Assembly: GCF_023702125.1 (NCBI RefSeq)
Contig: NZ_CP098415.1
Coordinates: 248,001-312,000, forward strand
Length of the DNA: 64,000 bases
Reading direction: 5' to 3'
Source of the DNA: Halorubrum hochsteinianum
Lineage (GTDB): Archaea; Halobacteriota; Halobacteria; Halobacteriales; Haloferacaceae
Shown one piece after another: positions 1 to 64,000 of the stretch; the stretch's first letter is position 1, and every line of letters begins with the position of its first letter. Under the pieces are notes generated by a model. It was not told where the DNA came from. It ran no database searches and saw only the letters and a list, made by a program, of their open reading frames with translations. Position numbers and translations under genes: made by a program.

Positions 1-782
1 TCGACGAACTCGTCCGCGGAGTGCGGGAGGTTCATCACCAGCCGGTCGGCGGTGTCGGCGTACTCGTCCGCGATCTCGCGCACGTCGCCCGCCGTCGCGG
101 TGATGCGGTCGGCAACCCCGTTCCGCGCTGCGTTCTCGCGGAGGTACTCGACCGCGCGCTCGTTGAGGTCGCGGGCGACCACGTCCGCGCCGCGGGCCGC
201 CATCGGGACCGCGTACGGCCCCACGCCGGCGAACATGTCGATCGCGGACTCGCCCTCGTCGACCTGTTCGACCACGCGGTGTCGCTCGGTCGCGAGCCGC
301 GGCGAGAAGTACACCGCGGCGACGTCCAGCAGGAACTCGTGGCCGTACTCGCGGTGGACCGTCTCGGTGCCATTGCCGGCCAGCACGTCCCACTGACGGA
401 CGCGCAGTTCGCCCTCGATCGGCGAGGCGCGGTTGAGGACGGTGTCGCAGGGGAGGTCGGCCGCCATCACGGCGTCGGCGATCTCGCGGGCCCGCTCGTC
501 GTCGTCCTCGTCGATTATGACGATGTCGCCGAGGCGCTCCAGCGAGGGCTCGTAGCCGAGGATCTCTGCCGGCGACGTCGGCCGGTTCCGCGCCGCCGCG
601 TCGCGCTCGACGACCCGGTCCGCGAGGTCGGCGGGCACCCGCTCGCGGCCCGCGACGGGGATGTAGATCGTGTCGCCGTCGACGGCGATCTGGTGGTCGC
701 CGTCGAGGGCGTCGGCGTCGGCGAGGCGGCTCCGGACGGTCTCGCCGCGCTCGCGGGCGACGGCGACGCAGGGGACGCTCAT
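1..782 (-). CDS. trm5: tRNA (guanine-N1)-methyltransferase Trm5, 3' part cut off by window edge
   Basis: Trm5 methylates N1 of G37 next to the tRNA anticodon, using S-adenosylmethionine. About 260 codons are visible; the C-terminus lies beyond the left edge. The protein starts MSVPCVAVARERGE. The last visible part carries RLVMNLPHSADEF, the NLPH-type motif that Trm5 uses near its catalytic site. Before it, around 110-430, come the segments of a SAM-binding Rossmann fold. The ATG at 780-782 is supported by a TATA-like box (cgtttattcg on the minus strand, centre near 810) about 27 bases upstream, which fits a leaderless transcript. The family call rests on the NLPH motif and overall pattern; a paralogous archaeal methyltransferase is the main alternative. 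Confidence 0.8.
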   Translation of the reverse strand, partial: MSVPCVAVARERGETVRSRLADADALDGDHQIAVDGDTIYIPVAGRERVPADLADRVVERDAAARNRPTSPAEILGYEPSLERLGDIVIIDEDDDERAREIADAVMAADLPCDTVLNRASPIEGELRVRQWDVLAGNGTETVHREYGHEFLLDVAAVYFSPRLATERHRVVEQVDEGESAIDMFAGVGPYAVPMAARGADVVARDLNERAVEYLRENAARNGVADRITATAGDVREIADEYADTADRLVMNLPHSADEFV

Positions 783-849
783 CGTCGGAGGGACGCGGGC
801 GAGCGAATAAACGGTGACGCTTCGCGGGTCGCCGGTGGCGGTCCCGCGG

Positions 850-2196
850 TCACTCCTCGAACGCGGCCGCGACCGCGTCGAGCAGGGCCGCGTCGTCGAC
901 GTCGGCGGGAACGCGGACGAGTCGGTTCGCGGCCGCGGCCACCTCCGCGTTCGGGCCGACCGCGAGCGTCGCCTCCGCGTCGCCGTTCGGGCCGGGGCCG
1001 TCGGCGGCTCCCTCGGAGCCGACCGCGAGCGTCGCCTCCGCGTCGGCGGCGAGGTCGCGCGCGGTCGCGACCGCCTCTTCGGTCGGTCCCTCGAAGGGCG
1101 GTGCCGTCACCGCAGTCGCGCCGGCGTCCGCGGCGGCTCCGGCGGCCGCGTCGCCCTCGGGGACCACGCCGACGGACGGCTCGTGGCCCGCGGCGGCCAG
1201 CCGGGCGACGACGCGGGCCGCCGGCCGGCCCGTGCCGACCACGTGGACCCGCCGCGGTTCGACCTCGCTCCGGGGAAACGCCGTGACCGCGGGCGTTCCC
1301 GTCGCGGGGTTGCGCCCGACAAACGCCTCCGCGTCGAAGGCGGAGCCGACCGTCGAGGCGGACAGCACGGACTCGGGCGGCCCGGCGGCCTGAACGCCCC
1401 CGTTCGCGAGGACGACGACCTCGTCGCAGTAGCGCGCGGCGGCGTCGAGGTCGTGGATCGCGGCGATCGCCCCGCGCGCGCCCTCGTCGACGAACGAGCG
1501 CACCAGCTCCAGGGTCTCGACCGCGTGGTTCACGTCGAGGCTGGCGGTCGGCTCGTCCAAGAGGAGGAGCGGGGCCGCCTGCGCCAGCGCCCGCGCGAGC
1601 AGCACGCGCTGGCGCTCGCCGCCGGAGACCGCCGTGATCGACCGGTCGGCGAAGCGCTCGACGTCCGCGGCCGCCATCGCGGCGTTCACCGCGGCGTCGT
1701 CCTCGACGCCGTGGGCGTCGAACCGGCCGAGATGGGGCGTCCGACCCATCTCGACGACGTGGCGCACGCGGAGGTCGAACGCGAGGTTCGTCGCCTGCGG
1801 GACGCTCGCGACCCGGCGGCCGACCTCGCGGGCCGACAGCGACGCGGCCGGGTCGCCGCCGACTCGGACCGTCCCCGCGTCCGGCTCGACCGCGCCGGTC
1901 GCCGCGCGCAACACCGTGGTCTTGCCGGCACCGTTCGGACCGACGAGGCCGACGAGCGAGCCGGCCTCGACCCGGAGGTCGACGCCCGAGACCACGTCGA
2001 CGTCGCCGAAGGAGACGGCCACGTCCGAGAGCGACAGGAGGGGATCGTCGCCGAACGAGAGCGACGTGTCGGGGACAGACTCGGGGTCGACGGCGGGTCC
2101 CTCCGCGGGCGGAGATGTGGGATCGTCTGCGGACGGCGATCCGGGATCGTCTGTGGGCCGCGAACCCTCGCCGTCCTCGGGGCGGTCGGCGCTCAC
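850..2196 (-). CDS. btuD: Cobalamin-type ABC importer ATPase BtuD with a long C-terminal extension
   Basis: This is the cytoplasmic ATPase that powers uptake of vitamin B12 or a related corrinoid or heme-like ligand. In the 448-residue protein the ABC domain spans roughly residues 40-285: Walker [10 protein letters not shown], signature SGGERQRV, Walker [13 protein letters not shown] and switch His in AIHDLD. About 40 acidic, Ser/Pro-rich residues precede it. About 150 residues follow, including a Rossmann-like start ([21 protein letters not shown]) and an Ala-rich acidic tail, far beyond a plain BtuD. Translation is read from GTG at 2194-2196, which overlaps the btuC stop in GTGA, so the two genes are translationally coupled. 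An open frame continues upstream inside btuC but is not protein-like. Ligand identity is inferred from family and operon. Confidence 0.85.
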
Positions 2197-3356
2197 AGCT
2201 CCGACACCTCCCGGGTCACGAGCAGGTAGACGAAGAAGGGCGCGCCGACCGCGGCGGTGATGATGCCGACCGGGTACTCCGCGGCCGCCGAGCGCGCGAC
2301 CGTGTCGGCGGCGACGAGGAAGGTGCCGCCGAAGAGCGCCGCGGTCGGGAGCAGTACCCGGTGGTCCGGACCGACGACGAGCCGGAGCATGTGCGGGACG
2401 ATGAGGCCGACGAACCCGATCACGCCGGCGAACGCGACCCCGGCGGCCGTGACGAGCGCCGAGGCCGCGAGCAGCACCCGCTTGGTTCGCTCGACCGCGA
2501 TCCCCAGCCCGCGGGCCTCCTCCTCCCCGAGCAGGAGGACGTTGAGGTCGCGGGCGTACGCGAGCAGTACGGCGAAAAGCGGCGGCACGACGACGGCGGT
2601 GATCGCGACCTCGCTCCACGCCGCCCCCGAGAGGTGGCCCATCAGCCACGCGACGATCTGCCGGAGCGACTCGCCCGCCTGTAGCTGGAGGTACGAGACG
2701 ACCGCGCCGAGGAACGTCTGGACCGCGACGCCGGCCAAGAGGAGGGTGGCGACGGGCGTGCGGCCGCCGCGGGTCGCGATGGCGTACACGCCGAAGGCGG
2801 CGGCGAGCGCGCCGACGAACGCGAAGAGGCTCGTCCCCGCGCCGCGTGAGAGCGCCACCTCGACGGGGCCGACGACCGGGAGCGCGACCGTCGTCGAGAG
2901 CGCGACGGGGAAGACGATGAACGCCACCGCGCCGACCGCCGCACCCGAGGAGACGCCGATGATCGAGGGGTCGGCCATCGGGTTGCGGAAGAAGCCTTGC
3001 ATCACGGTGCCGGCGGCCGCGAGCGCGAACCCGACGAGCGCCGCCAGCAGGATCCGCGGGAGCCGCACCCCGACGACGATCTGCTGGTGGACGGCGTCGA
3101 CCGGGAACGCGAACGGCGACGCGAACGCGAGGTCGAGACCGGGGAGCGTGAGGGGACCGACCCCGGGCACCGACAGCGGGCCGACGCCCCCGGTCGTCTC
3201 GATCCCCGCCGGCACCGCGAGGGCGTTCAGCACCGACTTCACGACGGTCTCCGGCGGGATCCTGACGGGGCCGATCGCGGCGCTGACGACGACGACGACC
3301 GCCAGAAGCGCCGCTATGGCAGCGGACCACGCCGCCGACCGGACCCACGGTCGCAT
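2193..3356 (-). CDS. btuC: Cobalamin-type ABC importer permease BtuC (FecCD family)
   Basis: This is the membrane permease of the importer, 387 residues with about nine to ten hydrophobic helices. FecCD-family hallmarks are visible: an N-terminal helix ([16 protein letters not shown]), [39 protein letters not shown], and the C-terminal [17 protein letters not shown] stretch. I chose ATG 3354-3356 ([12 protein letters not shown]). The open frame runs about 49 codons further upstream, but that part is basic, lacks membrane character, and would overlap the start of btuF. It is the first gene of btuC-btuD and divergent from btuF across 62 bases. The family covers cobalamin, heme and siderophore importers; cobalamin is the usual assignment for this haloarchaeal arrangement. 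Confidence 0.88.
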
Positions 3357-3418
3357 ACGTTCTCCAACACAACTTGTAGTAGGTAAGTACTTATTGGACG
3401 AGGCCGGTCGTCGATCCG
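3357..3418. promoter_or_regulatory. Shared divergent promoter region of btuCD and btuF
   Basis: The 62-base gap between the two start codons has one TATA-like block. It contains the perfect 10-base palindrome taagtactta at 3384-3393. The box lies about 27 bases before btuF (start 3419) when read rightward, and about 27-30 bases before btuC (start 3356) when read leftward. One symmetric element may therefore set both leaderless start points. Confidence 0.55.
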
Positions 3419-4633
3419 ATGCGAAACAGCTTCGCGATAGCGATGGCCGTGCTGGTGACGACCGCCCTGCTCGGCGGCGTCGCCGGGACGGCCGCGGGCG
3501 CACAGCCGACGATATCGACCGACGGACCGGCCGCGGGGCCGGCCGTCGGCGCGGTCGGGACGGCGGGCGCGCCGGCGCAGACCGACGACGCCTGCGGGTT
3601 CCCGGTCGAGATGACCGACGCGACCGGGACCACGATCACGCTCGACGAGGCCCCCGACCGGATCACGACGCTCAACCCGTCGGCGGCGCAGACGCTGTGG
3701 GAGCTCGGCGAGCGGGACCGCGTCGTCGGCGTGAGCCAGTTCGCGCTCTACCTCGACGGCGCGGAGGAGCGCGCGAACGTCTCCGCCGAGTTCGGCGCGA
3801 GCGTCGAGCGCGTCGTCGACACCGAGCCCGACCTCGTGTTAGCGCCGAACTCCTCGGCGGCCGACGTGGAGCCGCTCCGCGAGCAGGGGCTGACCGTCTA
3901 CCACTTCCCGGCGGCGACCTCCATCGACGACATCGCGGAGAAGACGGAGACGATCGGTCGGCTCGTCGGCGCGTGCGACGCCGCGAGCGAGACCAACGCG
4001 GAGATGTACGACGCCGTCGACGCCGCGGAGAACCGGACCGCCGACGTCGACCGTCCCGCGGCGCTGTACCCGCTCGGCGGCGGGTACGTCGCGGCGAACA
4101 ACACCTTCATCGACTCGATCATGACCGTCGGCGGGACCGACAACGTCGCCGCCGGGATCGGGTCGGGCTATCCGCAGGTCAACGACGAGGTGATTCTCGA
4201 ATCGAACCCCGAGCTGATCTTAGTCACCGACTCCGAGGCATCCATTCTCGATCAGGAGCCGTACGCCAGCACGACCGCGGGGGCCGAGGGCAACTACGTC
4301 GTGATGAACCGGAACTACCTCAACCAGCCGGCACCGCGCAGCGTGATCGAGTCGACGACGACGCTCTCCGAGGCGGTCGTGGAGCTTCAGGCCGACGGCG
4401 AGGGGTCGACCGACGGTTCGACCGGCGACACGGACGACGGCTCGTCGAGCGACGGCGAGGACTCGTCGAGTGATGGGGAGGACTCGTCGAACGACGGCGA
4501 GGACGGGTCGACCGGCGACGACGGCGGGGACAACGAGACCGACGGGAACACCGGGGCTGAGTCGCCCGGGTTCGGCGTCGTCGCGGCCGCCCTCGCCCTG
4601 CTCGCGACCGGCCTGCTCGCGCGGCGCGAGTGA
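3419..4633 (+). CDS. btuF: PGF-CTERM-anchored cobalamin-type substrate-binding protein BtuF
   Basis: This is the extracellular binding protein that feeds BtuCD. The 404-residue protein has a signal peptide ([20 protein letters not shown], then AGTAAGA). The BtuF/FepB fold follows at roughly residues 55-325, with [18 protein letters not shown] and later segments typical of class III binding proteins. An Asp/Ser/Gly-rich stalk (about 330-380) leads to a C-terminal sorting signal: PGF at residues 383-385, a hydrophobic helix and a basic end (LLARRE). PGF-CTERM proteins are processed by archaeosortase A and lipid-linked to the cell surface; artA is in this window at 52326. The stalk DNA is a run of near-repeats of gacggcgaggactcgtcg. 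Start ATG 3419 fits the upstream TATA-like box. Confidence 0.88.
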
Positions 4634-4660
4634 ACTGACTCCCTTTCGGCGGATCCCGTT

Positions 4661-5908
4661 TCAGATCCCCTGTCCCATCAGGTGGCTGCGGAGGACGTCG
4701 GGCGTCTTCAGCCCGGCGTCGCTGTTGAGCAGGACGACGGTCTCGTCGCCGTCGAAGAAGCCGTCCTCCGCGAGCGCCCACGCGCCGGCGGGGGCCGCCC
4801 CGCCCGTCGCGCCCATCTCGACGACCTCGTTCTGCGCCACGGCGACCGCGCTCGCGAGGATGTCGTCGTCGTCGACGCCGACCGCGGTCCCGCCGCTCTC
4901 CTCGACCGCCTCGACCGCCGCGCCGCCGCCGGCGGGGTCCGGGATCTCCAGTTCGCCGCAGATCGTGTCCGGCGTCTCCCACGGCTCCGGCTCCGCGAGG
5001 CCGCGCTCCACGGCGGCCGCGATCGGCGCGCAGCCGGACGCCTGCGCCGCGACGACGCGCGGGGTCCCGTCGATCGCGCCGATCCGGTCGAGCTCGACGA
5101 ACCCCTTGTGGACCCCGGCGACGACTTCGCCCGAGCCGGTCGGGACGACGACGACGTCGGGGGCGTCGCCGAGGTCGGCGACGAGTTCGAACGCGACCGT
5201 CTTCGCGCCCTCGTGGCGGTACGGCGTGACGAACTCGCCGAGGTCGGTGTACTCCGTCTCGAGCTGCTCGTCGACCGCGGCGGCCGCGTCCGGGAAGCGC
5301 CCGCCGACCACGCGCATCTCGCCGCCGTGGACGTTCGTCATCGACTTGTTCGAGAACGCACAGCGCGAGGGGACGAACGCGTACGAGCGCAGGTCCGCCC
5401 GGCCCGCGTACGCCGCCATCGACTGCCCGGCGTTGCCGGGGCTGGCGCAGACGAGCGGCTCCACGTCGGCCCCGTCGGCGACCCGCTTCGCTACCGCCGT
5501 CATCGCGAGCGAGAGGCCGCGGTCGAGGACGGTTCCGGTGGGGTTCCGGCCCTCGTCTTTGACGTACACCGCCTCGACGTCGAGTTCGTCCGCGAGCCGG
5601 TCGGTTGCGACGAGCGGCGTGCCGCCCTCGCCCGCGGTCAGCGCGTCCTCGGCCGAGAAGGGAAGCAGCGCGTCGAAGCGCCAGTGGCCGCGGGCGGTCG
5701 CGGGCGCGGTCCGGGCGTCGCCGCTCCCCCCGCGGGCCGCGGGGTCGAACAGCGCGTCCGGGTCGACCGCGTCGTAGTCGTACACGGGGTCGAGTCCGCG
5801 CGCCCGCTCGTCGGCGTCGACCGCCGCCGCGTCGGCGGTCTCGTGAACGCGTCCCGACGCCCGACTCTCCAGCCCGCGAAACGCCGGCGTGGTCTCGAAG
5901 TCAGCCAT
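4661..5908 (-). CDS. Threonine-synthase-like fold-type II PLP protein lacking the expected PLP lysine
   Basis: The 415-residue protein matches threonine synthase along its length: GEGGTPLVATDRLADEL, VYVKDEGRNPTGT, CASPGNAGQS, a phosphate-loop-like VVPTGSGEVVAG and C-terminal LLNSDAGLK. In active threonine synthases the block reads NPTGSFKDRG, and its Lys forms the Schiff base with PLP. Here it reads NPTGTVLDRG, with Leu128 where the Lys should be; I checked this on the DNA around 5530-5545. Other landmarks are intact and the frame is clean, so it is not obvious decay. It may be a non-catalytic paralog, or use another Lys such as the one in VYVKDEG. It stands alone, with no homoserine kinase or dehydrogenase beside it. 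Confidence 0.75.
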   Translation of the reverse strand: MADFETTPAFRGLESRASGRVHETADAAAVDADERARGLDPVYDYDAVDPDALFDPAARGGSGDARTAPATARGHWRFDALLPFSAEDALTAGEGGTPLVATDRLADELDVEAVYVKDEGRNPTGTVLDRGLSLAMTAVAKRVADGADVEPLVCASPGNAGQSMAAYAGRADLRSYAFVPSRCAFSNKSMTNVHGGEMRVVGGRFPDAAAAVDEQLETEYTDLGEFVTPYRHEGAKTVAFELVADLGDAPDVVVVPTGSGEVVAGVHKGFVELDRIGAIDGTPRVVAAQASGCAPIAAAVERGLAEPEPWETPDTICGELEIPDPAGGGAAVEAVEESGGTAVGVDDDDILASAVAVAQNEVVEMGATGGAAPAGAWALAEDGFFDGDETVVLLNSDAGLKTPDVLRSHLMGQGI

Positions 5909-5987
5909 ACCGAACCTTGCGGCGGCGGCGACTAATCGCTTCGCACTCGGCGGCGGACCGCCGTCGGACTGACTCGGCGAAATGCGG

Positions 5988-6375
5988 TGGCGCGCGCCTG
6001 CGAGCGGCCGCCCTCGGCGGCCGCGAGACAGCGCGTGCGAGGGAGTCGCGAGCGATCGGGCGACCGCAGGGAGCCCAAAGCGAGCGACGAGGCTGGGGAG
6101 GCGTGAGGCGCGGTTGCGGTGCTGGGCGGGACTCGAAGGGGCAGCCGGGAGGCGAGCGCAGGCGACGCAAGCACCGCAACGAGGGAGCGAACGGAGTGAG
6201 CGACCGAGTGAGGCGCACAGCGAGCGTGCGCCCGCCTCCAGGCTGGGGCTTCGGTGGTGTCCGTGTCGATCGGCGGCTTATAAACAAAAACGCGGTCGCA
6301 CGGCCGAGCGGCTGGGACTTCGGAAACGGACCCCTCGATCTGCGATATATATACGGCGGCGGTCGCGACCGGTCA
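5988..6375 (+). repeat. Structured intergenic repeat, copy A
   Basis: The gap 5909-6415 has no convincing gene. It holds a GC-rich element related to those at 15238-15660 and 29180-29508. Landmarks: a GC-rich hairpin (gcggccgcc/ggcggccgc) near 6004-6023; the block gacgaggctggggaggcgtg at 6086-6105; gggcgggactcgaaggggca at 6124-6143. A long stem pairs 6142-6160 with 6227-6245 (17 of 19 positions). Its 3' end (ggctggggcttcgg, from 6241) recurs imperfectly 69 bases later at 6310. Open frames across it are not protein-like. It ends just before the promoter of the gene at 6416. Confidence 0.7.
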
Positions 6376-6385
6376 ATCATCCACC

Positions 6386-6395
6386 GCTTATAAGC
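6386..6395 (+). promoter_or_regulatory. TATA-like box for the oxidoreductase gene at 6416
   Basis: The palindrome gcttataagc is centred about 26 bases before the ATG at 6416, the usual spacing for a leaderless haloarchaeal promoter. Confidence 0.6.
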
Positions 6396-6415
6396 GAGCC
6401 GACCGAAGATCGCGC

Positions 6416-7738
6416 ATGAACGGAGACGCCACCGTCGTCGGCGGCGGCCTCGCGGGACTGGTCGCGGCGCGGCGGCTCGCCGAGGCGGGCGCGGACGTGA
6501 CGCTGTACGAGCGACGGCCCGAGGTCGGCGGGCGCGTGCGGACGGAGACGGTCGACGGCTTCACGCTCGACCGCGGCTTCCAGGTCCTCTTCACCAGCTA
6601 CCCCGCCGTCGAGCGCGAACTCGGCGCGGACCGCCTCGACGACCTCGACATGCGGACGTTCGCGCCCGGCGCGACGATCTGCCGCCCGGGGTCGCGTTCG
6701 GTGCTCGGAGATCCCCTCCGCGACCCGCTGTCGGCGATTCCCTCGCTCCTGAACGACGAGGTCTCCTTCTCCGACAAGCTCCGCACCCTCGCGCTCCGGT
6801 ACGACCTCTCGCAACGCGATGAGGGCGAGTTCTTCGCGGGCCCCGACGCGCCGATCCGCGAGTACCTCCGCGAGTGGGGGTTCGCCGGCGACCACGTGAC
6901 GAACTTCGTGGAGCCGTTCTACGGCGGGATCACCTTGGACCGGACCCTCTCGACCTCGAAGCACGTCTTCGAGTACACGTTCCGCGCCATGGGCCGGGGG
7001 TCGATCGGCGTGCCGGCCGACGGGATGGCGGCCCTCCCCGCCGCGCTCGCCGACCGCGCCCGCGAGGCCGGCGTCGAGATCCGGACCGGCGAGGACGTGG
7101 AGTCGGTCCGGGTCGCGGGCGGGGGGCGGATCCCGTTCCGGACCGGCCGCGGCGAGGCCGAGGGCGCGACCGTCGAGCTGGCGGACGGCTCGACGCGCGA
7201 GACGGACGCGGTCGTCGTCGCCGCCTCGCCGCCGGAGGCCCGCCGGCTCACGGGCGTCGAGTCGGTCCCGACGGAGGGAGTCCCGAACGTCACCGGGTGG
7301 TACGCGCTCCCCGCGGGCGAGTCGTTCGAGACGGGCGAGCGGATCCTGCTCAACGCGGCCGGGGAGTCGCCGAACGCCGTGGTCCCGATGTCGGAGGTCG
7401 CGCCCGAGTACGCGCCCGACGACCGGGCGCTGCTCGCCGCGACGTTCCTCGGCGAGGGGTCGCTGGAGCGCGACGACGCCGACCTCCGCGACGACGTGCG
7501 CGACGCGCTGGCGGCGTGGTACCCCGACCGCGACTTCGCCGGGCTGGAGACCGTCGACGTCCACCGGATCCGGTTCGCGCAGTTCGCGCAGCCGCCCGGC
7601 CTCCACGCCGGCCTCCCGGACCCGGACGACCCCGAGGGGCCTGTGGTCCTCGCCGGCGATTACACCGAGTGGTCGTCGATACAGGGCGCGTTGGAGAGCG
7701 GTCGGACGGCGGCCGCCGTCGCGGGCGACTACGTATAA
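6416..7738 (+). CDS. NAD(P)/FAD-dependent oxidoreductase of the amine oxidase / protoporphyrinogen oxidase type
   Basis: The 440-residue flavoprotein starts with a dinucleotide-binding fold: ATVVGGGLAGLVAARRLAEAG, then the E-rich second strand VTLYERRPEVGGRVRTE. The C-terminal FAD motif is VVLAGDYTEWSSIQGALESG. The middle (SFSDKLRTLALRYDL, EPFYGGITLDRTLSTSKHVF, GVPADGMAALPAALADR) matches phytoene-desaturase/protoporphyrinogen-oxidase relatives. The substrate is not evident. It is distinct from the better phytoene desaturase candidate at 21997. The upstream palindromic TATA box supports the first ATG. Repeat copy A lies immediately upstream. Confidence 0.8.
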   Translation: MNGDATVVGGGLAGLVAARRLAEAGADVTLYERRPEVGGRVRTETVDGFTLDRGFQVLFTSYPAVERELGADRLDDLDMRTFAPGATICRPGSRSVLGDPLRDPLSAIPSLLNDEVSFSDKLRTLALRYDLSQRDEGEFFAGPDAPIREYLREWGFAGDHVTNFVEPFYGGITLDRTLSTSKHVFEYTFRAMGRGSIGVPADGMAALPAALADRAREAGVEIRTGEDVESVRVAGGGRIPFRTGRGEAEGATVELADGSTRETDAVVVAASPPEARRLTGVESVPTEGVPNVTGWYALPAGESFETGERILLNAAGESPNAVVPMSEVAPEYAPDDRALLAATFLGEGSLERDDADLRDDVRDALAAWYPDRDFAGLETVDVHRIRFAQFAQPPGLHAGLPDPDDPEGPVVLAGDYTEWSSIQGALESGRTAAAVAGDYV

Positions 7739-7756
7739 GCGGACGGCTCGGTCCCC

Positions 7757-8908
7757 TCACTCCTCGCGCAGGAACGCTTCTTCCCCGTGTTCCTCGACCG
7801 CCGCGAGGTGTTCGTCGCGCTGGCGGCGGACCTCGGGCGGGAGGTCGGCGTAGGCGTGGTCGAACATGTCGCTCGGACCGGCGTCGACGGACTCGGCGAA
7901 GTCGATGGCATCGGCGACGACCTCGTCGGCCTCTTCGCGGGCCGCGGCGACGCCCGCGTCGTCGATCCGACCGGTCTCGCGGAGGAACGTCTCCATGCGG
8001 TCGACCGGGTCGAGCGCGCGCCACGGGTCCACGTCGCCAGGGTCGCGGTAGGCGCTCGGGTCGTCGGCCGTGGTGTGCGCGCCGAACCGGTACTCGACGA
8101 ACTCGATCAGCGTCGGCCGCGGCGCGTCTTCAGCGGCTCCGTCGCCGTCACCTTCGCCGCCCGTCGATCTCGCCCGCTCGGCGGCCTCCCGCGTGACGGC
8201 GTAGCTCGCGAGCGGGTCCATCCCGTCGGCGCGGACGCCGTCGAAGCCGTAGGCGGTCGCCTTCTGCGCGAAGGTGTCGCTCGCGGTCTGCCGCGTTTCG
8301 GGGATCGAGATCGCCCAGCCGTTGTTGTGACAGCAGAACACGGTCGGCGTGTCGAACACGCCCGCGAAGTTCATCGCCTCGTGGAAGTCACCCTCGCTGG
8401 TCGCGCCGTCGCCGAAGTGGCAGGCGACGACCCGGTCCTCGTCCCGGTGGTCGAACGCCCATCCGGCTCCGACCGCGTGCGGGAGGTGCGCCGCGATGCC
8501 GATATTCAGCGGAAAGACGTTCCCGTCGGCGATCGCCTCCGTCCCGGACTCGTGACCCATCCAGTAGGGGAGGTACTCGGCGAGCAGGTCGCGGACGACG
8601 ACCGCGCCGTGCTCGCGGTACTGGTAGGAGATCAGGTCGTCGGCCGCGAGCGCGTGGGTCGACCCGACCGCCGACCCCTCCTGTCCCGCGCAGGGCGCGT
8701 ACGTCCCGATCCGCCCCTGTCGCTGGAGGCTGACGGCGCGCTCATCGAACCGGCGCGTGGTGACCAGATCGCGGTAGATCGCCCGGAACTCCTCGTCCGA
8801 GAGGTCCGGCACCGTCGCGTCCGGCAGGGGCCGCCCGTCCGCGTCGAGGACGCGACGGAGGTCCTCGTCCGCGAGGGGGTCGGCGTCGTCGGGACTGGGC
8901 TCGCTCAT
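7757..8908 (-). CDS. Thiamine-diphosphate-dependent 2-oxoacid dehydrogenase E1 component, alpha subunit (orphan)
   Basis: E1-alpha binds thiamine diphosphate and, with E1-beta, decarboxylates pyruvate or branched-chain 2-oxoacids. The 383-residue protein has TTRRFDERAVSLQRQGRIGT near residue 50 and the ThDP/Mg motif from GDG (166-168) to NN (195-196). Also present are YQYREHG and the loop region EYRFGAHTTADDPSAYR. The N-terminal 40 residues and the C-terminus are acidic. No E1-beta, E2 or E3 gene is adjacent: the neighbours are a divergent FAD enzyme and a small membrane protein. Its partner must be encoded elsewhere, and the substrate cannot be told. Haloarchaea carry several such E1 pairs whose physiological substrates are often unclear. 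A TATA-like box lies near 8932. Confidence 0.85.
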   Translation of the reverse strand: MSEPSPDDADPLADEDLRRVLDADGRPLPDATVPDLSDEEFRAIYRDLVTTRRFDERAVSLQRQGRIGTYAPCAGQEGSAVGSTHALAADDLISYQYREHGAVVVRDLLAEYLPYWMGHESGTEAIADGNVFPLNIGIAAHLPHAVGAGWAFDHRDEDRVVACHFGDGATSEGDFHEAMNFAGVFDTPTVFCCHNNGWAISIPETRQTASDTFAQKATAYGFDGVRADGMDPLASYAVTREAAERARSTGGEGDGDGAAEDAPRPTLIEFVEYRFGAHTTADDPSAYRDPGDVDPWRALDPVDRMETFLRETGRIDDAGVAAAREEADEVVADAIDFAESVDAGPSDMFDHAYADLPPEVRRQRDEHLAAVEEHGEEAFLREE

Positions 8909-8959
8909 ACGCGTTCGGTGTGTCCCGAACTCACAAGGAGGTAGCGGTCGCGACCGCGC

Positions 8960-9433
8960 TCACGGCGCAACGCTGGCGGGGACCCCGCCGCCGACCCGTC
9001 GCCGGACGTACGCGAGCGGGACGCCGACGAGGAGCCCGGCGACGGCGGCGAACCCGAGGGTCAGGCTCACGATCGACAGCACGGGCCCGGCCGCGAGCAG
9101 TTCCACGCCCCAGACCGCCACGAACCAGCCGGTCCAGAGCGTCCCGGTACCCAGCGCCGTGAGCAGGCCGAAGGCCGCGCCGGCCCGGTAGGAGAACGCC
9201 TCCCGGCGCTCGACCAGCCGCCACCAGCACGGGGGGCCGACGACGAGCGCGGGGGCCGCGAGCAGCGGGACCGGGAATACAGACGGGAGGCCGGCCACGT
9301 CGACGAAGAGGCGGAGCACGTCCGACAGGAAAACGGCGACGAGCGCGCCGCAGGCGAAGGCGTAGCCGCCCGCGAGCAGCGCCCACCCCCGCGGCGACCG
9401 GAACCCGGAGTCGGACCGGTGGGAGTCGTCCAT
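8960..9433 (-). CDS. Small four-helix membrane protein of unknown function
   Basis: The 157-residue protein starts MDDSHRSDSGFRSPRG and then shows four hydrophobic segments (about residues 17-38, 49-68, 84-110 and 118-142). It ends with a short basic stretch (YVRRRVG). I recognise no family motif. A TATA-like box (ggctttgtcc on the minus strand, near 9457) sits about 25 bases upstream of the ATG at 9431-9433. It lies alone between an ADH gene and the E1-alpha gene, all on the minus strand but each with its own promoter-like box. Confidence 0.6.
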   Translation of the reverse strand: MDDSHRSDSGFRSPRGWALLAGGYAFACGALVAVFLSDVLRLFVDVAGLPSVFPVPLLAAPALVVGPPCWWRLVERREAFSYRAGAAFGLLTALGTGTLWTGWFVAVWGVELLAAGPVLSIVSLTLGFAAVAGLLVGVPLAYVRRRVGGGVPASVAP

Positions 9434-9497
9434 GTCGGACGGTCGCGCCCCCGGGACAAAGCCGTTGGCGTGGGTGAAGCGCCGACTTGCGCCTTCC

Positions 9498-10538
9498 CTA
9501 CGGCGTGATGACGGCCCGGCCGTCGATCTCCCGGTGTTCGAGCTTCTCGGCGACCGCGTTGATCTCGCCGAGGTCGTACCGGCTCGTGTGGAGGTCGACG
9601 TCGCCCTGCTCGACGAGCGCGACGAGCTCCTGAAGCTCAGCGTACCGGCCGACGATGTTGCCGACGAAGGAGAACTCGCCGTTCACCAGCGCCTGCGCCG
9701 GCTCGTGGACGTGGCCGCCGTAGCCGATGATGTGGTGGTCGCCGCCGGCGGCGGTGATATCGGGCGCGTAGGCGGTCGTCACGTCCTCGCCGACGAAGTC
9801 GAGTACCTGCGCCGCCCCCGTGCCGTCCGTGATCGCCTCGATCTCGGCGGGCACGTCGTCGTCGGACGGGTTGACGAGGTGGTCCGCGCCGTACCCCTCG
9901 GCCAGATCGAGCGCCGAGTCCTTCAGGTCGACCGCCGTGATCTTCGCCGCGCTCATCGCGTCGAGACACTGGAGGCCGATGTGGCCGAGCCCGCCGACGC
10001 CGACGACGACCGCGTGGTCTCCGGGGTTCAGCTCCGCTGCGGCTTTCTTGACCGCGTGGTACGCGGTGATGCCGGCGTCGGCGTGGGGCGCGATGTCGAC
10101 CGGATCGACGCCGGACGGCAGCGGGATCACCGAGCGCTCGCTCGTGTGGAGGTACTCGGCGAAGCCGCCGTCCGTCGTGAGACCGTTGAACGCGTCGTTC
10201 TCGCAGTACATCGTCTCGCCGAGCCGGCAGGGGCGACACGTGCCGCAGGTCTGGACCGGGTGACAGATCACCGGATCGCCGGGGTCGACCAGATCGACGT
10301 CGTCGCCGACCTCGACGACGGTGCCGGCGTTCTCGTGGCCGAGCGTCATCGGAAGTTCCTGCGGGACGTACTCCGCCCACATCCCCTCGATGATGTGGTT
10401 GTCCGTCTGGCACCACCCCGCCCCCTCGACCTCGACGATCACGTCGTCCGGCCCGGTGGCTGCCGGCCGGTCGACCTCGTCGATAGTTAGCCCCTCGCTC
10501 ATGTCGTCCGTGTACTCGTGGAGTCTGGCTGCTTGCAT
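9498..10538 (-). CDS. Zinc-dependent alcohol dehydrogenase (MDR family)
   Basis: The 346-residue protein is a complete medium-chain dehydrogenase/reductase that oxidises alcohols or reduces aldehydes with NAD(P). Catalytic zinc ligands are visible: Cys43 (GWCQTDNH) and His68-Glu69 (GHEN). The structural zinc site is Cys98, Cys101, Cys104 and Cys112 (CGTCRPC...YC). The cofactor fold carries VVVGVGGLGHIGLQCL near residue 170, and the acidic residue after the next strand (AVDLKD) favours NAD. Start ATG 10536-10538 (MQAARLHEYTDDM) is preferred over one five codons upstream. It matches the family start and lies about 25 bases from cgtttatgtg on the minus strand near 10563. Confidence 0.85.
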   Translation of the reverse strand: MQAARLHEYTDDMSEGLTIDEVDRPAATGPDDVIVEVEGAGWCQTDNHIIEGMWAEYVPQELPMTLGHENAGTVVEVGDDVDLVDPGDPVICHPVQTCGTCRPCRLGETMYCENDAFNGLTTDGGFAEYLHTSERSVIPLPSGVDPVDIAPHADAGITAYHAVKKAAAELNPGDHAVVVGVGGLGHIGLQCLDAMSAAKITAVDLKDSALDLAEGYGADHLVNPSDDDVPAEIEAITDGTGAAQVLDFVGEDVTTAYAPDITAAGGDHHIIGYGGHVHEPAQALVNGEFSFVGNIVGRYAELQELVALVEQGDVDLHTSRYDLGEINAVAEKLEHREIDGRAVITP

Positions 10539-10583
10539 GCGAACAGGGCTCACGCGGGAGTCACATAAACGTTCGTCGCCGGC

Positions 10584-11411
10584 TCACAGCAGTCGGTCGA
10601 ACGCCCCGAGCGGCGGAAACCGGAGCGGCTCCCCACCGTCGGCGTCGTCGGGGGCCGGGTCGATCACCACCGGCGCGAGGGGGGCCGCGTCGTCGACCAG
10701 CGGGGAGTCGAGCCCGGCGGCCCCCGCGTCGTTGACCGGGACGCCGGCGGCGAGACGGGTGAACGCGGGTAACAGCAGCACGTCGGCCCCGCGGTAGGTC
10801 CCGGCACCGCGGAGGAAGCAGGGCCGCCGGTCGCCCTCGATCTCGATCGTCGGGTGGACGTGCCCGATCACGTACCGGTCGGCCGCGACCGACGGCGGTT
10901 CGTGGCCGTGACAGATCGCGGTGGTGCGCGTCTCTCGGCCGTCCGCGTCGGTGCCCACTTCCGGACCGCCCGCGTCGGAGCGCGTCCCCGATCCTCCCGC
11001 GACCGCCTCCTCAACGACGTACGCCTCCCGGACGGTCCCCGGCCACGCGTCCGCGAGCGCGGTGTCGTGGTTTCCGCCGACGAGTTCGAGGGTCGTTCCC
11101 CGGTCCGAACACGCCTCCCGGAGGGCGTTCAGGGTCTCGACGGCGCGGTCCGTGACCCGGTCGAACGCGTGGACGACGTCGCCGGCGACGACCGCGGTCG
11201 CGGGGTCGAACCGATCCAGGAGCGCACCGAACCGGTCGCAGAGGTCGTCGCGCTCGCCGAGCGGGAACGAGACGGCGGACGCCTCGGCGCGGCCGACGTG
11301 GAGGTCGGCGACGACGAGCGCGTCGGCCGCGGGGAGGTAGACGCCCCGCTCCGCGAACGCGACGTCCGGGAACGCGGTTCCGGCCGCGGCGTCGGCGTCC
11401 GACCCCGTCAC
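10584..11411 (-). CDS. Calcineurin-like metallophosphoesterase (ICC-like, COG1407 type)
   Basis: The 275-residue protein has the five metallophosphoesterase blocks in order: VVADLHVGRAEA, VVAGDVVHAFD, LVGGNHD, CHGHEP and IGHVHP. These supply the Asp, His and Asn residues that hold two metal ions. The C-terminal part (PCFLRGAGTYRGADVLLLPAF) is typical of the archaeal COG1407 group, thought to act on nucleic-acid or nucleotide phosphoesters. Translation is read from GTG at 11409-11411, overlapping the stop of the J-domain gene in GTGA, so the pair forms one operon. The upstream open frame inside the J-domain gene is not protein-like. An acidic, low-complexity insertion (about residues 145-175) separates the third and fourth blocks. 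Confidence 0.82.
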   Translation of the reverse strand: MTGSDADAAAGTAFPDVAFAERGVYLPAADALVVADLHVGRAEASAVSFPLGERDDLCDRFGALLDRFDPATAVVAGDVVHAFDRVTDRAVETLNALREACSDRGTTLELVGGNHDTALADAWPGTVREAYVVEEAVAGGSGTRSDAGGPEVGTDADGRETRTTAICHGHEPPSVAADRYVIGHVHPTIEIEGDRRPCFLRGAGTYRGADVLLLPAFTRLAAGVPVNDAGAAGLDSPLVDDAAPLAPVVIDPAPDDADGGEPLRFPPLGAFDRLL

Positions 11412-12172
11412 CGGCCGTACCCGGTCGACCGCTCGCGGCGGCGGTCGGCCTCGCGGTCCGCCGGACCGCCGTCGGCGTGGTTGCGGGCGGTCGCGTACGC
11501 CTCGCGGACGCGCCGGAACGACTCCTCGTCGCCGCCCTGGTCCGGGTGCGTCTCCTTGACGCGCTCGCGGTAGGCACCCTTCACCGCGTCGACGTCGGCG
11601 TCGCGGTCGAGCCCGAGTTCGTCGAAGGCGTCGCCGACGGGGTCGGCCCGGCCGGCAGAGTCGGCCCGCCCGCCGGAACCGCGGGCGGTCGACCGTCCGG
11701 CCCCGAACCGGTCGCCGCCGAAGCGCCCGGACGGACCGCGGCCCGCGTCGCTCGACTCGTCGGTCGCCCAGTCGGGCTCGTCGACGTCGAACGGGAGCCG
11801 GCGGCCGAGCCCGCGGCCCGGCATCTCGTGTTCGCAGAGGACCGTGTAGACGCCCTCGCCCTCCAGCCGGAAGTAGTCGTGCGCGTCGAAGGTGATGGCG
11901 ACGCCGCGCTCGGGCAGGTAGAAGGGGACGGAGACGCCGTCGAACGCGTGGTCCTCGCGGAACCGTTCGCCGGCCGCGTTCAGGTACGTCCGGATCTCGC
12001 GGCGGCGGCGCTCGTCGCCGGCGGCACCGCGGCCGCCGGTCGCCGCGGCGCGGGGCGGGGCGAACCGGTCGCCGAGGTAGAACGCGAGCGCGACGACCGC
12101 GGTGGCGACGACTCCGAGACCGATCCCCCAGAGCACCCACCGCGGCAGCAGTCCGGTGAGGTCGGCGATCAC
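11408..12172 (-). CDS. Membrane-anchored J-domain protein
   Basis: The 254-residue protein has one N-terminal membrane helix (about residues 9-33) and a middle part resembling no domain I know (FDAHDYFRLEGEGVYTVLCEHEM). A C-terminal J-domain covers about residues 185-235: DAFDELGLDRDADVDAVKGA, the HPD tripeptide in KETHPDQGGDEE, then FRRVREAYATA. J-domains stimulate DnaK-type chaperones, but no DnaK gene is nearby. It is the first gene of a two-gene operon with the phosphoesterase, coupled through GTGA. A TATA-like box lies near 12197 for the ATG at 12170-12172. Confidence 0.78.
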   Translation of the reverse strand: MIADLTGLLPRWVLWGIGLGVVATAVVALAFYLGDRFAPPRAAATGGRGAAGDERRRREIRTYLNAAGERFREDHAFDGVSVPFYLPERGVAITFDAHDYFRLEGEGVYTVLCEHEMPGRGLGRRLPFDVDEPDWATDESSDAGRGPSGRFGGDRFGAGRSTARGSGGRADSAGRADPVGDAFDELGLDRDADVDAVKGAYRERVKETHPDQGGDEESFRRVREAYATARNHADGGPADREADRRRERSTGYGR

Positions 12173-12279
12173 ACCCGCCGTAGCGGCTCCGCGGTAATCA
12201 AGCTCCCGACGGCCTCTCGGTTACGAGGCGTCGAGTACTGCGTGTGACAGGTGAGAAGAGTGGCTCCGGACCGACCGAC

Positions 12280-12537
12280 TCAGATCATCCCCTTCGCTTC
12301 CAGCCCGTCGAGGATGTCGTCGACCAGCTCCTCGGCGGTGTCGTAGGGGAACTCCTGTTCGCTGCCGAGCTTCGCCGCCATCTCCATGGCGGTGAAGCTC
12401 ACGTCGCCGGCCTCGAACTTCGTCCCCGGGCCGTCCGGCAGCGCCGGGACGAGGTCCATCTGGTTCTCGACGGGGAAGTCTGCGCCGCCGAACGCGTCCA
12501 TGAACTGTTCGCGGAGTTCCGCTCTCACGTCGCTCAT
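12280..12537 (-). CDS. MTH865-family small protein
   Basis: The 85-residue acidic protein starts MSDVRAELREQFMDAFGGAD. It keeps the pattern of the MTH865 family (Pfam PF07747): FPVENQMDLVPALPDGPGT, then FEAGDVSFTAMEMAAKL and FPYDTAEELVDDILDGLEAK. The family is a small helical fold found across archaea with no firm function. Start ATG 12535-12537 is chosen over one two codons upstream because it gives the usual length, and a TATA-like box (ccttttgcg on the minus strand) lies near 12566. It stands alone. Confidence 0.75.
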   Translation of the reverse strand: MSDVRAELREQFMDAFGGADFPVENQMDLVPALPDGPGTKFEAGDVSFTAMEMAAKLGSEQEFPYDTAEELVDDILDGLEAKGMI

Positions 12538-12673
12538 ACACACGACTTCCCGCGAGCGACCGCAAAAGGGTTGCGGAACAACGATAAACTAATTGAGCGT
12601 TTCAGCACGCGCGAAGCCCGACGGCCGTGCCGGATCCTGCGAACCTTTGTCGCTGGCGCGGACAGTAACGGAC

Positions 12674-13732
12674 ATGGCACGCGAGTTCGACTTCGAGTTC
12701 GACCTGCTCCGAGAGCTGACCGAGGCCCGCGGCGTCCCGGGCTACGAGGACGACGTCCGCGAGGTCGTCCGGCGCGAGTTCGCCGACAGCGTCGACCGCG
12801 TCCGGACCGACGCGATGGGCAACGTCGTCGGCACCATCGAGGGCGAGTCGGACTACTCGGTGGCCGTCGCGGCCCACATGGACGAAATCGGGTTCATGGT
12901 CCGTCACGTCACCGACGACGGGTTCGTTCAGGTGGACCCCCTCGGCGGCTTCGACGCCCGGGTGCTGCGCGCGCAGCGCGTCACCGTCCACGGCGACGAG
13001 GACCTGACGGGCGTCATCGGCTCGGTCCCGCCGCACACGCTCACGGACGAACAGAAGGAGAAGGACGACGAGGTCAAAGACGTGTTCATCGACCTCGGGC
13101 GCGACGCCGAGGCGGTCGACGACCTCGTGAGCGTCGGCGATCTGGTCACCCTCGACCAGACCACGACCCGGATGGGCGACCGGGTCACGGGCAAGGCGCT
13201 CGACGACCGGATCTGCCTGTTCGCGATCTTAGAGGCCGCCCGCCGGATCGACGAGCCCGACGTGACGATCCACTTCGCGGCGACGGTCCAGGAGGAGGTC
13301 GGCCTCCGGGGCGCGAAGGCGCTCGGCGTCGACATCGACCCCGACCTCGCGGTCGCGCTGGACGTCACCGTCGCCAACGACGTGCCGCAGGTCGGCGACG
13401 CGGCCGACGCCGTCACCGAACTCGGCGAGGGGACGGCCGTCAAGCTGAAGGACTCCTCGGTGATCACCAGCCCGAAGGTCCACCGCCGACTCACCGACGT
13501 GGCCGAGGCCGAGGGGATCGACCACCAGCACGAGGTGCTGCCCGCGGGCGGCACCGACACCGCGGGATTCCAGAACACGGCGGGCGCGAAGCCGGTCGGC
13601 GCGATATCGATCCCGACGCGGTACCTCCACACCGTCACCGAGACCGCCGACGGCGGCGACGTGGAGGCGACGATCGACCTGCTGACGGCGTTCTTGGAGT
13701 CCGAGACGGGCGAGCACGACTACACGCTCTGA
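12674..13732 (+). CDS. M42-family metallopeptidase (aminopeptidase / tetrahedral peptidase)
   Basis: The 352-residue protein is a cytosolic M42 peptidase, a family of large tetrahedral aminopeptidases trimming short peptides. Metal-site and catalytic blocks are present in order: AAHMDEIGF (His, Asp), GKALDDRI (bridging Asp), VQEEVGLRGA (catalytic Glu plus ligand Glu), VALDVT (Asp) and the late YLHTVTE (His). The N-terminal LRELTEARGVPGYE is also typical. Start ATG 12674 fits the TATA-like acctttgtc near 12648; the frame extends 27 codons upstream without support. A lysine/glutamate-rich loop (near residue 125) stands out. Which residues the enzyme cleaves cannot be read from sequence. Confidence 0.88.
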   Translation: MAREFDFEFDLLRELTEARGVPGYEDDVREVVRREFADSVDRVRTDAMGNVVGTIEGESDYSVAVAAHMDEIGFMVRHVTDDGFVQVDPLGGFDARVLRAQRVTVHGDEDLTGVIGSVPPHTLTDEQKEKDDEVKDVFIDLGRDAEAVDDLVSVGDLVTLDQTTTRMGDRVTGKALDDRICLFAILEAARRIDEPDVTIHFAATVQEEVGLRGAKALGVDIDPDLAVALDVTVANDVPQVGDAADAVTELGEGTAVKLKDSSVITSPKVHRRLTDVAEAEGIDHQHEVLPAGGTDTAGFQNTAGAKPVGAISIPTRYLHTVTETADGGDVEATIDLLTAFLESETGEHDYTL

Positions 13733-13768
13733 TCGGGTTCCGGCGTCGTCGCCCCGCGGCAGTCGAGG

Positions 13769-15070
13769 TTAGTCGTCGCCGGGGGCCACCGGTCCCGGAT
13801 CGCGGGCGGCGCGGTGTGCGGCCCGCGCCTGCCACGCGAAGCCGGTCGTCGCGAACGCGATGAACCCGGCCGCGAGCAGGAACCCCGTCTCGGTCGTCGT
13901 GAAGTCCATCGTGCTGCCGACCAGCACCGGACCGACCACCTGTCCGACCTTCCACGACACCGAGCGCAGGCTCATCGCGCTGGCGACGGAGTCGTACGCC
14001 TCCCCCTCGCTGACGAACAGCGACATGCTCGCCGGCAGCCGGATCGAGTCGGCGATTCCCAGAAGCGAGTAGGCGGCGAACAGCGCGAAGAAGGCCCCGC
14101 CGAGCGTCTGTGAGTCGCCGAGGTACGAGACGGTGACCGGCGAGACGGTCCCCTCGAAGTAGGCCGCGAGGGGAATGGTCGCCGTGCCGACGCCGTACAG
14201 GAGCGCGCCCACCGCGACGAACAGGTAGGTGCGCTCGTAGCGGTCGGTGAGGTCGCCGACGAACCCCTGCGTGAGCGCCTTCGTCAGCTTCCCGCCGGCC
14301 ATGATCCAGCCGATGGCGAACGCGGAGATGCCGAACGAGGTCCGCGCGTAGATGGGGAGGAAGATGATCACCGCCATCTTGCCGACGCTGAACGTGAACC
14401 GGAAGAAGACAAGCGCGCGCAGCATCGGCAGGCCCAGCAGCGACCGGAACGTCTCGATCCCGCCGGCGTCCTCGGGGTCCTTCCGGCCGCCGGGGTTGTC
14501 GCGGAGGAAGGCGTACACCAGCGCGAACGCGGCGAGCGTGACGAGCGTCAAGACGAGGTACGTCTCCGAGAAGCCGTAGGCGTACAGTAGGTAGCCGCCG
14601 ACCAGGTCGCCGGCGAGCGACGAGAAGGAGGCGAACTGGTTGTACGAGCCGAGCCAGCGGCCCCGCTCGTCGTCCGGGCTGATCTCGCCGATCACCGTCG
14701 CGCCCGTGATCCAGAGGACGCTCGCGCCGAGCCCCTGGACCATCCGCACGAGGATGATGTGGACCGAGCTGTCGACTAAGGCGAACCCGGCGAAGACGGC
14801 GACGTTGACGAGGAAGCCGCCGAGCAGCCACCGCTTCGCGTTCCCGGTGTCGACCCACCGGCCCAGCGGGAGGACGATGACGAGCTGGACGACGGCGAAG
14901 GCGGTCCCGAAGAGCCCCTCGACGAACCCGGTGGTGCCGAACAGGTCCGCGTACAGCGCGAGGGCGATGAGGATCGTCGAGTACGCCTGACTGCGCGCGA
15001 ACGCGGTCCCGGCGAGCGCCGCGAACTCGCGGTCCCCGAGCAGCCGTACCGAGTTGCCGAACTTCGCCAC
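13769..15070 (-). CDS. MFS transporter, 12-helix exporter-like
   Basis: The 433-residue protein has about twelve hydrophobic helices in the two-bundle pattern of the major facilitator superfamily. The loop between helices 2 and 3 carries LPLGRWVDTGNAKR, the MFS A-motif region. GDLTDRYER marks the matching loop of the second half. The central cytoplasmic loop (about residues 195-225, DNPGGRKDPEDAGGIETFRS) is charged. The overall pattern resembles multidrug or sugar exporters; substrate unknown. The ATG at 15068-15070 has only a weak TATA-like stretch upstream. It is transcribed leftward, away from repeat copy B. Confidence 0.82.
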   Translation of the reverse strand: MAKFGNSVRLLGDREFAALAGTAFARSQAYSTILIALALYADLFGTTGFVEGLFGTAFAVVQLVIVLPLGRWVDTGNAKRWLLGGFLVNVAVFAGFALVDSSVHIILVRMVQGLGASVLWITGATVIGEISPDDERGRWLGSYNQFASFSSLAGDLVGGYLLYAYGFSETYLVLTLVTLAAFALVYAFLRDNPGGRKDPEDAGGIETFRSLLGLPMLRALVFFRFTFSVGKMAVIIFLPIYARTSFGISAFAIGWIMAGGKLTKALTQGFVGDLTDRYERTYLFVAVGALLYGVGTATIPLAAYFEGTVSPVTVSYLGDSQTLGGAFFALFAAYSLLGIADSIRLPASMSLFVSEGEAYDSVASAMSLRSVSWKVGQVVGPVLVGSTMDFTTTETGFLLAAGFIAFATTGFAWQARAAHRAARDPGPVAPGDD

Positions 15071-15237
15071 GGTCCTCTCGACTCGGCGCTAAGAGCGTCC
15101 CGGGAGAAAAGCCCCGTAGATCCGGCGGTCCGCGTGGGGTTATCGTTTCAGTCCGGCGAGCAGATCGGTGAGGCCGACCGTGGATAGTATTTAAAACCGC
15201 AGGAGGGAGTGACGACGACAATTTATAAAACGACGCT
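15071..15237. other. Non-coding stretch with TATA-like sequences upstream of repeat copy B
   Basis: No gene is seen. Two AT-rich spots occur, tagtatttaaaa (15185-15196) and tttataaaa (15222-15230). The second is a possible promoter for a transcript beginning inside repeat copy B, about 25 bases further on. Confidence 0.4.
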
Positions 15238-15660
15238 GTGGCGCGCGCCTCCGAGCGGCCGCCCCCGGCGGCCGCGAGGAGCGCGTGCGAGGGAGTCGGG
15301 CGCGCCGAGGACGACCGAAGGGAGTCCGACGGACGCGCCCGACGAGGCTGGGGAGGCGTGAGGTGCGGTCGGGGCGGGAATCGAAGCGGCAGCCGTGAGG
15401 CGGGCAGAGGCGAAGTAAGCACCGCAGCGAGGGAGCGGCAGCGACTGAGCGAGGAGCGCAACGAGCGTCTGCCCGCCTCACGGCTGGGGCTTCGGAGGTG
15501 TCCGTGTCGGTTAAGCCGTTATAAATAAGACAAACGGCGTACAGCCGAGCGGCTGGGGCTTCGGCCGTGTTCGTGTCGATCGTTTTCGTATAAACAGCAG
15601 CGTAGTATCGAGCGACTGGGGGTTCGGTAGTGCTCGTGTCGATTAGCGATTTATCAGACC
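15238..15660 (+). repeat. Structured intergenic repeat, copy B (most complete)
   Basis: This is the best preserved of three related elements. It begins gtggcgcgcgcct, as copy A does. A perfect 10-base hairpin follows (15295-15304 with 15334-15343), then the block gacgaggctggggaggcgtg from 15341. Next comes a perfect 18-base stem (15390-15407 with 15469-15486) around a loop containing taagcaccgcagcgagggag. After the stem, the 3' end sequence (ggctggggcttcgg, then cgtgtcg) appears three times, starting at 15482, 15551 and 15614. Each copy is followed by an AT-rich spot such as ttataaat or tataaac. It fills the gap downstream of purNH. Frames crossing it change between copies, arguing against protein coding. 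Confidence 0.75.
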
Positions 15661-15695
15661 GACACGCGCACTCCCGACTCCGCAGCCGAACGAAG

Positions 15696-17300
15696 CTAGT
15701 CGTGTCGGAAGCAGCGCGAGCCGGTGAACGCCATCGCCATGTCGTGTTCGTCGGCGGCGGCGATCACGTCCTCGTCGTTGACCGAGCCGCCGGGCTGGAT
15801 CACGGCCTCGATCCCCGCGTCGGCCGCCTCCTCGATCGCGTCCGGGAACGGGAAGAAGGCGTCCGAAGCCATCACCGCGCCCTCGGCGGACTTCCCCTCC
15901 GCGTCCTTCTCGGCCTTCATCGCCGCGAGCGTGACCGCGTCGACCCGCGAGACCTGTCCCATGCCGACGCCGACCGTCTCCGTGCCGGTCGCGAACAGGA
16001 TGCCGTTCGACTTGACGTGTTTCAGCGTCCGCCACGCGAACAGCATCGTCTCGACCTGCTCGTCGGTCGGTTCGCGCTCGGTGACGAACTCCAGGTCCTC
16101 CGCGGTCGGCGACTGCCGGTCGCGCTCCTGAACGAGGCGGCCGCCGACGACCGGCTTCTCCGTGAACCGCTCCGAGAAGCGGTCGTCGCCCTCGCCGAGC
16201 GGCCCCACGTCGAGCACGCGGAGGTTCTTCTTCTCGCGGAGCACGTCGAGCGCGCTGTCGGTGTAGCCCGGCGCGACGACGACCTCCTTGAACGAGTCGG
16301 CGACCGCGGTGGCGGTGTCGGCGTCGCACTCGCGGTTGAGGGCGACGATGCCGCCGAACGCCGACTTCGCGTCGGTGCGCAGCGCGCGGTCGTACGCGTC
16401 CGCGAGGTCGGACCCGACCGCGCAGCCCGCGGGGTTGGTGTGTTTGATCACCGCGGCCGCGGGGTCGTCGAACTCCTTCACGAGGTTCAGCGCGGCGTCC
16501 GCGTCGTTGTAGTTGTTGTAGCCCATGCCCTTCGCGCCGGGGTTCAGCTGGTCGGCGTCGACGACGCTCGCCTCCTCGCAGCCGTCGTCGACGTACAGGG
16601 CGGCGTCCTGATGCGGGTTCTCGCCGTACCGGAGCGTGGCGGTCCGCTCCTCGGAGACGAACCGCCGCTCCGGGAAGTCGCCGCCCACGTCGCCCTCGAC
16701 CGCGACGTCGACGGGGTTCCCGTCGGCGTCCCGCTCGACGGTCACCCGGTCCTCGGCGAACCAGCGGACCGCCCGCGGGTAGGCGGTGAACTCGGCCTCG
16801 CGGAGGACGCGCGCCTTCAGCGAGTCGGCGTCGTCGTCCTCGTACACCGGGATCGGCTCCTGCGTGACGACCGGGCCGGCGTCGACCGCCTCGGTGACGA
16901 CGTGGACCGTACAGCCGGTCGTCCGGACGCCGGCCTCCAAGACCTGTTCGTGGGCGTCCGTGCCGGGGAACGACGGGAGCAGCGAGGGGTGGACGTTCAG
17001 CGTCGTCGGGACGGCGTCGAGGAACTCGTCCGTCAGCACGCGCATGTAGCCGTCCAGACAGACCAGGTCGACGTCGTAGTCGGAGAGCCGCTCGACGACC
17101 CGGCGCTCGTGCGCCTCCCGCGACTCGCCCTCCTCGCGCTCGACGACCTCGGTCGGGACGCGGCGCTCCGTGGCGGCCTCCAGGACGGGTGCCTGCTCGC
17201 GGTTCGTCAGGACGACCGACAGCTCAGCGCCGCCCGGCGCGGCGTCGGCGATGTGTCTGAGGTTCCGTCCCCGGTTGCTCGCGAGTCCGGCGATCTTCAT
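15696..17300 (-). CDS. purNH: Fused GAR transformylase and AICAR transformylase (PurN-PurH type)
   Basis: One 534-residue protein joins two formyl transfers of purine synthesis. Residues 1 to about 195 are a PurN-like phosphoribosylglycinamide formyltransferase: GLASNRGRNLRHI, catalytic Asn-His in TLNVHPSLLPSFPGTDAHEQ, and Asp in TEAVDAGPVV. From about residue 210 it is an AICAR transformylase: RYGENPHQDAALYV, IKHTNPAGCAVG, DAFFPFPDAI and a C-terminal AMAFTGSRCFRH. The IMP cyclohydrolase part of bacterial PurH is absent, consistent with a separate PurO enzyme in haloarchaea. It is divergent from purB. A TATA-like box (tatat, 17324-17328) lies 26 bases from the ATG at 17298-17300. Confidence 0.9.
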   Translation of the reverse strand: MKIAGLASNRGRNLRHIADAAPGGAELSVVLTNREQAPVLEAATERRVPTEVVEREEGESREAHERRVVERLSDYDVDLVCLDGYMRVLTDEFLDAVPTTLNVHPSLLPSFPGTDAHEQVLEAGVRTTGCTVHVVTEAVDAGPVVTQEPIPVYEDDDADSLKARVLREAEFTAYPRAVRWFAEDRVTVERDADGNPVDVAVEGDVGGDFPERRFVSEERTATLRYGENPHQDAALYVDDGCEEASVVDADQLNPGAKGMGYNNYNDADAALNLVKEFDDPAAAVIKHTNPAGCAVGSDLADAYDRALRTDAKSAFGGIVALNRECDADTATAVADSFKEVVVAPGYTDSALDVLREKKNLRVLDVGPLGEGDDRFSERFTEKPVVGGRLVQERDRQSPTAEDLEFVTEREPTDEQVETMLFAWRTLKHVKSNGILFATGTETVGVGMGQVSRVDAVTLAAMKAEKDAEGKSAEGAVMASDAFFPFPDAIEEAADAGIEAVIQPGGSVNDEDVIAAADEHDMAMAFTGSRCFRHD

Positions 17301-17467
17301 ACCTGTGGGTCCGACCGATCGGGTATATCGATTGCGGTCCGCGCCGGTGTAATACGCACGTTTGCGGATCGAGACGGGGGTTCGACGGGACGAGAGCGCG
17401 AGACGGATCCACGTCCGTGCGTCGCCCCATCGACACGCTTTTGCTGGCTCCGCGGGCAGTCGCGGAC
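17301..17467. promoter_or_regulatory. Divergent promoter region between purNH and purB
   Basis: The gap is 167 bases. Leftward, gggtatatcg at 17321-17330 is 26 bases from the purNH start. Rightward, acgcttttgct near 17435-17445 is about 27 bases from the purB ATG at 17468. Both spacings fit leaderless transcripts, so the two purine genes can be co-regulated from here. I see no clear operator. Confidence 0.5.
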
Positions 17468-19057
17468 ATGAGAGACGACGGACGGACGGACGGCGGCGCG
17501 GCCGACGGGGCCGACTCGATCCCCGGGCTGTCCCGGTCGGACCCGCTCGCGGCCGTCTCGCCGCTCGACGGACGATACGCCGGCCGGACAGCGCCGCTGT
17601 CGCCGTACGCGAGCGAGGCGGGGCTGATGCGCGCCCGGACCCGCGTCGAGGTCGAGTACCTGATCGCGCTCGCGGACCTGGACGCGACGCCGATCGGTCT
17701 CGACGAGGCGAGCGAGACGGTGCTGCGCGCGGTCTACGAGGGGTTCTCGGCCGAGGACGCGCGCCTGATAAAGCGGCTGGAGACCGAGGGGGCCGCGGGG
17801 TACGACGCGACCAACCACGATGTGAAGGCGGTCGAGTACTTTCTCCGCGTCCGGCTCGCGGAACTCGCCGAGGGCGAGGCCGACGGGGACCCCGACGCCG
17901 ACGGCTCCCCGCTCGACGCCGACGGCTCCCCGCTCGACGACGAGGAGTCCCCGCTCGACGCCGACGGCTCCCCGCTCGACGACGAGGAGTCCCCGCTCAA
18001 CGACGCGGAGTCGCTGTACCCGTGGATCCACTTCGGGCTGACGAGCGAGGACGTGAACAACCTCGCGCAGCGGCTCCTCCTCAAGCCCGCGGTAAGCGAC
18101 GTGATCGTTCCCGCGGTCCGCGAGGTGCGCGACGCGCTGGTCGAGTTGGCACAAGAGCATCGCGACGCGCCGATGCTGGCGCGCACCCACGGCCAGCCCG
18201 CGACGCCGACCACCTTCGGCAAGGAGATGGCGGTGTACGCCGCGCGGCTCGGCCGCGCGCTGGGCCGGGTCGTCGTCGCGAACGAGGACCTCTCCGGGAA
18301 GCTCGCGGGCGCGTCCGGCACCTACGCGGCGCACCGCGCCGCCTACCCCGACGTCGACTGGCGGGGGTTCTCGGAGTCGTTCGTGCGCGGGCTCGATCTG
18401 GAACACACCGCGCTCGCGACGCAGGTGAACCCCTGCGACGACCTCGCGGCGCTGTTCGACGCGCTGCGCGGCGTCAACAACGTCCTCCTCGATCTGGACC
18501 TGGACGCGTGGCTGTACGTCTCCGACCGCTACCTCGGCCAGGAGGCCGTCGAGGGCGAGACGGGGTCGTCGACGATGCCCCACAAGGTGAACCCGATCGA
18601 CTTCGAGAACAGCGAGGGGAACCTCTCGGTGGCGAACAGCGACCTCACGTTCCTCGCCGACTACGTGACGAACTCGCGGCTCCAGCGCGACCTCTCGGAC
18701 TCCACCGTCAAGCGCAACGTCGGCGCGGCGCTCGCGCACTGCCTGATCGGCTACTCGAAGGCCGCCGACGGGCTGGGGAAGGTCGTCCCGAACGAGGCCG
18801 TCATGCGCGAGGAGCTTGAGGCGACGCCCGAGGTGATCGGCGAGGCGGTCCAGACGATCCTCCGCCGCGAGGGCGACACCGAGGCGTACGAGCGCGTGAA
18901 GGCGCTCTCCCGCGGCCGGTCGGTGACGCTCGACGACTTCCGCGAGCTGTTCGACGACCTCGACATCGACGACGAGGTCCGCGCGGAGCTGAAGGCGCTC
19001 ACGCCCGCCGGCTACACCGGGGTTGCCGACGACCTCGTCGACGAGCTCGACGAGTAG
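17468..19057 (+). CDS. purB: Adenylosuccinate lyase PurB with a repetitive acidic insertion
   Basis: PurB cleaves SAICAR and adenylosuccinate, releasing fumarate. The 529-residue protein shows LSPLDGRYAGRTAPLS-type sequence near the N-terminus, HDVKAVEYFLR, IHFGLTSEDVNNLA, the catalytic-His block ARTHGQPATPTTFGKE and the signature loop GSSTMPHKVNPIDFENSEGN. Between HDVKAVEYF and IHFGLTSED an insertion of about 45 residues consists largely of heptads DADGSPL and DDEESPL. The ATG at 17468 fits the TATA-like box near 17440; the frame is open further upstream, but the sequence there is basic. It is divergent from purNH. The core catalytic blocks are intact, so the insertion likely makes a surface loop. 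Confidence 0.9.
   Translation: MRDDGRTDGGAADGADSIPGLSRSDPLAAVSPLDGRYAGRTAPLSPYASEAGLMRARTRVEVEYLIALADLDATPIGLDEASETVLRAVYEGFSAEDARLIKRLETEGAAGYDATNHDVKAVEYFLRVRLAELAEGEADGDPDADGSPLDADGSPLDDEESPLDADGSPLDDEESPLNDAESLYPWIHFGLTSEDVNNLAQRLLLKPAVSDVIVPAVREVRDALVELAQEHRDAPMLARTHGQPATPTTFGKEMAVYAARLGRALGRVVVANEDLSGKLAGASGTYAAHRAAYPDVDWRGFSESFVRGLDLEHTALATQVNPCDDLAALFDALRGVNNVLLDLDLDAWLYVSDRYLGQEAVEGETGSSTMPHKVNPIDFENSEGNLSVANSDLTFLADYVTNSRLQRDLSDSTVKRNVGAALAHCLIGYSKAADGLGKVVPNEAVMREELEATPEVIGEAVQTILRREGDTEAYERVKALSRGRSVTLDDFRELFDDLDIDDEVRAELKALTPAGYTGVADDLVDELDE
17894..17998 (+). repeat. 21-base in-frame tandem repeat inside purB
   Basis: Five consecutive 21-base units occupy this span, followed by a diverged sixth. 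They alternate between gacgccgacggctccccgct (plus c) and gacgacgaggagtccccgct (plus c). They encode DADGSPL and DDEESPL heptapeptides. Near-identical copies suggest recent slippage or unequal exchange. Confidence 0.9.
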
Positions 19058-19123
19058 CGCGAACCCGGGGAGGCAAGCGGAGCGCCACAAGAGGTTTGCC
19101 GCTCGGCGCGAGAGACGCGATCG

Positions 19124-19477
19124 ATGCCCTCCGAGAACGACGAGACGGAGTACTCCGTCTTCGACGACGACGAACTGAGCGAGAACGACAGCGGCCGCGA
19201 CGCCGCCCCCGACGGCGACGCCGCGGGCTCCGCCGCCGGCCGCGGTGCCCGGACCGACGACCGCCCCGCCTCGCTCGGCGGCGACGGGACCGGCTGTCCG
19301 AAGTGCGGCGGCACGGCGACCGAGACCGACGAGATCGCCACCAGCGGGACGGGTCTCACCAAGATGTTCGACGTCCAGAACCGCAAGTTCCTCGTGGTCT
19401 CCTGCGCCGAGTGCGGCTACTCGGAGCTGTACAAGGGACAGTCGTCCGGGAACGCGATCGACTTCTTCCTCGGCTGA
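19124..19477 (+). CDS. Zinc-ribbon nucleic-acid-binding-like protein
   Basis: The 117-residue protein has a highly acidic, disordered-looking first half (to about residue 60). A zinc ribbon follows: CPKCGGTATETDEI, then TSGTGLTKMFDVQNRKFLVV and CAECGYSELYKG, ending NAIDFFLG. This matches the zinc-ribbon family Pfam PF09855, annotated as predicted nucleic-acid binding. The two CxxC pairs should hold one zinc ion. It stands alone downstream of purB, with its own weak TATA-like box (ggtttgccg near 19094). Its biochemical role is unknown. Confidence 0.75.
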   Translation: MPSENDETEYSVFDDDELSENDSGRDAAPDGDAAGSAAGRGARTDDRPASLGGDGTGCPKCGGTATETDEIATSGTGLTKMFDVQNRKFLVVSCAECGYSELYKGQSSGNAIDFFLG

Positions 19478-19577
19478 TCCGGGAGGATCGGTCGTCCGGA
19501 CCTGCCGGCCGACGTGATCGGCCGAAAGGGTCAGCGCGGAGCGATCGGTTTTTGTCGGAGAACGAACCATTACCGGT

Positions 19578-20468
19578 ATGGTCTCCCTCCGACCGCTCGC
19601 GTCCCTCCCAGTCGTCGGCGTCCTCGCCGACGGCCGCACGTATCGCCACCTGCTGTACCTGCTGATCGCGATGCCGATCGCCTTCGTCCACTCGGGCGTG
19701 TTCTCGTTCGGCGTCGTCTTCGGGCTCGTCTTCGCCCCGGTGCTCGTCGGCCTCGCGGCCCTGTTCGCGACGCTCGTCGCCGCTCGGCTGTTCGCGGGGG
19801 TCGAGCGCTGGCTCGCCGACGCGCTGCTCGGGACCGACCTCGCGAAGCCGGACGACCTCGCCGACGCCGACGGCGCGCTCGGCGGCGCGAGGAAGTACGT
19901 GGACGCCGCCTCGACGTGGCGCGGACTCGGGTTCCTCATGGCGAAGTTTTGGGTCTCCCTGTTCGGGATCGTCCCGCTGCTGCTGCTCTCGCGGGGAATC
20001 CCGCTCGTCACCGCGCCGCTCCGGTATCCGCTCGTCGTCCAGTTCGGCGAGGTCGACGGCGAGCCGGCGACGTGGGCCATCGACGCGCTGCCGGAGGCGC
20101 TCGCGGCGGTCCCGCTGGGCGTCGCCGCCGTCCTCGTGGCCTGCCACCTCGCCAACGTCGCGGGGTACGCCGCCCGCCGGATGGCGGTCGCCCTGCTCGG
20201 CGGCTCGACCGGCGTCGAAGTCGACCGCGACGACGAGGACGAGCGCGTGACGGTCGACCGCGAGCGTGACGTCGCCTCCGGTGAGGACGGCGACCGCGCG
20301 ATCGAGAGCGACCGCGCGGACGGCGACGCCGAAAGCGACCGCGAGACCGGCGACGACGACCGTGAGACTGACGCCGATCGGGCCGAACGCCCCGACTCCG
20401 GGGCGTTCGAGTTCGACGCCGACCGCCGCGATCCGGACGACGCGGACGACTCGACCGATCGGAACTGA
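19578..20468 (+). CDS. Stand-alone membrane sensor-domain protein
   Basis: The 296-residue protein has about four membrane helices in its first 200 residues. The start YRHLLYLLIAMPIAFVHSGV and the later RGLGFLMAKFWVSLFGIVPLLL resemble the putative sensor domain (Pfam PF13796) that often precedes histidine kinases. Here no kinase follows. Instead the last 85 residues are an extremely acidic Asp/Glu/Arg tail ending DDSTDRN. A TATA-like box (cggtttttgtc) is about 27 bases before the ATG. It may act as an accessory membrane protein; no partner is adjacent. Confidence 0.6.
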   Translation: MVSLRPLASLPVVGVLADGRTYRHLLYLLIAMPIAFVHSGVFSFGVVFGLVFAPVLVGLAALFATLVAARLFAGVERWLADALLGTDLAKPDDLADADGALGGARKYVDAASTWRGLGFLMAKFWVSLFGIVPLLLLSRGIPLVTAPLRYPLVVQFGEVDGEPATWAIDALPEALAAVPLGVAAVLVACHLANVAGYAARRMAVALLGGSTGVEVDRDDEDERVTVDRERDVASGEDGDRAIESDRADGDAESDRETGDDDRETDADRAERPDSGAFEFDADRRDPDDADDSTDRN

Positions 20469-20510
20469 TCCGCCCGGAGCGCTTATTCGCCTCCAAGCGT
20501 CAGGACCGGC

Positions 20511-21173
20511 ATGGCACCGACGCTCGTGACCGCGGCCGTGGGTGCGCTCCTCGCGGCCGCGCTGCTGGGGGACGCGTTCGACCGGCGATCGGTCGCGGTC
20601 GTCGTCGCGGCCGCGCTCGTCCCCTCGCTCGACGCGGTCGCGAGCCTCGCCGTCCCGGGCGCGACGAACGCCCTCCTCCACGCCGTCTGGCTCCTTTCCC
20701 TCGCGACCGCGCTGCTCTACTGGGACACGACGCTGCGCGGGGCGTCCGCGCTCCGCGAGCGCGGCGGGTGGCGCGCGGCGCGGACCGCGTGGGTCGCGCT
20801 CGCCGCGTTCGCCGTCGCCGGGATCGGTTCCGCGCTGTTCGCCGGCGAGGGCGCGGCCCTCCTCTACCCGCTGGAGGACGCCCGCTACGCCCTCCGAGGC
20901 CGGCTCGTGTTCTCGACGCAGGAGGGGCTCGTCCAGACGTTCCTGACGCTCGGCGCGGAGGGACCGGGGGTCCTCCCGATCGAGAGCGTCGGCGGGGCGG
21001 TCGCGGACCCGGTCGGCTCGTGGGTCAACCCAGACGGTCGGCCCGGCCTCGACCCGGGAGCCGACCGCGAGTTCCGGGTCGTCGAGAGCGGGTGGCAGCT
21101 GGTCGTCGTCGCCGCAGCGGCCGCGACGCTCGCGGTCCGGGGCTACGCGGGGCGGTCGGGGGTGCGTCGCTGA
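20511..21173 (+). CDS. Membrane protein, degenerate relative of the YdjM-type hydrolase encoded next
   Basis: The 220-residue protein has hydrophobic segments at about residues 3-20, 27-47, 53-68, 88-108 and 195-212. It shares the plan of the next gene: LLAAALL near the N-terminus, YWDTTLRGASALRER (next gene YYDTRVRESSALRER), an aromatic/acidic loop and STQEGLVQTFL (next gene STADGFVQTFV). The histidines of the next protein (HAGFA, HRTVGH, HVFAHVSLDW) are mostly missing. This looks like a tandem duplicate that lost metal binding. A TATA-like box (cttatt) is 26 bases upstream. It abuts the next gene with no spacer. Confidence 0.6.
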   Translation: MAPTLVTAAVGALLAAALLGDAFDRRSVAVVVAAALVPSLDAVASLAVPGATNALLHAVWLLSLATALLYWDTTLRGASALRERGGWRAARTAWVALAAFAVAGIGSALFAGEGAALLYPLEDARYALRGRLVFSTQEGLVQTFLTLGAEGPGVLPIESVGGAVADPVGSWVNPDGRPGLDPGADREFRVVESGWQLVVVAAAAATLAVRGYAGRSGVRR

Positions 21174-21854
21174 ATGCCCTCGACGGTCGTCCACGCCGGG
21201 TTCGCGCTGCTGCTCGCCGCCGCGCTGCTCGACGACCGGCTCCTCGACCGCCGGGCGCTGGCGGTCCTGCTCGTCGTCGTCGTGCTCCCCGAGGCGGACA
21301 GCTTCCTCGGGTTCGTCATGGACGGCGCACATCGCACGGTCGGGCACACCTTCGTGATCCCCGCGGTCGCCGCGCTGGCGCTGTACTACGACACCCGCGT
21401 CCGGGAGTCGTCCGCGCTCCGCGAGCGGCTCTCGGACCGTTGGATCGCGGTCGCGTGGGTCGCGCTCTTCGTCCACGTCTTCGCGCACGTCTCGCTCGAC
21501 TGGACGCACCTCGACGGCGTGAACGCGTTCTGGCCGCTCCGCGACCGGTTCTTCCACCTCGACGGGGAGATCCTCTACTCGACGGCGGACGGGTTCGTCC
21601 AGACGTTCGTCGACGTCCGGATCGACCCCGAGACGGGATCGCGGACCGTCGACGCGGGCGGCGGTGGCACCAGCGAGTCCGTCCACGTCAGCAACCCCGT
21701 CGAGCCGCGCGACCCCGACCTCGACGTTGAGGAGCCGGTCGACCGGCGGTTCCCGGTCGCGAACGCGGGCTGGCGGCTCTACCTGATCGGGCTGGGGCTG
21801 TTCGCGCTCGGCGCGCGGCGGCTTCAGGGGGACGGCGCACCAGCCGAGGAGTGA
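21174..21854 (+). CDS. YdjM-type membrane-bound metal-dependent hydrolase
   Basis: The 226-residue membrane protein starts MPSTVVHAGFALLLAAALL and carries HRTVGHTF and HVFAHVSLDWTHLDGVN. This His/Asp pattern is that of the LexA-binding, membrane-bound metal-dependent hydrolase family (Pfam PF04307, YdjM). About five hydrophobic segments are seen. A periplasmic-type stretch (residues 150-200) is acidic and Gly-rich. The ATG directly follows the stop of the upstream paralog, so both are in one operon. The family's substrate is not established. Confidence 0.65.
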   Translation: MPSTVVHAGFALLLAAALLDDRLLDRRALAVLLVVVVLPEADSFLGFVMDGAHRTVGHTFVIPAVAALALYYDTRVRESSALRERLSDRWIAVAWVALFVHVFAHVSLDWTHLDGVNAFWPLRDRFFHLDGEILYSTADGFVQTFVDVRIDPETGSRTVDAGGGGTSESVHVSNPVEPRDPDLDVEEPVDRRFPVANAGWRLYLIGLGLFALGARRLQGDGAPAEE

Positions 21855-21996
21855 CGGGCCCGAGTGCGAGTGCCTGACGGCGGGGGGACGAGAGGGGGCC
21901 GCGACCGCCGGATACGGGACGCGAGAGGCGTCGGCGGTGCGGGCCCAACATGGTATGACCGCAGGGTAAACCCCCCCGAGGGCGTAGGATCGGGTG

Positions 21997-23595
21997 ATGT
22001 CCACCCAACCGGACCCGGACCTGTCGGACGCGGACGAGCCGCTCGCCGGGGAGTCGATCGCGGTCGTCGGTGCCGGCTTCGGCGGGCTCTCGGCGGCCGC
22101 CTACCTCGCCGACGCGGGGGCGGACGTGACGATCTTCGAGCGGAACGAACACCCCGGCGGGTACGCCGGGCGGATCGAGCGCGACGGGTTTCGGATCGAC
22201 ACCGGGCCGTCGTGGTACCTCATGCCGGAGGTGTTCGACCGGTTCTTCGAGTCGTTCGGACGGTCGACCGACGAGTACTACGACCTGATCGAGCTCGATC
22301 CCCTCTACGACGTGGTCTGGAAGGACGGCGACCGCGCGTCGATGCCCGCCGACCGCGCGGGACAGAAGGCGCTGTTCGAGTCGTACGAGCCGGGCGCGGG
22401 GGAGGTGTTGGACGACTACCTCGCGGACGCGGCGGAGGCGTACGAGCTGGGCATGGACCGGTTCGTCTACCCGAGCCGGTCGCGGCTGCGGGACATGGTC
22501 GACGCCGACGTGTTCCGGTCCGGGCGCGCGCTCCCGAAGCTCCGCGAGATGGACGAGTACGTCGGCGGCTACTTCGACAGCGAGAAGCTCCGCCAGATCG
22601 CGGAGTACAAGCTGGTGTTCCTCGGCGGCTCGCCGTACAACACGCCCGCGATCTACACGCTGATGAGCCACGTCGACATGAACCTCGGCGTCTACCACCC
22701 GACCGGCGGGATCGCGAGCGTCGTCGACGCGATGGCGGACCTCGCGCGCGAACTCGGCGTCGAGATCCGGACGAGCGAGCCGGTGACCGCGATCGAGCCG
22801 TCGGTCCCGGCGTCGGTCCCGAAGTTCGCCGTAGAGACGGAGCGCACCGGCGACGGGAACGGCTCCGGGGGGTCGGGCGGCGGCCGGTTCGACCGCGTCG
22901 TGGCGAACGCGCCGCCGCCGCACGTCGAGCGCGACCTCCTCCCGGCCGGGACCGTCGACCGCGAGTCGTACTGGGAGTCGCGGACGTACGCGCCCTCGGC
23001 GTACCTCTCGTACATCGGGGTCGAGGGCGACGTGGATCTGGAACACCACACGCTGGTGTTCCCGACCGACTGGCGGCCCCACTTCGACGACATCTTCGAC
23101 GAGCCGGGGTGGCCCGACGACCCCGCGTACTACGTCCACGTCCCGTCGAAGACGGACTCGGAGGCGGCCCCGGAGGGCCACGAGGCCGTCTTCCTGCTCG
23201 TCCCGCTCGCGGCCGGACTGGAGGACGACCCGGAGACCCGCGAGCGGTTCCGGGAACTCGTGTTCGACGACCTCGCCGAGCACGCTGGCGTCGACTTCCG
23301 CGACCGGATCGTCTTCGAGGAGACCGCGTGCGTCTCCGACTTCCGGCAGCGGTTCAACGCCCCGCGCGGCACCGCGCTGGCGCTGTCGCACACGCTCGAA
23401 CAGACCGGACCGCTCCGCCCCGCGCACCGCGCGCCCGGCGTGGACGGGCTCTACTACGTCGGGGCGTACACCAACCCCGGCATCGGGATGCCGATGTGCC
23501 TGCTCAGCGGCGAGCACGTCGCCGAGGCGGTCGTCGAGGACGCGACCGGGAGTGGCGTGCTGCCGTCGGTCGTGCCCACGTCGACGCTGCGGTGA
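21997..23595 (+). CDS. crtI: Phytoene desaturase / carotenoid dehydrogenase CrtI
   Basis: CrtI desaturates phytoene toward lycopene, the precursor of bacterioruberin and retinal in haloarchaea. The 532-residue protein has SIAVVGAGFGGLSAAAYLAD and TIFERNEHPGGYAGRIE (FAD-binding fold), DTGPSWYLMPEVFDRFFESF, YNTPAIYTLMSHVDMNLGVY, and the C-terminal CrtI signature around GLYYVGAYTNPGIGMPMCLLS. I prefer ATG 21997 to GTG 21994, one codon upstream. Lycopene elongase and the bisanhydrobacterioruberin genes are not adjacent. The enzyme could also be the 3,4-desaturase of the same family, but the N- and C-terminal blocks fit phytoene desaturase better. Confidence 0.82.
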   Translation: MSTQPDPDLSDADEPLAGESIAVVGAGFGGLSAAAYLADAGADVTIFERNEHPGGYAGRIERDGFRIDTGPSWYLMPEVFDRFFESFGRSTDEYYDLIELDPLYDVVWKDGDRASMPADRAGQKALFESYEPGAGEVLDDYLADAAEAYELGMDRFVYPSRSRLRDMVDADVFRSGRALPKLREMDEYVGGYFDSEKLRQIAEYKLVFLGGSPYNTPAIYTLMSHVDMNLGVYHPTGGIASVVDAMADLARELGVEIRTSEPVTAIEPSVPASVPKFAVETERTGDGNGSGGSGGGRFDRVVANAPPPHVERDLLPAGTVDRESYWESRTYAPSAYLSYIGVEGDVDLEHHTLVFPTDWRPHFDDIFDEPGWPDDPAYYVHVPSKTDSEAAPEGHEAVFLLVPLAAGLEDDPETRERFRELVFDDLAEHAGVDFRDRIVFEETACVSDFRQRFNAPRGTALALSHTLEQTGPLRPAHRAPGVDGLYYVGAYTNPGIGMPMCLLSGEHVAEAVVEDATGSGVLPSVVPTSTLR

Positions 23596-23664
23596 CCGGT
23601 CTCGGGGAGACCCGTCCCGGGGAGACCGGTCTCGAAGCGATCGGGTCCCGGACCGCCCGCCGCG

Positions 23665-24219
23665 TCACCCGGAGTCTTCTCCCGACTCGTCGATCGGCTC
23701 CGGTTCCTGCGCGGCGACCCAGTGCGTGACCGTGCCCGCGTCGCCGGACAGCGGCCGCAACGAGACGCGGTTCACGAACGGGGTGCCGTCCCGGCGTCGA
23801 TTCTCGAGTTCGACGGTGACCGTCGACCACGTCGACAGCGCCTCGCGGAAGTCCGAGCGGGCGTCGGGGTCGGGGTCCGGCCCCTGAAACAGCCGCGGGT
23901 TCCGCCCCCGGAGTTCGTCGAGGGGGTAGCCGGTCCGCTCGCGGAACCAGCGGTTGACGTAGACGATGGGGGTGTCGCGGTACGCCGGCCCGGTGAGCGT
24001 GAGCCCGAGCGGGAGGTCGTCGAACGCCCGGACGCGGTCGACGAGGAGCGCCTCGCGCTCCGACCGGTCGTCGGGGTGGTCCCGGTCGTCGGGGGAGTCG
24101 GAGCGCGGCGCGGGCGACGCGAGGTCGAGTCCGTGGTCGTCGACCAGCGTCGAGAACCGGGACCGAAAGGCCCCGCGGTCGGCGTCGATCGCCGCGAGGA
24201 CGTCGCGTCGAAGCGTCAC
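23665..24219 (-). CDS. Stand-alone PAS-domain protein, LOV-like but without the photoactive cysteine
   Basis: The 184-residue protein has an N-terminal helical, acidic part (about 1-65) and one PAS domain (about 70-170): PLGLTLTGPAYRDTPIVYVN, RWFRERTGYPLDELRGRNPR, LFQGPDPD, ENRRRDGTPFVNRVSLRPL. The GRN-x-R-x-x-Q block is that of LOV flavin domains, but the reactive Cys of GRNCRFLQ is Pro here. Photochemical adduct formation is therefore not expected, though flavin binding remains possible. No output domain is present. A TATA-like box (ggtttgcc on the minus strand near 24245) supports the ATG at 24217-24219. Confidence 0.7.
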   Translation of the reverse strand: MTLRRDVLAAIDADRGAFRSRFSTLVDDHGLDLASPAPRSDSPDDRDHPDDRSEREALLVDRVRAFDDLPLGLTLTGPAYRDTPIVYVNRWFRERTGYPLDELRGRNPRLFQGPDPDPDARSDFREALSTWSTVTVELENRRRDGTPFVNRVSLRPLSGDAGTVTHWVAAQEPEPIDESGEDSG

Positions 24220-24351
24220 GTGCGGACTCGGGAACGGAGCGGCAAACCGGTGTCGCTCCCGAACCGCGTCGGGCGTCCGCGTTCGGTCGACGACGTGACC
24301 GACGGCTGAAACGAATGTTATCCGTGTCCGTCACCGAGAGGCGGACGACAG

Positions 24352-25881
24352 ATGCGCCGCACCACCGCCGTCCTCGCGCTCGTCGTGCTCGTCGCACTCG
24401 CCGGCTGCGGCGGGTTGGGAAGCGACGCCGTCGGAGAGGGACCGACCGGAGCGCCGTCGCCGTCGATCGAGTCCGTCTCCGCGCCGGAGTCGCTCGGCCA
24501 CGACGGGCGGGGAGTCGTGGAGGCCACGGTGCGGTGGGAGGGACTCGCGGCCGACGGCGGCGAGTCTGCGGGTGAGGAGAGTTCGAACGCGACGCTCGAC
24601 CCGGTCCGGGTCACGGTCCGGGTGGGCGACCGGACGCTGCGCGACGAGAACCGATCCGTTCCGGCGAACGGGTCGATGACGGTGACGGCCGGGATCGACG
24701 CCGCGACGCTCGACCCGGGCGACCACGAGATCGCGGTGACGGTCGGCGAGGCGAGCGCGACGCGGACGGTCACCGTCGAGGAGGCCCGGGCGGCGACGTT
24801 CACCGTCTCCGAGATCGAGGCTCCGGAGGAGGTGGCGTACGGCGAGGACCTGACGGTCGCCGCGACCGTGACCAATGTCGGCGACATCGCGGGCAACCAG
24901 ACCGTCAGCGTCCGGTACGGGAGCGGGGCGAGCGCGAACCGGACGGTCGCGCTCGACGGCGGCACGGAGACGCGGCTGTCGGTCACGTTCGCGGACGTGC
25001 GGCTGGACGGGGGGTCGCACCCGGTGGTCGTCGCGACCGCGAACCGGACGCGGGAGCGGAGCTTGACGCTGACGCACCCGAGTCCGTACGGCAAGACGAC
25101 CCTCCGGCTCCACGTCGACGACGACGCGGTCGACCGGGACGTCTCCGGGGTCGTCGCGGCCGCGACGGGCTACTGGGAGCGCACCGACGAGCGCTACCTC
25201 GGCTACCCGGTCGAGTACGAGCGCGTGAGCGACGAGGACCGGGCGGATATCGTCCTGCGGTTCGACCGCGTGGACCGGTGTGGCGTGGAGGACGGCGACG
25301 CGCGGTACTTCGGCTGCGCGGACCTCCTCGAAGACGAGCCGCGGACGCCGATGACCGCAACCGTCGAGCCGAACATCTCGGACGCGGAGATGAACGCGAC
25401 GATCATCCACGAACTCGGCCACGTTCAGGGGCTCGAACACGGCGAGGAGCCGACCGCCCTGATGGCCCCGACCAGCAACCTCACGACCCACCGGCCGGTG
25501 ACGGTCCACCTCCGCGCCGAGAGCGGCGACGTCCCGCGACGCGTCGAAGACGAGGTGGCGGAAGCGCTCGACTACTTCGCGTCGCGCGACATCGTCGGCG
25601 ACGACGACTTCAGGTGGGAGTTCGTCGACAGCGCGCGCGAGGCGCACGTCCAGATCACCTACGACGACCAGGGGGGCGTCTGCTTCGACGACGGCGGCGG
25701 GTCGTGTACGGTCGACGGCGAGTACTACGGGCAGCAGGACGTGCGGTTGGAGGAGATAGACGACGAGGTCGTCGCGTGGCACGTCGGCGCGTCGTTCGCG
25801 CCGGTGCTGTTAGAAGAGGTCCCGCCGGAGCTGACGGGCGAGGCGGACCGGCGGGAGCGGGAGGAGTGGCCGGAGGGGTAG
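24352..25881 (+). CDS. Secreted lipoprotein with CARDB-like domain and matrixin-type zinc protease domain
   Basis: The 509-residue protein begins with a signal peptide ending in a lipobox (VLVALAGCG), so it should be lipid-anchored outside the cell. Residues about 130-240 resemble a CARDB-type beta-sandwich (EIEAPEEVAYGEDLTVAATV). From residue 245 it resembles an M10/matrixin protease: a variant zinc motif HELGHVQGLEHG at 353-364, where the third ligand sits as in HExxHxxGxxH, and a Met-turn TALMAP. Asn-Xaa-Ser/Thr sequons are frequent. The C-terminal 140 residues (FEFVDS- and CSTVDG-type region with four Cys) are unassigned. It is the last GC-rich gene before the AT-richer island. Confidence 0.75.
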   Translation: MRRTTAVLALVVLVALAGCGGLGSDAVGEGPTGAPSPSIESVSAPESLGHDGRGVVEATVRWEGLAADGGESAGEESSNATLDPVRVTVRVGDRTLRDENRSVPANGSMTVTAGIDAATLDPGDHEIAVTVGEASATRTVTVEEARAATFTVSEIEAPEEVAYGEDLTVAATVTNVGDIAGNQTVSVRYGSGASANRTVALDGGTETRLSVTFADVRLDGGSHPVVVATANRTRERSLTLTHPSPYGKTTLRLHVDDDAVDRDVSGVVAAATGYWERTDERYLGYPVEYERVSDEDRADIVLRFDRVDRCGVEDGDARYFGCADLLEDEPRTPMTATVEPNISDAEMNATIIHELGHVQGLEHGEEPTALMAPTSNLTTHRPVTVHLRAESGDVPRRVEDEVAEALDYFASRDIVGDDDFRWEFVDSAREAHVQITYDDQGGVCFDDGGGSCTVDGEYYGQQDVRLEEIDDEVVAWHVGASFAPVLLEEVPPELTGEADRREREEWPEG

Positions 25882-25905
25882 GGTCGGTTCGTCTCTCTTG
25901 ATGCG

Positions 25906-25926
25906 CGTGTATTCCCGGAATACACG
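25906..25926. promoter_or_regulatory. 21-base palindrome at the left edge of the AT-richer island
   Basis: The arms cgtgtattcc and ggaatacacg are perfect 10-base inverted repeats around a single c. It lies 24 bases after the stop of the lipoprotein gene, just where base composition drops. It could be a terminator hairpin, an operator, or part of a recombination site. Confidence 0.5.
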
Positions 25927-26100
25927 TATCGCTCAGGCTGCTAATGGGTCTGAAGTAATTTGGGTTACAGTCGACGATCGATTCGAAATTGTGCGTCAAG
26001 TCGGGTCACCAGTCGGGCGAGAAGGGCCTGTATCTCGCCCACCGTCCAGTCTAAAGATGTCTAGCCAAACACTAACACCAGATCGACTCATTTTGCCGAT

Positions 26101-26622
26101 ATGACGGCCCAGTACGGATATTCGTACCACGGATTTGAGATCTCAATTGAAACAGAGCCAGAGCCTTCTCCAGTTCTTTGGACGCATCAAACACCTACTC
26201 TGAAGATCACGTTTGAGAACACTCAAGAGTCCACTACAGAGTGGTCTGAGGACAACTCAATTAGAGTGGCAATTGAGGTAGACGGTGATCAAGTCTGGAC
26301 AGATATCGTAGGGTTCGGACCACTCGATCACGGTAAATCAAAGACCATTCGGATAGAAGGTGCGCCATTAACCTTTGAGGGACATGCGGTTGTCGGTGTA
26401 ATCAGCGGTGGCGTGTCGAATCCTAATTCAGATGACCGCCGAGCAGGGATGAATCCAGGGAGTGCGTCTCAAACAATTTCTCCTTGTTACGCATTTAGCG
26501 TCTGGGACGAGAGTCATTATGATGCCACTGTACGTACGCCTAAGCGACTCCAATGGGCCAGCGTCGTAACCTCTGCGGCACTAATATTCTTTGCTCTGGT
26601 CCAGATCTGGATAACATTATAG
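26101..26622 (+). CDS. Unknown protein with C-terminal membrane anchor
   Basis: This AT-rich gene encodes 173 residues with no signal peptide (MTAQYGYSYHGFEISIETEP). The body, to about residue 145, is rich in beta-strand-like segments (TLKITFENTQES, RVAIEVDGDQVW, KTIRIEGAPLTFEGHAVVGV), suggesting an immunoglobulin-like sandwich. One hydrophobic helix at residues 152-171 ends the protein, so it looks tail-anchored with its body inside the cell. Codon use (many ca, tt and aa-containing codons) differs sharply from the neighbours, which points to acquisition from outside. I do not recognise the family. The next gene, another membrane protein of like composition, lies 172 bases downstream. Confidence 0.6.
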   Translation: MTAQYGYSYHGFEISIETEPEPSPVLWTHQTPTLKITFENTQESTTEWSEDNSIRVAIEVDGDQVWTDIVGFGPLDHGKSKTIRIEGAPLTFEGHAVVGVISGGVSNPNSDDRRAGMNPGSASQTISPCYAFSVWDESHYDATVRTPKRLQWASVVTSAALIFFALVQIWITL

Positions 26623-26794
26623 CCGATATGCTAGTGTCTATGTCCGGTTTTCCTCCAGTTGTCGGAAAGTCCCAGTTTGCCAGACAAGTATGCCAATTCA
26701 CTAATCCAGCCAAACACAGGTGATTCTCTTCATGATTTGGTTGATACTGTAAGTCCACACTAATGTATTTACCATCAAATATTCATCTGACTGT

Positions 26795-27220
26795 ATGGCG
26801 ATTGACACTGTAGTCAGGACATTCGAAGGTGAAAACAAACGCATCCTGTGGCTACCTTCAATTACACTCGCATACCTTTTTACACTCTCTGGGGATAAAT
26901 TTCAATTTGTGGCTGCCGTCATTGCCACCGGTGGTGCCCAGTGGTTCAGAATCTTGATTAATCCTGAGTTTACTTCTAGAGGAAGTTTACCGTCAGCCGT
27001 GGGTTGGCTCAACAAAAATTATTCATTTGGGGAAATGTCAATACTGTCCGTCCTCTCTGTTATTTACGCTGGCATCGCGGGATATGCTATATGGAAACTG
27101 TACCGATATTTCACACACCAAGATCTCGTACTTGTTGGATTAGGGGTAATTTGGTGTGGTATCGGTATCGTTGTTCTTGTGAACCTAGTAGGTGCTGTGA
27201 ACATTGATAGCGGTAACTGA
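26795..27220 (+). CDS. Unknown small membrane protein in AT-rich island
   Basis: The 141-residue protein has about four hydrophobic segments (residues 18-30, 37-53, 79-102 and 109-132), separated by a loop with FTSRGSLPSAVGWLNKNYSF. It starts MAIDTVVRTFEGENKR. A TATA-like box (tgtatttacc, centre near 26768) lies 27 bases before the ATG, a good leaderless promoter. Its composition matches the preceding unknown gene and not the chromosome around it. No motif is recognised. Confidence 0.6.
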   Translation: MAIDTVVRTFEGENKRILWLPSITLAYLFTLSGDKFQFVAAVIATGGAQWFRILINPEFTSRGSLPSAVGWLNKNYSFGEMSILSVLSVIYAGIAGYAIWKLYRYFTHQDLVLVGLGVIWCGIGIVVLVNLVGAVNIDSGN

Positions 27221-27283
27221 GAAAATAACAGCCAGTTCCGCTAGATTAGCACAGACGGTAGCTCATGGCACTCACATTCAGAG

Positions 27284-27511
27284 TTGCCAGACCATAGCAA
27301 GAAGCATTCTCTAACCCGGTGGCCATCATCCGGAACCATCTGGAACACCCACGGTTCACTTTGTTTCCCCTTCCGAGAACGTCGGTGGCATGACGGCCCT
27401 GTCTTCGAAGACAACCACCTCCCCGCAACGATCGTCGGTCGAAACCGCTACATGAACGACTTGACGGACGAGGAGGACGCGATCGTTGAGGACGCGGTCA
27501 ACGACGAGTAA
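27284..27511 (+). pseudogene. Possible gene remnant in the island
   Basis: The gap 27221-27598 has no clear complete gene. A 75-codon frame here ends in an acidic, protein-like stretch (RYMNDLTDEEDAIVEDAVND) that fits haloarchaeal coding sequence. The first half (SKKHSLTRWPSSGTIWNT) does not. It may be the 3' end of a lost gene; the parent family is not recognisable. Confidence 0.3.
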
Positions 27512-27598
27512 GACGGGAAGCGATCTGGAAACGTGTCGTGAACGCGTTTTGACCCGACCACCAGCAGGCTTTTGCGACCGGCACCGGTAGAGGAGAGT

Positions 27599-27751
27599 AT
27601 GAGTCTCACCACCGACGACTTCACGGCGTTCACCGGCGACGATCCCGAGGACGACGAGGAGGTCCCCCTCGGTGACGCGCTCAGGGAACTCGCCGTCGAC
27701 GTTGACGTCGACTCGGTCGAGGCGGTTCGCGACGTCCGCGAACGGATATGA
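27599..27751 (+). CDS. Short VapB-like antitoxin candidate
   Basis: A 50-residue acidic protein runs from MSLTTDDFTAFTGDD to EAVRDVRERI. Its stop overlaps the start of the PIN-domain gene in ATGA, the usual coupled arrangement of VapBC pairs. It lacks a recognisable ribbon-helix-helix or AbrB DNA-binding part at its N-terminus. The C-terminal 25 residues could wrap the toxin. Haloarchaeal PIN genes are often preceded by such short acidic proteins. Assignment rests mainly on position. Confidence 0.6.
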   Translation: MSLTTDDFTAFTGDDPEDDEEVPLGDALRELAVDVDVDSVEAVRDVRERI

Positions 27752-28152
27752 GGCTGTTTTTCGACACGAACGTCATCGTTGCGGCAGTCACCCGAGACAC
27801 GGACCGATCGGAGGCGGCCGTGACCGTACTCAACGAATGCGAGGAGGGCTACGCCTCACTGCTCAACCTCATGGAGCTTCGGACCGTCCTCGCGAAGAAA
27901 AAGCAAATCGAGCGCGATCGGGTCCGACAGATCGAGCAGCGAGTTGCGTCTCGGGTCACGGTCACGTTTCCGGACGCTTCCGACTTCCTCGACGCGAATC
28001 GCGTACAAGAGGAGAAGCTGTTGTATCCGATGGACGCGATCGTGCTATCGGCAGCGGACGCGGTCGACGCGGAACTCGTCACGTTCGACAGCGAGCTCCA
28101 GGAACACGGAGCGATAAGTCCGAGCGAAGCGATCGCAGTAGATATCGATTGA
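27748..28152 (+). CDS. vapC: VapC-type PIN-domain ribonuclease toxin
   Basis: The 134-residue protein is a single PIN domain. It starts MRLFFDTNVIVAAVTRD, giving the first catalytic Asp at residue 6. It contains SLLNLMELRTVL with the conserved Glu, and MDAIVLSAADAVDAELVTFD with the late Asp residues that complete the metal-binding cluster. VapC toxins cleave tRNA or rRNA and are held in check by the antitoxin, here the 50-residue gene overlapping its start. Its base composition is intermediate between the AT-rich island and the chromosome. A PIN protein outside toxin-antitoxin function is possible. Confidence 0.8.
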   Translation: MRLFFDTNVIVAAVTRDTDRSEAAVTVLNECEEGYASLLNLMELRTVLAKKKQIERDRVRQIEQRVASRVTVTFPDASDFLDANRVQEEKLLYPMDAIVLSAADAVDAELVTFDSELQEHGAISPSEAIAVDID

Positions 28153-28182
28153 TTCCGTATCAATCGAGAGTCCCCGCTCTGC

Positions 28183-28302
28183 GATGACCGGCGGCGCTAC
28201 GTCGAGGCGAAGGAGCGCGCAGACGAACTCGATACGTAGATCGCGATCGCTGAGGAAGCGTTCGATGACAAGTAGGTACGACTGAAGGATGAGCTAAATT
28301 GA
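28183..28302 (+). pseudogene. Decayed coiled-coil gene remnant
   Basis: Reading from 28183 gives DDRRRYVEAKERADELDT, a TAG (28237-28239), IAIAEEAFDDK, a second TAG (28273-28275), VRLKDELN and a TGA (28300-28302). The charged, coiled-coil-like residues continue in one frame across both stops, as expected of a gene that has decayed in place. The parent family is not identified. Confidence 0.35.
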
Positions 28303-28319
28303 CTCGCGGGGGTCCCGCG
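28301..28319. repeat. Hairpin sharing 11 bases with the tRNA-Ala 3' end
   Basis: The sequence ctcgcggg-ggt-cccgcgag is a perfect 8-base hairpin (28303-28321 region). The stretch gactcgcgggg at 28301-28311 equals 28388-28398, the 3' end of the tRNA gene on its complement. It might be a worn attachment-site copy, or chance similarity in a GC-rich hairpin. Confidence 0.4.
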
Positions 28320-28385
28320 AGCGAACACAGTGAGCGAGTGGGACCACGCGAGGAAATGACTGAGCGAACGAAGTGAGCGAAGGAA

Positions 28386-28457
28386 TGGACTCGCGGGGAT
28401 TTGAACCCCGGGCCTTCCCCGTGCCAGGGGGATGATCTACCACTGATCTACGAGCCC
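28386..28457 (-). tRNA. tRNA-Ala (anticodon GGC)
   Basis: A full 72-nucleotide cloverleaf reads on the minus strand. The acceptor stem is gggctcg with cgagtcc (one G-U), the D stem gatc/gatc, and the anticodon stem tcccc/gggga around loop ctggcac, giving anticodon GGC (Ala, codon GCC). The T stem is cgggg/ccccg around ttcaaat. CCA is not encoded and there is no intron. A TATA-like box (ttaatatat on the minus strand, 28485-28493) lies about 30 bases upstream. Its 3' end faces the AT-richer island. Confidence 0.95.
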
Positions 28458-28537
28458 TCGACGCACTCGTTCGTTGCCCGCTGGATATATTAAGGCCTTC
28501 GACTCGGCGACGCCATCGGCGTCGCGTTCGCGCCGTC

Positions 28538-29110
28538 TCAGATCCGGTCCGAGTCCACGTACACGTCGAGGTCGACGTCGCGGCTCGACCCCTCGAGGTC
28601 GCGCACGGCGCGCTCGACCACGCGCTCCGCCTCGCTCCGGATCAGCGGGATCGCCTTCTTCAGCACCCAGTCGAACGAGACCAGCCGCGGGAGGTCGAGC
28701 GCGTCGGAACTGGCCGAGCCGGGGTCGAACTCGACCTCCAGCGCGACCTCGCAGGGCGCGTCCGTGTTCGGACCGTCGTCGGTCGCGTCGCCGTCGCTCG
28801 CGCGCTCGTCACCGGCTCCGGTCTCGGGGGGCGTCACCCGCCAGCAGCCACCGGCGTCGATGTCCTTCGTGATCTCCCAGTCGATCCGCCTCGGGGGCTC
28901 GACGCCGGTCACCTCCGAACGCGCGGTGTAGGATATCTTCCACCACGCGAAGGTGAGCGCGTACCGGGTGCCGGGGCCGCCGTCGCCCGTCACCGTCCGG
29001 ACCTCGCTGAGGTACTCGGAGTAGTTCGCGTACCGCGGGAAATCGAGCAGGAAGTCGTACACCTCCTCGGGGTCGGCGTACACCTCCGTACTCACGACGA
29101 GTTCGTCCAC
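28538..29110 (-). CDS. SRPBCC / START-like (polyketide cyclase-type) protein
   Basis: The 190-residue protein has the beta-grip pattern of SRPBCC ligand-binding proteins: VVSTEVYADPEEVYDFLLDF, PRYANYSEYLSEVRTV, then GPGTRYALTFAWWKISYTAR and PRRIDWEITKDIDAGGCWRV. The final long helix is KKAIPLIRSEAERVVERAVR. An acidic insertion (about residues 98-118) interrupts the fold. These proteins carry hydrophobic ligands in the cytosol; no ligand can be named. A TATA-like box (tttaataag on the minus strand, near 29135) lies about 25 bases from the ATG at 29108-29110. Repeat copy C lies just upstream. Confidence 0.75.
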   Translation of the reverse strand: MDELVVSTEVYADPEEVYDFLLDFPRYANYSEYLSEVRTVTGDGGPGTRYALTFAWWKISYTARSEVTGVEPPRRIDWEITKDIDAGGCWRVTPPETGAGDERASDGDATDDGPNTDAPCEVALEVEFDPGSASSDALDLPRLVSFDWVLKKAIPLIRSEAERVVERAVRDLEGSSRDVDLDVYVDSDRI

Positions 29111-29179
29111 GTACGAGGGTTCGAGCCGCGCTTATTAAACCGTCCGGCGAGACGCGGTCGAGGCCGGCGACCGAGTCGC

Positions 29180-29508
29180 TTCCGACACGTCGGCCGAGAC
29201 CGCCGAAGTCCCAGCCGTACATGGCCAAACCCAGCGCGAACGACTTCGTGACCGAGGCCTCCGAAGCCCCAGTCGCGAGGACTCGGTGCGCTCGCTGCGC
29301 TCCTCAGTCGCTCGTTTCACTCGCTCCTTTCGGTGCTTACGTCGCGCGCCTTCGCCCTCGCGACTGCCCCTTCGAGTCCCGCCCCACACCGCTCCGCACA
29401 GCACCTCACGCCTCCCCAGCCTCGTCAGTCGCCGTCGCTCCGCTCCGGCGACTGACTCCCTCGCGCGTGCTGTTCGGCCGCGGGGCGGCCTCACGGGCAC
29501 GCGCCACC
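29180..29508 (-). repeat. Structured intergenic repeat, copy C (reverse orientation)
   Basis: The gap 29111-29622 holds a third copy, on the minus strand. It begins ggtggcgcgtgcc and has a perfect 11-base hairpin (29446-29456 with 29424-29434). The invariant block gacgaggctggggaggcgtg follows, then gggcgggactcgaaggggca. The main stem (29356-29366 with 29270-29280) is perfectly paired over 11 bases with a sequence different from copies A and B. The 3' end sequence recurs at 29274 and 29216 (ggctgggacttcgg). The gap lies between the divergent SRPBCC gene and the ABC exporter. Confidence 0.7.
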
Positions 29509-29622
29509 GCTTCCGGTTCGCTCGTTCGGTGGCGATAGACGGGCGGGAAATTCCCTCGCCTGAGACCCGGAACGGGCCGCCGAAGGCGTCGGATACATGG
29601 GAGTCCCGCCGCTCGTACACCC

Positions 29623-31761
29623 ATGGCCGCAGACGACCGCAACGCCTTCGAAGTGTATCGCGACCGGGTCGACCGGCCGCTCGGGCGGCTGTTCCGCGAG
29701 TACGGCGCGCCCCAGGCGCACTGGCTCGTGACCGGGATGGTCGCCAACGTCGTCGCCCGCGTCGCGGGACTGATCCCGCCCGTCGTCCTCGGCGTCGCCA
29801 TCGACGCCATCTTCACCGGCACGGGGCCCTACACGCTCCCCGTCGTCCCGGACGCGTGGCTGCCGACCGAGGACGGCGCGCAGTTCCGGCTCTCGATGCT
29901 CCTCATCTTCGGGTCGTTCGTCGTGACGGGCGTGTTCACGTACATCTACGGCATCGCCGCGAACAACTTCGCCCACCGCGTGATGCACGAGGTCCGGACC
30001 GACTCGTTCGACCAGATGCAGCGGCTCGACATGACGTTCTTCGACGAGAAACAGACGGGAGAGGTCATGTCCGTCCTCAACAACGACGCGTCGAACCTTG
30101 AGGTCTTCTTGGACAACGCCTTGCAGAACTCCGCTCGGCTCGGCGTGATGGTGGTCGGCATCGCGGGCGTGTTGGTGTACTACAACTACGAACTCGCGGT
30201 CGTCACCCTCGCCGCCATCCCCCTGATGATCCTCCTCACGCTCTGGTTCATGCGCGCGGTGGAGCCGCGGTACGTCGCCCAGCGCTCGGTCGTCGGCGAC
30301 CTCAACACCGCCCTCGAAAACGCGCTCTCGGGCGTCGAGCTGGTGAAGACCTCCAACACGGAGGCGTACGAGAGCGAGCGCGTCGAGGACGCCTCCCACT
30401 CGTACTTTCAGCGGACGATGTCGATCCTCCGGCTCAACTTCGTCTACCGGCCCGGAATGGAGCTACTCGCCGGGCTGGCGTTCGCGACCACGTTCGCAGT
30501 CGGCGGGTACTGGCTGGAGAACGGCGCTCCCGGACCGTTCACGACGGAGCTGACCGTCGGGACGTTCGTCACGTTCATCCTCCTCACCCAGCAGTTCGTC
30601 GCCCCGCTCGCCGAGGTGTCGAACATCATCGACCAGTACGAGAACGCGAAGGCCTCCTGCGAGCGCGTGTTCGGACTTCGCGACATCCCGGTCCGCATCG
30701 AGGACGCGGACGACGCGGTCGAACTCGGCGGCGCACAGAGCGACGGCGGGACCCGCGACGGCGGCATCCGGAACGACGGCGGGACCCGCGACGGCGACCG
30801 GACGCCCGCCCAGGGAGGCGATCACGGCGGCGTCGCCGGGGCGGTCGAGTACGACGACGTCTCGTTCGCCTACCCCGAGAACGCCCTGATGGACCCCGCC
30901 GAGGCCGACGAGCGGGTCCTCCGCGGCGTCTCCTTCTCGGCCGATCCGGGCGACACCGTCGCGCTGGTCGGACCGACGGGGGCGGGGAAGTCGACGCTGC
31001 TCAAGCTCCTCCTCCGACTGTACGACGTCACCGACGGCGCGATCTACGTCGACGGCCACGACGTCCGCGACGTGACCGTCGAGAGCCTCCGCTCGTCGGT
31101 CGGCTACGTCGCGCAGGACACCACGCTGTTCGACGGGACCATCGCCGAGAACATCCGCTACGGGCGGTTCACGCGGATCGACGAGGACGGGAGTGAGGAC
31201 GACGGCGGAGACGGAGGCGGTGGCGGCGGCGACGAGGAAGCGATCCGCGAGCGCGTGATCGAGGCCGCGAAGGCCGCCGAGGCCCACGAGTTCATCTCCT
31301 CGCTGCCGAACGGCTACGAGACGCGGATCGGCGAGCGGGGCGTGAAGCTCTCCGGCGGCCAGCGCCAGCGGCTCGCCATCGCCCGGGTGGTGCTTCAGGA
31401 CCCCGCAATCTTGATCTTAGACGAGGCGACCTCGGCGGTCGACACGGAGACGGAGATGCTGATCCAGCGCTCGCTCGATCGGCTCGCGGCCGACCGCACC
31501 ACCTTCGTCATCGCGCACCGGCTCTCGACGGTGACCGACGCCGACACCGCGCTCGTGCTGGAGGACGGCGCGGTCGTCGAGCGGGGGAGCCACGAGGAGC
31601 TGCTAGCCGAGGACGGACTGTACGCGAAGCTCTGGGGCGTCCAGGCCGGCGAGATAGACGAGCTACCGGAGGAGTTCGTTGAGCGCGCCCGCGAGCGTCA
31701 CGTCGAACGCGCGGTCGAGCGAGCGACGGAGAGCGAGGTCGACTCCGAGACGCTGGAGTGA
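29623..31761 (+). CDS. ABC exporter, fused transmembrane and ATPase domains
   Basis: The 712-residue half-transporter exports lipids, drugs or other compounds as a dimer. Six membrane helices lie in about residues 30-340 (including VTGMVANVVARVAGLIPPVV), and the coupling region carries MQRLDMTFFDEKQTGEVMS. The ATPase domain follows from about residue 410: Walker A GPTGAGKST, Q-loop VAQDTTLFDGTI, signature KLSGGQRQRLAI, Walker B AILILDEATSAVD and switch His IAHRLS. Two Gly/Asp-rich linkers are unusual. One (about 367-405) joins the membrane and ATPase parts; the other (about 519-538) sits between Q-loop and signature. The C-terminus is long and charged. A TATA-like box (ggatacatgg) lies near 29594. 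Confidence 0.88.
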   Translation: MAADDRNAFEVYRDRVDRPLGRLFREYGAPQAHWLVTGMVANVVARVAGLIPPVVLGVAIDAIFTGTGPYTLPVVPDAWLPTEDGAQFRLSMLLIFGSFVVTGVFTYIYGIAANNFAHRVMHEVRTDSFDQMQRLDMTFFDEKQTGEVMSVLNNDASNLEVFLDNALQNSARLGVMVVGIAGVLVYYNYELAVVTLAAIPLMILLTLWFMRAVEPRYVAQRSVVGDLNTALENALSGVELVKTSNTEAYESERVEDASHSYFQRTMSILRLNFVYRPGMELLAGLAFATTFAVGGYWLENGAPGPFTTELTVGTFVTFILLTQQFVAPLAEVSNIIDQYENAKASCERVFGLRDIPVRIEDADDAVELGGAQSDGGTRDGGIRNDGGTRDGDRTPAQGGDHGGVAGAVEYDDVSFAYPENALMDPAEADERVLRGVSFSADPGDTVALVGPTGAGKSTLLKLLLRLYDVTDGAIYVDGHDVRDVTVESLRSSVGYVAQDTTLFDGTIAENIRYGRFTRIDEDGSEDDGGDGGGGGGDEEAIRERVIEAAKAAEAHEFISSLPNGYETRIGERGVKLSGGQRQRLAIARVVLQDPAILILDEATSAVDTETEMLIQRSLDRLAADRTTFVIAHRLSTVTDADTALVLEDGAVVERGSHEELLAEDGLYAKLWGVQAGEIDELPEEFVERARERHVERAVERATESEVDSETLE

Positions 31762-31790
31762 CCGCTCGGCCCGCCTGAGTTCTTTCCGCG

Positions 31791-34700
31791 TCAGTCGTCG
31801 CCCGACGCCTGTCCGGTCGCGTCCGCGTCGCCGCCGGGGACCGCCGCGGCCGGGGCGGGCGGCTCGTCGCGCACGTCGTCGCCGATCCCCTCGGCGATGA
31901 CGTCGGCGTAGGCGTCGGGGAAGACGCGGACGAAGTCGTCGAGCGCGGCCTCCCAGTCGTCGAGCAGGTCGGCCGCGCGCTCGCTGTCGGTGTACGCGCG
32001 GTGGTTCTCGACGAGCCGGCGGAGCATCCGCTCGTCGGACTCGTCGAGCGTCTCGGAGACGGAGACCATGCCGCGGTTCACGCGGTCGTCGAACCGGTCG
32101 TCCGGGTCGTACACGTAGGCGATGCCGCCCGACATCCCGGCCGCGAAGTTCCGGCCCGTGTCGCCGAGGACGGCGACGACGCCGCCGGTCATGTACTCGC
32201 AGCCGTGGTCGCCGACGCCCTCGACGACCGCCCGGACGCCGGAGTTGCGGACGCCGAACCGCTCGCCGGCGACGCCGTTGACGTACAGCTCGCCCGACGT
32301 GGCACCGTACAGCGCCACGTTCCCGACGACGACGTTCTCGGTCGGGTCGTACCCCGCCTCAGCCGGGGTCTCGACCACGAGGCGACCCCCGGAGAGCCCC
32401 TTGCCGACGTAGTCGTTGGCGGCACCCGCGAGCTCCATCGTGACGCCGGACGCGAGGAACGCGCCGAAGCTCTGGCCCGCCTCGCCGTCGAACCGGCAGG
32501 AGATCGTGTCGTCGGGGAGCCCCTCGCCGCCGTGTTCGGAGACGACGCGGTTCGACAGCGTCGCGCCGACCGCGCGGTCGACGTTGCGGATGTCGCGGGT
32601 GAGCGCGACCGGCGCGCCGTCCTCGATGGCGGGGGCGGCCTCGTCGATGAGGTCCCAGTCCAGCAGGTCGTCGATGCCGGCGTGGGCCTGCTCGCGGACC
32701 TTCGTGCGGGACTCGCCCGCGGGTTCGGCGATCACCGCCGAGAGGTCAAGGTGCTTCGCCTTCTCGTGGTCCGTCTCGCGCTGGGCGAGCAGCCCGGGGC
32801 GACCGATGAACTCCTCCAGTTCGGTGTACCCCTGCTCGGCCATGATCTCCCGGAGCTCCTGCGCGATGAACGTCATGTAGTTGATCACGTGGTCCGGCTG
32901 GCCGGGGAACCGCTGCCGGAGGTCCTCGCGCTGGGTGGCGACGCCGACCGGACAGGTGTTCTCGTGGCACTGCCGGGCCATCACGCAGCCGGAGGTGACG
33001 AGCGACGCGGTGCCGAAGATGTACTCCTCGGCCCCGAGCGCGGCCGCGACCGCGACATCTCGCCCGGTCCGCAGGCCGCCGTCGGCCGACACCCGGATGC
33101 GGTCGCGCAGGCCGGTCGCGCGGAGCATCTGGTTCGCCTCGGCGAGGCCGAGCTCCCACGGCAGGCCGGCGTTCTTGATCGAGGTCTTCGGCGACGCGCC
33201 GGTCCCGCCGTCGTGGCCCGAGACGTGGACCACGTCGGCGTTCGCCTTCGCGACGCCGGCCGCGATGGTGCCGATGCCGGCCTCCGAGACCAGCTTCACG
33301 TTGACGTCGGCGTCAGGGCTCGCGGCCTTCAGATCGAAGATGAGCTGTTTGAGGTCCTCGATCGAGTAGATATCGTGTTGGGGCGGCGGCGAGATGAGGC
33401 CGACGCCGGGGGTGGAACACCGGACGTGCGCGATCATCTCGTTGACCTTCTCGCCGGGGAGGTGGCCGCCCTCGCCGGGCTTCGACCCCTGCGCCATCTT
33501 GATCTGGAGCTCCTCGGCGTTCGCGAGGTAGTCCGCGGTGACGCCGAAGCGGCCGGAGGCGACCTGCTTGACGGTACACTCCTTCTCGGTGTCGAACCGC
33601 TCCGGAGGCTCGCCGCCCTCGCCGGTGTTCGACTTCCCGCCGATCCGGTTCATCGCGATGGCGTTGTTCTCGTGGGCCTCCGGCGAGATGCTCCCGAGGC
33701 TCATCGCGGCCGTCGAGAAGCGCTCGACGATCGACTCGACCGGCTCGACCGCCTCGACCGGGACCGGGTCGCGGTCGGAGTCGAACTCTAGCAGGCCGCG
33801 CAGCGACTGTAGCTCCTCGGTCTGGTCGTTGACCAGTTCGGCGAACTCGCGGTACTGCTCGTAGTCGCCGCCGCGGACCGCCTGCTGGAGCGTGCCGACG
33901 GTCTGGGGGTTCCAGCCGTGTTTCACGCCCGACGAGCGGTGTTCGTACTCGCCGGTCGTCTCCAGTTCTGGGTCGGCTCCGAACGCCATCGCGTGCCGGG
34001 TGCGGAGGTCGTCCTCGATCTGCTCGATCCCGATCCCCTCGGTCCGGATCTCCGTCCCCTCGAAGTACTCGGCGACGAACGCGGAGTCGAGCCCGACCGC
34101 CTCGAAGATCTGGGCACCCTGATAGGATTCCATCGTCGAGATGCCCATCTTCGCCATCGTCTTCAGGAGGCCGTCCTCCAGCGCGTGCTGGTACGCCGCG
34201 AGCGCCTCCTTCTCGTCCGCGCCGTCCGGGCCGGCGACGACGTCGGCGATGGAGGCGTACGCGAGGTACGGGTCGACGGCGTCGGCCCCGTAGCCGACGA
34301 GCGTCGCGAGGTGGTGGACCTCGTGCGGCTCGCCGGACTCGACGACGACCCCCGCGCGGTTGCGGAGCCCCTTGCGGACGAGGTGGTGGTGGACCGCGCC
34401 GGTCGCGAGCAGGCTCGGCACCGCGAGCCGGTCCGGGCCGACGGCGCGGTCCGAGAGCACGACGACGTCCGCGCCGTCCTCGATGGCGGCCGCCGCGTCC
34501 CCGCGGATCCGGCTCACGGCGTCGACGAGCGACCCGTCGCGGTCGTACGTCACGTCGACCGTGACGGAGGAGAACGCGGGGCCGTCGGCCGCGCCGTCGC
34601 GGTCGCCCGGAGTCCGCTCGCCCGGGCCGGGGAGGTCCCGGAGGGCGGCCGTCTCGGCGTCCGTCAGGACGGGCGAGTCGGCGACGATCTGCTCGGCGTG

Positions 34701-36521
34701 TTCCGGCGTCTCCGAGAGGGGGTTGCGCTGGTTCCCGATGCGGGTCTCCAGCGAGGTGACCAGCTCCTCGCGGATGTAGTCGATCGGCGGGTTCGACACC
34801 TGCGCGAACAGCTGTTTGAAGTAGGTGAAGAGCGGGCGGTCGATGTCGGCGAGGACCGACAGCGGGGTGTCGTCGCCCATCGAGCCGACCGGGTCCTTCC
34901 CCTCCTCCGCCATCGGCTCGACGAGGTGGTTCAGCGAGTCGGTCGTGTAGCCGAACGCGGCCTGATGCGCGCGGACGGTCGGTTCGGTCTCGTCCGGGTC
35001 GGTCGCGTCACCGCCGTCCGAATCGCCCCCGTCGGCGTCGCTCGCGTCGGGACCGTCCGTGTCGATGCCGGCCGCACCCTCGCTCTCGTCCGCGAGCGCA
35101 TCCAGATCGAGCTGCCCGCGGTCGACCCACTCGCCGTACCGGTCGTCGGTGAGGTTCTCGAACACCTCGTCGTCCGGGACGATGCGGCCCGTCTCCGGGT
35201 CCGCGACGAAGATCTCGCCGGGGTGGAGGCGTCCGCGACGGCGCACGTCGGCGGGGTCGGTCGGGAGCGCGCCGACCTCGCTGCCGACGACGAGGCGGTC
35301 GTCGGTCGTCACCTCGTAGCGGCACGGGCGAAGTCCGTTGCGGTCCAGGACGCCCGCGACGCGCTCGCCGTCGAAGCCGATGACGAGGGCGGGGCCGTCC
35401 CACGGCTCGACGAGCGAGGCGTGGTAGTCGTAGAAGTCGGCGCGGTCGTCGTCCATCAGGTCGTCGCCCCGGAACGCCTCCGGGATCAGCATCCGGAGGG
35501 CGTGCGGGAGGTCGCGGTCGGTCTGTAAGAGGAGTTCCAAAGCGTTGTCGACACTGGCGGTGTCGGACTGGTTCGGGTCGTCGATCACCGGCTTGATCGT
35601 GTCGAGTTCGGCCCCGAACGCCGGGTGTTCGAGGTCGTTCTCGCGGGCCCGCATCCAGTTGACGTTGCCGCGGATCGTGTTGAACTCGCCGTTGTGGACG
35701 ATGTTCCGGTACGGGTGCGCGAGGTGCCACGCGCCGAGCGTGTTCGTCGAGAAGCGCGCGTGGACCAAGGCGACGTGGCTCGCGAACCGCTCGTCGGTCA
35801 GGTCCGGGTAGTAGTCCGCCAGCTGCGACCCCTTCAGCAGGCCCTTGTAGACGACCCGCTGGCGGTCGAGCGAGCAGACGTAGAAGCGGCCGGCACCGTC
35901 GACGTCGGCCACCTCGTTCTCGATCTCGCGGCGCGCGGCGTACAGCGCGCGGTCGAAGCCGAGCAGGTCCGGGTCGGCGTCGTCCGGGCGCGTCTCCTCG
36001 GTCGTGAACCGCTGGGCCAGCCCCGCGCCCTCGACGGGGGCGACGAACACCTGCGACACCTCCGGCTCCGACTCGAGGGCCGTCGCGCCGAGGTCCGCGT
36101 TGTCGGTCGGGACCGAGCGCCACGCGAGCACCTCCAGCCCGTAGACGGCGCACACCTCGGCGATGACGTCGTGGATCTCCGCCCGAACGCCCGGCTCCGG
36201 CGGCATGAACACGGAGCCGACGGCGTACTCCTCCGGGAGGTCGGCGTCGACGACCTCTCGGAAGAACTCGTCGGGTCGGGCGACCATGATTCCCGCGCCG
36301 TCGCCGGTGTTCTCCTCAGCGCCCGTCGTCCCGCGGTGTTCGAGGTTTTCGAGAAGCGTGATCGCGTCCGAGACGGCCTCGTGGGTCGGGTCGGCGTCGA
36401 GGTCGACGACGCCGCCGATTCCGCAGTTCGACCGGTCGTCCGTCGGCGCAGCGAGCCCCCCCTCCTGACCCGAGGACTCCGAGTCGCGTACGCCCCGGGT
36501 GGTACTACGTGACTTGGTCAT
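31791..36521 (-). CDS. gltB: Glutamate synthase large subunit (GOGAT)
   Basis: The enzyme makes two glutamates from glutamine and 2-oxoglutarate. From ATG 36519-36521 it has 1576 residues. A 32-residue leader (MTKSRSTTRG...) precedes Cys33 (NCGIGGVVDLD), the nucleophile exposed by propeptide removal in this family. The glutaminase domain has FSTNTLGAWHLAHPYRNIVH-type sequence, followed by the central domain and the FMN domain (NRIGGKSNTGEGGEPPERF, SGHDGGTGASP). The 3Fe-4S cysteines read CVMARQCHENTCPVGVAT. The C-terminal GXGXG beta-helix contains GGRLVVETP and GANDYVGKGLSGG. An acidic insertion (near 34980-35080 in the DNA) is notable. No small subunit is adjacent, so it may use ferredoxin. 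The frame is open above the chosen start but is not protein-like. Confidence 0.92.
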   Translation of the reverse strand: MTKSRSTTRGVRDSESSGQEGGLAAPTDDRSNCGIGGVVDLDADPTHEAVSDAITLLENLEHRGTTGAEENTGDGAGIMVARPDEFFREVVDADLPEEYAVGSVFMPPEPGVRAEIHDVIAEVCAVYGLEVLAWRSVPTDNADLGATALESEPEVSQVFVAPVEGAGLAQRFTTEETRPDDADPDLLGFDRALYAARREIENEVADVDGAGRFYVCSLDRQRVVYKGLLKGSQLADYYPDLTDERFASHVALVHARFSTNTLGAWHLAHPYRNIVHNGEFNTIRGNVNWMRARENDLEHPAFGAELDTIKPVIDDPNQSDTASVDNALELLLQTDRDLPHALRMLIPEAFRGDDLMDDDRADFYDYHASLVEPWDGPALVIGFDGERVAGVLDRNGLRPCRYEVTTDDRLVVGSEVGALPTDPADVRRRGRLHPGEIFVADPETGRIVPDDEVFENLTDDRYGEWVDRGQLDLDALADESEGAAGIDTDGPDASDADGGDSDGGDATDPDETEPTVRAHQAAFGYTTDSLNHLVEPMAEEGKDPVGSMGDDTPLSVLADIDRPLFTYFKQLFAQVSNPPIDYIREELVTSLETRIGNQRNPLSETPEHAEQIVADSPVLTDAETAALRDLPGPGERTPGDRDGAADGPAFSSVTVDVTYDRDGSLVDAVSRIRGDAAAAIEDGADVVVLSDRAVGPDRLAVPSLLATGAVHHHLVRKGLRNRAGVVVESGEPHEVHHLATLVGYGADAVDPYLAYASIADVVAGPDGADEKEALAAYQHALEDGLLKTMAKMGISTMESYQGAQIFEAVGLDSAFVAEYFEGTEIRTEGIGIEQIEDDLRTRHAMAFGADPELETTGEYEHRSSGVKHGWNPQTVGTLQQAVRGGDYEQYREFAELVNDQTEELQSLRGLLEFDSDRDPVPVEAVEPVESIVERFSTAAMSLGSISPEAHENNAIAMNRIGGKSNTGEGGEPPERFDTEKECTVKQVASGRFGVTADYLANAEELQIKMAQGSKPGEGGHLPGEKVNEMIAHVRCSTPGVGLISPPPQHDIYSIEDLKQLIFDLKAASPDADVNVKLVSEAGIGTIAAGVAKANADVVHVSGHDGGTGASPKTSIKNAGLPWELGLAEANQMLRATGLRDRIRVSADGGLRTGRDVAVAAALGAEEYIFGTASLVTSGCVMARQCHENTCPVGVATQREDLRQRFPGQPDHVINYMTFIAQELREIMAEQGYTELEEFIGRPGLLAQRETDHEKAKHLDLSAVIAEPAGESRTKVREQAHAGIDDLLDWDLIDEAAPAIEDGAPVALTRDIRNVDRAVGATLSNRVVSEHGGEGLPDDTISCRFDGEAGQSFGAFLASGVTMELAGAANDYVGKGLSGGRLVVETPAEAGYDPTENVVVGNVALYGATSGELYVNGVAGERFGVRNSGVRAVVEGVGDHGCEYMTGGVVAVLGDTGRNFAAGMSGGIAYVYDPDDRFDDRVNRGMVSVSETLDESDERMLRRLVENHRAYTDSERAADLLDDWEAALDDFVRVFPDAYADVIAEGIGDDVRDEPPAPAAAVPGGDADATGQASGDD

Positions 36522-36551
36522 ACACTCGCATACGAGTGAACAGTTAAAGGT
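36522..36551 (-). promoter_or_regulatory. gltB promoter with inverted repeat
   Basis: A TATA-like box (cctttaac on the minus strand, near 36544-36551) is 26 bases from the gltB ATG. Between it and the start lies the inverted repeat cactcg-cata-cgagtg (36523-36538). A protein bound there would cover the transcription start. This is a candidate operator, perhaps nitrogen-related. The remaining gap to 36753 is AT-richer and shows only a small hairpin (gactgg/ccagtc, 36729-36748). Confidence 0.45.
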
Positions 36552-36753
36552 ATGACCCTGATAGGGGTAGGATCCATCGTACACACATTAGGGAATATAA
36601 GGTAATTATCCATCACGGGTGGTGAACAAATCACACACCTTTGAGTTGATCAGCTGGTCCCGCTATCAGAGCTTACTGCCGATAGATATTCCACGGAGAC
36701 GGCTCGAACGTTTCACGTATTCGGAAATGACTGGCGAAACGTCCAGTCGTATT

Positions 36754-36921
36754 TTACTCCTCAAGCGGGACGAACGTGCCATTGATGTCCCACTCGTGGA
36801 TACAGTAGACGCTGCCGGCGTCGTCGTCGATCCGCCACCCGTCGGCCGCGTCGTCCCAGCGCTCCTCGCGCCCGCACAGCTCGCACGTGCGCTCCTTCGG
36901 CGGCGTGATAGTCGCGCTCAT
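36754..36921 (-). CDS. HEWD-family small zinc-binding protein
   Basis: The 55-residue protein starts MSATITPPKERTCELCGREE and ends CIHEWDINGTFVPLEE. The CxxC pair, the single later Cys and the HEWD tetrapeptide mark the small haloarchaeal HEWD family, whose function is unknown. Cys and His residues probably hold one zinc ion. Start ATG 36919-36921 gives the usual length; an open frame 41 codons longer lacks any protein-like pattern. It lies between gltB and the chimeric surface protein gene, all on the minus strand, but is probably transcribed alone. Confidence 0.75.
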   Translation of the reverse strand: MSATITPPKERTCELCGREERWDDAADGWRIDDDAGSVYCIHEWDINGTFVPLEE

Positions 36922-37040
36922 ACCCGAGCGAACGAGGCGGCCGAGCAAAAGGATACCGCCGGTCGGCGAGGCCGACGGCGGCGGAACGATCGCCCGACCC
37001 CGCCGTTCCGACGCGTCGGCGGTCCGACCGCCGTCGCGGC

Positions 37041-40000
37041 TCACAGCCGACGGCGAGCGAGCAGCGCCGCGGACGCCACCGCCGCGAGCGAACCCACCGG
37101 CCCGAACCCAGGGAGATCGTACATGGTCGACCGGATCGGTGCCTCGTCGTACCCGAGGTCGCTCGCGGGGTTGTCGTCGGCATCGCCCCGTTCGCCGGTG
37201 TCTACCGACTCGGCCTCTCCGGTCGCGGCCTCGGAGCCGCCGTCGGACCCGCCTCCGTCACTCGCTCGACCGGTCTCCGAACCCGGTTCTCGCGCCGCGG
37301 GACGCTCGCCGTCGGTCGTCCCGTCGCCTCCGAAGAGCGCCGGCGGTCCCGCGGACGGCGGGATCTCCGACGTGCCGGGCGCGACCGTGATCCCGGTCCC
37401 GGGAGGGGCCGTCTCCCGGTCGCCGCCGGACCCGCGCGATCCGGTGGCTCCCCCCTGACCGCTCCCGTTCGAAACGCTAGCCCCCGCGTCCGAACCGGAC
37501 CCACCGCCGGCCGGGGCACTCGCGCCCCCGGAAGCGCCGGAAGCACCAGGGCCGCCAGAAGCGACAGAGCCGCCAGAAGCGCCCGAAGCGCCCGAAACGC
37601 CGGACCCGTCAGCGGAACCGGTACCGCCGGAGTCGTCCGTCGTCCCCGATCCGGCGGCCGTCCCGGTTCCGGCTGAACCGCCCGAGTCGGTCGGAGGGGA
37701 TTCGGTCGATCGCGCCGTGTCGGAACCGTTCGCGCTCCCGTTCGTCGCGGGTTCGTCGGGCGCGTCGGCGACGTACGTCAGCCGCGTCGTCGCCGGGTCG
37801 TCGGTGCGATTCAGTCGCTCGTCGTCGACGCTGAACCCCGCTTCGAACGTCTCGCCGTCGGCCGGCGGCGTCTCGGTGCCGAACGCGGTCTCACCGTCGG
37901 TGACGAGGAAGAGCCCCTCCCGGTCGAGGTGGACCGTCGAGTCGCTCGGGACCGGCCCGAGCGCGTCCTCCTCGGTGGCGGTAGTGGCCTCGCTCGCGTT
38001 CGTCCGCCTCACTCCGAACGAGAGCCCGTCGAGCCGGGCGAGGTCCGCGCCGCGGTCCAGCGACGCGTTCGCGGCGACCGGGAGACCGGTCAGTCCGGTC
38101 GCGTTCACCCCGTAGACCATCGTGTCGTTCGGGCCTGCGGTCGTCGCCTCCGAGAGCGTGCCGTTCTCAACGGCGTCCCGGATCGCGGTCGCGTTCTCGA
38201 ACTCCCCCGGAACGGCTTCGCGCGTGGTGTACGCGCTGAGATCGCCCGTCGACCGCGGAGTCACCCTAACCGTGGCTGTGTCGTTCGCGACGGCGGTACC
38301 GTGCTTCGACCGCAGCGTGACGTCGTACGTTCCGGGAGAGACCGAATCGAGGTCCCCGGTAATCGACTCGACGCTGATGTCGGGCCCGGTCGAGACGAAC
38401 TCCGACGGCGACTCCGGCGACGCGTACGTGTTGATCGTGATCGGCGTTGGACCCGTATCGGTCGTCGTGAGGTTGAGTGTTATAGTAGCGTTACTGGCTG
38501 TATTGTTTAGATTCAGACTTAGTGACGATACACTATGATAGACTAAAGAGCGGATATGATCGCCATTAGCAACTCTGTTTGGAATGTTTCTCAGCGACAT
38601 ATGTTTCGCACCGCTCCCAATTATTTCGAACGTTTTTGAACTTCCTTTGTCTGATTTTATCCGGTATTCACCAGATGCTATATTTGAGGTGTTGAATCCT
38701 ATTTTTGATGAATTACTTAATCTGGTCCCTACGGAGACAACACGTGATTGGTTACCACTAATTCTGTGTAGCTCAACTTCACTCCCATCTGTGCTGGAAT
38801 TATAATTGATTAGCTGTCCAGAATATACAACTCTGTCTAGCGACTTGTTGTGATAGATCCGAATACCAGTATCAGAGACCGACAGGTTTGTACGGAGAGA
38901 CTCATTTATACGTATTACCCCGTACTTTGCGACACCATCTGTAACAAACTGGTCATTTAGGTCTGAGTTTCGTAGCAATTCCGCTTTTTCAGGAGATATC
39001 AGTTCACCTGAACTGTATCCGTGCGCTAGTTGAATAGCCGCAGCATAACGGTTACTGCGGGATATACTAGATTTATGAGAGGTAGTGTTAAAGTATAGAT
39101 TTAAACAATTGCTCCTACCTGTTCGTACTCTTGAACTGGCTATTGGTTTGTTCTGTAACATGTAGCCGGTAGAGTTTATTGGGTATAAAGTGACGACGTA
39201 TGGCGTTCCCTCGTTAATTGCGTCAGATACTTTAACATCAGAAATCTCAATCTTGTTCACTCCTGACGAATTATAGGACATACTACTTGCGTTAAGATCA
39301 GCCATTACCATCCTGCCCTTATCTGTTGATAGTGCTAAATCGGTCATATTGGAAGATAAGCCGTTTTTGAACGGATCATCTGTAGATTTGATCGTAGAAT
39401 TGGCGAAGAGGTAACCTATGAAGTCACCACCAAGCAGGGAAGTATCAATAGAAATTGCTTCATTTGTTCTGAGCGTATCCTTTGAAATATTTCGAGTAGT
39501 AATTATTTCATCGCTGTTGTTTTTAGTAACAACCAGGGTCGAATTGATATTGCCTTCTAAACGGTCGATTGTTATTCCCGGAGTAGTATATCTATCTCCA
39601 TGTAACTGTGGTGAAACCGTAGCTTGGTCGTGTATTCGGATGTTTCCGTCGACTATTTTGAAAGATTCTGTGTTTCTGTGGACTTCGTTTCTCGTAGTGA
39701 TTGACCTAGAGCCATTCACAACACCAATCTGGTATTTAATTTGGGTTGACTTTTCGGCGTTATTTGTGTTCATCTGAGATATCTGAATAGAACCAATTTG
39801 TACTGAATCCGTTGAGTTATCAGGACGAATTTTGGCCATCAGTAGTGTGGAATTTTGTGACTCTAGCTGTTGGGTGTCAGCTATAGTGCCATTTTGGATG
39901 TTGCTGATCGACATTGAAGCAGATGACACGTTGACACCTCTTGATTCAATACTACGCAGATTCAGGTACAATTTGAGGTGTCTGCGCTGTTCTATCCGGT

Positions 40001-40208
40001 CAGAACGTAATATTTCGATGTCCGTTATATTTTGATTCGATTGACCAATACGGATGATGCCGGGTTCGCCTGTTTTGTTCAGGTAAGGCGTGTCGTCTTG
40101 ATTTTCTGCCACAACTACGTTTGCTCCCGGTAGTAACACGGGGGAGCCAATCACAAAGCAGATCATAATACCGACCGACACCCACCGAAGCGATCGCGTC
40201 CGGATCAT
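37041..40208 (-). CDS. Large PGF-CTERM cell-surface protein of chimeric base composition
   Basis: The 1055-residue protein has a signal peptide (MIRTRSLRWVSVGIMICFVI, then GSPVLLPGANVVVAENQ), a long extracellular body and a C-terminal PGF-CTERM anchor: PGF at 1033-1035, hydrophobic helix, LLARRRL. Residues 1 to about 580 are encoded by AT-rich DNA with codons foreign to this chromosome. They are crowded with Asn-Xaa-Ser/Thr sequons. From about 580 on (DNA below about 38,470) composition turns abruptly GC-rich and host-like. This half has beta-sandwich-like segments and a Gly/Ser/Ala/Asp stalk (about 850-1020). The frame is uninterrupted. Start ATG 40206-40208 fits the signal peptide. No enzymatic domain is seen; it probably belongs to the glycosylated cell surface and is an ArtA substrate. 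Confidence 0.75.
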   Translation of the reverse strand: MIRTRSLRWVSVGIMICFVIGSPVLLPGANVVVAENQDDTPYLNKTGEPGIIRIGQSNQNITDIEILRSDRIEQRRHLKLYLNLRSIESRGVNVSSASMSISNIQNGTIADTQQLESQNSTLLMAKIRPDNSTDSVQIGSIQISQMNTNNAEKSTQIKYQIGVVNGSRSITTRNEVHRNTESFKIVDGNIRIHDQATVSPQLHGDRYTTPGITIDRLEGNINSTLVVTKNNSDEIITTRNISKDTLRTNEAISIDTSLLGGDFIGYLFANSTIKSTDDPFKNGLSSNMTDLALSTDKGRMVMADLNASSMSYNSSGVNKIEISDVKVSDAINEGTPYVVTLYPINSTGYMLQNKPIASSRVRTGRSNCLNLYFNTTSHKSSISRSNRYAAAIQLAHGYSSGELISPEKAELLRNSDLNDQFVTDGVAKYGVIRINESLRTNLSVSDTGIRIYHNKSLDRVVYSGQLINYNSSTDGSEVELHRISGNQSRVVSVGTRLSNSSKIGFNTSNIASGEYRIKSDKGSSKTFEIIGSGAKHMSLRNIPNRVANGDHIRSLVYHSVSSLSLNLNNTASNATITLNLTTTDTGPTPITINTYASPESPSEFVSTGPDISVESITGDLDSVSPGTYDVTLRSKHGTAVANDTATVRVTPRSTGDLSAYTTREAVPGEFENATAIRDAVENGTLSEATTAGPNDTMVYGVNATGLTGLPVAANASLDRGADLARLDGLSFGVRRTNASEATTATEEDALGPVPSDSTVHLDREGLFLVTDGETAFGTETPPADGETFEAGFSVDDERLNRTDDPATTRLTYVADAPDEPATNGSANGSDTARSTESPPTDSGGSAGTGTAAGSGTTDDSGGTGSADGSGVSGASGASGGSVASGGPGASGASGGASAPAGGGSGSDAGASVSNGSGQGGATGSRGSGGDRETAPPGTGITVAPGTSEIPPSAGPPALFGGDGTTDGERPAAREPGSETGRASDGGGSDGGSEAATGEAESVDTGERGDADDNPASDLGYDEAPIRSTMYDLPGFGPVGSLAAVASAALLARRRL

Positions 40209-40475
40209 AGCGAACGGACCACGAATGCCAGAGCGGTCGCTGTCAGGGCGATGCGGGGTCGAGACCCGACCCGCTGCTCGCGAAGCGCCGCTCGTCACAC
40301 CGCGGGATTTCTCACTCGGTTCGATCGCTTATAAGTGGCTTACGGAGCCGAAAGCTTCCGATCGGGGAAATAACCGTACGACGGCGGGAAGGAACACGAG
40401 CGCTGTTGAGGGTGTTCGACCGCGGAGTAACACGGAACGACGAGAAAGGGCCGCCGGGACAGTCGCCGAGCCCGG

Positions 40476-41138
40476 TCAGTGCTCGACCGCTCCCATCATC
40501 GAGAGCAGCTGTTCGGACTGGTCGATCTCCTGCGGGTGGACGCCGATCATCGCGATGACGTCGTCGTCGTGCTGAACGGTGCCGATGTAGACGAGGACGG
40601 GGATGTCGTCCACGGAACCGCTCTGGCCGTTGGCGTCGCTGACGTCCGCGCTGACGGTCGTTTCGAGGACCGAGACGGTGACATCCTCGCCGAGAACTGT
40701 CCGCGTCTCCTCGCCGACCTCCTCGATGTCGTCGGTCTGAATTTCCGTTCCGTTGCCGCCGATCCCCTGCTGGTCGACCTGGTTGAGGAGCCGTCGGATG
40801 AGGTCCGCGCCCTCGGCCCTGACGAGCGGGTTGACCGACTGTCCGGCGACGGACTCGTTCGGAGTGCTCGCCACGAACAGCGCCGACCCGACCTCCTCGT
40901 TCGTGTACTGGGCGACCCACGTCGTCGCCGACACCTCGACGTTCACGCCGCTGGCGTTGAACTTCCGGTCGATGGAGAACGATTTCGGGTCCTGTCCGGA
41001 GAACCCGTCCGCGTACGCGCTCTTCGGGATCCGTGCCGGGTCCGCGCTGAGGTCGAGACTCTGGTCCTGACCGGCACACCCGGCGACGGCGACCGTGGTC
41101 GAGGCGGCGAGTGCCGCGAGCAGCCCACGTCGTTTCAT
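40476..41138 (-). CDS. DUF6517-like lipoprotein
   Basis: The 220-residue protein has a short twin-Arg-like start (MKRRGLLAALAAS) and a lipobox (VAVAGC), so it should be exported and lipid-anchored. The mature part (FSIDRKFNASGVNVEVSAT, NWVAQY-like TTWVAQYTNEEV, ALFVASTPNESVAGQSVNPL, DDDVIAMIGVHPQEIDQSEQ, MGAVEH) fits the haloarchaeal DUF6517 lipoprotein pattern as I remember it. Its role is unknown. Start ATG 41136-41138 is set by the signal peptide and a TATA-like box (gttaaagaag on the minus strand, near 41165). It is divergent from the membrane protein at 41251. Confidence 0.7.
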   Translation of the reverse strand: MKRRGLLAALAASTTVAVAGCAGQDQSLDLSADPARIPKSAYADGFSGQDPKSFSIDRKFNASGVNVEVSATTWVAQYTNEEVGSALFVASTPNESVAGQSVNPLVRAEGADLIRRLLNQVDQQGIGGNGTEIQTDDIEEVGEETRTVLGEDVTVSVLETTVSADVSDANGQSGSVDDIPVLVYIGTVQHDDDVIAMIGVHPQEIDQSEQLLSMMGAVEH

Positions 41139-41250
41139 GGGCACAGGTAGGTCGAGACGCTTCTTTAACACTATCGGCGCGGATATCGGTCCCGAGAACG
41201 CGCGGCGGAAGGCACAAAGTTCACGTCGTGGGGCACGCGACGTGAGGCAA

Positions 41251-42018
41251 ATGGAACGTCGAGGACAAACAGGACTGGTGGAAGCCCTCTTCTTGGACGT
41301 CGTTCGCCTCCACGAGACGTGGATGGAGATCGTCTTCCCGCGACAGCTCGACCCGAGCGCGGTCCTGGGGAAGTGGAAGCCCGAGAACACCCTCCAGTCG
41401 GTCGGCTACTACCTCTGGGCGGTGCTCGGCGCGCCGCTCGTGGCGGTCGCGTACCCCCTGCTGCTCGTCGGCTTCGCCACGCGCTACTACGCGGCGAAGC
41501 TCGACTCGGCGGTCACCCGCATCGGGGTCGCCGGTGCCGTGCTCGTCTCCGCGGTCGTCTGGGGGGCGCTGACGGTGATCACGCACCTCCAACTCCCCTT
41601 CGACGCCGTGATCGCCGTCGGCGCGGCGAGCGGGGTAGCGGTCGTCTCGGCCGCGCTCGCCGCCGGCTTCTCGAAGCTCGGCGGACGGTTCGTCAGCGTC
41701 CTCCTCGCGTACCCGTTCGCGATGTCGGCGCTGTTCTTACCGCCCGTCGTGGCCGCGCTCGTCACGCCGACGTTGGAGGAGCTCATCCTCCCGCCGAGCT
41801 ACGAACTCGCGCGGTGGATCCTCGACACGTTCCTCTCGGTCGGCGGGATCAACGAGACGCTCCGCGGCGCGTTCGACCTGGAGACGTTCGGCGAGCAGTG
41901 GGGGCTGCCGGGGCTCGGATACGTCCTGATGTGGATCGGCATCTCGGTGCCGCTCGGGTGGTTCCTCGGGCTGCTCGTCGCGCTGGCGAACCTGATCCGT
42001 CCGACTTCGGACGCCTGA
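41251..42018 (+). CDS. Multi-helix membrane protein of unknown function
   Basis: The 255-residue protein starts MERRGQTGLVEALFLDVVRL, followed by FPRQLDPSAVLGKWKPEN, then about five membrane helices (residues 49-73, 84-105, 112-132, 145-170 and 225-248). The last loop before the final helix carries GAFDLETFGEQWGLPGLGY. I recognise no named family, though the layout recurs in haloarchaeal hypothetical proteins. ATG 41251 is preferred over frame extensions upstream, which would run into the divergent lipoprotein gene. Confidence 0.6.
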   Translation: MERRGQTGLVEALFLDVVRLHETWMEIVFPRQLDPSAVLGKWKPENTLQSVGYYLWAVLGAPLVAVAYPLLLVGFATRYYAAKLDSAVTRIGVAGAVLVSAVVWGALTVITHLQLPFDAVIAVGAASGVAVVSAALAAGFSKLGGRFVSVLLAYPFAMSALFLPPVVAALVTPTLEELILPPSYELARWILDTFLSVGGINETLRGAFDLETFGEQWGLPGLGYVLMWIGISVPLGWFLGLLVALANLIRPTSDA

Positions 42019-42045
42019 ATCGGCCCCACTCGTCGGGACCGTCGC

Positions 42046-42555
42046 TCACCCCTCCGGGTCGTACTCCTCGCTCGCCGCTTCGAACGCCGACGCCGAGCGC
42101 TCCGTCTCGCGCCGTCGCTCCCGCTCCGCGATCGCTTCGGGGTCCGGGCTCGCGTCGTCGTCGATCCGCGCGATGGAGCCGTGGACCTTCGCGTGACACC
42201 AGCGGCACAGGCCGACCGTGATCTCGTGCGCGTCGTCGCCGTCGTACGAGAGGTGATGTTCCTCAACGAGCGGCCGGGCGTCCTCGTGGGCCAGTCGGAC
42301 CTCCGCCAGTCCGCACCGGACGCACTCCTTCGCGTCGGTCGTCGACCGGTAGTAGGGACACGCGCGCCACTCGCCGTCGGCACCGACGTGACAGTCGTAG
42401 CCCTCGGCGCGCCGCTCGGCCGCGAACTCGGGGTCGTCGCCGGCCCGGGTCAGCGCGAACCGGCACCGGCCGTCGTCGGTGAGGTGGTCGCAGACGCCGG
42501 CGACCGCGTACGGGTCGTCGACGCCGACGGGGGTTCCGTCGGGGGTGCGCTCCAT
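42046..42555 (-). CDS. Cys-rich HNH-like protein
   Basis: The 169-residue protein has two Cys-rich parts. The first (GVCDHLTDDGRCRF, YDCHVGADGEWRACPYYRST, KECVRCGL) looks zinc-binding. The second reads LVEEHHLSYDGDD, HEITVGLCRWCHAKVH, which is the arrangement of an HNH nuclease fold (His-His, then a later His within CxxCH). The C-terminal 40 residues are a charged helix. Nuclease activity is possible but not shown. A TATA-like stretch (cttcaattcg near 42581) supports ATG 42553-42555. It lies tail to tail with the preceding membrane protein gene. Confidence 0.65.
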   Translation of the reverse strand: MERTPDGTPVGVDDPYAVAGVCDHLTDDGRCRFALTRAGDDPEFAAERRAEGYDCHVGADGEWRACPYYRSTTDAKECVRCGLAEVRLAHEDARPLVEEHHLSYDGDDAHEITVGLCRWCHAKVHGSIARIDDDASPDPEAIAERERRRETERSASAFEAASEEYDPEG

Positions 42556-42648
42556 GGGGACGGGTCGCGGCGGACGCACTTCAATTCGGTCCGCCGGGTC
42601 GTCACGGGGGCGCGGCTCGGGCGAGACCGCTCCCGTCGCGAGCGCGAC

Positions 42649-44001
42649 TCAGACGAGGCTGGCCCCGTCGAAGTCCGTGCGCCCGTAGTCGATATCGAGC
42701 AGTTTGAGCAGGGTGGGCGCGACGTCGAGGAGGTCCGCGTCCGCGACGCTCGCGTCGGGGTGGTCGACGAACAACGCGGCGTCGCCGAAGGCGTGCATCC
42801 CGGTCCGCGGCCCGTCGGCGTCGAACACGCCGTCGTGCGAACGGAAGCCGGACTTGAGGTCGAAGCCGTCGTTCGGCACGACGACGAGGTCGGGCGCGAT
42901 GGCGGCGTGATCGCCGCGGAACACGGTCTCGCGCTCGACGACGCGGTCCGCGACCGGGTTCCCGTCGGGACCGGTCCACGACTCCAGCGCCGCGCGCAGT
43001 TCGGCGCGCGTCTCCTCGTACTCGTCTTCGGGGACGACGCCGTTCGGCTCGCGGCCCTCCACGTTGAGGTAGAAGCGGCCGGGGACGAGCGAGTACGCGC
43101 GCGTCTCGTCGTCGACGTCGGCGAGCGCGTCGTGGTCGTCGTCCTCGTAGGAGAGCCACCCCTCGCGTTCGAGCCACTCGTTACAGTAGACGTCGTACTC
43201 GAGTCGGGTGAACCCGTGCGTGGAGCCGACGACGAGCGTCACGTCGTTCGGGAGCGTCTCGCGGATCGAGCCGATGTGCTCGTCGAGCGCGGCGTGGAAG
43301 GCGAGGAGTTCCTCGCGGTAGGTCCCCCTGTCCTCGTAGTCACCCCACAGGAAGTGGTTGACGCGGTCGGGGGCGGTGAAGACGCCGGCGAAGAGGTCCC
43401 AGTCGTCGCGCTCGACGTACCGCTCGAAGGCCGCGGCCCGGGCGTCGAGGGTCTCGCGAGCGTGTTCCAAGAACGCCGACTTGTCCGCCTTGTGGCCGAG
43501 TTTCGCGTTGACCGACAGGCGATAGTCGCTGCCGGTGAGGTACTCGCGGAGCTCCTCGGGGTGAGCGGCCGCGTCGAGGTCGGGCGAGAGGTAGCCCGAG
43601 ACCATCCGCTGGACGGTGCGCTGCGGGGGGAACGTGACGGGGACGTTCAGCACGGTCGCGTCGAGTCCCGCGTCGGTCGCGCGGTCCCACACCCGCGGGG
43701 ACTGGACGTCGCGCCCCATCGGGACGTACGTGTCGTAGGAGCCGACCTCGCGGTCTTGGAACCCGTACACGCCCGTCTCGCCCGGGTTCTTCCCGGTCGT
43801 GAGGCTCGGCCAGCACGCGCTCGACTCCGCCGGGAGGATGCTGTCGATCCCGCCGCCCCCGCCGGCGTCCGCGATCGCCGACAGCGTCGGAAACGTCTCC
43901 GGGTTGTCGGCGACCAGCCGGTACGAGAGGCCGTCGATCCCGATGAACGCCACGCGCGGGGTGTCACTCCCTCGCAGCCGGTCGAAGAGGCCCATACCCA
44001 C
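42649..44001 (-). CDS. Type I phosphodiesterase / alkaline phosphatase superfamily protein
   Basis: The 450-residue protein starts MGMGLFDRLRGSDTPRVAFI, then GIDGLSYRLVADNPETFPTL, which gives the first metal-site Asp. SACWPSLTTGKNPGETGVYG supplies the nucleophile Thr/Ser region. VFTAPDRVNHFLWGDYED and VVGSTHGFTRLEYDVY carry later Asp/His ligands, and HAFGDAALFVDHPD the last. This is the nucleotide pyrophosphatase/phosphodiesterase pattern; no signal peptide is present, so it is cytosolic. Substrate is unknown. ATG 43999-44001 is 26 bases from a TATA-like box (tcaatccttttg on the minus strand); a second ATG two codons later is also possible. Confidence 0.8.
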   Translation of the reverse strand: MGMGLFDRLRGSDTPRVAFIGIDGLSYRLVADNPETFPTLSAIADAGGGGGIDSILPAESSACWPSLTTGKNPGETGVYGFQDREVGSYDTYVPMGRDVQSPRVWDRATDAGLDATVLNVPVTFPPQRTVQRMVSGYLSPDLDAAAHPEELREYLTGSDYRLSVNAKLGHKADKSAFLEHARETLDARAAAFERYVERDDWDLFAGVFTAPDRVNHFLWGDYEDRGTYREELLAFHAALDEHIGSIRETLPNDVTLVVGSTHGFTRLEYDVYCNEWLEREGWLSYEDDDHDALADVDDETRAYSLVPGRFYLNVEGREPNGVVPEDEYEETRAELRAALESWTGPDGNPVADRVVERETVFRGDHAAIAPDLVVVPNDGFDLKSGFRSHDGVFDADGPRTGMHAFGDAALFVDHPDASVADADLLDVAPTLLKLLDIDYGRTDFDGASLV

Positions 44002-44144
44002 CTATCCGCGGTCGGAGGCAAAAGGATTGACATCGGCTGGCGGCCCGAGGGGCGGGCGGCGTCGGTCCGGTCGCGCCCGACCGAGCGTTCGGCCACCGCC
44101 CGGAGACCCACATACACAAGTGGGTCCGGCGGGAGGTTCAGACG

Positions 44145-46235
44145 ATGACTCCGGGGCCCGTACGGGTGCTGCTCGCGGACGGCGACGACGCGTTCGCCGA
44201 CGCGCTGAGCGACGCGCTCGATCGGGCCCCGGCGGCCGCGGCGGTGTCCCGCGTCCGCGACCACGCCGCCGCCGTGGCCGCCGTGGAGGCCGAGCCGTAC
44301 GACTGCGTCGTCACCGAGTACGACATCGACGGACCGGGGGGCGAAAGCGGGGGGGACGACCGGGACGAGTCCGCGGTCGACGACGCCGCGAGCGGACTCG
44401 ACGTCCTCCGTCGCGTCCGCGAGCGCGACCCGGCGCTTCCCGTGTTCCTCGTCACCGGAGCGGGAAGCGAGCGGGTCGCGGCCGCCGCCGTCGACGCCGA
44501 CGCGACCGGGTACCTCCGGAAGGGGAGATCGGCCGGGGACGAGGGGAGCGTCGCCGAGGCGCTGGCGGAGCGGATCGGCGGCGCGGTGGCGGCCTACCGG
44601 TCGGAGTCGCGGCCGCGCGCCATCGGCGAGGACCGCGCCGAGATCCTCGACCGGATGGCCGACGGCTTCGTCGCCGTCGACGCGGACGACGCGATCACGT
44701 ACCTCAACGCGCAGGCGGCCGCGCTCGCCGGCACGGTGGACGGCTCCGAGAGCGGGGCAGAGGGTGCGGAGGGTGCGGAGGGTGCGGAGGGTGCGGAGGG
44801 TGCGGAGGGTGCGGAGGGTGCGGGGAGGCGGGGCGACGCCGCGTCGGACAGCGAGGCGGGCGAGAGCGAGCCGGCCGACGCGGACGCGCTCGTCGGGACG
44901 AGCCTCTGGGACGCGTTCCCGGACGCCGCCGGGACGGCGTTCGAGACCGCCTTCGAGCGCGCCCGGGAGACCGGCGAGCCGACCGAGGCGCGGACGTACT
45001 ACGAACCGGCCGCCAGCTGGTTCGAGGCGCGGATCTACCCGTCCGCGAGCGGCGTCTCGGTGTACTTCCGCGACGTCACCGAGGCGGTCGAAGAGCGGGA
45101 GGAGATACAGCGCCGGGAGCGGGTGATGCGCCGGCTCTACGAGATCATCTCGGCGAAGGACGACCCGTTCGAGGGGAAAGTCGAGAAGCTGCTCGCGCTC
45201 GGACGCGACGTCCTCGGCGCGGAGTCGGGGCTGCTCTCGCACGTCCAGGGAGACCGGTACGTCGTCGAGGTCGCCGACGACGCGACCGGGTCGTTCGGGG
45301 AGGGAGCGGTGGTCGACCTGTCGGAGACCAACTGCGAGCGCGTGGTGTCGACGGCGGCCTCGGTTCAGGTTCGCGACGTCGCGTCCGACCCGGAGCTGTC
45401 AGCGCGCGCCGGGTTCGTCCGGCAGGGTATCTCTTGTTACGTCGGCGCGCCCGTTGTCGTCGACGGGGAGGTGTACGGGACGTTCTGTTTCTACGACGGC
45501 GAGGACAGGCCGGAGCCGTTCTCCGAGTGGGAGGCGACGCTGGTCGACCTGATGGCCCGCTGGGTCGGGTACGAACTGGAGCGCCGGGAGACCCAAGCCG
45601 AGATGCGCCGCGAACGCGACCGCCTCGAACAGTTCGCGAGTGTCGTGAGCCACGACCTCCGTAGCCCGCTCAACGTCGCCGCGGGCAACGTCGACCTCGT
45701 TCGGGAGTCGGTCGACGACGAACGGCTGGCGCGGACGTCGAAGGCGCTCGACCGCATGGGGGAGCTGATCGCGGACGCGCTCTCGTTCGCCCGCCTCGGC
45801 GAGCGCGTCGTCGACGCGGAGGCCGTCGACCTCGACCGCGTGGTCGAGGAGGCGTGGGGGACGACCGCGACGGGCGACGCGACGCTGGCGGCGGCGGCGC
45901 TCGGCACCGTCGTCGGCGACGCCTCGCGGATCCGGACGCTGTTCGAGAACCTGTTCCGAAACGCGGTGGAACACGCGGGCGACGCCCCGACCGTGAGGGT
46001 CGGCTGGGACGACGACCTCCTCTACGTCGCCGACGACGGATCGGGAATCCCGGAGGAAAAGCGCGAACGGGTCTTCGAGACCGGGTACACGACGAGCAGC
46101 GAGGGGACGGGGTTCGGGCTCGGCATCGTCAAGGCGGTGGCCGAGGCCCACGGGTGGACCGTGCGGGCCGCCGCCGCGGACGGCGGCGGCGCGCGGTTCG
46201 AGTTCGGCGACGTGGTCCGCCGCCGGGGCGACTGA
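44145..46235 (+). CDS. Soluble hybrid histidine kinase: degenerate receiver, PAS, GAF, HisKA, HATPase
   Basis: The 696-residue protein has no membrane helices. A receiver-like domain (1-135) starts [12 protein letters not shown]; the phosphoacceptor Asp position in [11 protein letters not shown] is Glu58. A PAS domain (about 165-315) is interrupted by a repeated Gly-Ala-Glu stretch. A GAF domain covers about 325-470. The kinase core has H-box [13 protein letters not shown]-box [12 protein letters not shown]1 [18 protein letters not shown] and G2 [12 protein letters not shown]. It therefore senses a cytosolic signal. No response regulator is adjacent. A GGAGG at 44132-44136 lies about eight bases before the ATG, so translation may use a leader. 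Confidence 0.85.
44757..44819 (+). repeat. 9-base tandem repeat in the kinase gene
   Basis: Seven consecutive units (first gcagagggt, then six identical gcggagggt) encode Ala-Glu-Gly repeats inside the PAS domain region. Identical units suggest copy number can change without shifting the frame. Confidence 0.93.
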
Positions 46236-46311
46236 CGCGGAGCCGTCTCTGTCCCCCTCGTCGCCGGCTCGCTCGGGAGCCTTTTTGTCCGTGACCCGCG
46301 GAGGGGTCGGC

Positions 46312-47256
46312 ATGGAGACCCGACGCGCGCTGCTCGTCGACGCGTTCGCCGCGGAGCCGCTGGCCGGGAACGCCGCCGGCATCCTCCTCGACGCCGAGGG
46401 ACTGAGCGACGACCAGATGGCCGCCGTCGCCGCCGAACTCGGTGCCTCGGAAACGGCGTTCCGCACGGACGGCGACGGGGCGACCGACGCGGGGGAGGAG
46501 AGCGATGACGGGGAGGCCGTCGACGACCGGCTCCGGTACTTCTCGCCGAGCACGGAGGTCGACCTCTGCGGCCACGCCACGGTCGCGACGTACGGCGCGC
46601 TGTTCGCCGAGGGGGCGATCGACGGGGGCGAGCGCACGCTCCGCACGAACGTCGGCGAGCTCACGGTCTCGGTCGACGACGACGGGACCGTCTGGATGCG
46701 ACAGCAAGCACCGAGCGTGGAGGTCGTCGAGGTCGACGCCGGTCGACTCGGGGCGGCGCTCGGGATCGACCCCGCCGCGCTGCGCGACGTGGGCGCTGAC
46801 CTCCCCGTCGCGGTCGCGTCGACCGGCCTGCCGTTCCTCGTCGTCCCCGTGAACTTCCTCGAACGCCTCGGCGAGGCCGACCCGGACGACGAGGCGATCG
46901 AACGCCTCTCCGAGGAGTTCGACGCGGCGGGCGTGTACGCGTTCACCTTCGACACGCTCGAAGGCGACTCGACGCTCCACGGCCGGGCGTTCGTCCCGTC
47001 GCTCGGTATCTCGGAGGACCCGGTCACGGGGACCGCGAGCGGCGCTGTCGGCGGATACCTCCGGCACGTCGACGCGTTCGACGGGGACGAACCGGACGGG
47101 CTCCGCTTCGAGCAGGGCCACTTCCTCGACCGGCCGGGGCACGTCCGGGTCCGCGTGGAGGCGGACGGGGTCCGCGTCGGCGGCCGAACGTCGGTCGCGC
47201 TCGACGGCGAGATCCGGATCCCCGACGACGACGAGGACGAGATCATCGAGGCGTGA
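46312..47256 (+). CDS. PhzF-family isomerase/epimerase-like protein
   Basis: The 314-residue protein has the two-halved PhzF fold: LVDAFAAEPLAGNAAGILLD at the start, GASETAFR with the conserved catalytic Glu, LRYFSPSTEVDLCGHATVA, and in the second half EDPVTGTASGAVGGYL. PhzF proteins isomerise or epimerise small acids; only some take part in phenazine synthesis, and no phenazine genes are nearby. An acidic insertion (GDGATDAGEESDDGEAVDD) follows the Glu. ATG 46312 lies 27 bases from cctttttgtcc. The 28-base repeat array starts 13 bases after the stop. Confidence 0.82.
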   Translation: METRRALLVDAFAAEPLAGNAAGILLDAEGLSDDQMAAVAAELGASETAFRTDGDGATDAGEESDDGEAVDDRLRYFSPSTEVDLCGHATVATYGALFAEGAIDGGERTLRTNVGELTVSVDDDGTVWMRQQAPSVEVVEVDAGRLGAALGIDPAALRDVGADLPVAVASTGLPFLVVPVNFLERLGEADPDDEAIERLSEEFDAAGVYAFTFDTLEGDSTLHGRAFVPSLGISEDPVTGTASGAVGGYLRHVDAFDGDEPDGLRFEQGHFLDRPGHVRVRVEADGVRVGGRTSVALDGEIRIPDDDEDEIIEA

Positions 47257-47268
47257 GCCGCCGCGTCG

Positions 47269-47363
47269 GTCACGTCTCGTCGGTCACGTCCCGTCTGTCA
47301 CGTCTCGTCGGTCACGTCCCGTCTGTCACGTCTCGTCGATCACGTCCCGTCTGTCACTCTCGT
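47269..47363. repeat. Tandem 28-base (2 x 14) repeat array
   Basis: Three units at 47269-47296, 47297-47324 and 47325-47352 plus a partial fourth. Each unit is two related 14-mers, gtcacgtctcgtcg and gtcacgtcccgtct. Unit 3 differs by one base. There are no spacers. It lies between the stop of the PhzF gene and the promoter of the small membrane protein. Confidence 0.93.
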
Positions 47364-47437
47364 GGGTCGACGGGACGGGGCCGAAGTCGGATCCGGCGGA
47401 CCGAACGTTTAGGATCGCTCGCGGCGTACGGACCCCC

Positions 47438-47632
47438 ATGGAATTCGACCTTCCGCGCGCGGCAGCGATCCTCGTACTGATCGTCGCAATCGGCGCTGGC
47501 GGCCTCATCGGTGCCGGCATGATGCCCCTCCAGACGACGCTGATGATGGTCGTGCCGTCGATGCTCGTCTTCGGGGCGGTCGCGTTCGCGATCGGCGTGA
47601 AACACGGCGAGTTCCGGTCGACGCACGCCTGA
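47438..47632 (+). CDS. Small two-helix membrane protein
   Basis: The 64-residue protein has two hydrophobic helices (about 8-28 and 32-53) and a short polar end (GVKHGEFRSTHA). It resembles a small conserved haloarchaeal membrane family (possibly DUF7333), recalled rather than checked. A TATA-like box (aacgtttagg) lies 27 bases before the ATG, supporting a real leaderless gene. Confidence 0.65.
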   Translation: MEFDLPRAAAILVLIVAIGAGGLIGAGMMPLQTTLMMVVPSMLVFGAVAFAIGVKHGEFRSTHA

Positions 47633-47709
47633 CGCCGGGCCTCGAAGCCGCTACCGTCCCGTCTCGCGGAACCACGGCCCTTTTGAAACGGCGACGCGAA
47701 CCCGGAGCC

Positions 47710-48660
47710 GTGCTGCCCGGGTCGCCACTCGTCGAACTGCTGCTGATCGCCGGCGGCGTCGCCCTCCTGTACGCCGGGGCGGAACTGCTCGTGTCCGGCG
47801 CGAGCGACCTCGCGCTCGCCGTCGGGCTGAAGGCGTCGACGGTCGGCGTCACCGTCGTGGCGTTCGCGACGACGGCCCCGGAGCTCTTCGTCTCCCTGCT
47901 CGGCGCGGTCACGGTGTCGACCGACATCGGGCTCGGCGCGGTCGTCGGCTCGAACGTCGCGAACATCGGACTGGTGTTGGGGGTCTCCGCGCTCATCCGC
48001 CCGCTCGACGTCTCCGACACCGTGTTCCGCCGCCACGTCCCGTTCATGGTGCTCGCCGCGCTGCTGCTCGTCGGCCTCGGCTGGGACGGCCGGATCGGGC
48101 TCGTCGACGGCGTCGTGCTGCTGGGAGCGCTCGTCGCGTTCACCGCCGCGGTCCTCCGGAACGTCCAGCAGAACCAGTCTGCCATCTCCGAGGCGGAGCG
48201 CGACGAGATGCCCGACCCGAAGGCGCGCGACGCCGCGGCCGTCGTCGGCGGCATCGTCGCGCTCGTGCTCGGCTCGCGGTGGCTGATCGACGGGGGCGAG
48301 TCGCTGCTGTCGGCCGCGGGCTTCTCCGACATCTTCATCGGGCTCACGGTGCTGGCGCTCGGGACCTCGCTGCCGGAGCTGGCGGCGAGCGTCGTCGCCG
48401 CGGTCCGCGACGAGGCGGAGTTCAGCGTCGGCAACGTGGTCGGCTCGAACATCTACAACGTTCTCGCGGTCATCGGGATCGTCGCCGTGGTGACGCCCAT
48501 CGGCGTCTCCCCCGCCGTCCGCGGGTTCGAGTTCCCCGCGCTCCTCGCGTTCACTGCGGTCGCCGTCGCGATGATGGCGTACGGAGAGCGGATCACCCGC
48601 GTCGACGGCGCGGTCCTCGTCGTCGGCTACGGCGTCTTCGTGTACCTGCTGTTGCCGTAG
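47710..48660 (+). CDS. Sodium/calcium antiporter, CaCA superfamily
   Basis: The 316-residue membrane protein has about ten helices in two homologous halves. Each half carries the alpha-repeat: FATTAPELFVSLLGAV with GAVVGSNVANIGLVLG, and ALGTSLPELAASVVAAV with NVVGSNIYNVLAVIG. The Glu and Asn of these repeats bind the cations. The loop between halves (about residues 150-180) is acidic. The GTG start at 47710 is preferred because the TATA-like cccttttgaaac is 27 bases upstream; a TTG nine codons earlier would sit inside that box. Exchanged ions could be Ca2+ or K+ for Na+ or H+. Confidence 0.88.
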   Translation: MLPGSPLVELLLIAGGVALLYAGAELLVSGASDLALAVGLKASTVGVTVVAFATTAPELFVSLLGAVTVSTDIGLGAVVGSNVANIGLVLGVSALIRPLDVSDTVFRRHVPFMVLAALLLVGLGWDGRIGLVDGVVLLGALVAFTAAVLRNVQQNQSAISEAERDEMPDPKARDAAAVVGGIVALVLGSRWLIDGGESLLSAAGFSDIFIGLTVLALGTSLPELAASVVAAVRDEAEFSVGNVVGSNIYNVLAVIGIVAVVTPIGVSPAVRGFEFPALLAFTAVAVAMMAYGERITRVDGAVLVVGYGVFVYLLLP

Positions 48661-48739
48661 CCGGGATCGCTCCGATGGACCGAGGCGGGATGAAGCGCGA
48701 ACCGACGGGTATTCGGTCGCGGACGGCCGAGCCGGGGGC

Positions 48740-50146
48740 GTGATAGCGATCGTCGTCAGCCGTGCCGACAGCGCCTCGGCGCACATCGGCGAGCGGCTCT
48801 TGGAGGTCGGCGACTGGGAGGCCCGCGAGGACGGCTCGCTGCCCGACGCCGAGGGGGGCGGGACCTACTACCGGACGGAGGGGTTCGAGCTCCGCGAGTT
48901 CGACGACCTCCACATCCGGCTGTCGGACCCGGCCGCCGCGTTCGACCGCGACCCCGAGTTCCTCGCGTTCGTCTCCAGACACTCGGGCGAGACCGGGGAG
49001 CTCCTGACCGCGCACGTGACCGGGAACTTCGGCGGTGCCGAGTACGGCGGCGAGCCGGAGTCGCTGGCGCGGGCCGCACCCGGCGCGGAGAAGCGCGTCG
49101 TCGAGGCGCTCGCCGAGCGCGCGCCCGAGGGGTACGGGGTCGGCATCGAGTGCACGCACCACGGGCCGACCGACGTCTCCGTCCCCTCGCTGTTCGTCGA
49201 ACTCGGCTCCGACGAGCCGCAGTGGGAGGACCCCGAGGCGGCCCGAGCGGTCGCGCGGGCGGTCCTCGACCTGCGCGGGACGGGCGCGGATCTGGTCGAC
49301 GCCGAGACCGGGACCGCCGACGGCGACGCCGCGGCCCGCCCCCGTCACGTCGTCGGCTTCGGCGGCGGCCACTACGCGCCCCGGTTCACCCGGATCGTCC
49401 GCGAGACCGAGTGGGCGGTGGGCCACGTCGGGGCCGACTGGGCGCTCGGGGACCTCGGCGCGCCCGAGGCGAACCGCGACGTGATCGACGCCGCCTTCGC
49501 GCGGAGCCGGGCCGACCGCGCCGTGATCGACGGCGACCGCCCCGACCTCGCCGCGGTCGTCGAGGACCTCGGCCACCGCGTCGTGAGCGAGACGTGGGTC
49601 CGGGAGGTCGGCGACGCGCCGCTTCCGCTCGTCGAGCGATTGGAGGAGGCCGTCGGGACCGTCGACGACGGGCTGCGGCTCGGCGCGGTCGAGCCGGCCG
49701 ACCCGACCGGGTTCTCGGTCCGCGACCTCCCGGCCGACCTGCTCGCGCGGGCGCAGGGACTCGACGCCGACGCGGCGCGGGAGGCGGTCGAGTCGGTCGC
49801 CGTCGCGTTCGACACGGAGCAGGGCGGGACCCGCGCGGCCGGGCAGGTCGCGTTCGCGTCGGCCCCGGACGCGCCGGGGTACGCCGACCTCGTCGCGGCG
49901 CTCGCGGGGGTGCTGGAGAGGGGCTACGACGCGGTCGAGGTGCTGTCGGAGCGGAGCGCGGTCGTCGCCCGTGAGACCGCGTTCGACCCGGGGCTGGCGG
50001 CCGAGCGAGGCGTTCCCGAGGGACCGGCGTTCGGACGGCTCGCCGACGGCGAGGCGGTCGAGGTCGACGGCGAGACGATCGAGCCGGGCGACGTGTCGCG
50101 GACCCGGAGCGACCGGTTCCCGATCGACGCGGCCGCGCTCGACTGA
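48740..50146 (+). CDS. dtdA: D-aminoacyl-tRNA deacylase DtdA
   Basis: DtdA removes D-amino acids wrongly attached to tRNA, in the cytosol. The 468-residue protein starts (GTG) MIAIVVSRADSASAHIGERL and has LLTAHVTGNFG, GIECTHHGPTDVSVPSLFVE and GFGGGHYAPRFTRIV, the His/Cys-rich blocks of the archaeal and plant GEK1/DtdA family. The usual archaeal enzyme is about 250-280 residues plus a variable tail. Here an extra 170-residue C-terminal region repeats the acidic haloarchaeal style and carries GYDAVEVLSERSAVVARETA. A TATA-like box (gggtattcgg) lies 27 bases before the GTG, supporting that start. Confidence 0.85.
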   Translation: MIAIVVSRADSASAHIGERLLEVGDWEAREDGSLPDAEGGGTYYRTEGFELREFDDLHIRLSDPAAAFDRDPEFLAFVSRHSGETGELLTAHVTGNFGGAEYGGEPESLARAAPGAEKRVVEALAERAPEGYGVGIECTHHGPTDVSVPSLFVELGSDEPQWEDPEAARAVARAVLDLRGTGADLVDAETGTADGDAAARPRHVVGFGGGHYAPRFTRIVRETEWAVGHVGADWALGDLGAPEANRDVIDAAFARSRADRAVIDGDRPDLAAVVEDLGHRVVSETWVREVGDAPLPLVERLEEAVGTVDDGLRLGAVEPADPTGFSVRDLPADLLARAQGLDADAAREAVESVAVAFDTEQGGTRAAGQVAFASAPDAPGYADLVAALAGVLERGYDAVEVLSERSAVVARETAFDPGLAAERGVPEGPAFGRLADGEAVEVDGETIEPGDVSRTRSDRFPIDAAALD

Positions 50147-50292
50147 TTTTTAAGCGACCCCGACGCCGCGGGTATCGGGTGTGACATCCGTACTCTCGGG
50201 GGTGGGCGGCGAACGCCGTCGATTTCGGCGTCCGACCCGCGTCAGACGATCGGGCAAAAATAAATACGTCCGGGTCGCAACGACACCACATA

Positions 50293-51450
50293 ATGGACTC
50301 CATCGTAGAGGACGCCATCGACGAAGCCGAAGAGGCCCCCGCAGACGACGCCGGGGGAGCCGGCGAGAGCGCCGCCGGAGGGAGCGCCGGCGCGCCGCCG
50401 CAGACCGGGACGATGACCGACGACGAGCTACAGGACGTCCTCCAGGACCTCCAGACGAACATCACGGTCGTCGGCTGCGGGGGTGCCGGCGGCAACACGG
50501 TCAACCGAATGCGCGAGGAGGGGATCCACGGCGCGAAGCTGGTCGCCGCGAACACCGACGTCCAGCACCTCGTCAACATCGAGGCCGACACGAAGATCCT
50601 CATGGGCCAGCAGAAGACGCAGGGCCGCGGGGCCGGCTCGCTGCCGCAGGTCGGCGAGGAGGCCGCCATCGAGTCCCAAGAGGAGATCCAAGACGCCATC
50701 GACGGCTCCGACATGGTGTTCGTCACCGCGGGACTCGGCGGCGGGACGGGGACCGGCTCCGCGCCGGTCGTCGCGAAGGCCGCCCGGGAGTCCGGCGCGC
50801 TCACTATCGCCATCGTCACGACCCCCTTCACCGCCGAGGGCGAGGTCCGCCGCACGAACGCCGAGGCCGGCCTCGAACGGCTCCGGGACGTGAGCGACAC
50901 GGTCATCGTCGTCCCCAACGACCGCCTGCTCGACGCGGTCGGGAAGCTCCCGGTCCGGCAGGCGTTCAAGGTGTCCGACGAGGTGCTGATGCGCTCGGTG
51001 AAGGGGATCACGGAGCTCATCACGATGCCCGGGCTGGTCAACCTCGACTTCGCCGACGTCCGCACCGTGATGGAGAAGGGCGGCGTCGCGATGATCGGAC
51101 TCGGCGAGTCCGACTCCGACTCGAAGGCGCAGGACTCGGTGAAGTCGGCGCTGCGCTCGCCGCTCTTGGACGTCGACATCTCCGGCGCGAACTCCGCGCT
51201 GGTGAACGTCACCGGCGGCACCGACATGTCCATCGAGGAGGCGGAGGGGGTGGTCGAGGAGATCTACGACCGGATCGACCCCGACGCGCGGATCATCTGG
51301 GGGACCTCCGTCGACGACGAACTGGAAGGCGAGATGCGGACGATGATCGTCGTGACGGGCGTCGAGTCGCCGCAGATCTACGGGAACAACGGCGAGCCGC
51401 CGGAGGGCGACGCGCCGAGCGACGTCGAGGACATCGACTACGTCGAGTAG
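50293..51450 (+). CDS. ftsZ1: Cell-division tubulin-like GTPase FtsZ1
   Basis: FtsZ1 assembles the mid-cell ring in haloarchaea together with FtsZ2. The 385-residue protein has an acidic N-terminal tail ([19 protein letters not shown]), [17 protein letters not shown], the GTP-binding tubulin signature [13 protein letters not shown]6-type PNDRLLDAV and the T7 loop [15 protein letters not shown] that completes the catalytic site. The C-terminal tail ([10 protein letters not shown]) is short and acidic, as in FtsZ1. A TATA-like aaaaataaatac lies about 30 bases upstream. The genes for SecE and Spt5 follow, the conserved archaeal neighbourhood of ftsZ. Confidence 0.95.
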
Positions 51451-51526
51451 GTCCGCCGTCGGGGGTTCGACGGCTCAGCGGCGCATCAAAAGGTAAAAAC
51501 CGTCTCGTCTCGAATCCGCTGGTAAC

Positions 51527-51703
51527 ATGGACGTTCCGTACGATCTCAACAGTTACATTCGGGTGCTGAAGCTGGCGAGCACGCCGAGCACCGACGAGTT
51601 CCTCCAGGTGTCGAAGATCGCCGGTGCCGGAATCCTGCTCATCGGGTTCATCGGCTTCCTCATGTTCGCGATCATGAGCCTCCTCCCGGGGGTCGGCGCG
51701 TAA
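51527..51703 (+). CDS. secE: Preprotein translocase subunit SecE (Sec61 gamma)
   Basis: The 58-residue protein starts MDVPYDLNSYIRVLKLASTP. An amphipathic helix (DEFLQVSKIAGAG) is followed by one membrane helix (ILLIGFIGFLMFAIMSLLPG). This is the archaeal SecE plan: it clamps SecY in the translocon. Its TAA overlaps the spt5 ATG by one base, and ftsZ1 ends 76 bases upstream with a TATA-like box (aggtaaaaac) between. Confidence 0.92.
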   Translation: MDVPYDLNSYIRVLKLASTPSTDEFLQVSKIAGAGILLIGFIGFLMFAIMSLLPGVGA

Positions 51704-52155
51704 TGCCGATCTACTCGGTCAAGACGACGGCGAGCCAGGAGCGCACCGTCGCCGACATGCTCGCCGAGAAGGAGATGCCCGAGATCCAGGCCGTCATCGC
51801 CCCCGACCAGCTCACGAGCTACGTGATGGTCGAGGCCACCGACGGCACGGTGTTCGAGCGGATCCTCGACGAGATCCCGCACGCGAACGGGGTCATTCAG
51901 GGCGGGGACGGGCCGGCCGAGAGCCCCTTCTCCGAGGTCGAGCACTTCCTCTCGCCGACCCCGGACGTGGAGGGGATCGCCGAGGGCGACATCGTCGAGC
52001 TGATCGCCGGGCCGTTCAAGGGCGAGAAGGCGCGCGTCCAGCGGATCGACGAGGGGAAAGACCAGGTGACCGTCGAGCTGTACGAGGCGACCGTCCCGAT
52101 CCCGGTGACGGTCCGCGGCGACCAGATCCGCGTCCTCGACAGCGAGGAGCGGTAG
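51703..52155 (+). CDS. spt5: Transcription elongation factor Spt5 (NusG family)
   Basis: The 150-residue protein has the NGN domain (MPIYSVKTTASQERTVADML, SYVMVEATDG) that binds the RNA polymerase clamp with Spt4. A KOW domain follows (IAEGDIVELIAGPFKGEKAR, VQRIDEGKDQVTVELYE). Length and order are standard for archaea. It is translationally coupled to secE through TAATG. The next 170 bases hold no gene; two partly similar GC-rich stretches there (near 52156 and 52210) may form terminator-like hairpins. Confidence 0.93.
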   Translation: MPIYSVKTTASQERTVADMLAEKEMPEIQAVIAPDQLTSYVMVEATDGTVFERILDEIPHANGVIQGGDGPAESPFSEVEHFLSPTPDVEGIAEGDIVELIAGPFKGEKARVQRIDEGKDQVTVELYEATVPIPVTVRGDQIRVLDSEER

Positions 52156-52325
52156 TCCCTCGTACTGAGCGAGCGGCGTGACCGCCGCGAGCCGACGGGG
52201 GGAGCGGTGGTCCCTCGCAGCGAGCGACCGGAGTCCCCTCGCCTTGGGGGCACGCGGCCCCGCTCTCCCGTTCGGCTCGCACGTAACGACAAGGGCTTTA
52301 TTCGACGACGACGGACCGGATAGAC

Positions 52326-53288
52326 ATGTTCGGCCACGGCGTGCCGGCGGTGTTGAGCGTGATCCCCGACACGTTCACGTTCGCGTGGATCGTCGCGGTC
52401 CTCTTCGCGGCGTCGTGGGTTCTAGACAGCCGCGGGCTGGACGCGGGCCGCACGCTCGCGGCCGCGACGTGGGCGCTGTTCGGGCTGTTCTGGCTGTCGA
52501 CGGTGCCGTACTTCGCGCTCGAACACCAGAGCTACGTCGAGTCGATCCTCGCGCTCGTCGGCTTCCCCGCCAGCGTGTACGCGGGGTACCTCCTGTACGA
52601 CGGGCGGGCCTCGCTTTTCACCCTCACGCGGGCCATCGCGTTCATGTTATTCATCTACCTCCCGTTCGAGACGATTCCGGCCTTCACCGTCGCCGGGTTC
52701 GCGGTGCCGGAGCCCCGGAAGGTCCTCATCGAGGTCGTCGCGACGCAGACGGGGATGCTCATCGACCTCCTCGGCTACGCGCCGGAAGCGGTGACGAGCA
52801 GCGAGGGGTACGACGCGGCGTACTCGTGGACGCTCGACGACGGCCACACCGTCGTCATCCACATCGTGCTGGCGTGTACCGGGCTCGGGAGCATGGCCAT
52901 CTTCGGCGGCCTCGTCGCCGCCGTGAAAGCGCCGCTCTCGCGGAAGCTGCGCGCGCTCGCCGTGTCGCTCCCGCTCATCTACGTGTTGAACATCCTCCGG
53001 ACGACGTTCATCTCGGTCGTGGCGGGCAACCAGTACATGCACTGGTACCCCGACCTCGTGTTGACGATGTTCGGCGCGAGCGACCCCTATCGCGTCTCCT
53101 TCCTCATCTCCGACCGGATCATGAGCCAGCTGCTGGCGGTCGTGGCGCTCATCGCGATCACGTTCCTCGCGGTGCGCGAACTCCCCGAACTCGCGGTCAT
53201 CTTGGAGGACGTGCTGTACCTCATCACCGGCGAGGAACACGACCTGACCGAGGCGCTCGACCTCCCGCGCGAGCCGACGAACCGGTAG
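52326..53288 (+). CDS. artA: Archaeosortase A
   Basis: ArtA is the membrane transpeptidase-like enzyme that cuts PGF-CTERM proteins and allows their lipid attachment, including the S-layer glycoprotein. The 320-residue protein has about eight membrane helices. The catalytic residues stand out: Cys184 in VLACTGLGSM, Arg225 in LNILRTTFI and Arg264 in LISDRIM. Their spacing of 41 and 39 residues is the same as in the characterised Haloferax enzyme as I recall it. A TATA-like gctttatt is 27 bases before the ATG. Two probable substrates in this window are BtuF (3419) and the surface protein (37041). Confidence 0.93.
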   Translation: MFGHGVPAVLSVIPDTFTFAWIVAVLFAASWVLDSRGLDAGRTLAAATWALFGLFWLSTVPYFALEHQSYVESILALVGFPASVYAGYLLYDGRASLFTLTRAIAFMLFIYLPFETIPAFTVAGFAVPEPRKVLIEVVATQTGMLIDLLGYAPEAVTSSEGYDAAYSWTLDDGHTVVIHIVLACTGLGSMAIFGGLVAAVKAPLSRKLRALAVSLPLIYVLNILRTTFISVVAGNQYMHWYPDLVLTMFGASDPYRVSFLISDRIMSQLLAVVALIAITFLAVRELPELAVILEDVLYLITGEEHDLTEALDLPREPTNR

Positions 53289-53331
53289 GCGACCGCCCCG
53301 TCCCGGCCGCGCCGAGAGTACATAGCACTAT

Positions 53332-53345
53332 ATAGCAAGCTATAG
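53332..53345. promoter_or_regulatory. Candidate operator palindrome upstream of the MgtC/DUF4010 gene
   Basis: The sequence tatagc-aa-gctata is a perfect inverted repeat inside an AT-rich spot in an otherwise GC-rich gap. The motif tagc recurs nearby (catagcactatatagc). It is about 100 bases before the start of the next gene and might serve as a TATA region with an overlapping operator. Confidence 0.4.
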
Positions 53346-53441
53346 ACGTGACCGGCGGGAACGGGCGGCCATGATCGCAAGAGGGCGGGTCGGAGCGGCG
53401 CGGTTCGGTCCGGGGACGCGGCGGCGGGGTGGTCGGGGGTG

Positions 53442-54686
53442 ATGGAGGGGGTCGACCCGTTCGTCTACCTGGAGACGAACGTCGCCAAACTCGTGTTGGC
53501 GACCGCGCTCGGGATGTTCCTCGGGCTGGAGCGCGAGTGGTCGCAGAAGTCGGCTGGGATCCGGACGTTCGCGCTCATCAGCCTCGCGGCGGCGGTGTTC
53601 TCGGTGCTCGACGAGCCGGGACTGCTCGTCGTCGGCGGCGTGTCGGTCGTCGCCAGCGCGGTGCTGTTGGCGGTCCGGAGCTTCGTCGAGGAGACGGTCG
53701 ACGGGCTCTCGCTGACGACCTCGGCGTCGATGCTCGTCGCCTACGGGGTCGGCGTCCTCGTCGCGCAGGGGCTGTTCATCGAGTCGGTGACGGTGGCGGT
53801 GCTGTCGTCGCTACTGTTAGTGTTGAAGCGGGAGCTCCACGAGTTCGCGTGGGGGCTCTCCCGCGAGGAGGTGCGCAGCGCCGTGGAGTTCACCATCCTC
53901 GCGTTCGTCGTCTTCCCGCTGTTGCCGGCCGAGACGATCGACCCGTGGAACGCGGTCCAGCCGCGGCTGGTCTGGTCGCTCGTCGTCGCGGTCAGCGCCA
54001 TCGGGTTCGTCAACTACGTGCTGGTGAAGCGGTATCAGGGGCGCGGCTACGCGGTCACCGGCTTCTTCGGCGGGCTCGTGAACTCGACGGCCGTCGTCGC
54101 CGAGATGGCGAAGCGCGCGAAGGGACGGGCCGACCTCGGCGAGATCGCGGTCGGGTCGATCCTCCTCGCGAACGCGGCCATGGCGTTCCGAAACGCCGCG
54201 GTGGTGGCCGCCTTCGTCCCGGAGGCGGCGCTCGTGGTCGGGGCCCCGCTGGGCGCGATCACCGTCGCGGGAATCGGGGTCGCGGTGTGGCGCAGCGACT
54301 GGCAGACGACGATGGAGGCGGAGCTGACCTCCCCGTTCAGCCTGCGCAACGCCCTGACGTTCGGCGGCCTCTTCCTCGCCGTGCTGCTCGTCTCCGCGGT
54401 CGCCGAGGAGACGTTCGGGGCGGGCGGGTTCGTCGCCACCTCTTTCCTCGCCGGGCTGGTCTCCTCGGGAACCTCGACGACGACGGCTGTCTCGCTGCTC
54501 GGGACCGGACAGATCGGCGTCGACACCGCGGTCGCGGGCGTGGTCGCCGGCACCGCGGCCAGCATCCTGATCAAGACCGCGTTCGCGGCGAGCATCGCGC
54601 GGGAGCTGGTCCGCCCAGTGTTCCTCTGGAACCTCCTGTTGATCGCCGTGGGCGTGGTCGCCGGGGTGCCGCTGCTGCTGTTCTGA
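53442..54686 (+). CDS. MgtC/SapB-like and DUF4010 membrane protein
   Basis: The 414-residue protein has about twelve helices. The first third (LVLATALGMFLGLEREWSQK, AGIRTFALISLAAAVFSVL) is an MgtC/SapB domain. The rest (GFFGGLVNSTAVVAEMAKRA, FLAGLVSSGTSTTTAVSLLG) is the DUF4010 region with two repeated Gly/Ser/Thr-rich blocks that look like a transport pathway. The combination is found across bacteria and archaea, with a suggested role in cation homeostasis, unproven. I prefer ATG 53442 to the GTG just before it. Confidence 0.82.
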   Translation: MEGVDPFVYLETNVAKLVLATALGMFLGLEREWSQKSAGIRTFALISLAAAVFSVLDEPGLLVVGGVSVVASAVLLAVRSFVEETVDGLSLTTSASMLVAYGVGVLVAQGLFIESVTVAVLSSLLLVLKRELHEFAWGLSREEVRSAVEFTILAFVVFPLLPAETIDPWNAVQPRLVWSLVVAVSAIGFVNYVLVKRYQGRGYAVTGFFGGLVNSTAVVAEMAKRAKGRADLGEIAVGSILLANAAMAFRNAAVVAAFVPEAALVVGAPLGAITVAGIGVAVWRSDWQTTMEAELTSPFSLRNALTFGGLFLAVLLVSAVAEETFGAGGFVATSFLAGLVSSGTSTTTAVSLLGTGQIGVDTAVAGVVAGTAASILIKTAFAASIARELVRPVFLWNLLLIAVGVVAGVPLLLF

Positions 54687-54727
54687 GTGGTCGCCGAAGC
54701 GGGGCGGAGTCGGCAGTGAAACCCGCC

Positions 54728-55102
54728 TCAGGAGAGGTGTTCGGCGATGTCCGTCGAGGAGACCATCCCGACGTAGTCGTCGTCGACGACCGGGAGGTGT
54801 TTGACGCCGTACATCGTCATCATCGCGGCGACCTCCTGCATCATGAGGTCCGGCGTCACCGTCTCCACGTCCTCGGTCATCACGTCGCGGACCGTCGTCG
54901 CCGCGAGGTCGCGCTCGTCGGCCACCGCCGCGACGACGTCGCTCTGCGTGACGATACAGCCGCCGCCGGTCGTGACGACGAGCGCGCTGATCTCCTGGTC
55001 GCGCATGCGTCGGGCGGCCTCCCGAAGGGGCGCGTCCGCTCCGATCGTCTCCAGCGGCGCGGACATGACGTCCGCGACGCGCGTTCTGTCGTCGAGATCC
55101 AT
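54728..55102 (-). CDS. Paired CBS-domain protein
   Basis: The 124-residue protein consists of two CBS motifs: RVADVMSAPLETIGADAPLR with ISALVVTTGGG, and TVRDVMTEDVETVTPDLMMQ with GVKHLPVVDDDYVGMVSSTD. CBS pairs bind adenosyl compounds such as AMP or ATP and usually regulate a partner. No catalytic domain is attached. The next gene upstream encodes a second protein of the same type and orientation, 91 bases away. Confidence 0.85.
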   Translation of the reverse strand: MDLDDRTRVADVMSAPLETIGADAPLREAARRMRDQEISALVVTTGGGCIVTQSDVVAAVADERDLAATTVRDVMTEDVETVTPDLMMQEVAAMMTMYGVKHLPVVDDDYVGMVSSTDIAEHLS

Positions 55103-55193
55103 GGCGGGCTATGCGTTACCGTGTCGCATTACTCTTCCGGAACGCACAACTCGGACGACGCGTCCGAATCTCGTCCGAAGCGCGCCCGGACCG

Positions 55194-55580
55194 TCACCCG
55201 GCCCGCGAGAGGTACGCCGTGAGGTCCGTCGTCGACACCATTCCGACCGGCCTCCCGTCGTCGTCGGTCACCGGGAGGTGCGTGTAGCCGTGGGCGGTCG
55301 GCTCCGCCAGCTCCGCGACGGTGTCCCCGCGGCCCACGGTGACGACGTCGGTCGTCATGAACGCCTCGACCGGCGTCCGGTCCTTCGGGTCGTTGTCGCG
55401 GACGAGCGCGACGAAGTCCGTCGCGGTGATCAGCCCCGCCAGCGCGCCGTCCGGCTCGACGACGAGGATCGAACTCACGCCGGTCTCGCGCATCCGATTC
55501 GCCGCCTCGGCCGCGGCCGCCCCGCATTCGATGGTCGTGAGGTCGGTCGACATAAGCCGCTCGACGGGAACGTCGTTCAT
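55194..55580 (-). CDS. Paired CBS-domain protein (second copy)
   Basis: The 128-residue protein has two CBS motifs: VERLMSTDLTTIECGAAAAE with GVSSILVVEPDGALAGLITA, and PVEAFMTTDVVTVGRGDTVA with YTHLPVTDDDGRPVGMVSTT. It resembles the neighbouring CBS gene in size and layout but is diverged. The two may bind each other or separate nucleotides. It lies just downstream of dphB on the same strand, with an 86-base gap. Confidence 0.85.
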   Translation of the reverse strand: MNDVPVERLMSTDLTTIECGAAAAEAANRMRETGVSSILVVEPDGALAGLITATDFVALVRDNDPKDRTPVEAFMTTDVVTVGRGDTVAELAEPTAHGYTHLPVTDDDGRPVGMVSTTDLTAYLSRAG

Positions 55581-55666
55581 GACTCGTGGTAACGCTGCCC
55601 ACAGTATTCAAGCGTCCGGTCGGACCGGAGCCCGCTCGGAAGCGGCGATGAGGGCCGAAAGGGAAC

Positions 55667-56464
55667 CTATTCCTCGACGAGCGACTCCGGCGCGCCGGCG
55701 AGGCCGACGAGGGCGTCCGCCTCGACGTGGTGGAGGTCGCCGGGGATCACGAGCAGGTGGAGCGGGTCGCCGAACTCGCGGTCGGCGAGCGCGCTCAGCC
55801 GGTCGGCCGCGACGACCGCGTCGGGCGACCCGGCGCGGGCGACGACGACCCCCGGCGCGTCCTCCCACGCCTCGGCGAGCATGCCGGCGGCGACGTCCGC
55901 GGTCATGTACTCCTCGTGGTCGGGGTCCGCTCCGGTCGGGCCCGTCCCGACCTTGATGTCGAGGTAGACGACGGTGTGGAGCCCGCGCTCGCGGTTCGCC
56001 TCGATCGTCTCGATCACGCTCGCGGGCACGTCGTCGCCGCCGTGGGCGTACGGGAACGGGAGCGTCGTCGCCTTGCCGAACCGGTAGTTCTGGAGCCCCG
56101 TCAGGCTCGACGCCGCCGACTGCGCGGTCACGCCGTGGACCACCCGCGTGTCGATCCCGCGCTCCTCGGCGCGGAGCCGGAGGTCGGTGTGGGTGGTCGA
56201 GATCATCGTGTCGCCCGCGGTGAGGAACGCGACGTCCTCGGACTCGGCCGCGTCGAGGATCGGTTCCGGGTCCCGTTCGACGCCCGCCCGGTCGCGGACC
56301 TCGATGTCGACGCCGTGGTGCGCCTCCAGGTCGGCGACGTCGGCACCGACCAGTCGGCTAGTGTAAAACTCCGCGAAGGCCCGGTCGCTCTCCCGGAGCG
56401 CCTCCCGGCCCCCGACGGTGATCGACCGCTCGTCGTAGAGGCCGAGTCCGATGAACGTGAGCAT
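55667..56464 (-). CDS. dphB: Diphthine synthase DphB
   Basis: DphB methylates the modified histidine of elongation factor 2 on the way to diphthamide, using S-adenosylmethionine. The 265-residue protein starts MLTFIGLGLYDERSITVGG and carries AFAEFYTSRL, VAFLTAGDTMISTTHTDLRL (the SAM-binding GDTM loop), VHGVTAQSAASSLTGLQNYR and HTVVYLDIKV. These are standard tetrapyrrole-methylase-fold landmarks of DphB. Length is normal. No other diphthamide gene is adjacent. Confidence 0.92.
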   Translation of the reverse strand: MLTFIGLGLYDERSITVGGREALRESDRAFAEFYTSRLVGADVADLEAHHGVDIEVRDRAGVERDPEPILDAAESEDVAFLTAGDTMISTTHTDLRLRAEERGIDTRVVHGVTAQSAASSLTGLQNYRFGKATTLPFPYAHGGDDVPASVIETIEANRERGLHTVVYLDIKVGTGPTGADPDHEEYMTADVAAGMLAEAWEDAPGVVVARAGSPDAVVAADRLSALADREFGDPLHLLVIPGDLHHVEADALVGLAGAPESLVEE

Positions 56465-56637
56465 GCCCGCGCTCGGCGTGCGTCGAAGTAAAAGGGCGCG
56501 GAAGCCCGGCCGATTCCGTGGGGATGAGTGTCATCCTAATAGACCTTCATCATTGTTCCTTGTGATTCCATAGCAAGCCCTAAGAGGGAACCAACGTAAC
56601 GTCACCTCACGAGGCCCGTACGGGCTCACACACCACT

Positions 56638-58533
56638 ATGACTGACGACGAACTCATCTGGCGGATATCGGGGGGATCCGGTGACGGGATCGCTTCGACC
56701 AGCCAGAACTTCGCGAAGGCCTTGATGCGATCGGGGCTCAACGTCTTCACGCATCGGCACTACCCGTCGCGGATCCGCGGCGGTCACACGTACACCGAGG
56801 TCCGCGCGTCGGAGGACCCGGTCAACTCCCGCGGCGACGGCTATAATTTCCTGCTCGCGCTGGGCGACTCGTTCGCCCGCAACCCGCAGGAGGAGGCCGT
56901 CTACGGGAACGAGGAGATCAAACCGCTCTCGGAGAACTTAGACGAGCTCCGCGAGGGCGGCGTCATCGTGTACGACGAGGGGCTGCTGGACGCCTCCGAG
57001 ATTCCGAACTTCGAGGAGCGCGCCGAGGAGAACGACTGGCACGTCTATCCCCTCGACCTCCGCGGGCTCGCCCGCGACCAGGGCCGCGAGGTCATGCGCA
57101 ACACCGCCGGCGTCGGCGCGACCTGCGCGATCACGGGGATGGAACTCGATCACGTCCAGGACCTCATGCGCGACGCGATGCCGGAGAAGATCCTCGAACC
57201 GAACCTCGAGATCCTCCAGATCGCGTACGACCAGGTCCGCGAGGAGTACGACGTGGACGCGCCGGACGTGTCCGTCCCGACCGGCGAACACGACGAGGAA
57301 CAGCTGCTCATGTCCGGGTCGGACGCCATCTCCTACGGTGCCATCGACGAGGGCTGCCGGTTCATCTCCGGCTACCCGATGACGCCGTGGACCGAGGTGT
57401 TCACCATCATGACGAAGAACCTGCCGAAGCTCGGCGGAATCTCCGAGCAGGTGGAAGACGAGATCGCCGCGGCCGCGCTCGCGGTCGGGGCCTCTCACGC
57501 CGGGGTGAAGGCCATGTCCGGCTCCTCCGGCGGCGGGTTCGCGCTGATGTCCGAGCCGCTCGGGCTCGCGGAGATGACGGAGACGCCCGTCGTCTTAGTC
57601 GAGGCCATGCGCGCCGGCCCGTCGACCGGGATGCCGACGAAGCCGGAGCAGTCCGACCTCGAACACGTCCTCTACACCTCGCAGGGCGACTCCCAGCGCG
57701 TCGTCTTAGCCCCGGGGACCGTCGAGGAGGCGTACGAGCAGTCGCGGCTCGCCTTCCGGCTCGCCTACGAGTACCAGATCCCGTCGATCCTCCTGTACGA
57801 CCAGAAGCTCGGCGGGGAGCTGACGAACGTCCCGAAGAGCCACTTCGACCGCGAGCCGAACCCGACGCTCGGGAAGACGCTCTCGGAGGACGCGCTCGCC
57901 GACGAGCCGCACTCGGCCGACGGGAAGTTCCACCGCTTCCAGCACGACGTCGACGACGGCGTCTCGCCGCGCTCGATCCCCGGACAGAAGGGCGGTCGCT
58001 TCCTCGCGACCGGCAACGAGCACGACCCGACCGGGCACATCAGCGAGTCCCCGGACAACCGGGTCGCGCAGATCGACCGGCGGACCGAGAAGCTGGCGGC
58101 GATCCGCGACGACCTCGATCAGGTCGACACCGGCTCGTACGCCGGCCCCGAGGAGGCCGAGTACGGCATCCTCACGTTCGGCAGCCAGCAGGGGACAGTC
58201 GAGGAGGCGGTCGGCCGCCTCAACGACGCCGGCCACTCGGTGAAGTCGTACGGCGTCTCCGACATGCTCCCGTTCCCGACCGAGCAGGTCGCCGAGTTCA
58301 TCGAGAGCGTCGACGAGGTGCTGGTCGTCGAGATGACCGCCTCGGGACAGTTCCGCGGGCTCGTCCAGAAGAACCTCGGCCGCTACGGCGAGAAGCTGTC
58401 GAGCCTGCTGAAGTACAACGGGAACCCGTTCGAGCCGGCGGAGATCGTCGACGGGTTCGAGGCCGCGCTCGTCGAGGACGACGGCGACGCGTCCGGCCAT
58501 CAGACCACGTTCGTCCCAGCCGCAGGTGACTAA
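56638..58533 (+). CDS. porA: Pyruvate:ferredoxin oxidoreductase, fused gamma-alpha subunit PorA
   Basis: With PorB this enzyme oxidises pyruvate to acetyl-CoA and reduces ferredoxin. The 631-residue protein joins a gamma domain (1 to about 190: RISGGSGDGIASTSQNFAKA, THRHYPSRIRGGHTYTEVR) and an alpha domain (from about 215: SGSDAISYGAIDEGCRFISG, YPMTPWTEVF, SGSSGGGFALMSEPLGLAEM, AGPSTGMPTKPEQSDL). This two-subunit form without an attached ferredoxin domain is typical of haloarchaea. The close paralog for 2-oxoglutarate (KorA) is shorter as I recall; length and partner size favour pyruvate. porB follows after three bases. The 5' region (56465-56637) is unusually AT-rich, with no clear box at leaderless distance. 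Confidence 0.85.
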   Translation: MTDDELIWRISGGSGDGIASTSQNFAKALMRSGLNVFTHRHYPSRIRGGHTYTEVRASEDPVNSRGDGYNFLLALGDSFARNPQEEAVYGNEEIKPLSENLDELREGGVIVYDEGLLDASEIPNFEERAEENDWHVYPLDLRGLARDQGREVMRNTAGVGATCAITGMELDHVQDLMRDAMPEKILEPNLEILQIAYDQVREEYDVDAPDVSVPTGEHDEEQLLMSGSDAISYGAIDEGCRFISGYPMTPWTEVFTIMTKNLPKLGGISEQVEDEIAAAALAVGASHAGVKAMSGSSGGGFALMSEPLGLAEMTETPVVLVEAMRAGPSTGMPTKPEQSDLEHVLYTSQGDSQRVVLAPGTVEEAYEQSRLAFRLAYEYQIPSILLYDQKLGGELTNVPKSHFDREPNPTLGKTLSEDALADEPHSADGKFHRFQHDVDDGVSPRSIPGQKGGRFLATGNEHDPTGHISESPDNRVAQIDRRTEKLAAIRDDLDQVDTGSYAGPEEAEYGILTFGSQQGTVEEAVGRLNDAGHSVKSYGVSDMLPFPTEQVAEFIESVDEVLVVEMTASGQFRGLVQKNLGRYGEKLSSLLKYNGNPFEPAEIVDGFEAALVEDDGDASGHQTTFVPAAGD

Positions 58534-58536
58534 CCA

Positions 58537-59475
58537 ATGAGCACGTTTTCAGCGATCGGAGAGGAGCGAGAGATCGACCGCGACGAGTACACCCCCGGCG
58601 TGGAGCCGCAGCCGACGTGGTGTCCGGGCTGCGGTGACTTCAGCGTCCTGAAGGCGCTCAAGCAGGCGCTCCCCGAGGTCGGGCGCACGCCCGAGGAGAC
58701 CCTGCTTTGCACCGGAATCGGCTGTTCGGGCAAGCTGAACAGCTACCTCGACACGTACGGCTTCCACACCATCCACGGGCGCTCGCTGCCCGTGGCCCGC
58801 GCCGCGAAGCTCGCGAACCCCGACCTCGAAGTGATCGCCGCCGGCGGCGACGGCGACGGCTACGGGATCGGTGGGAACCACTTCATCCACACGGCCCGGG
58901 AGAACCACGACATGGCGTACATCGTCTTCAACAACGAGATCTTCGGGCTCACGAAGGGCCAGACCTCCCCGACCAGCCCGAAGGGCCACAAGTCGAAGAC
59001 GCAGCCGTCGGGCAGCGCCAAGGAGCCGATCAAGCCGCTCTCGATGTCGTTGAACGCCGGTGCCTCGTACGTCGCCCGCACGGCCGCTGTCAACCCGAAC
59101 CAGGCCAAGGAGATCATCACCGAGGCGATCGAACACGACGGGTTCGCGCACGTCGACTTCCTCACCCAGTGCCCGACCTGGAACAAGGACGCGCGCCAGT
59201 ACGTCCCGTACATCGACGTCAACGAGTCCGACGACTACAACTTCGACAAGACGGACCGCGTCGAGGCCGCGGAGATGATGCGCGAGACCGAGGAGTCGCT
59301 CTACGAGGGCGAGGTCCTCACCGGCCGCTTCTACGTCGACGAGGACCGCCCCTCCTACGGCGAGGAGAAGCGCGCGATCGGCGAGATGCCCGAGGAGCCG
59401 CTCGCCGAGCGCTACTGGGACGACGACTACGAGTGGGAGCGCTCCCACGACATGTTCCTCGACAAACACGCCTGA
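58537..59475 (+). CDS. porB: Pyruvate:ferredoxin oxidoreductase beta subunit PorB
   Basis: PorB binds thiamine diphosphate and a 4Fe-4S cluster. The 312-residue protein has WCPGCGDFSVLKALKQALPE and CTGIGCSGKLNSYLDTYGFH, with the cluster cysteines. The ThDP/Mg motif reads AAGGDGDGYGIGGNHFIHTA, ending in VFNNEIFGLTKGQTSPTSP. A fourth Cys lies in LTQCPTWN. Length matches haloarchaeal PorB rather than the shorter KorB as I recall. It is translated right after porA, three bases apart. An Lrp-type regulator gene follows. Confidence 0.88.
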   Translation: MSTFSAIGEEREIDRDEYTPGVEPQPTWCPGCGDFSVLKALKQALPEVGRTPEETLLCTGIGCSGKLNSYLDTYGFHTIHGRSLPVARAAKLANPDLEVIAAGGDGDGYGIGGNHFIHTARENHDMAYIVFNNEIFGLTKGQTSPTSPKGHKSKTQPSGSAKEPIKPLSMSLNAGASYVARTAAVNPNQAKEIITEAIEHDGFAHVDFLTQCPTWNKDARQYVPYIDVNESDDYNFDKTDRVEAAEMMRETEESLYEGEVLTGRFYVDEDRPSYGEEKRAIGEMPEEPLAERYWDDDYEWERSHDMFLDKHA

Positions 59476-59558
59476 CCGGCCGCCGCGGCCGTTCACGGCG
59501 CGGTGCGTTCGTTTTCTGATTCGGAAGGTATTTTTTCATTGGTGACAAACGGAGTAGT

Positions 59559-59987
59559 ATGAGTACGGTATCGACGGAGGAACGGATCCTCTCCGTGTTA
59601 GAAGAGGACGCGCAGGCGTCCTGCGGGGAGATCGCCGAGCGAGCGGACGTCTCGAAGCCGACGGTGCGGAAGTACATCGACCGCCTCGAAGAGCGAGGCG
59701 TGATCGTCGGCTACTCGGCGGAGGTGGACCCGAAGAAGCTCTCTTCGCAGTCGATCGCCATGGTGGGGATGGACGTGGACTCGGGCCAGTACGTCGAGGC
59801 GACCCGAGAACTGAAGTCGCTCGACGAGGTTCAGGCGCTGTACACCTCCTCCGGGGACCACATGCTGATGGCCGAGGTGCGCGCCGGCGACGGCGACGAG
59901 CTCGGTGACGTCATCTCCGAGAAGCTGCTCGGCGTCGAGGGCGTGACCGCGGCGCACCCGTCGTTCCTTCAGGAGCGACTGAAGTAA
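59559..59987 (+). CDS. lrpA1: Lrp/AsnC-family transcriptional regulator, LrpA1-like
   Basis: The 142-residue protein has a winged helix-turn-helix (ERILSVLEEDAQASCGEIAE, VSKPTVRKYIDRLEERGVIV) and a C-terminal RAM ligand-binding domain (VGMDVDSGQYVEATRELK, YTSSGDHMLMAEVRAGDGDE). The N-terminal half is close to the haloarchaeal LrpA1 regulators as I remember them. Its own TATA-like box (gtatttttt, near 59533) lies 26 bases before the ATG, so it can be transcribed apart from porAB. Control of porAB or of amino-acid metabolism is plausible from position only. Confidence 0.82.
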   Translation: MSTVSTEERILSVLEEDAQASCGEIAERADVSKPTVRKYIDRLEERGVIVGYSAEVDPKKLSSQSIAMVGMDVDSGQYVEATRELKSLDEVQALYTSSGDHMLMAEVRAGDGDELGDVISEKLLGVEGVTAAHPSFLQERLK

Positions 59988-60017
59988 CTCGATTTTCCCG
60001 TCGCCGCTCTCCGCTCG

Positions 60018-60497
60018 CTACGCGAGCGTCTGCGGGTCGGTGACGACGACCGACTCGTCGCCCGCCGGACTCCGACGCGTCCCGCGGTACGTGAACCCGT
60101 GCGCGCTGAAGAACTCCTCGGCGCTGGGCCGATCCGAGGGGACCGTCGCGCGGAGCGTGTCGACCCCGTGGCTGGCGAGCGCGTCGCCGACGCGGGCGAG
60201 CAGTTCGTCGGCGACCCCCTCGCCGGCGCGGTTCGGGTGGACCCACAGCGCCAGCAGCTCCGCCTCGACCCCGTCCGGGTCCGGATGCGCGATCGCCAGT
60301 CCGACCGGTCCCTCCTCGTCGTGTTCCATCAGGAACGACCACTCGGCCTCGGCAGCGGCCTCGCGGACGCCGGCGGCGGACACGTCGAGCAGGGGAGCGC
60401 CGATGTCGTCGAACACCGTCTCCTCGCGCGCTCGCGAGACCGCGGTCCGCAGCGCTTCCGCGTCGTCGGGCCGGGCCGCCCGGACATACATGTTCAA
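60018..60497 (-). CDS. GNAT-family N-acetyltransferase
   Basis: The 159-residue protein starts MNMYVRAARPDDAEALRTAV and has the acetyl-CoA-binding block ELLALWVHPNRAGEGVADEL and the late GVDTLRATVPSDRPSAEEFF with SAHGFTYRGTRRS. This is a complete GNAT fold. The acceptor (a small molecule, antibiotic or protein N-terminus) cannot be told. A second ATG two codons in is possible; a TATA-like spot (cctatagg, near 60521) fits either. It is tail to tail with lrpA1. Confidence 0.8.
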   Translation of the reverse strand: MNMYVRAARPDDAEALRTAVSRAREETVFDDIGAPLLDVSAAGVREAAAEAEWSFLMEHDEEGPVGLAIAHPDPDGVEAELLALWVHPNRAGEGVADELLARVGDALASHGVDTLRATVPSDRPSAEEFFSAHGFTYRGTRRSPAGDESVVVTDPQTLA

Positions 60498-60614
60498 CCG
60501 TGAGTAAAGAACGCACCTATAGGTTTCGGGGTGCGAATAGTTGGCACAGTAACGGTCGGGAGGAAGGGCGCGAACCGACCGTTCGAAGCGGCCCGCCGAC
60601 CGTCGACGGCCGGC

Positions 60615-63600
60615 CTACGCGACCGGCTCGACGCCGATGGTGACCGCGATGCCCTCGACCTCCCACTCCTCGACGAGGCCGCCCTCGGCGGCCGCGGCGT
60701 CGGTCGGGTCGTCGAGCCACGCGTCGGCCCGCACCTCCCCGGCGATCAGGTCGGCGTGGTCGTCGACGAACCCGGCGACTCGGTCGTCGTCGACCGCGAC
60801 GCCGACGCGGATCCGCGCCTCCACGTTCAGGTCGAGCTCCTTGCGCATCTCCTGAATCCGGCGGATCACGTCGCGGGCGTACCCCTCGGACTCGATGTCG
60901 TCGGTGAGCGAGGTGTCGACGTAGACGGTGCCGCCCTCGAAGTCGGCACCGGAGACGTTCTCCGGCGGCTCGGCGACGTACTCGACCATCTCGTCGTCGA
61001 GGTCGACCGGCTCGCCGTCGACCGCGACCTCGCCGCCCTCGACGGCGGCGCGGGTCGCGCCCCGAACCGCCTCCATCACCTTCTGCGCGTCGCCGCCGAA
61101 CGCCGGCCCGATGGCGGCCATCTGCGGCTCTGCGGTCTCGACCAGTTCGTCGAAGGCGTCGGTGACGACCACCTCGCGCGCGTTGACGCGGTCGGCGATC
61201 AGGTCGGAGAGGCGGTCGACGGCGGCCGCGATCGCCTCGTCGCCGGTCTCGACGACGACGCGCGGCACGGGCCACCGGAGCTTGCGGCCGGCCTGCTGGC
61301 GCGCGTTCGCGGCGGCCTCCTCGACGTCGCGGAACACCGCCACGTCGCGTTCGAGGTCGGGGTCGCGCAGGGCGGCGTCCGGCTCGGGGTACGACAGCGC
61401 GTGGACCGTCGTCGCCTCGCCGTCGAGCCGCTGGTACATCCGCTCGGAGAGGTACGGCGCGATCGGCGCGAGCATGCGGATCACCTCGTCGAGGACGGTC
61501 GCGAGCGTCGCGTACGCGCCGCGCTTCGAGGCGGAGTCCGCCTCCTCCCACATGCGGTCGCGGACCGCCTTCACGTAGAACCGCGAGACGTCCTGCGTGA
61601 CGAACTCGATGACGGCGTTGACCGCGTCGCTGACCTGATAGTCGTCCCAGGCCTCGGCGACCTCGGCCTCGACCGACTGGAGCCGCGAGAGCACCCACTC
61701 GTCGACGAGTTCGAGCTCGCCGTCCGCCAGGTCCGCGTCCGCCGGGTCGTAGCCGTCGAGCTCCATGTACTCCAGCGGGAACCGGAACACGTTCCAGAGG
61801 ATGTTGAGCTTGCCCTGGATCTCGCCGAGCCCGTCCCACTCGAACGCGAGGTCGACGCCCTGCTGGTCGTGGCTGAGCAGGTACGTCCGGAGGGGGTCGC
61901 GCCCGGCGCGGTCGATCGCCTCCTCGGGCGTGACGATGTTGCCGACCGACTTCGACATCTTCCGCCCGTCCTCGTCGTTGGCGAAGCCGTGCATCAGCAC
62001 CTCCTCGTAGGGGATCTCGCCGACTGCGGCGGTCCCCATCCCGAGCTGCGACCAGAACCAGCCGCGCGTCTGGTCGTGCGCCTCGATTATGAGGTCGGCG
62101 GGCCACAGCTCGTCGTGGGCCGCCTCGTCGCTCGGGTAGCCGAGCGTCGCCCACGACGCCACCGAGGAGTCGATCCACACGTCGAACACGTCGTCGATCC
62201 GCCGGTAGGTGGTGCCGTCCTCGACGATCGTGAGGTCGTCGACCGAGGGCCGGTGGAGGTCGATCGACGCGGGGTCGACGTCCTCCTCGACGCGGTCGGC
62301 GAGCTCCTCGCGGGTGCCGATCACGATCATGTCCTCGTCGAGCTGCCCGGACGCCGCGTCCTCGGGCACCCAGATCGGGATCGGGATCCCCCAGTAGCGC
62401 TGGCGGGAGACGTTCCAGTCCGGGGCGTCCTCGATGAAGTCGCGGAACCGGTTGTCCCGCGCCCAGTCCGGGTGCCACTCCGAGTCCTCCATGTTGTCGA
62501 GGAGGTCGTCTTTCACGTCCGTGATCGAGATGAACCACTGGTCGGTGACCAGCTGGATGATCCCGGTGTCACAGCGCCAGCAGTGGCCGTAGCTGTGGTC
62601 GACGGTGCCGTGCGCGAGCATGTGGCCGTCGGCGACGAGGTCCGCGATGATGTCGTCGTTGGCGTCGCGGACGAACTGGCCGGCGTACTCGCCGGCGGCC
62701 TCGGTGAACTCGCCGTTCGGCCCGACGGGGCAGTGGATGTCTAAGCCGAGCTCGGTGCCGCGGTGGAAGTCCTCCTCCCCGTGGCCCGGCGCGGAGTGGA
62801 CCAGCCCGGTGCGGTCGGCCTCCACGTAGTCGGCGGCGTACACCTGCCCAGCGCCCTCGAAGTCCGGGTACTCGGCGACGCGGTCGGCGAGCGGGTGGTC
62901 GTACGCCCAGCCGACGAGGTCGCCGCCGGTCAGCTCCGCCTCGACCTCGTAGCTCTCGTAGCGGCCCTCCTGTAGCACGTCCTCGACGCACTCGGCGGCG
63001 ACGTACAGCAGCTCCGCCTCCCCGTCCCGCTCGGCGCGGACCGCGTTGTAGGTCAGCTCCTCGTCGACGGCGACGAAGGTGTTCGCGGGGATCGTCCACG
63101 GGGTCGTCGTCCAGATGACGAGGCTCCCCTCGCGGTCGGCGAGCGGGAACTTCACGTAGATGGAGGGGTCCTCGACGTCCTCGTACTCGACCTCGTTGTT
63201 GGCGAGGCCGGTCTCGCAGCGCGGGCACTGCGAGATTGACCGCTTCCCCTGCTCGACGAGTCCGTTGTCGGCGACCTCGGAGAACGCCCACCAGGCGGCC
63301 TCCATGTACTCGGGATCGATCGTCTCGTAGGGATCGTCCCAGTCCATCCACGCGCCGATGGACTTGAAGTCCTCGTCCATCGCCGCCCGGTTCTTGACGG
63401 CGAACTCCTTACACTTCTCGATGAACGCCTCCATCCCGTACTCCTCGATGTCCCGCTTGTTCTCGAAGCCGAGCTCCTCCTCGACTTTCACCTCGATGGG
63501 GAGCCCGTGCATGTCGTAGCCGGGGCGGTCGGTGACGCGGTGACCGGTCATCCGCTTGTACCGGATGACGGCGTCTTTCAGCGTCTTGTTCCAGGCGGTT

Positions 63601-63767
63601 CCGAGGTGCATCTGCCCGGAGGTGTACGGCGGGCCGTCCACGAAGAAGAACGGCGGGTCGTCGGCGTGCGCCTCCTTCGCCGCCTCGTAGGCGTCGTGGT
63701 CGTCCCAGTACTCGTCGACCGCGGACTCGACGTCCGCGGGCGCGTACTGGTCGTCGATCTGCTCCAT
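60615..63767 (-). CDS. ileS: Isoleucyl-tRNA synthetase
   Basis: The 1050-residue class I synthetase charges tRNA-Ile. The HIGH-type motif is PPYTSGQMHLGTAWNKTLKD, the KMSKS motif DGRKMSKSVGNIV, and the editing domain contains WTTTPWTIPANTFVAVDEEL and ADYVEADRTGLVHSAPGHGE. The zinc-binding-like SQCPRCETGLANNEVEYED and CHWRCDTG-type segments are visible in the middle. The C-terminal anticodon-binding and archaeal/eukaryal-type tail follow. ATG 63765-63767 (MEQIDDQYAPADVESAVDEY) is 26 bases from the TATA-like gtatttgaatac. The frame is open 58 codons further upstream but is not protein-like. Confidence 0.95.
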   Translation of the reverse strand: MEQIDDQYAPADVESAVDEYWDDHDAYEAAKEAHADDPPFFFVDGPPYTSGQMHLGTAWNKTLKDAVIRYKRMTGHRVTDRPGYDMHGLPIEVKVEEELGFENKRDIEEYGMEAFIEKCKEFAVKNRAAMDEDFKSIGAWMDWDDPYETIDPEYMEAAWWAFSEVADNGLVEQGKRSISQCPRCETGLANNEVEYEDVEDPSIYVKFPLADREGSLVIWTTTPWTIPANTFVAVDEELTYNAVRAERDGEAELLYVAAECVEDVLQEGRYESYEVEAELTGGDLVGWAYDHPLADRVAEYPDFEGAGQVYAADYVEADRTGLVHSAPGHGEEDFHRGTELGLDIHCPVGPNGEFTEAAGEYAGQFVRDANDDIIADLVADGHMLAHGTVDHSYGHCWRCDTGIIQLVTDQWFISITDVKDDLLDNMEDSEWHPDWARDNRFRDFIEDAPDWNVSRQRYWGIPIPIWVPEDAASGQLDEDMIVIGTREELADRVEEDVDPASIDLHRPSVDDLTIVEDGTTYRRIDDVFDVWIDSSVASWATLGYPSDEAAHDELWPADLIIEAHDQTRGWFWSQLGMGTAAVGEIPYEEVLMHGFANDEDGRKMSKSVGNIVTPEEAIDRAGRDPLRTYLLSHDQQGVDLAFEWDGLGEIQGKLNILWNVFRFPLEYMELDGYDPADADLADGELELVDEWVLSRLQSVEAEVAEAWDDYQVSDAVNAVIEFVTQDVSRFYVKAVRDRMWEEADSASKRGAYATLATVLDEVIRMLAPIAPYLSERMYQRLDGEATTVHALSYPEPDAALRDPDLERDVAVFRDVEEAAANARQQAGRKLRWPVPRVVVETGDEAIAAAVDRLSDLIADRVNAREVVVTDAFDELVETAEPQMAAIGPAFGGDAQKVMEAVRGATRAAVEGGEVAVDGEPVDLDDEMVEYVAEPPENVSGADFEGGTVYVDTSLTDDIESEGYARDVIRRIQEMRKELDLNVEARIRVGVAVDDDRVAGFVDDHADLIAGEVRADAWLDDPTDAAAAEGGLVEEWEVEGIAVTIGVEPVA

Positions 63768-63939
63768 ACGCGTTGGTCTGCGCGCGCGTATTTGAATACG
63801 GCGGAGTCGTGGGAACGGTTCTGCCGCGGGGACGAGAGGGGTCCCGACGGAGCCGCACGCCCCGAAGCGGGCCGGGATCGACGCCGGGAGGCCGGGTAAT
63901 CGGCCCATACCAATACCGACGCCGGTCGTGGGGCCTCGC

Positions 63940-64000
63940 ATGAACGCCCCACGTGCGGTCCTCGTCGGCGCGACAGTGCTGTGTATCGCGGTCGCCGCGA
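63940..64000 (+). CDS. Start of a secreted or membrane protein, cut by the window edge
   Basis: Twenty codons are visible from ATG 63940 (MNAPRAVLVGATVLCIAVAA), a hydrophobic stretch that looks like a signal peptide or membrane helix. A TATA-like ccataccaatacc lies about 29 bases upstream. The function cannot be told. Confidence 0.45.
   Translation, partial: MNAPRAVLVGATVLCIAVAA

Follow-up and report, generated by a model that had tools for sequence, protein, structure and literature searches.

The repeated element described here belongs to a large family of gene-free sequences in which one strand folds into a conserved, strand-specific structure. The scale of the family is far beyond the three copies from which it was recognised: around 100 elements are present per chromosome, and they occur in most salt-loving archaea. 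We give roughly even odds (about 0.5) to the reading that these are gene-less, non-autonomous elements dispersed over the chromosome, the folded strand of which is recognised in trans. An earlier note on this DNA had spoken of a repeat with a covarying stem. This is too modest, as the element has three hairpin domains with invariant tandem G.A pairs, reaches about 100 copies in a genome and is spread class-wide. The element is also longer than the part compared at that time, as a left domain (P1 to P3) lies before the long stem.

The window, which is the whole stretch of DNA analysed, comprises 64 kb of a Halorubrum chromosome from a species close to H. tebenquichense; a purH-like protein neighbouring an element is 99% identical to the H. 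tebenquichense protein. A blastn search with copy B against its own genome returned 40 scored copies. A plain MAFFT alignment of 40 own copies was used to build a covariance model, R1. Three family copies lie within the window, two on the plus strand (A and B) and one on the minus strand (C). These are the three look-alike sequences listed in the earlier note, and R1 recovers them with 116, 136 and 118 bits, respectively (E values of 3e-20 to 5e-24). Besides these, R1 found nothing above 19 bits in the window except the opposite-strand shadow of copy B. The features are as follows.

5984-6270, plus strand: copy A, whole element (R1 match 6124-6257, 116 bits)
6310-6355, plus strand: degenerate downstream unit of copy A, repeat family D12
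15234-15512, plus strand: copy B, whole element, GCKGTGGCGCG ... GGGGCTTCGGAGGTG, with sharp edges defined from 86-89 aligned own-genome copies
15238-15289, plus strand: P1/P2 of copy B, GCGCGCGCCTCC-GA-(GCGGCCGCC ccc GGCGGCCGC)-GA-GGAGCGCGTGC, assigned from the N3-GA pattern and the fold
15295-15343, plus strand: P3 of copy B, hypervariable hairpin GTCGGGCGCGC...GCGCGCCCGAC, a module swapped among orthologues
15341-15371, plus strand: invariant block GACGAGGCTGGGGAGGCGTGAGG of copy B and the G/T-rich linker
15372-15498, plus strand: conserved core of copy B (model R1), GGGCGGGAATCGAAG, the long stem P4 with tandem G.A pairs and GGGGCTTCGG, assigned from R1 (136.1 bits) and pair statistics
15551-15660, plus strand: two more degenerate units 3' of copy B (CGAGCGGCTGGGGCTTCGG..., CGAGCGACTGGGGGTTCGG...), repeat family D12
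about 29250-29510, minus strand: copy C, whole element (R1 match 29258-29384, 118 bits)

According to the gene calls, copy A is flanked by divergent genes at 4661-5908 (minus strand) and 6416-7738 (plus strand), and copy C by genes at 28538-29110 (minus strand) and 29623-31761 (plus strand). Copy B is the best self-match among 52 matches. The invariant blocks that the note saw in all three copies are present, and the compensated stem positions that it quoted hold in the sequences. Pairing of the long stem is likewise kept across copies, but copy A is not paired throughout; its long stem is slightly decayed, with mispairs that are absent from the H. tebenquichense orthologue. Elsewhere in the window are short tandem repeats of 14 nt (47245-47357, CGTCTCGTCGGTCA type) and of 9 nt (44754-44832, GGTGCGGAG).

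The covariance-model search that the note had proposed succeeded strongly. The own genome contains 102 non-overlapping R1 matches, on both strands and all on the 2.96-Mb contig; the 101-kb second contig has no R1 match. In a sample of the class, R1 matched 209 of 292 Halobacteria genomes, representing 61 of the 77 genera sampled, whereas about 200 genomes from other classes of the phylum gave 0 matches. Copies per genome ranged from 2 to at least 106 among 33 positive genomes, and in the Halorubrum chromosomes examined the family makes up roughly 1% of the DNA. A viral or plasmid origin can be rejected: copy B had no blastn match among plasmids and phages, no R1 match was found on viral contigs with a 16-base core pattern (80 of 86 stretches searched), and searches with other family members found a few copies on large, non-mobilizable haloarchaeal megaplasmids, almost all of them unannotated.

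The anatomy of the element was derived from an alignment of 86-89 own-genome copies. Its left edge is sharp, in that nothing but a weak A/T enrichment is common to the copies before GCGGTGGCGCG; on the right, strong conservation runs through GGGGCTTCGGCGGT, after which about 12 bases form a less conserved, subfamily-level tail. The parts are, in order, P1 enclosing P2, the hypervariable P3, GACGAGGCTGGGGAGGCGTGAGG, a G/T-rich linker and P4. The form N3-GA-hairpin-GA-N3' is seen for P1 in 77 of 86 copies, and most of the triplets are complementary (TCC/GGA in 17 and GAC/GTC in 9; TGC is paired with GCA or with a GCA bulged by one base). P4 is built from CGAAG/CTTCG, an internal loop of GGG/GGG, a long stem whose sequence is free, and 2-bp helices that alternate with tandem G.A pairs, and is capped by a GNA or GNNA tip. 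A K-turn reading of the G.A pairs was rejected by inspection, as the loops are symmetric or nearly so. Many copies are then followed by tandem units of 51-69 nt, in each of which CAGCCGAGCGGCTGGGGCTTCGG recurs; the units of any one locus are near-identical. At one locus (L016, G000:C1:452430-452930) seven near-identical 63-nt units follow a single element, and similar arrays with units of 51-66 nt occur at other loci. A CRISPR-like reading of these units was rejected because the would-be spacers are near-identical within an array. At the copy A site of two species (L238, L239), a structured module, CACGGAAGTCGCAGCCCGC ... GCAGGAMCGTCTTCCGG, sits in the element linker and may represent yet another repeat family. 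Head-to-head pairs of P4 cores, 24 to about 180 nt apart, take the place of the Halorubrum left domain in other haloarchaeal genera (L291, L266, L275, L306, L318, L321 and others).

The evidence for a maintained fold comes from the way in which the copies differ. Across 36 base pairs in the 40-copy MAFFT alignment, 97.8% of cells pair, compared to 84.8% +/- 0.6 in shuffles. Change on both sides was seen in 21 pairs, a number reached by 0 of 500 shuffles, so the note's call for a covariation test has been answered with shuffles in place of R-scape. Sliding the structure along the alignment left 29-42% pairing, and RNAalifold, unaided, returned essentially the same structure. The same pattern holds at large distances. 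In 78 distant matches the core GACGNAAGCACYGCAG ... GAGGAGCGCAGCGAG is conserved, and the long stem pairs though its sequence is unrelated across genera. Double-sided change in these 78 affects 31 of 36 pairs, with covariation of 0.648 versus 0.158 in shuffles; this alignment was fitted to R1, so that its paired columns lean to the model, whereas the G.A columns, unpaired there, do not. It should be kept in mind that covariation among paralogous copies can spread by conversion.

The mismatches are as informative as the pairs. Six G.A oppositions (G42.A101, A43.G100, G59.A85, A60.G84, G63.A81 and A64.G80) are retained in 37-40 of the 40 copies, and the 2-bp helices between these invariant tandem pairs covary. 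The A.A and GGG/GGG mismatches of P4 are also nearly invariant and persist in other genera. In well-paired columns, chosen symmetrically, G-U outnumbers A-C by 64 to 13 (20:8 and 44:5). Together, the nearly invariant tandem G.A pairs and the excess of G-T/U over A-C indicate that the fold of one strand is selected. In other words, selection or copying is supported as acting on a folded single-strand structure and not on protein, in line with the note. Protein coding is further rejected by indels that are out of frame and by the position of copies between genes. Template-switch (quasi-palindrome) correction, in which palindromes are tidied and their structure is unselected, would be in keeping with the long perfect stems, the 3-nt loops of the hypervariable hairpins and the rapid turnover of hairpins. 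However, correction would remove the mismatches that stand nearly invariant between covarying 2-bp helices, and it is strand-blind, so it cannot account for P4 or for the preference of G-U over A-C. We regard this explanation as highly improbable overall and refuted for P4; correction could contribute in P2 and P3.

A strong covariation signal alone cannot tell RNA from folded DNA, and the folded strand may be either. The preference for G-U leans toward RNA. The plus strand is also the better RNA folder, by 26 kcal/mol (minimum free energy of -169.7 versus -143.8 for the minus strand), and tandem sheared-type G.A pairs and conservation across the whole class would suit a multi-copy structured non-coding RNA, each copy being transcribed and the folded RNA acting in trans or binding a protein. 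Tandem sheared G.A pairs form in DNA and RNA alike, and in DNA a GNA triloop with a closing C-G pair is exceptionally stable. GNA tips are found in 55 of 87 own copies and in 57 of 66 triloops of distant copies, whereas GNRA is rare (3 of 16 own GNNA loops). Counter to transcription of each copy, the 86 copies have no common promoter: upstream of them, motif information is about 0 from -80 to -20, followed by weak A/T enrichment from -19 to -4. The upstream TTTATAAA was rejected as the element's own promoter, since it accompanies some copies only and is not common to the family; it is plausibly the TATA box of a neighbouring gene. The neutral orientation to genes described below and the lack of Rfam or database annotation also count against a structured RNA, which we consider unlikely. 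Of the note's proposal, a maintained fold that does not serve protein coding is supported; the identification as RNA is tentative in view of the promoter, orientation and tip-loop results. The note could not match the element to a named RNA family, and the Rfam searches agree: over the window, only a tRNA exceeded the gathering threshold of Rfam 15, and four loci of the family gave nothing at E<=0.05.

All but a few of the 84 copies tested for placement are clearly intergenic. The element often starts about 0-40 nt past a stop codon, and its neighbours, read by eye, are housekeeping genes both here and in distant genera, with no mobile-element genes among those read. Such placement, together with a mostly chromosomal location and one site retained across the genus, could reflect an element that acts in cis on transcripts or the chromosome (a 3'-end structure, an insulator, or a topology or nucleoid site), with a role like that of REP/BIME. 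Yet orientation relative to neighbouring genes is neutral. The upstream gene runs with the element in 43 and against it in 40 of 83 cases, and all four neighbour-gene arrangements are occupied, 13 divergent among them, which argues against an mRNA element. Sites also vary widely between species of one genus, and copy number differs from 2 to more than 100 among genomes. A cis-acting role is therefore, in our judgement, doubtful.

Comparison of sites among relatives reveals vertical persistence, turnover of sites, replacement of copies and deletion. The copy A site was followed in about 25 Halorubrum genomes, most of which have the element in the same place and orientation. Variants of this site have differing P2/P3 hairpins, inserted double-hairpin modules and, in several, deletions; two Halorubrum genomes have a short spacer without the element. 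Copy A of the own genome and that of H. tebenquichense hardly differ outside P3, which has been exchanged entirely. At the same site in another Halorubrum (L234), the interior of P4 is inverted between intact long stem arms, which indicates that the stem arms recombine at the DNA level. The copy B site is common to H. tebenquichense and H. xinjiangense. In Halorubrum sp. GN11 the flanking genes of copy B are the same and the element is absent, and in other species an element follows purH in the opposite orientation, beside a different gene. With both flanks required to match, 21 of 30 H. tebenquichense copies lie at loci that hold an element or remnant in the own genome; elsewhere in the genus this holds for 9 of 32 copies (one of the 32 from H. 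tebenquichense). Loss by hairpin deletion was seen directly, and one apparently empty site (L079) was rejected as such because its apparent absence is a P4 deletion. At two sites where occupied and empty forms could be compared no target duplication is seen, but the ends can be placed only imprecisely.

The changes within orthologous copies are bimodal. In 22 orthologous pairs we counted 71 compensated double changes, 12 pair-keeping singles and 17 pair-breaking singles. Some copies differ by many compensated pairs together, the pattern that overwriting by another copy would leave. Little-diverged copies show mostly single breaks, which implies that per-site selection is not strong. At four loci (L423, L424, L428, L437) the element differs from its sister-species orthologue in the own genome by about 0.5% and both flanks by about 4%, whereas at many other sites the element differs more than its flanks. 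Near-identical elements with diverged flanks suggest exchange of the element alone. Since P2 and P3 vary freely at other sites, recent exchange between lineages, and not constraint alone, is indicated.

The known systems provide partial analogies. A link to IS605/TnpB was rejected: no Y1 transposase (PF01797) was found in the own genome, while 5 of 14 genomes served as positive controls, and no significant R1 match was found around its four TnpB genes, which lie away from the elements. REP and PATE elements come closest in kind, and the family departs from both in the transposase, which the own genome lacks. The REP/BIME repeats of bacteria are RAYT-associated, extragenic and palindromic, with about 100 or more copies and tandem units. 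Our elements resemble them as extragenic palindromic high-copy repeats with tandem units and, in some genera, head-to-head pairs; they differ in being several times longer, in their elaborate conserved rod, and in the absence of a Y1/RAYT gene from the own genome and of any GTAG-type guide seen. In the open-access literature we found no description of the family beyond PATEs, the palindrome-associated transposable elements of Haloquadratum walsbyi (PMC3119063). PATEs, too, are gene-less, heterogeneous, palindrome-bearing, high-copy haloarchaeal elements with no target duplication seen, with core deletions and with other small repeats nested inside (PMC3119063). They have palindromes near both ends and are related to IS605-type transposons (PMC3119063). 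Compared by description, our elements differ in that folding takes in their full length and includes conserved tandem G.A pairs, there is no own Y1, and TnpB lies elsewhere; neither IS605-type ends nor mobilisation by a Y1 TnpA was indicated, as judged from the own genome's TnpB loci and PF01797. A module of about 55 nt, (hairpin)CTGCCAGAG(hairpin)CTCGCTGGA, occurs as an insertion at several places in the element (L030, L038, L126, L243, L253) and behaves like the small mobile repeats described inside PATEs. The omega RNAs (sotRNAs) of TnpB/IS200-IS605 are also structured and haloarchaeal, and are transposon-linked (PMC12558985); in contrast, our elements do not adjoin tnpB, stand alone between housekeeping genes and have no significant R1 match at the four TnpB loci. 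Covariation for a one-strand fold, the mark of structured non-coding RNAs, was found here. As with the orphan structured RNAs of the Weinberg/Breaker type (PMC2864571), the family was found by covariation and has no protein product, but it has far more copies per genome than usual, and its transcription is putative.

We return to the reading of the family as non-autonomous elements recognised in trans. The plus strand folds into the left domain (P1 enclosing P2, then P3) and the long rod P4 with its alternation of 2-bp helices and tandem G.A pairs. This fold is maintained, and a candidate trans partner would read it as RNA or single-stranded DNA, driving dispersal. New sites would be colonised slowly; intergenic spaces would tolerate either orientation, with no cis-regulatory role for the element. 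Copies may be kept alike by conversion, both between copies and between lineages, and sites are lost via palindrome deletion. Counter to this, no clean-ended transposition event or target duplication was caught, and the searches for Y1 and TnpB yielded no transposase partner. In contrast to most mobile elements, the family hardly occurs on small plasmids or viruses. In addition, some sites are old, the copy A site being occupied in most Halorubrum compared, and a stable chromosomal function would explain this as well.

A bolder and less likely form of this reading is that one common tandem-G.A rod, in RNA or single-stranded DNA form, is made or exposed by all of the roughly 100 chromosomal copies in a cell, and that a putative dedicated protein recognises this rod to spread, convert or organise the copies. 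If true, this would be a new kind of structure-copied chromosomal element, class-wide in haloarchaea. The family is absent from RNA-family libraries and almost never annotated where checked on megaplasmids. It offers hundreds of natural variants of one fold, and its structure and partner are testable in culturable species.
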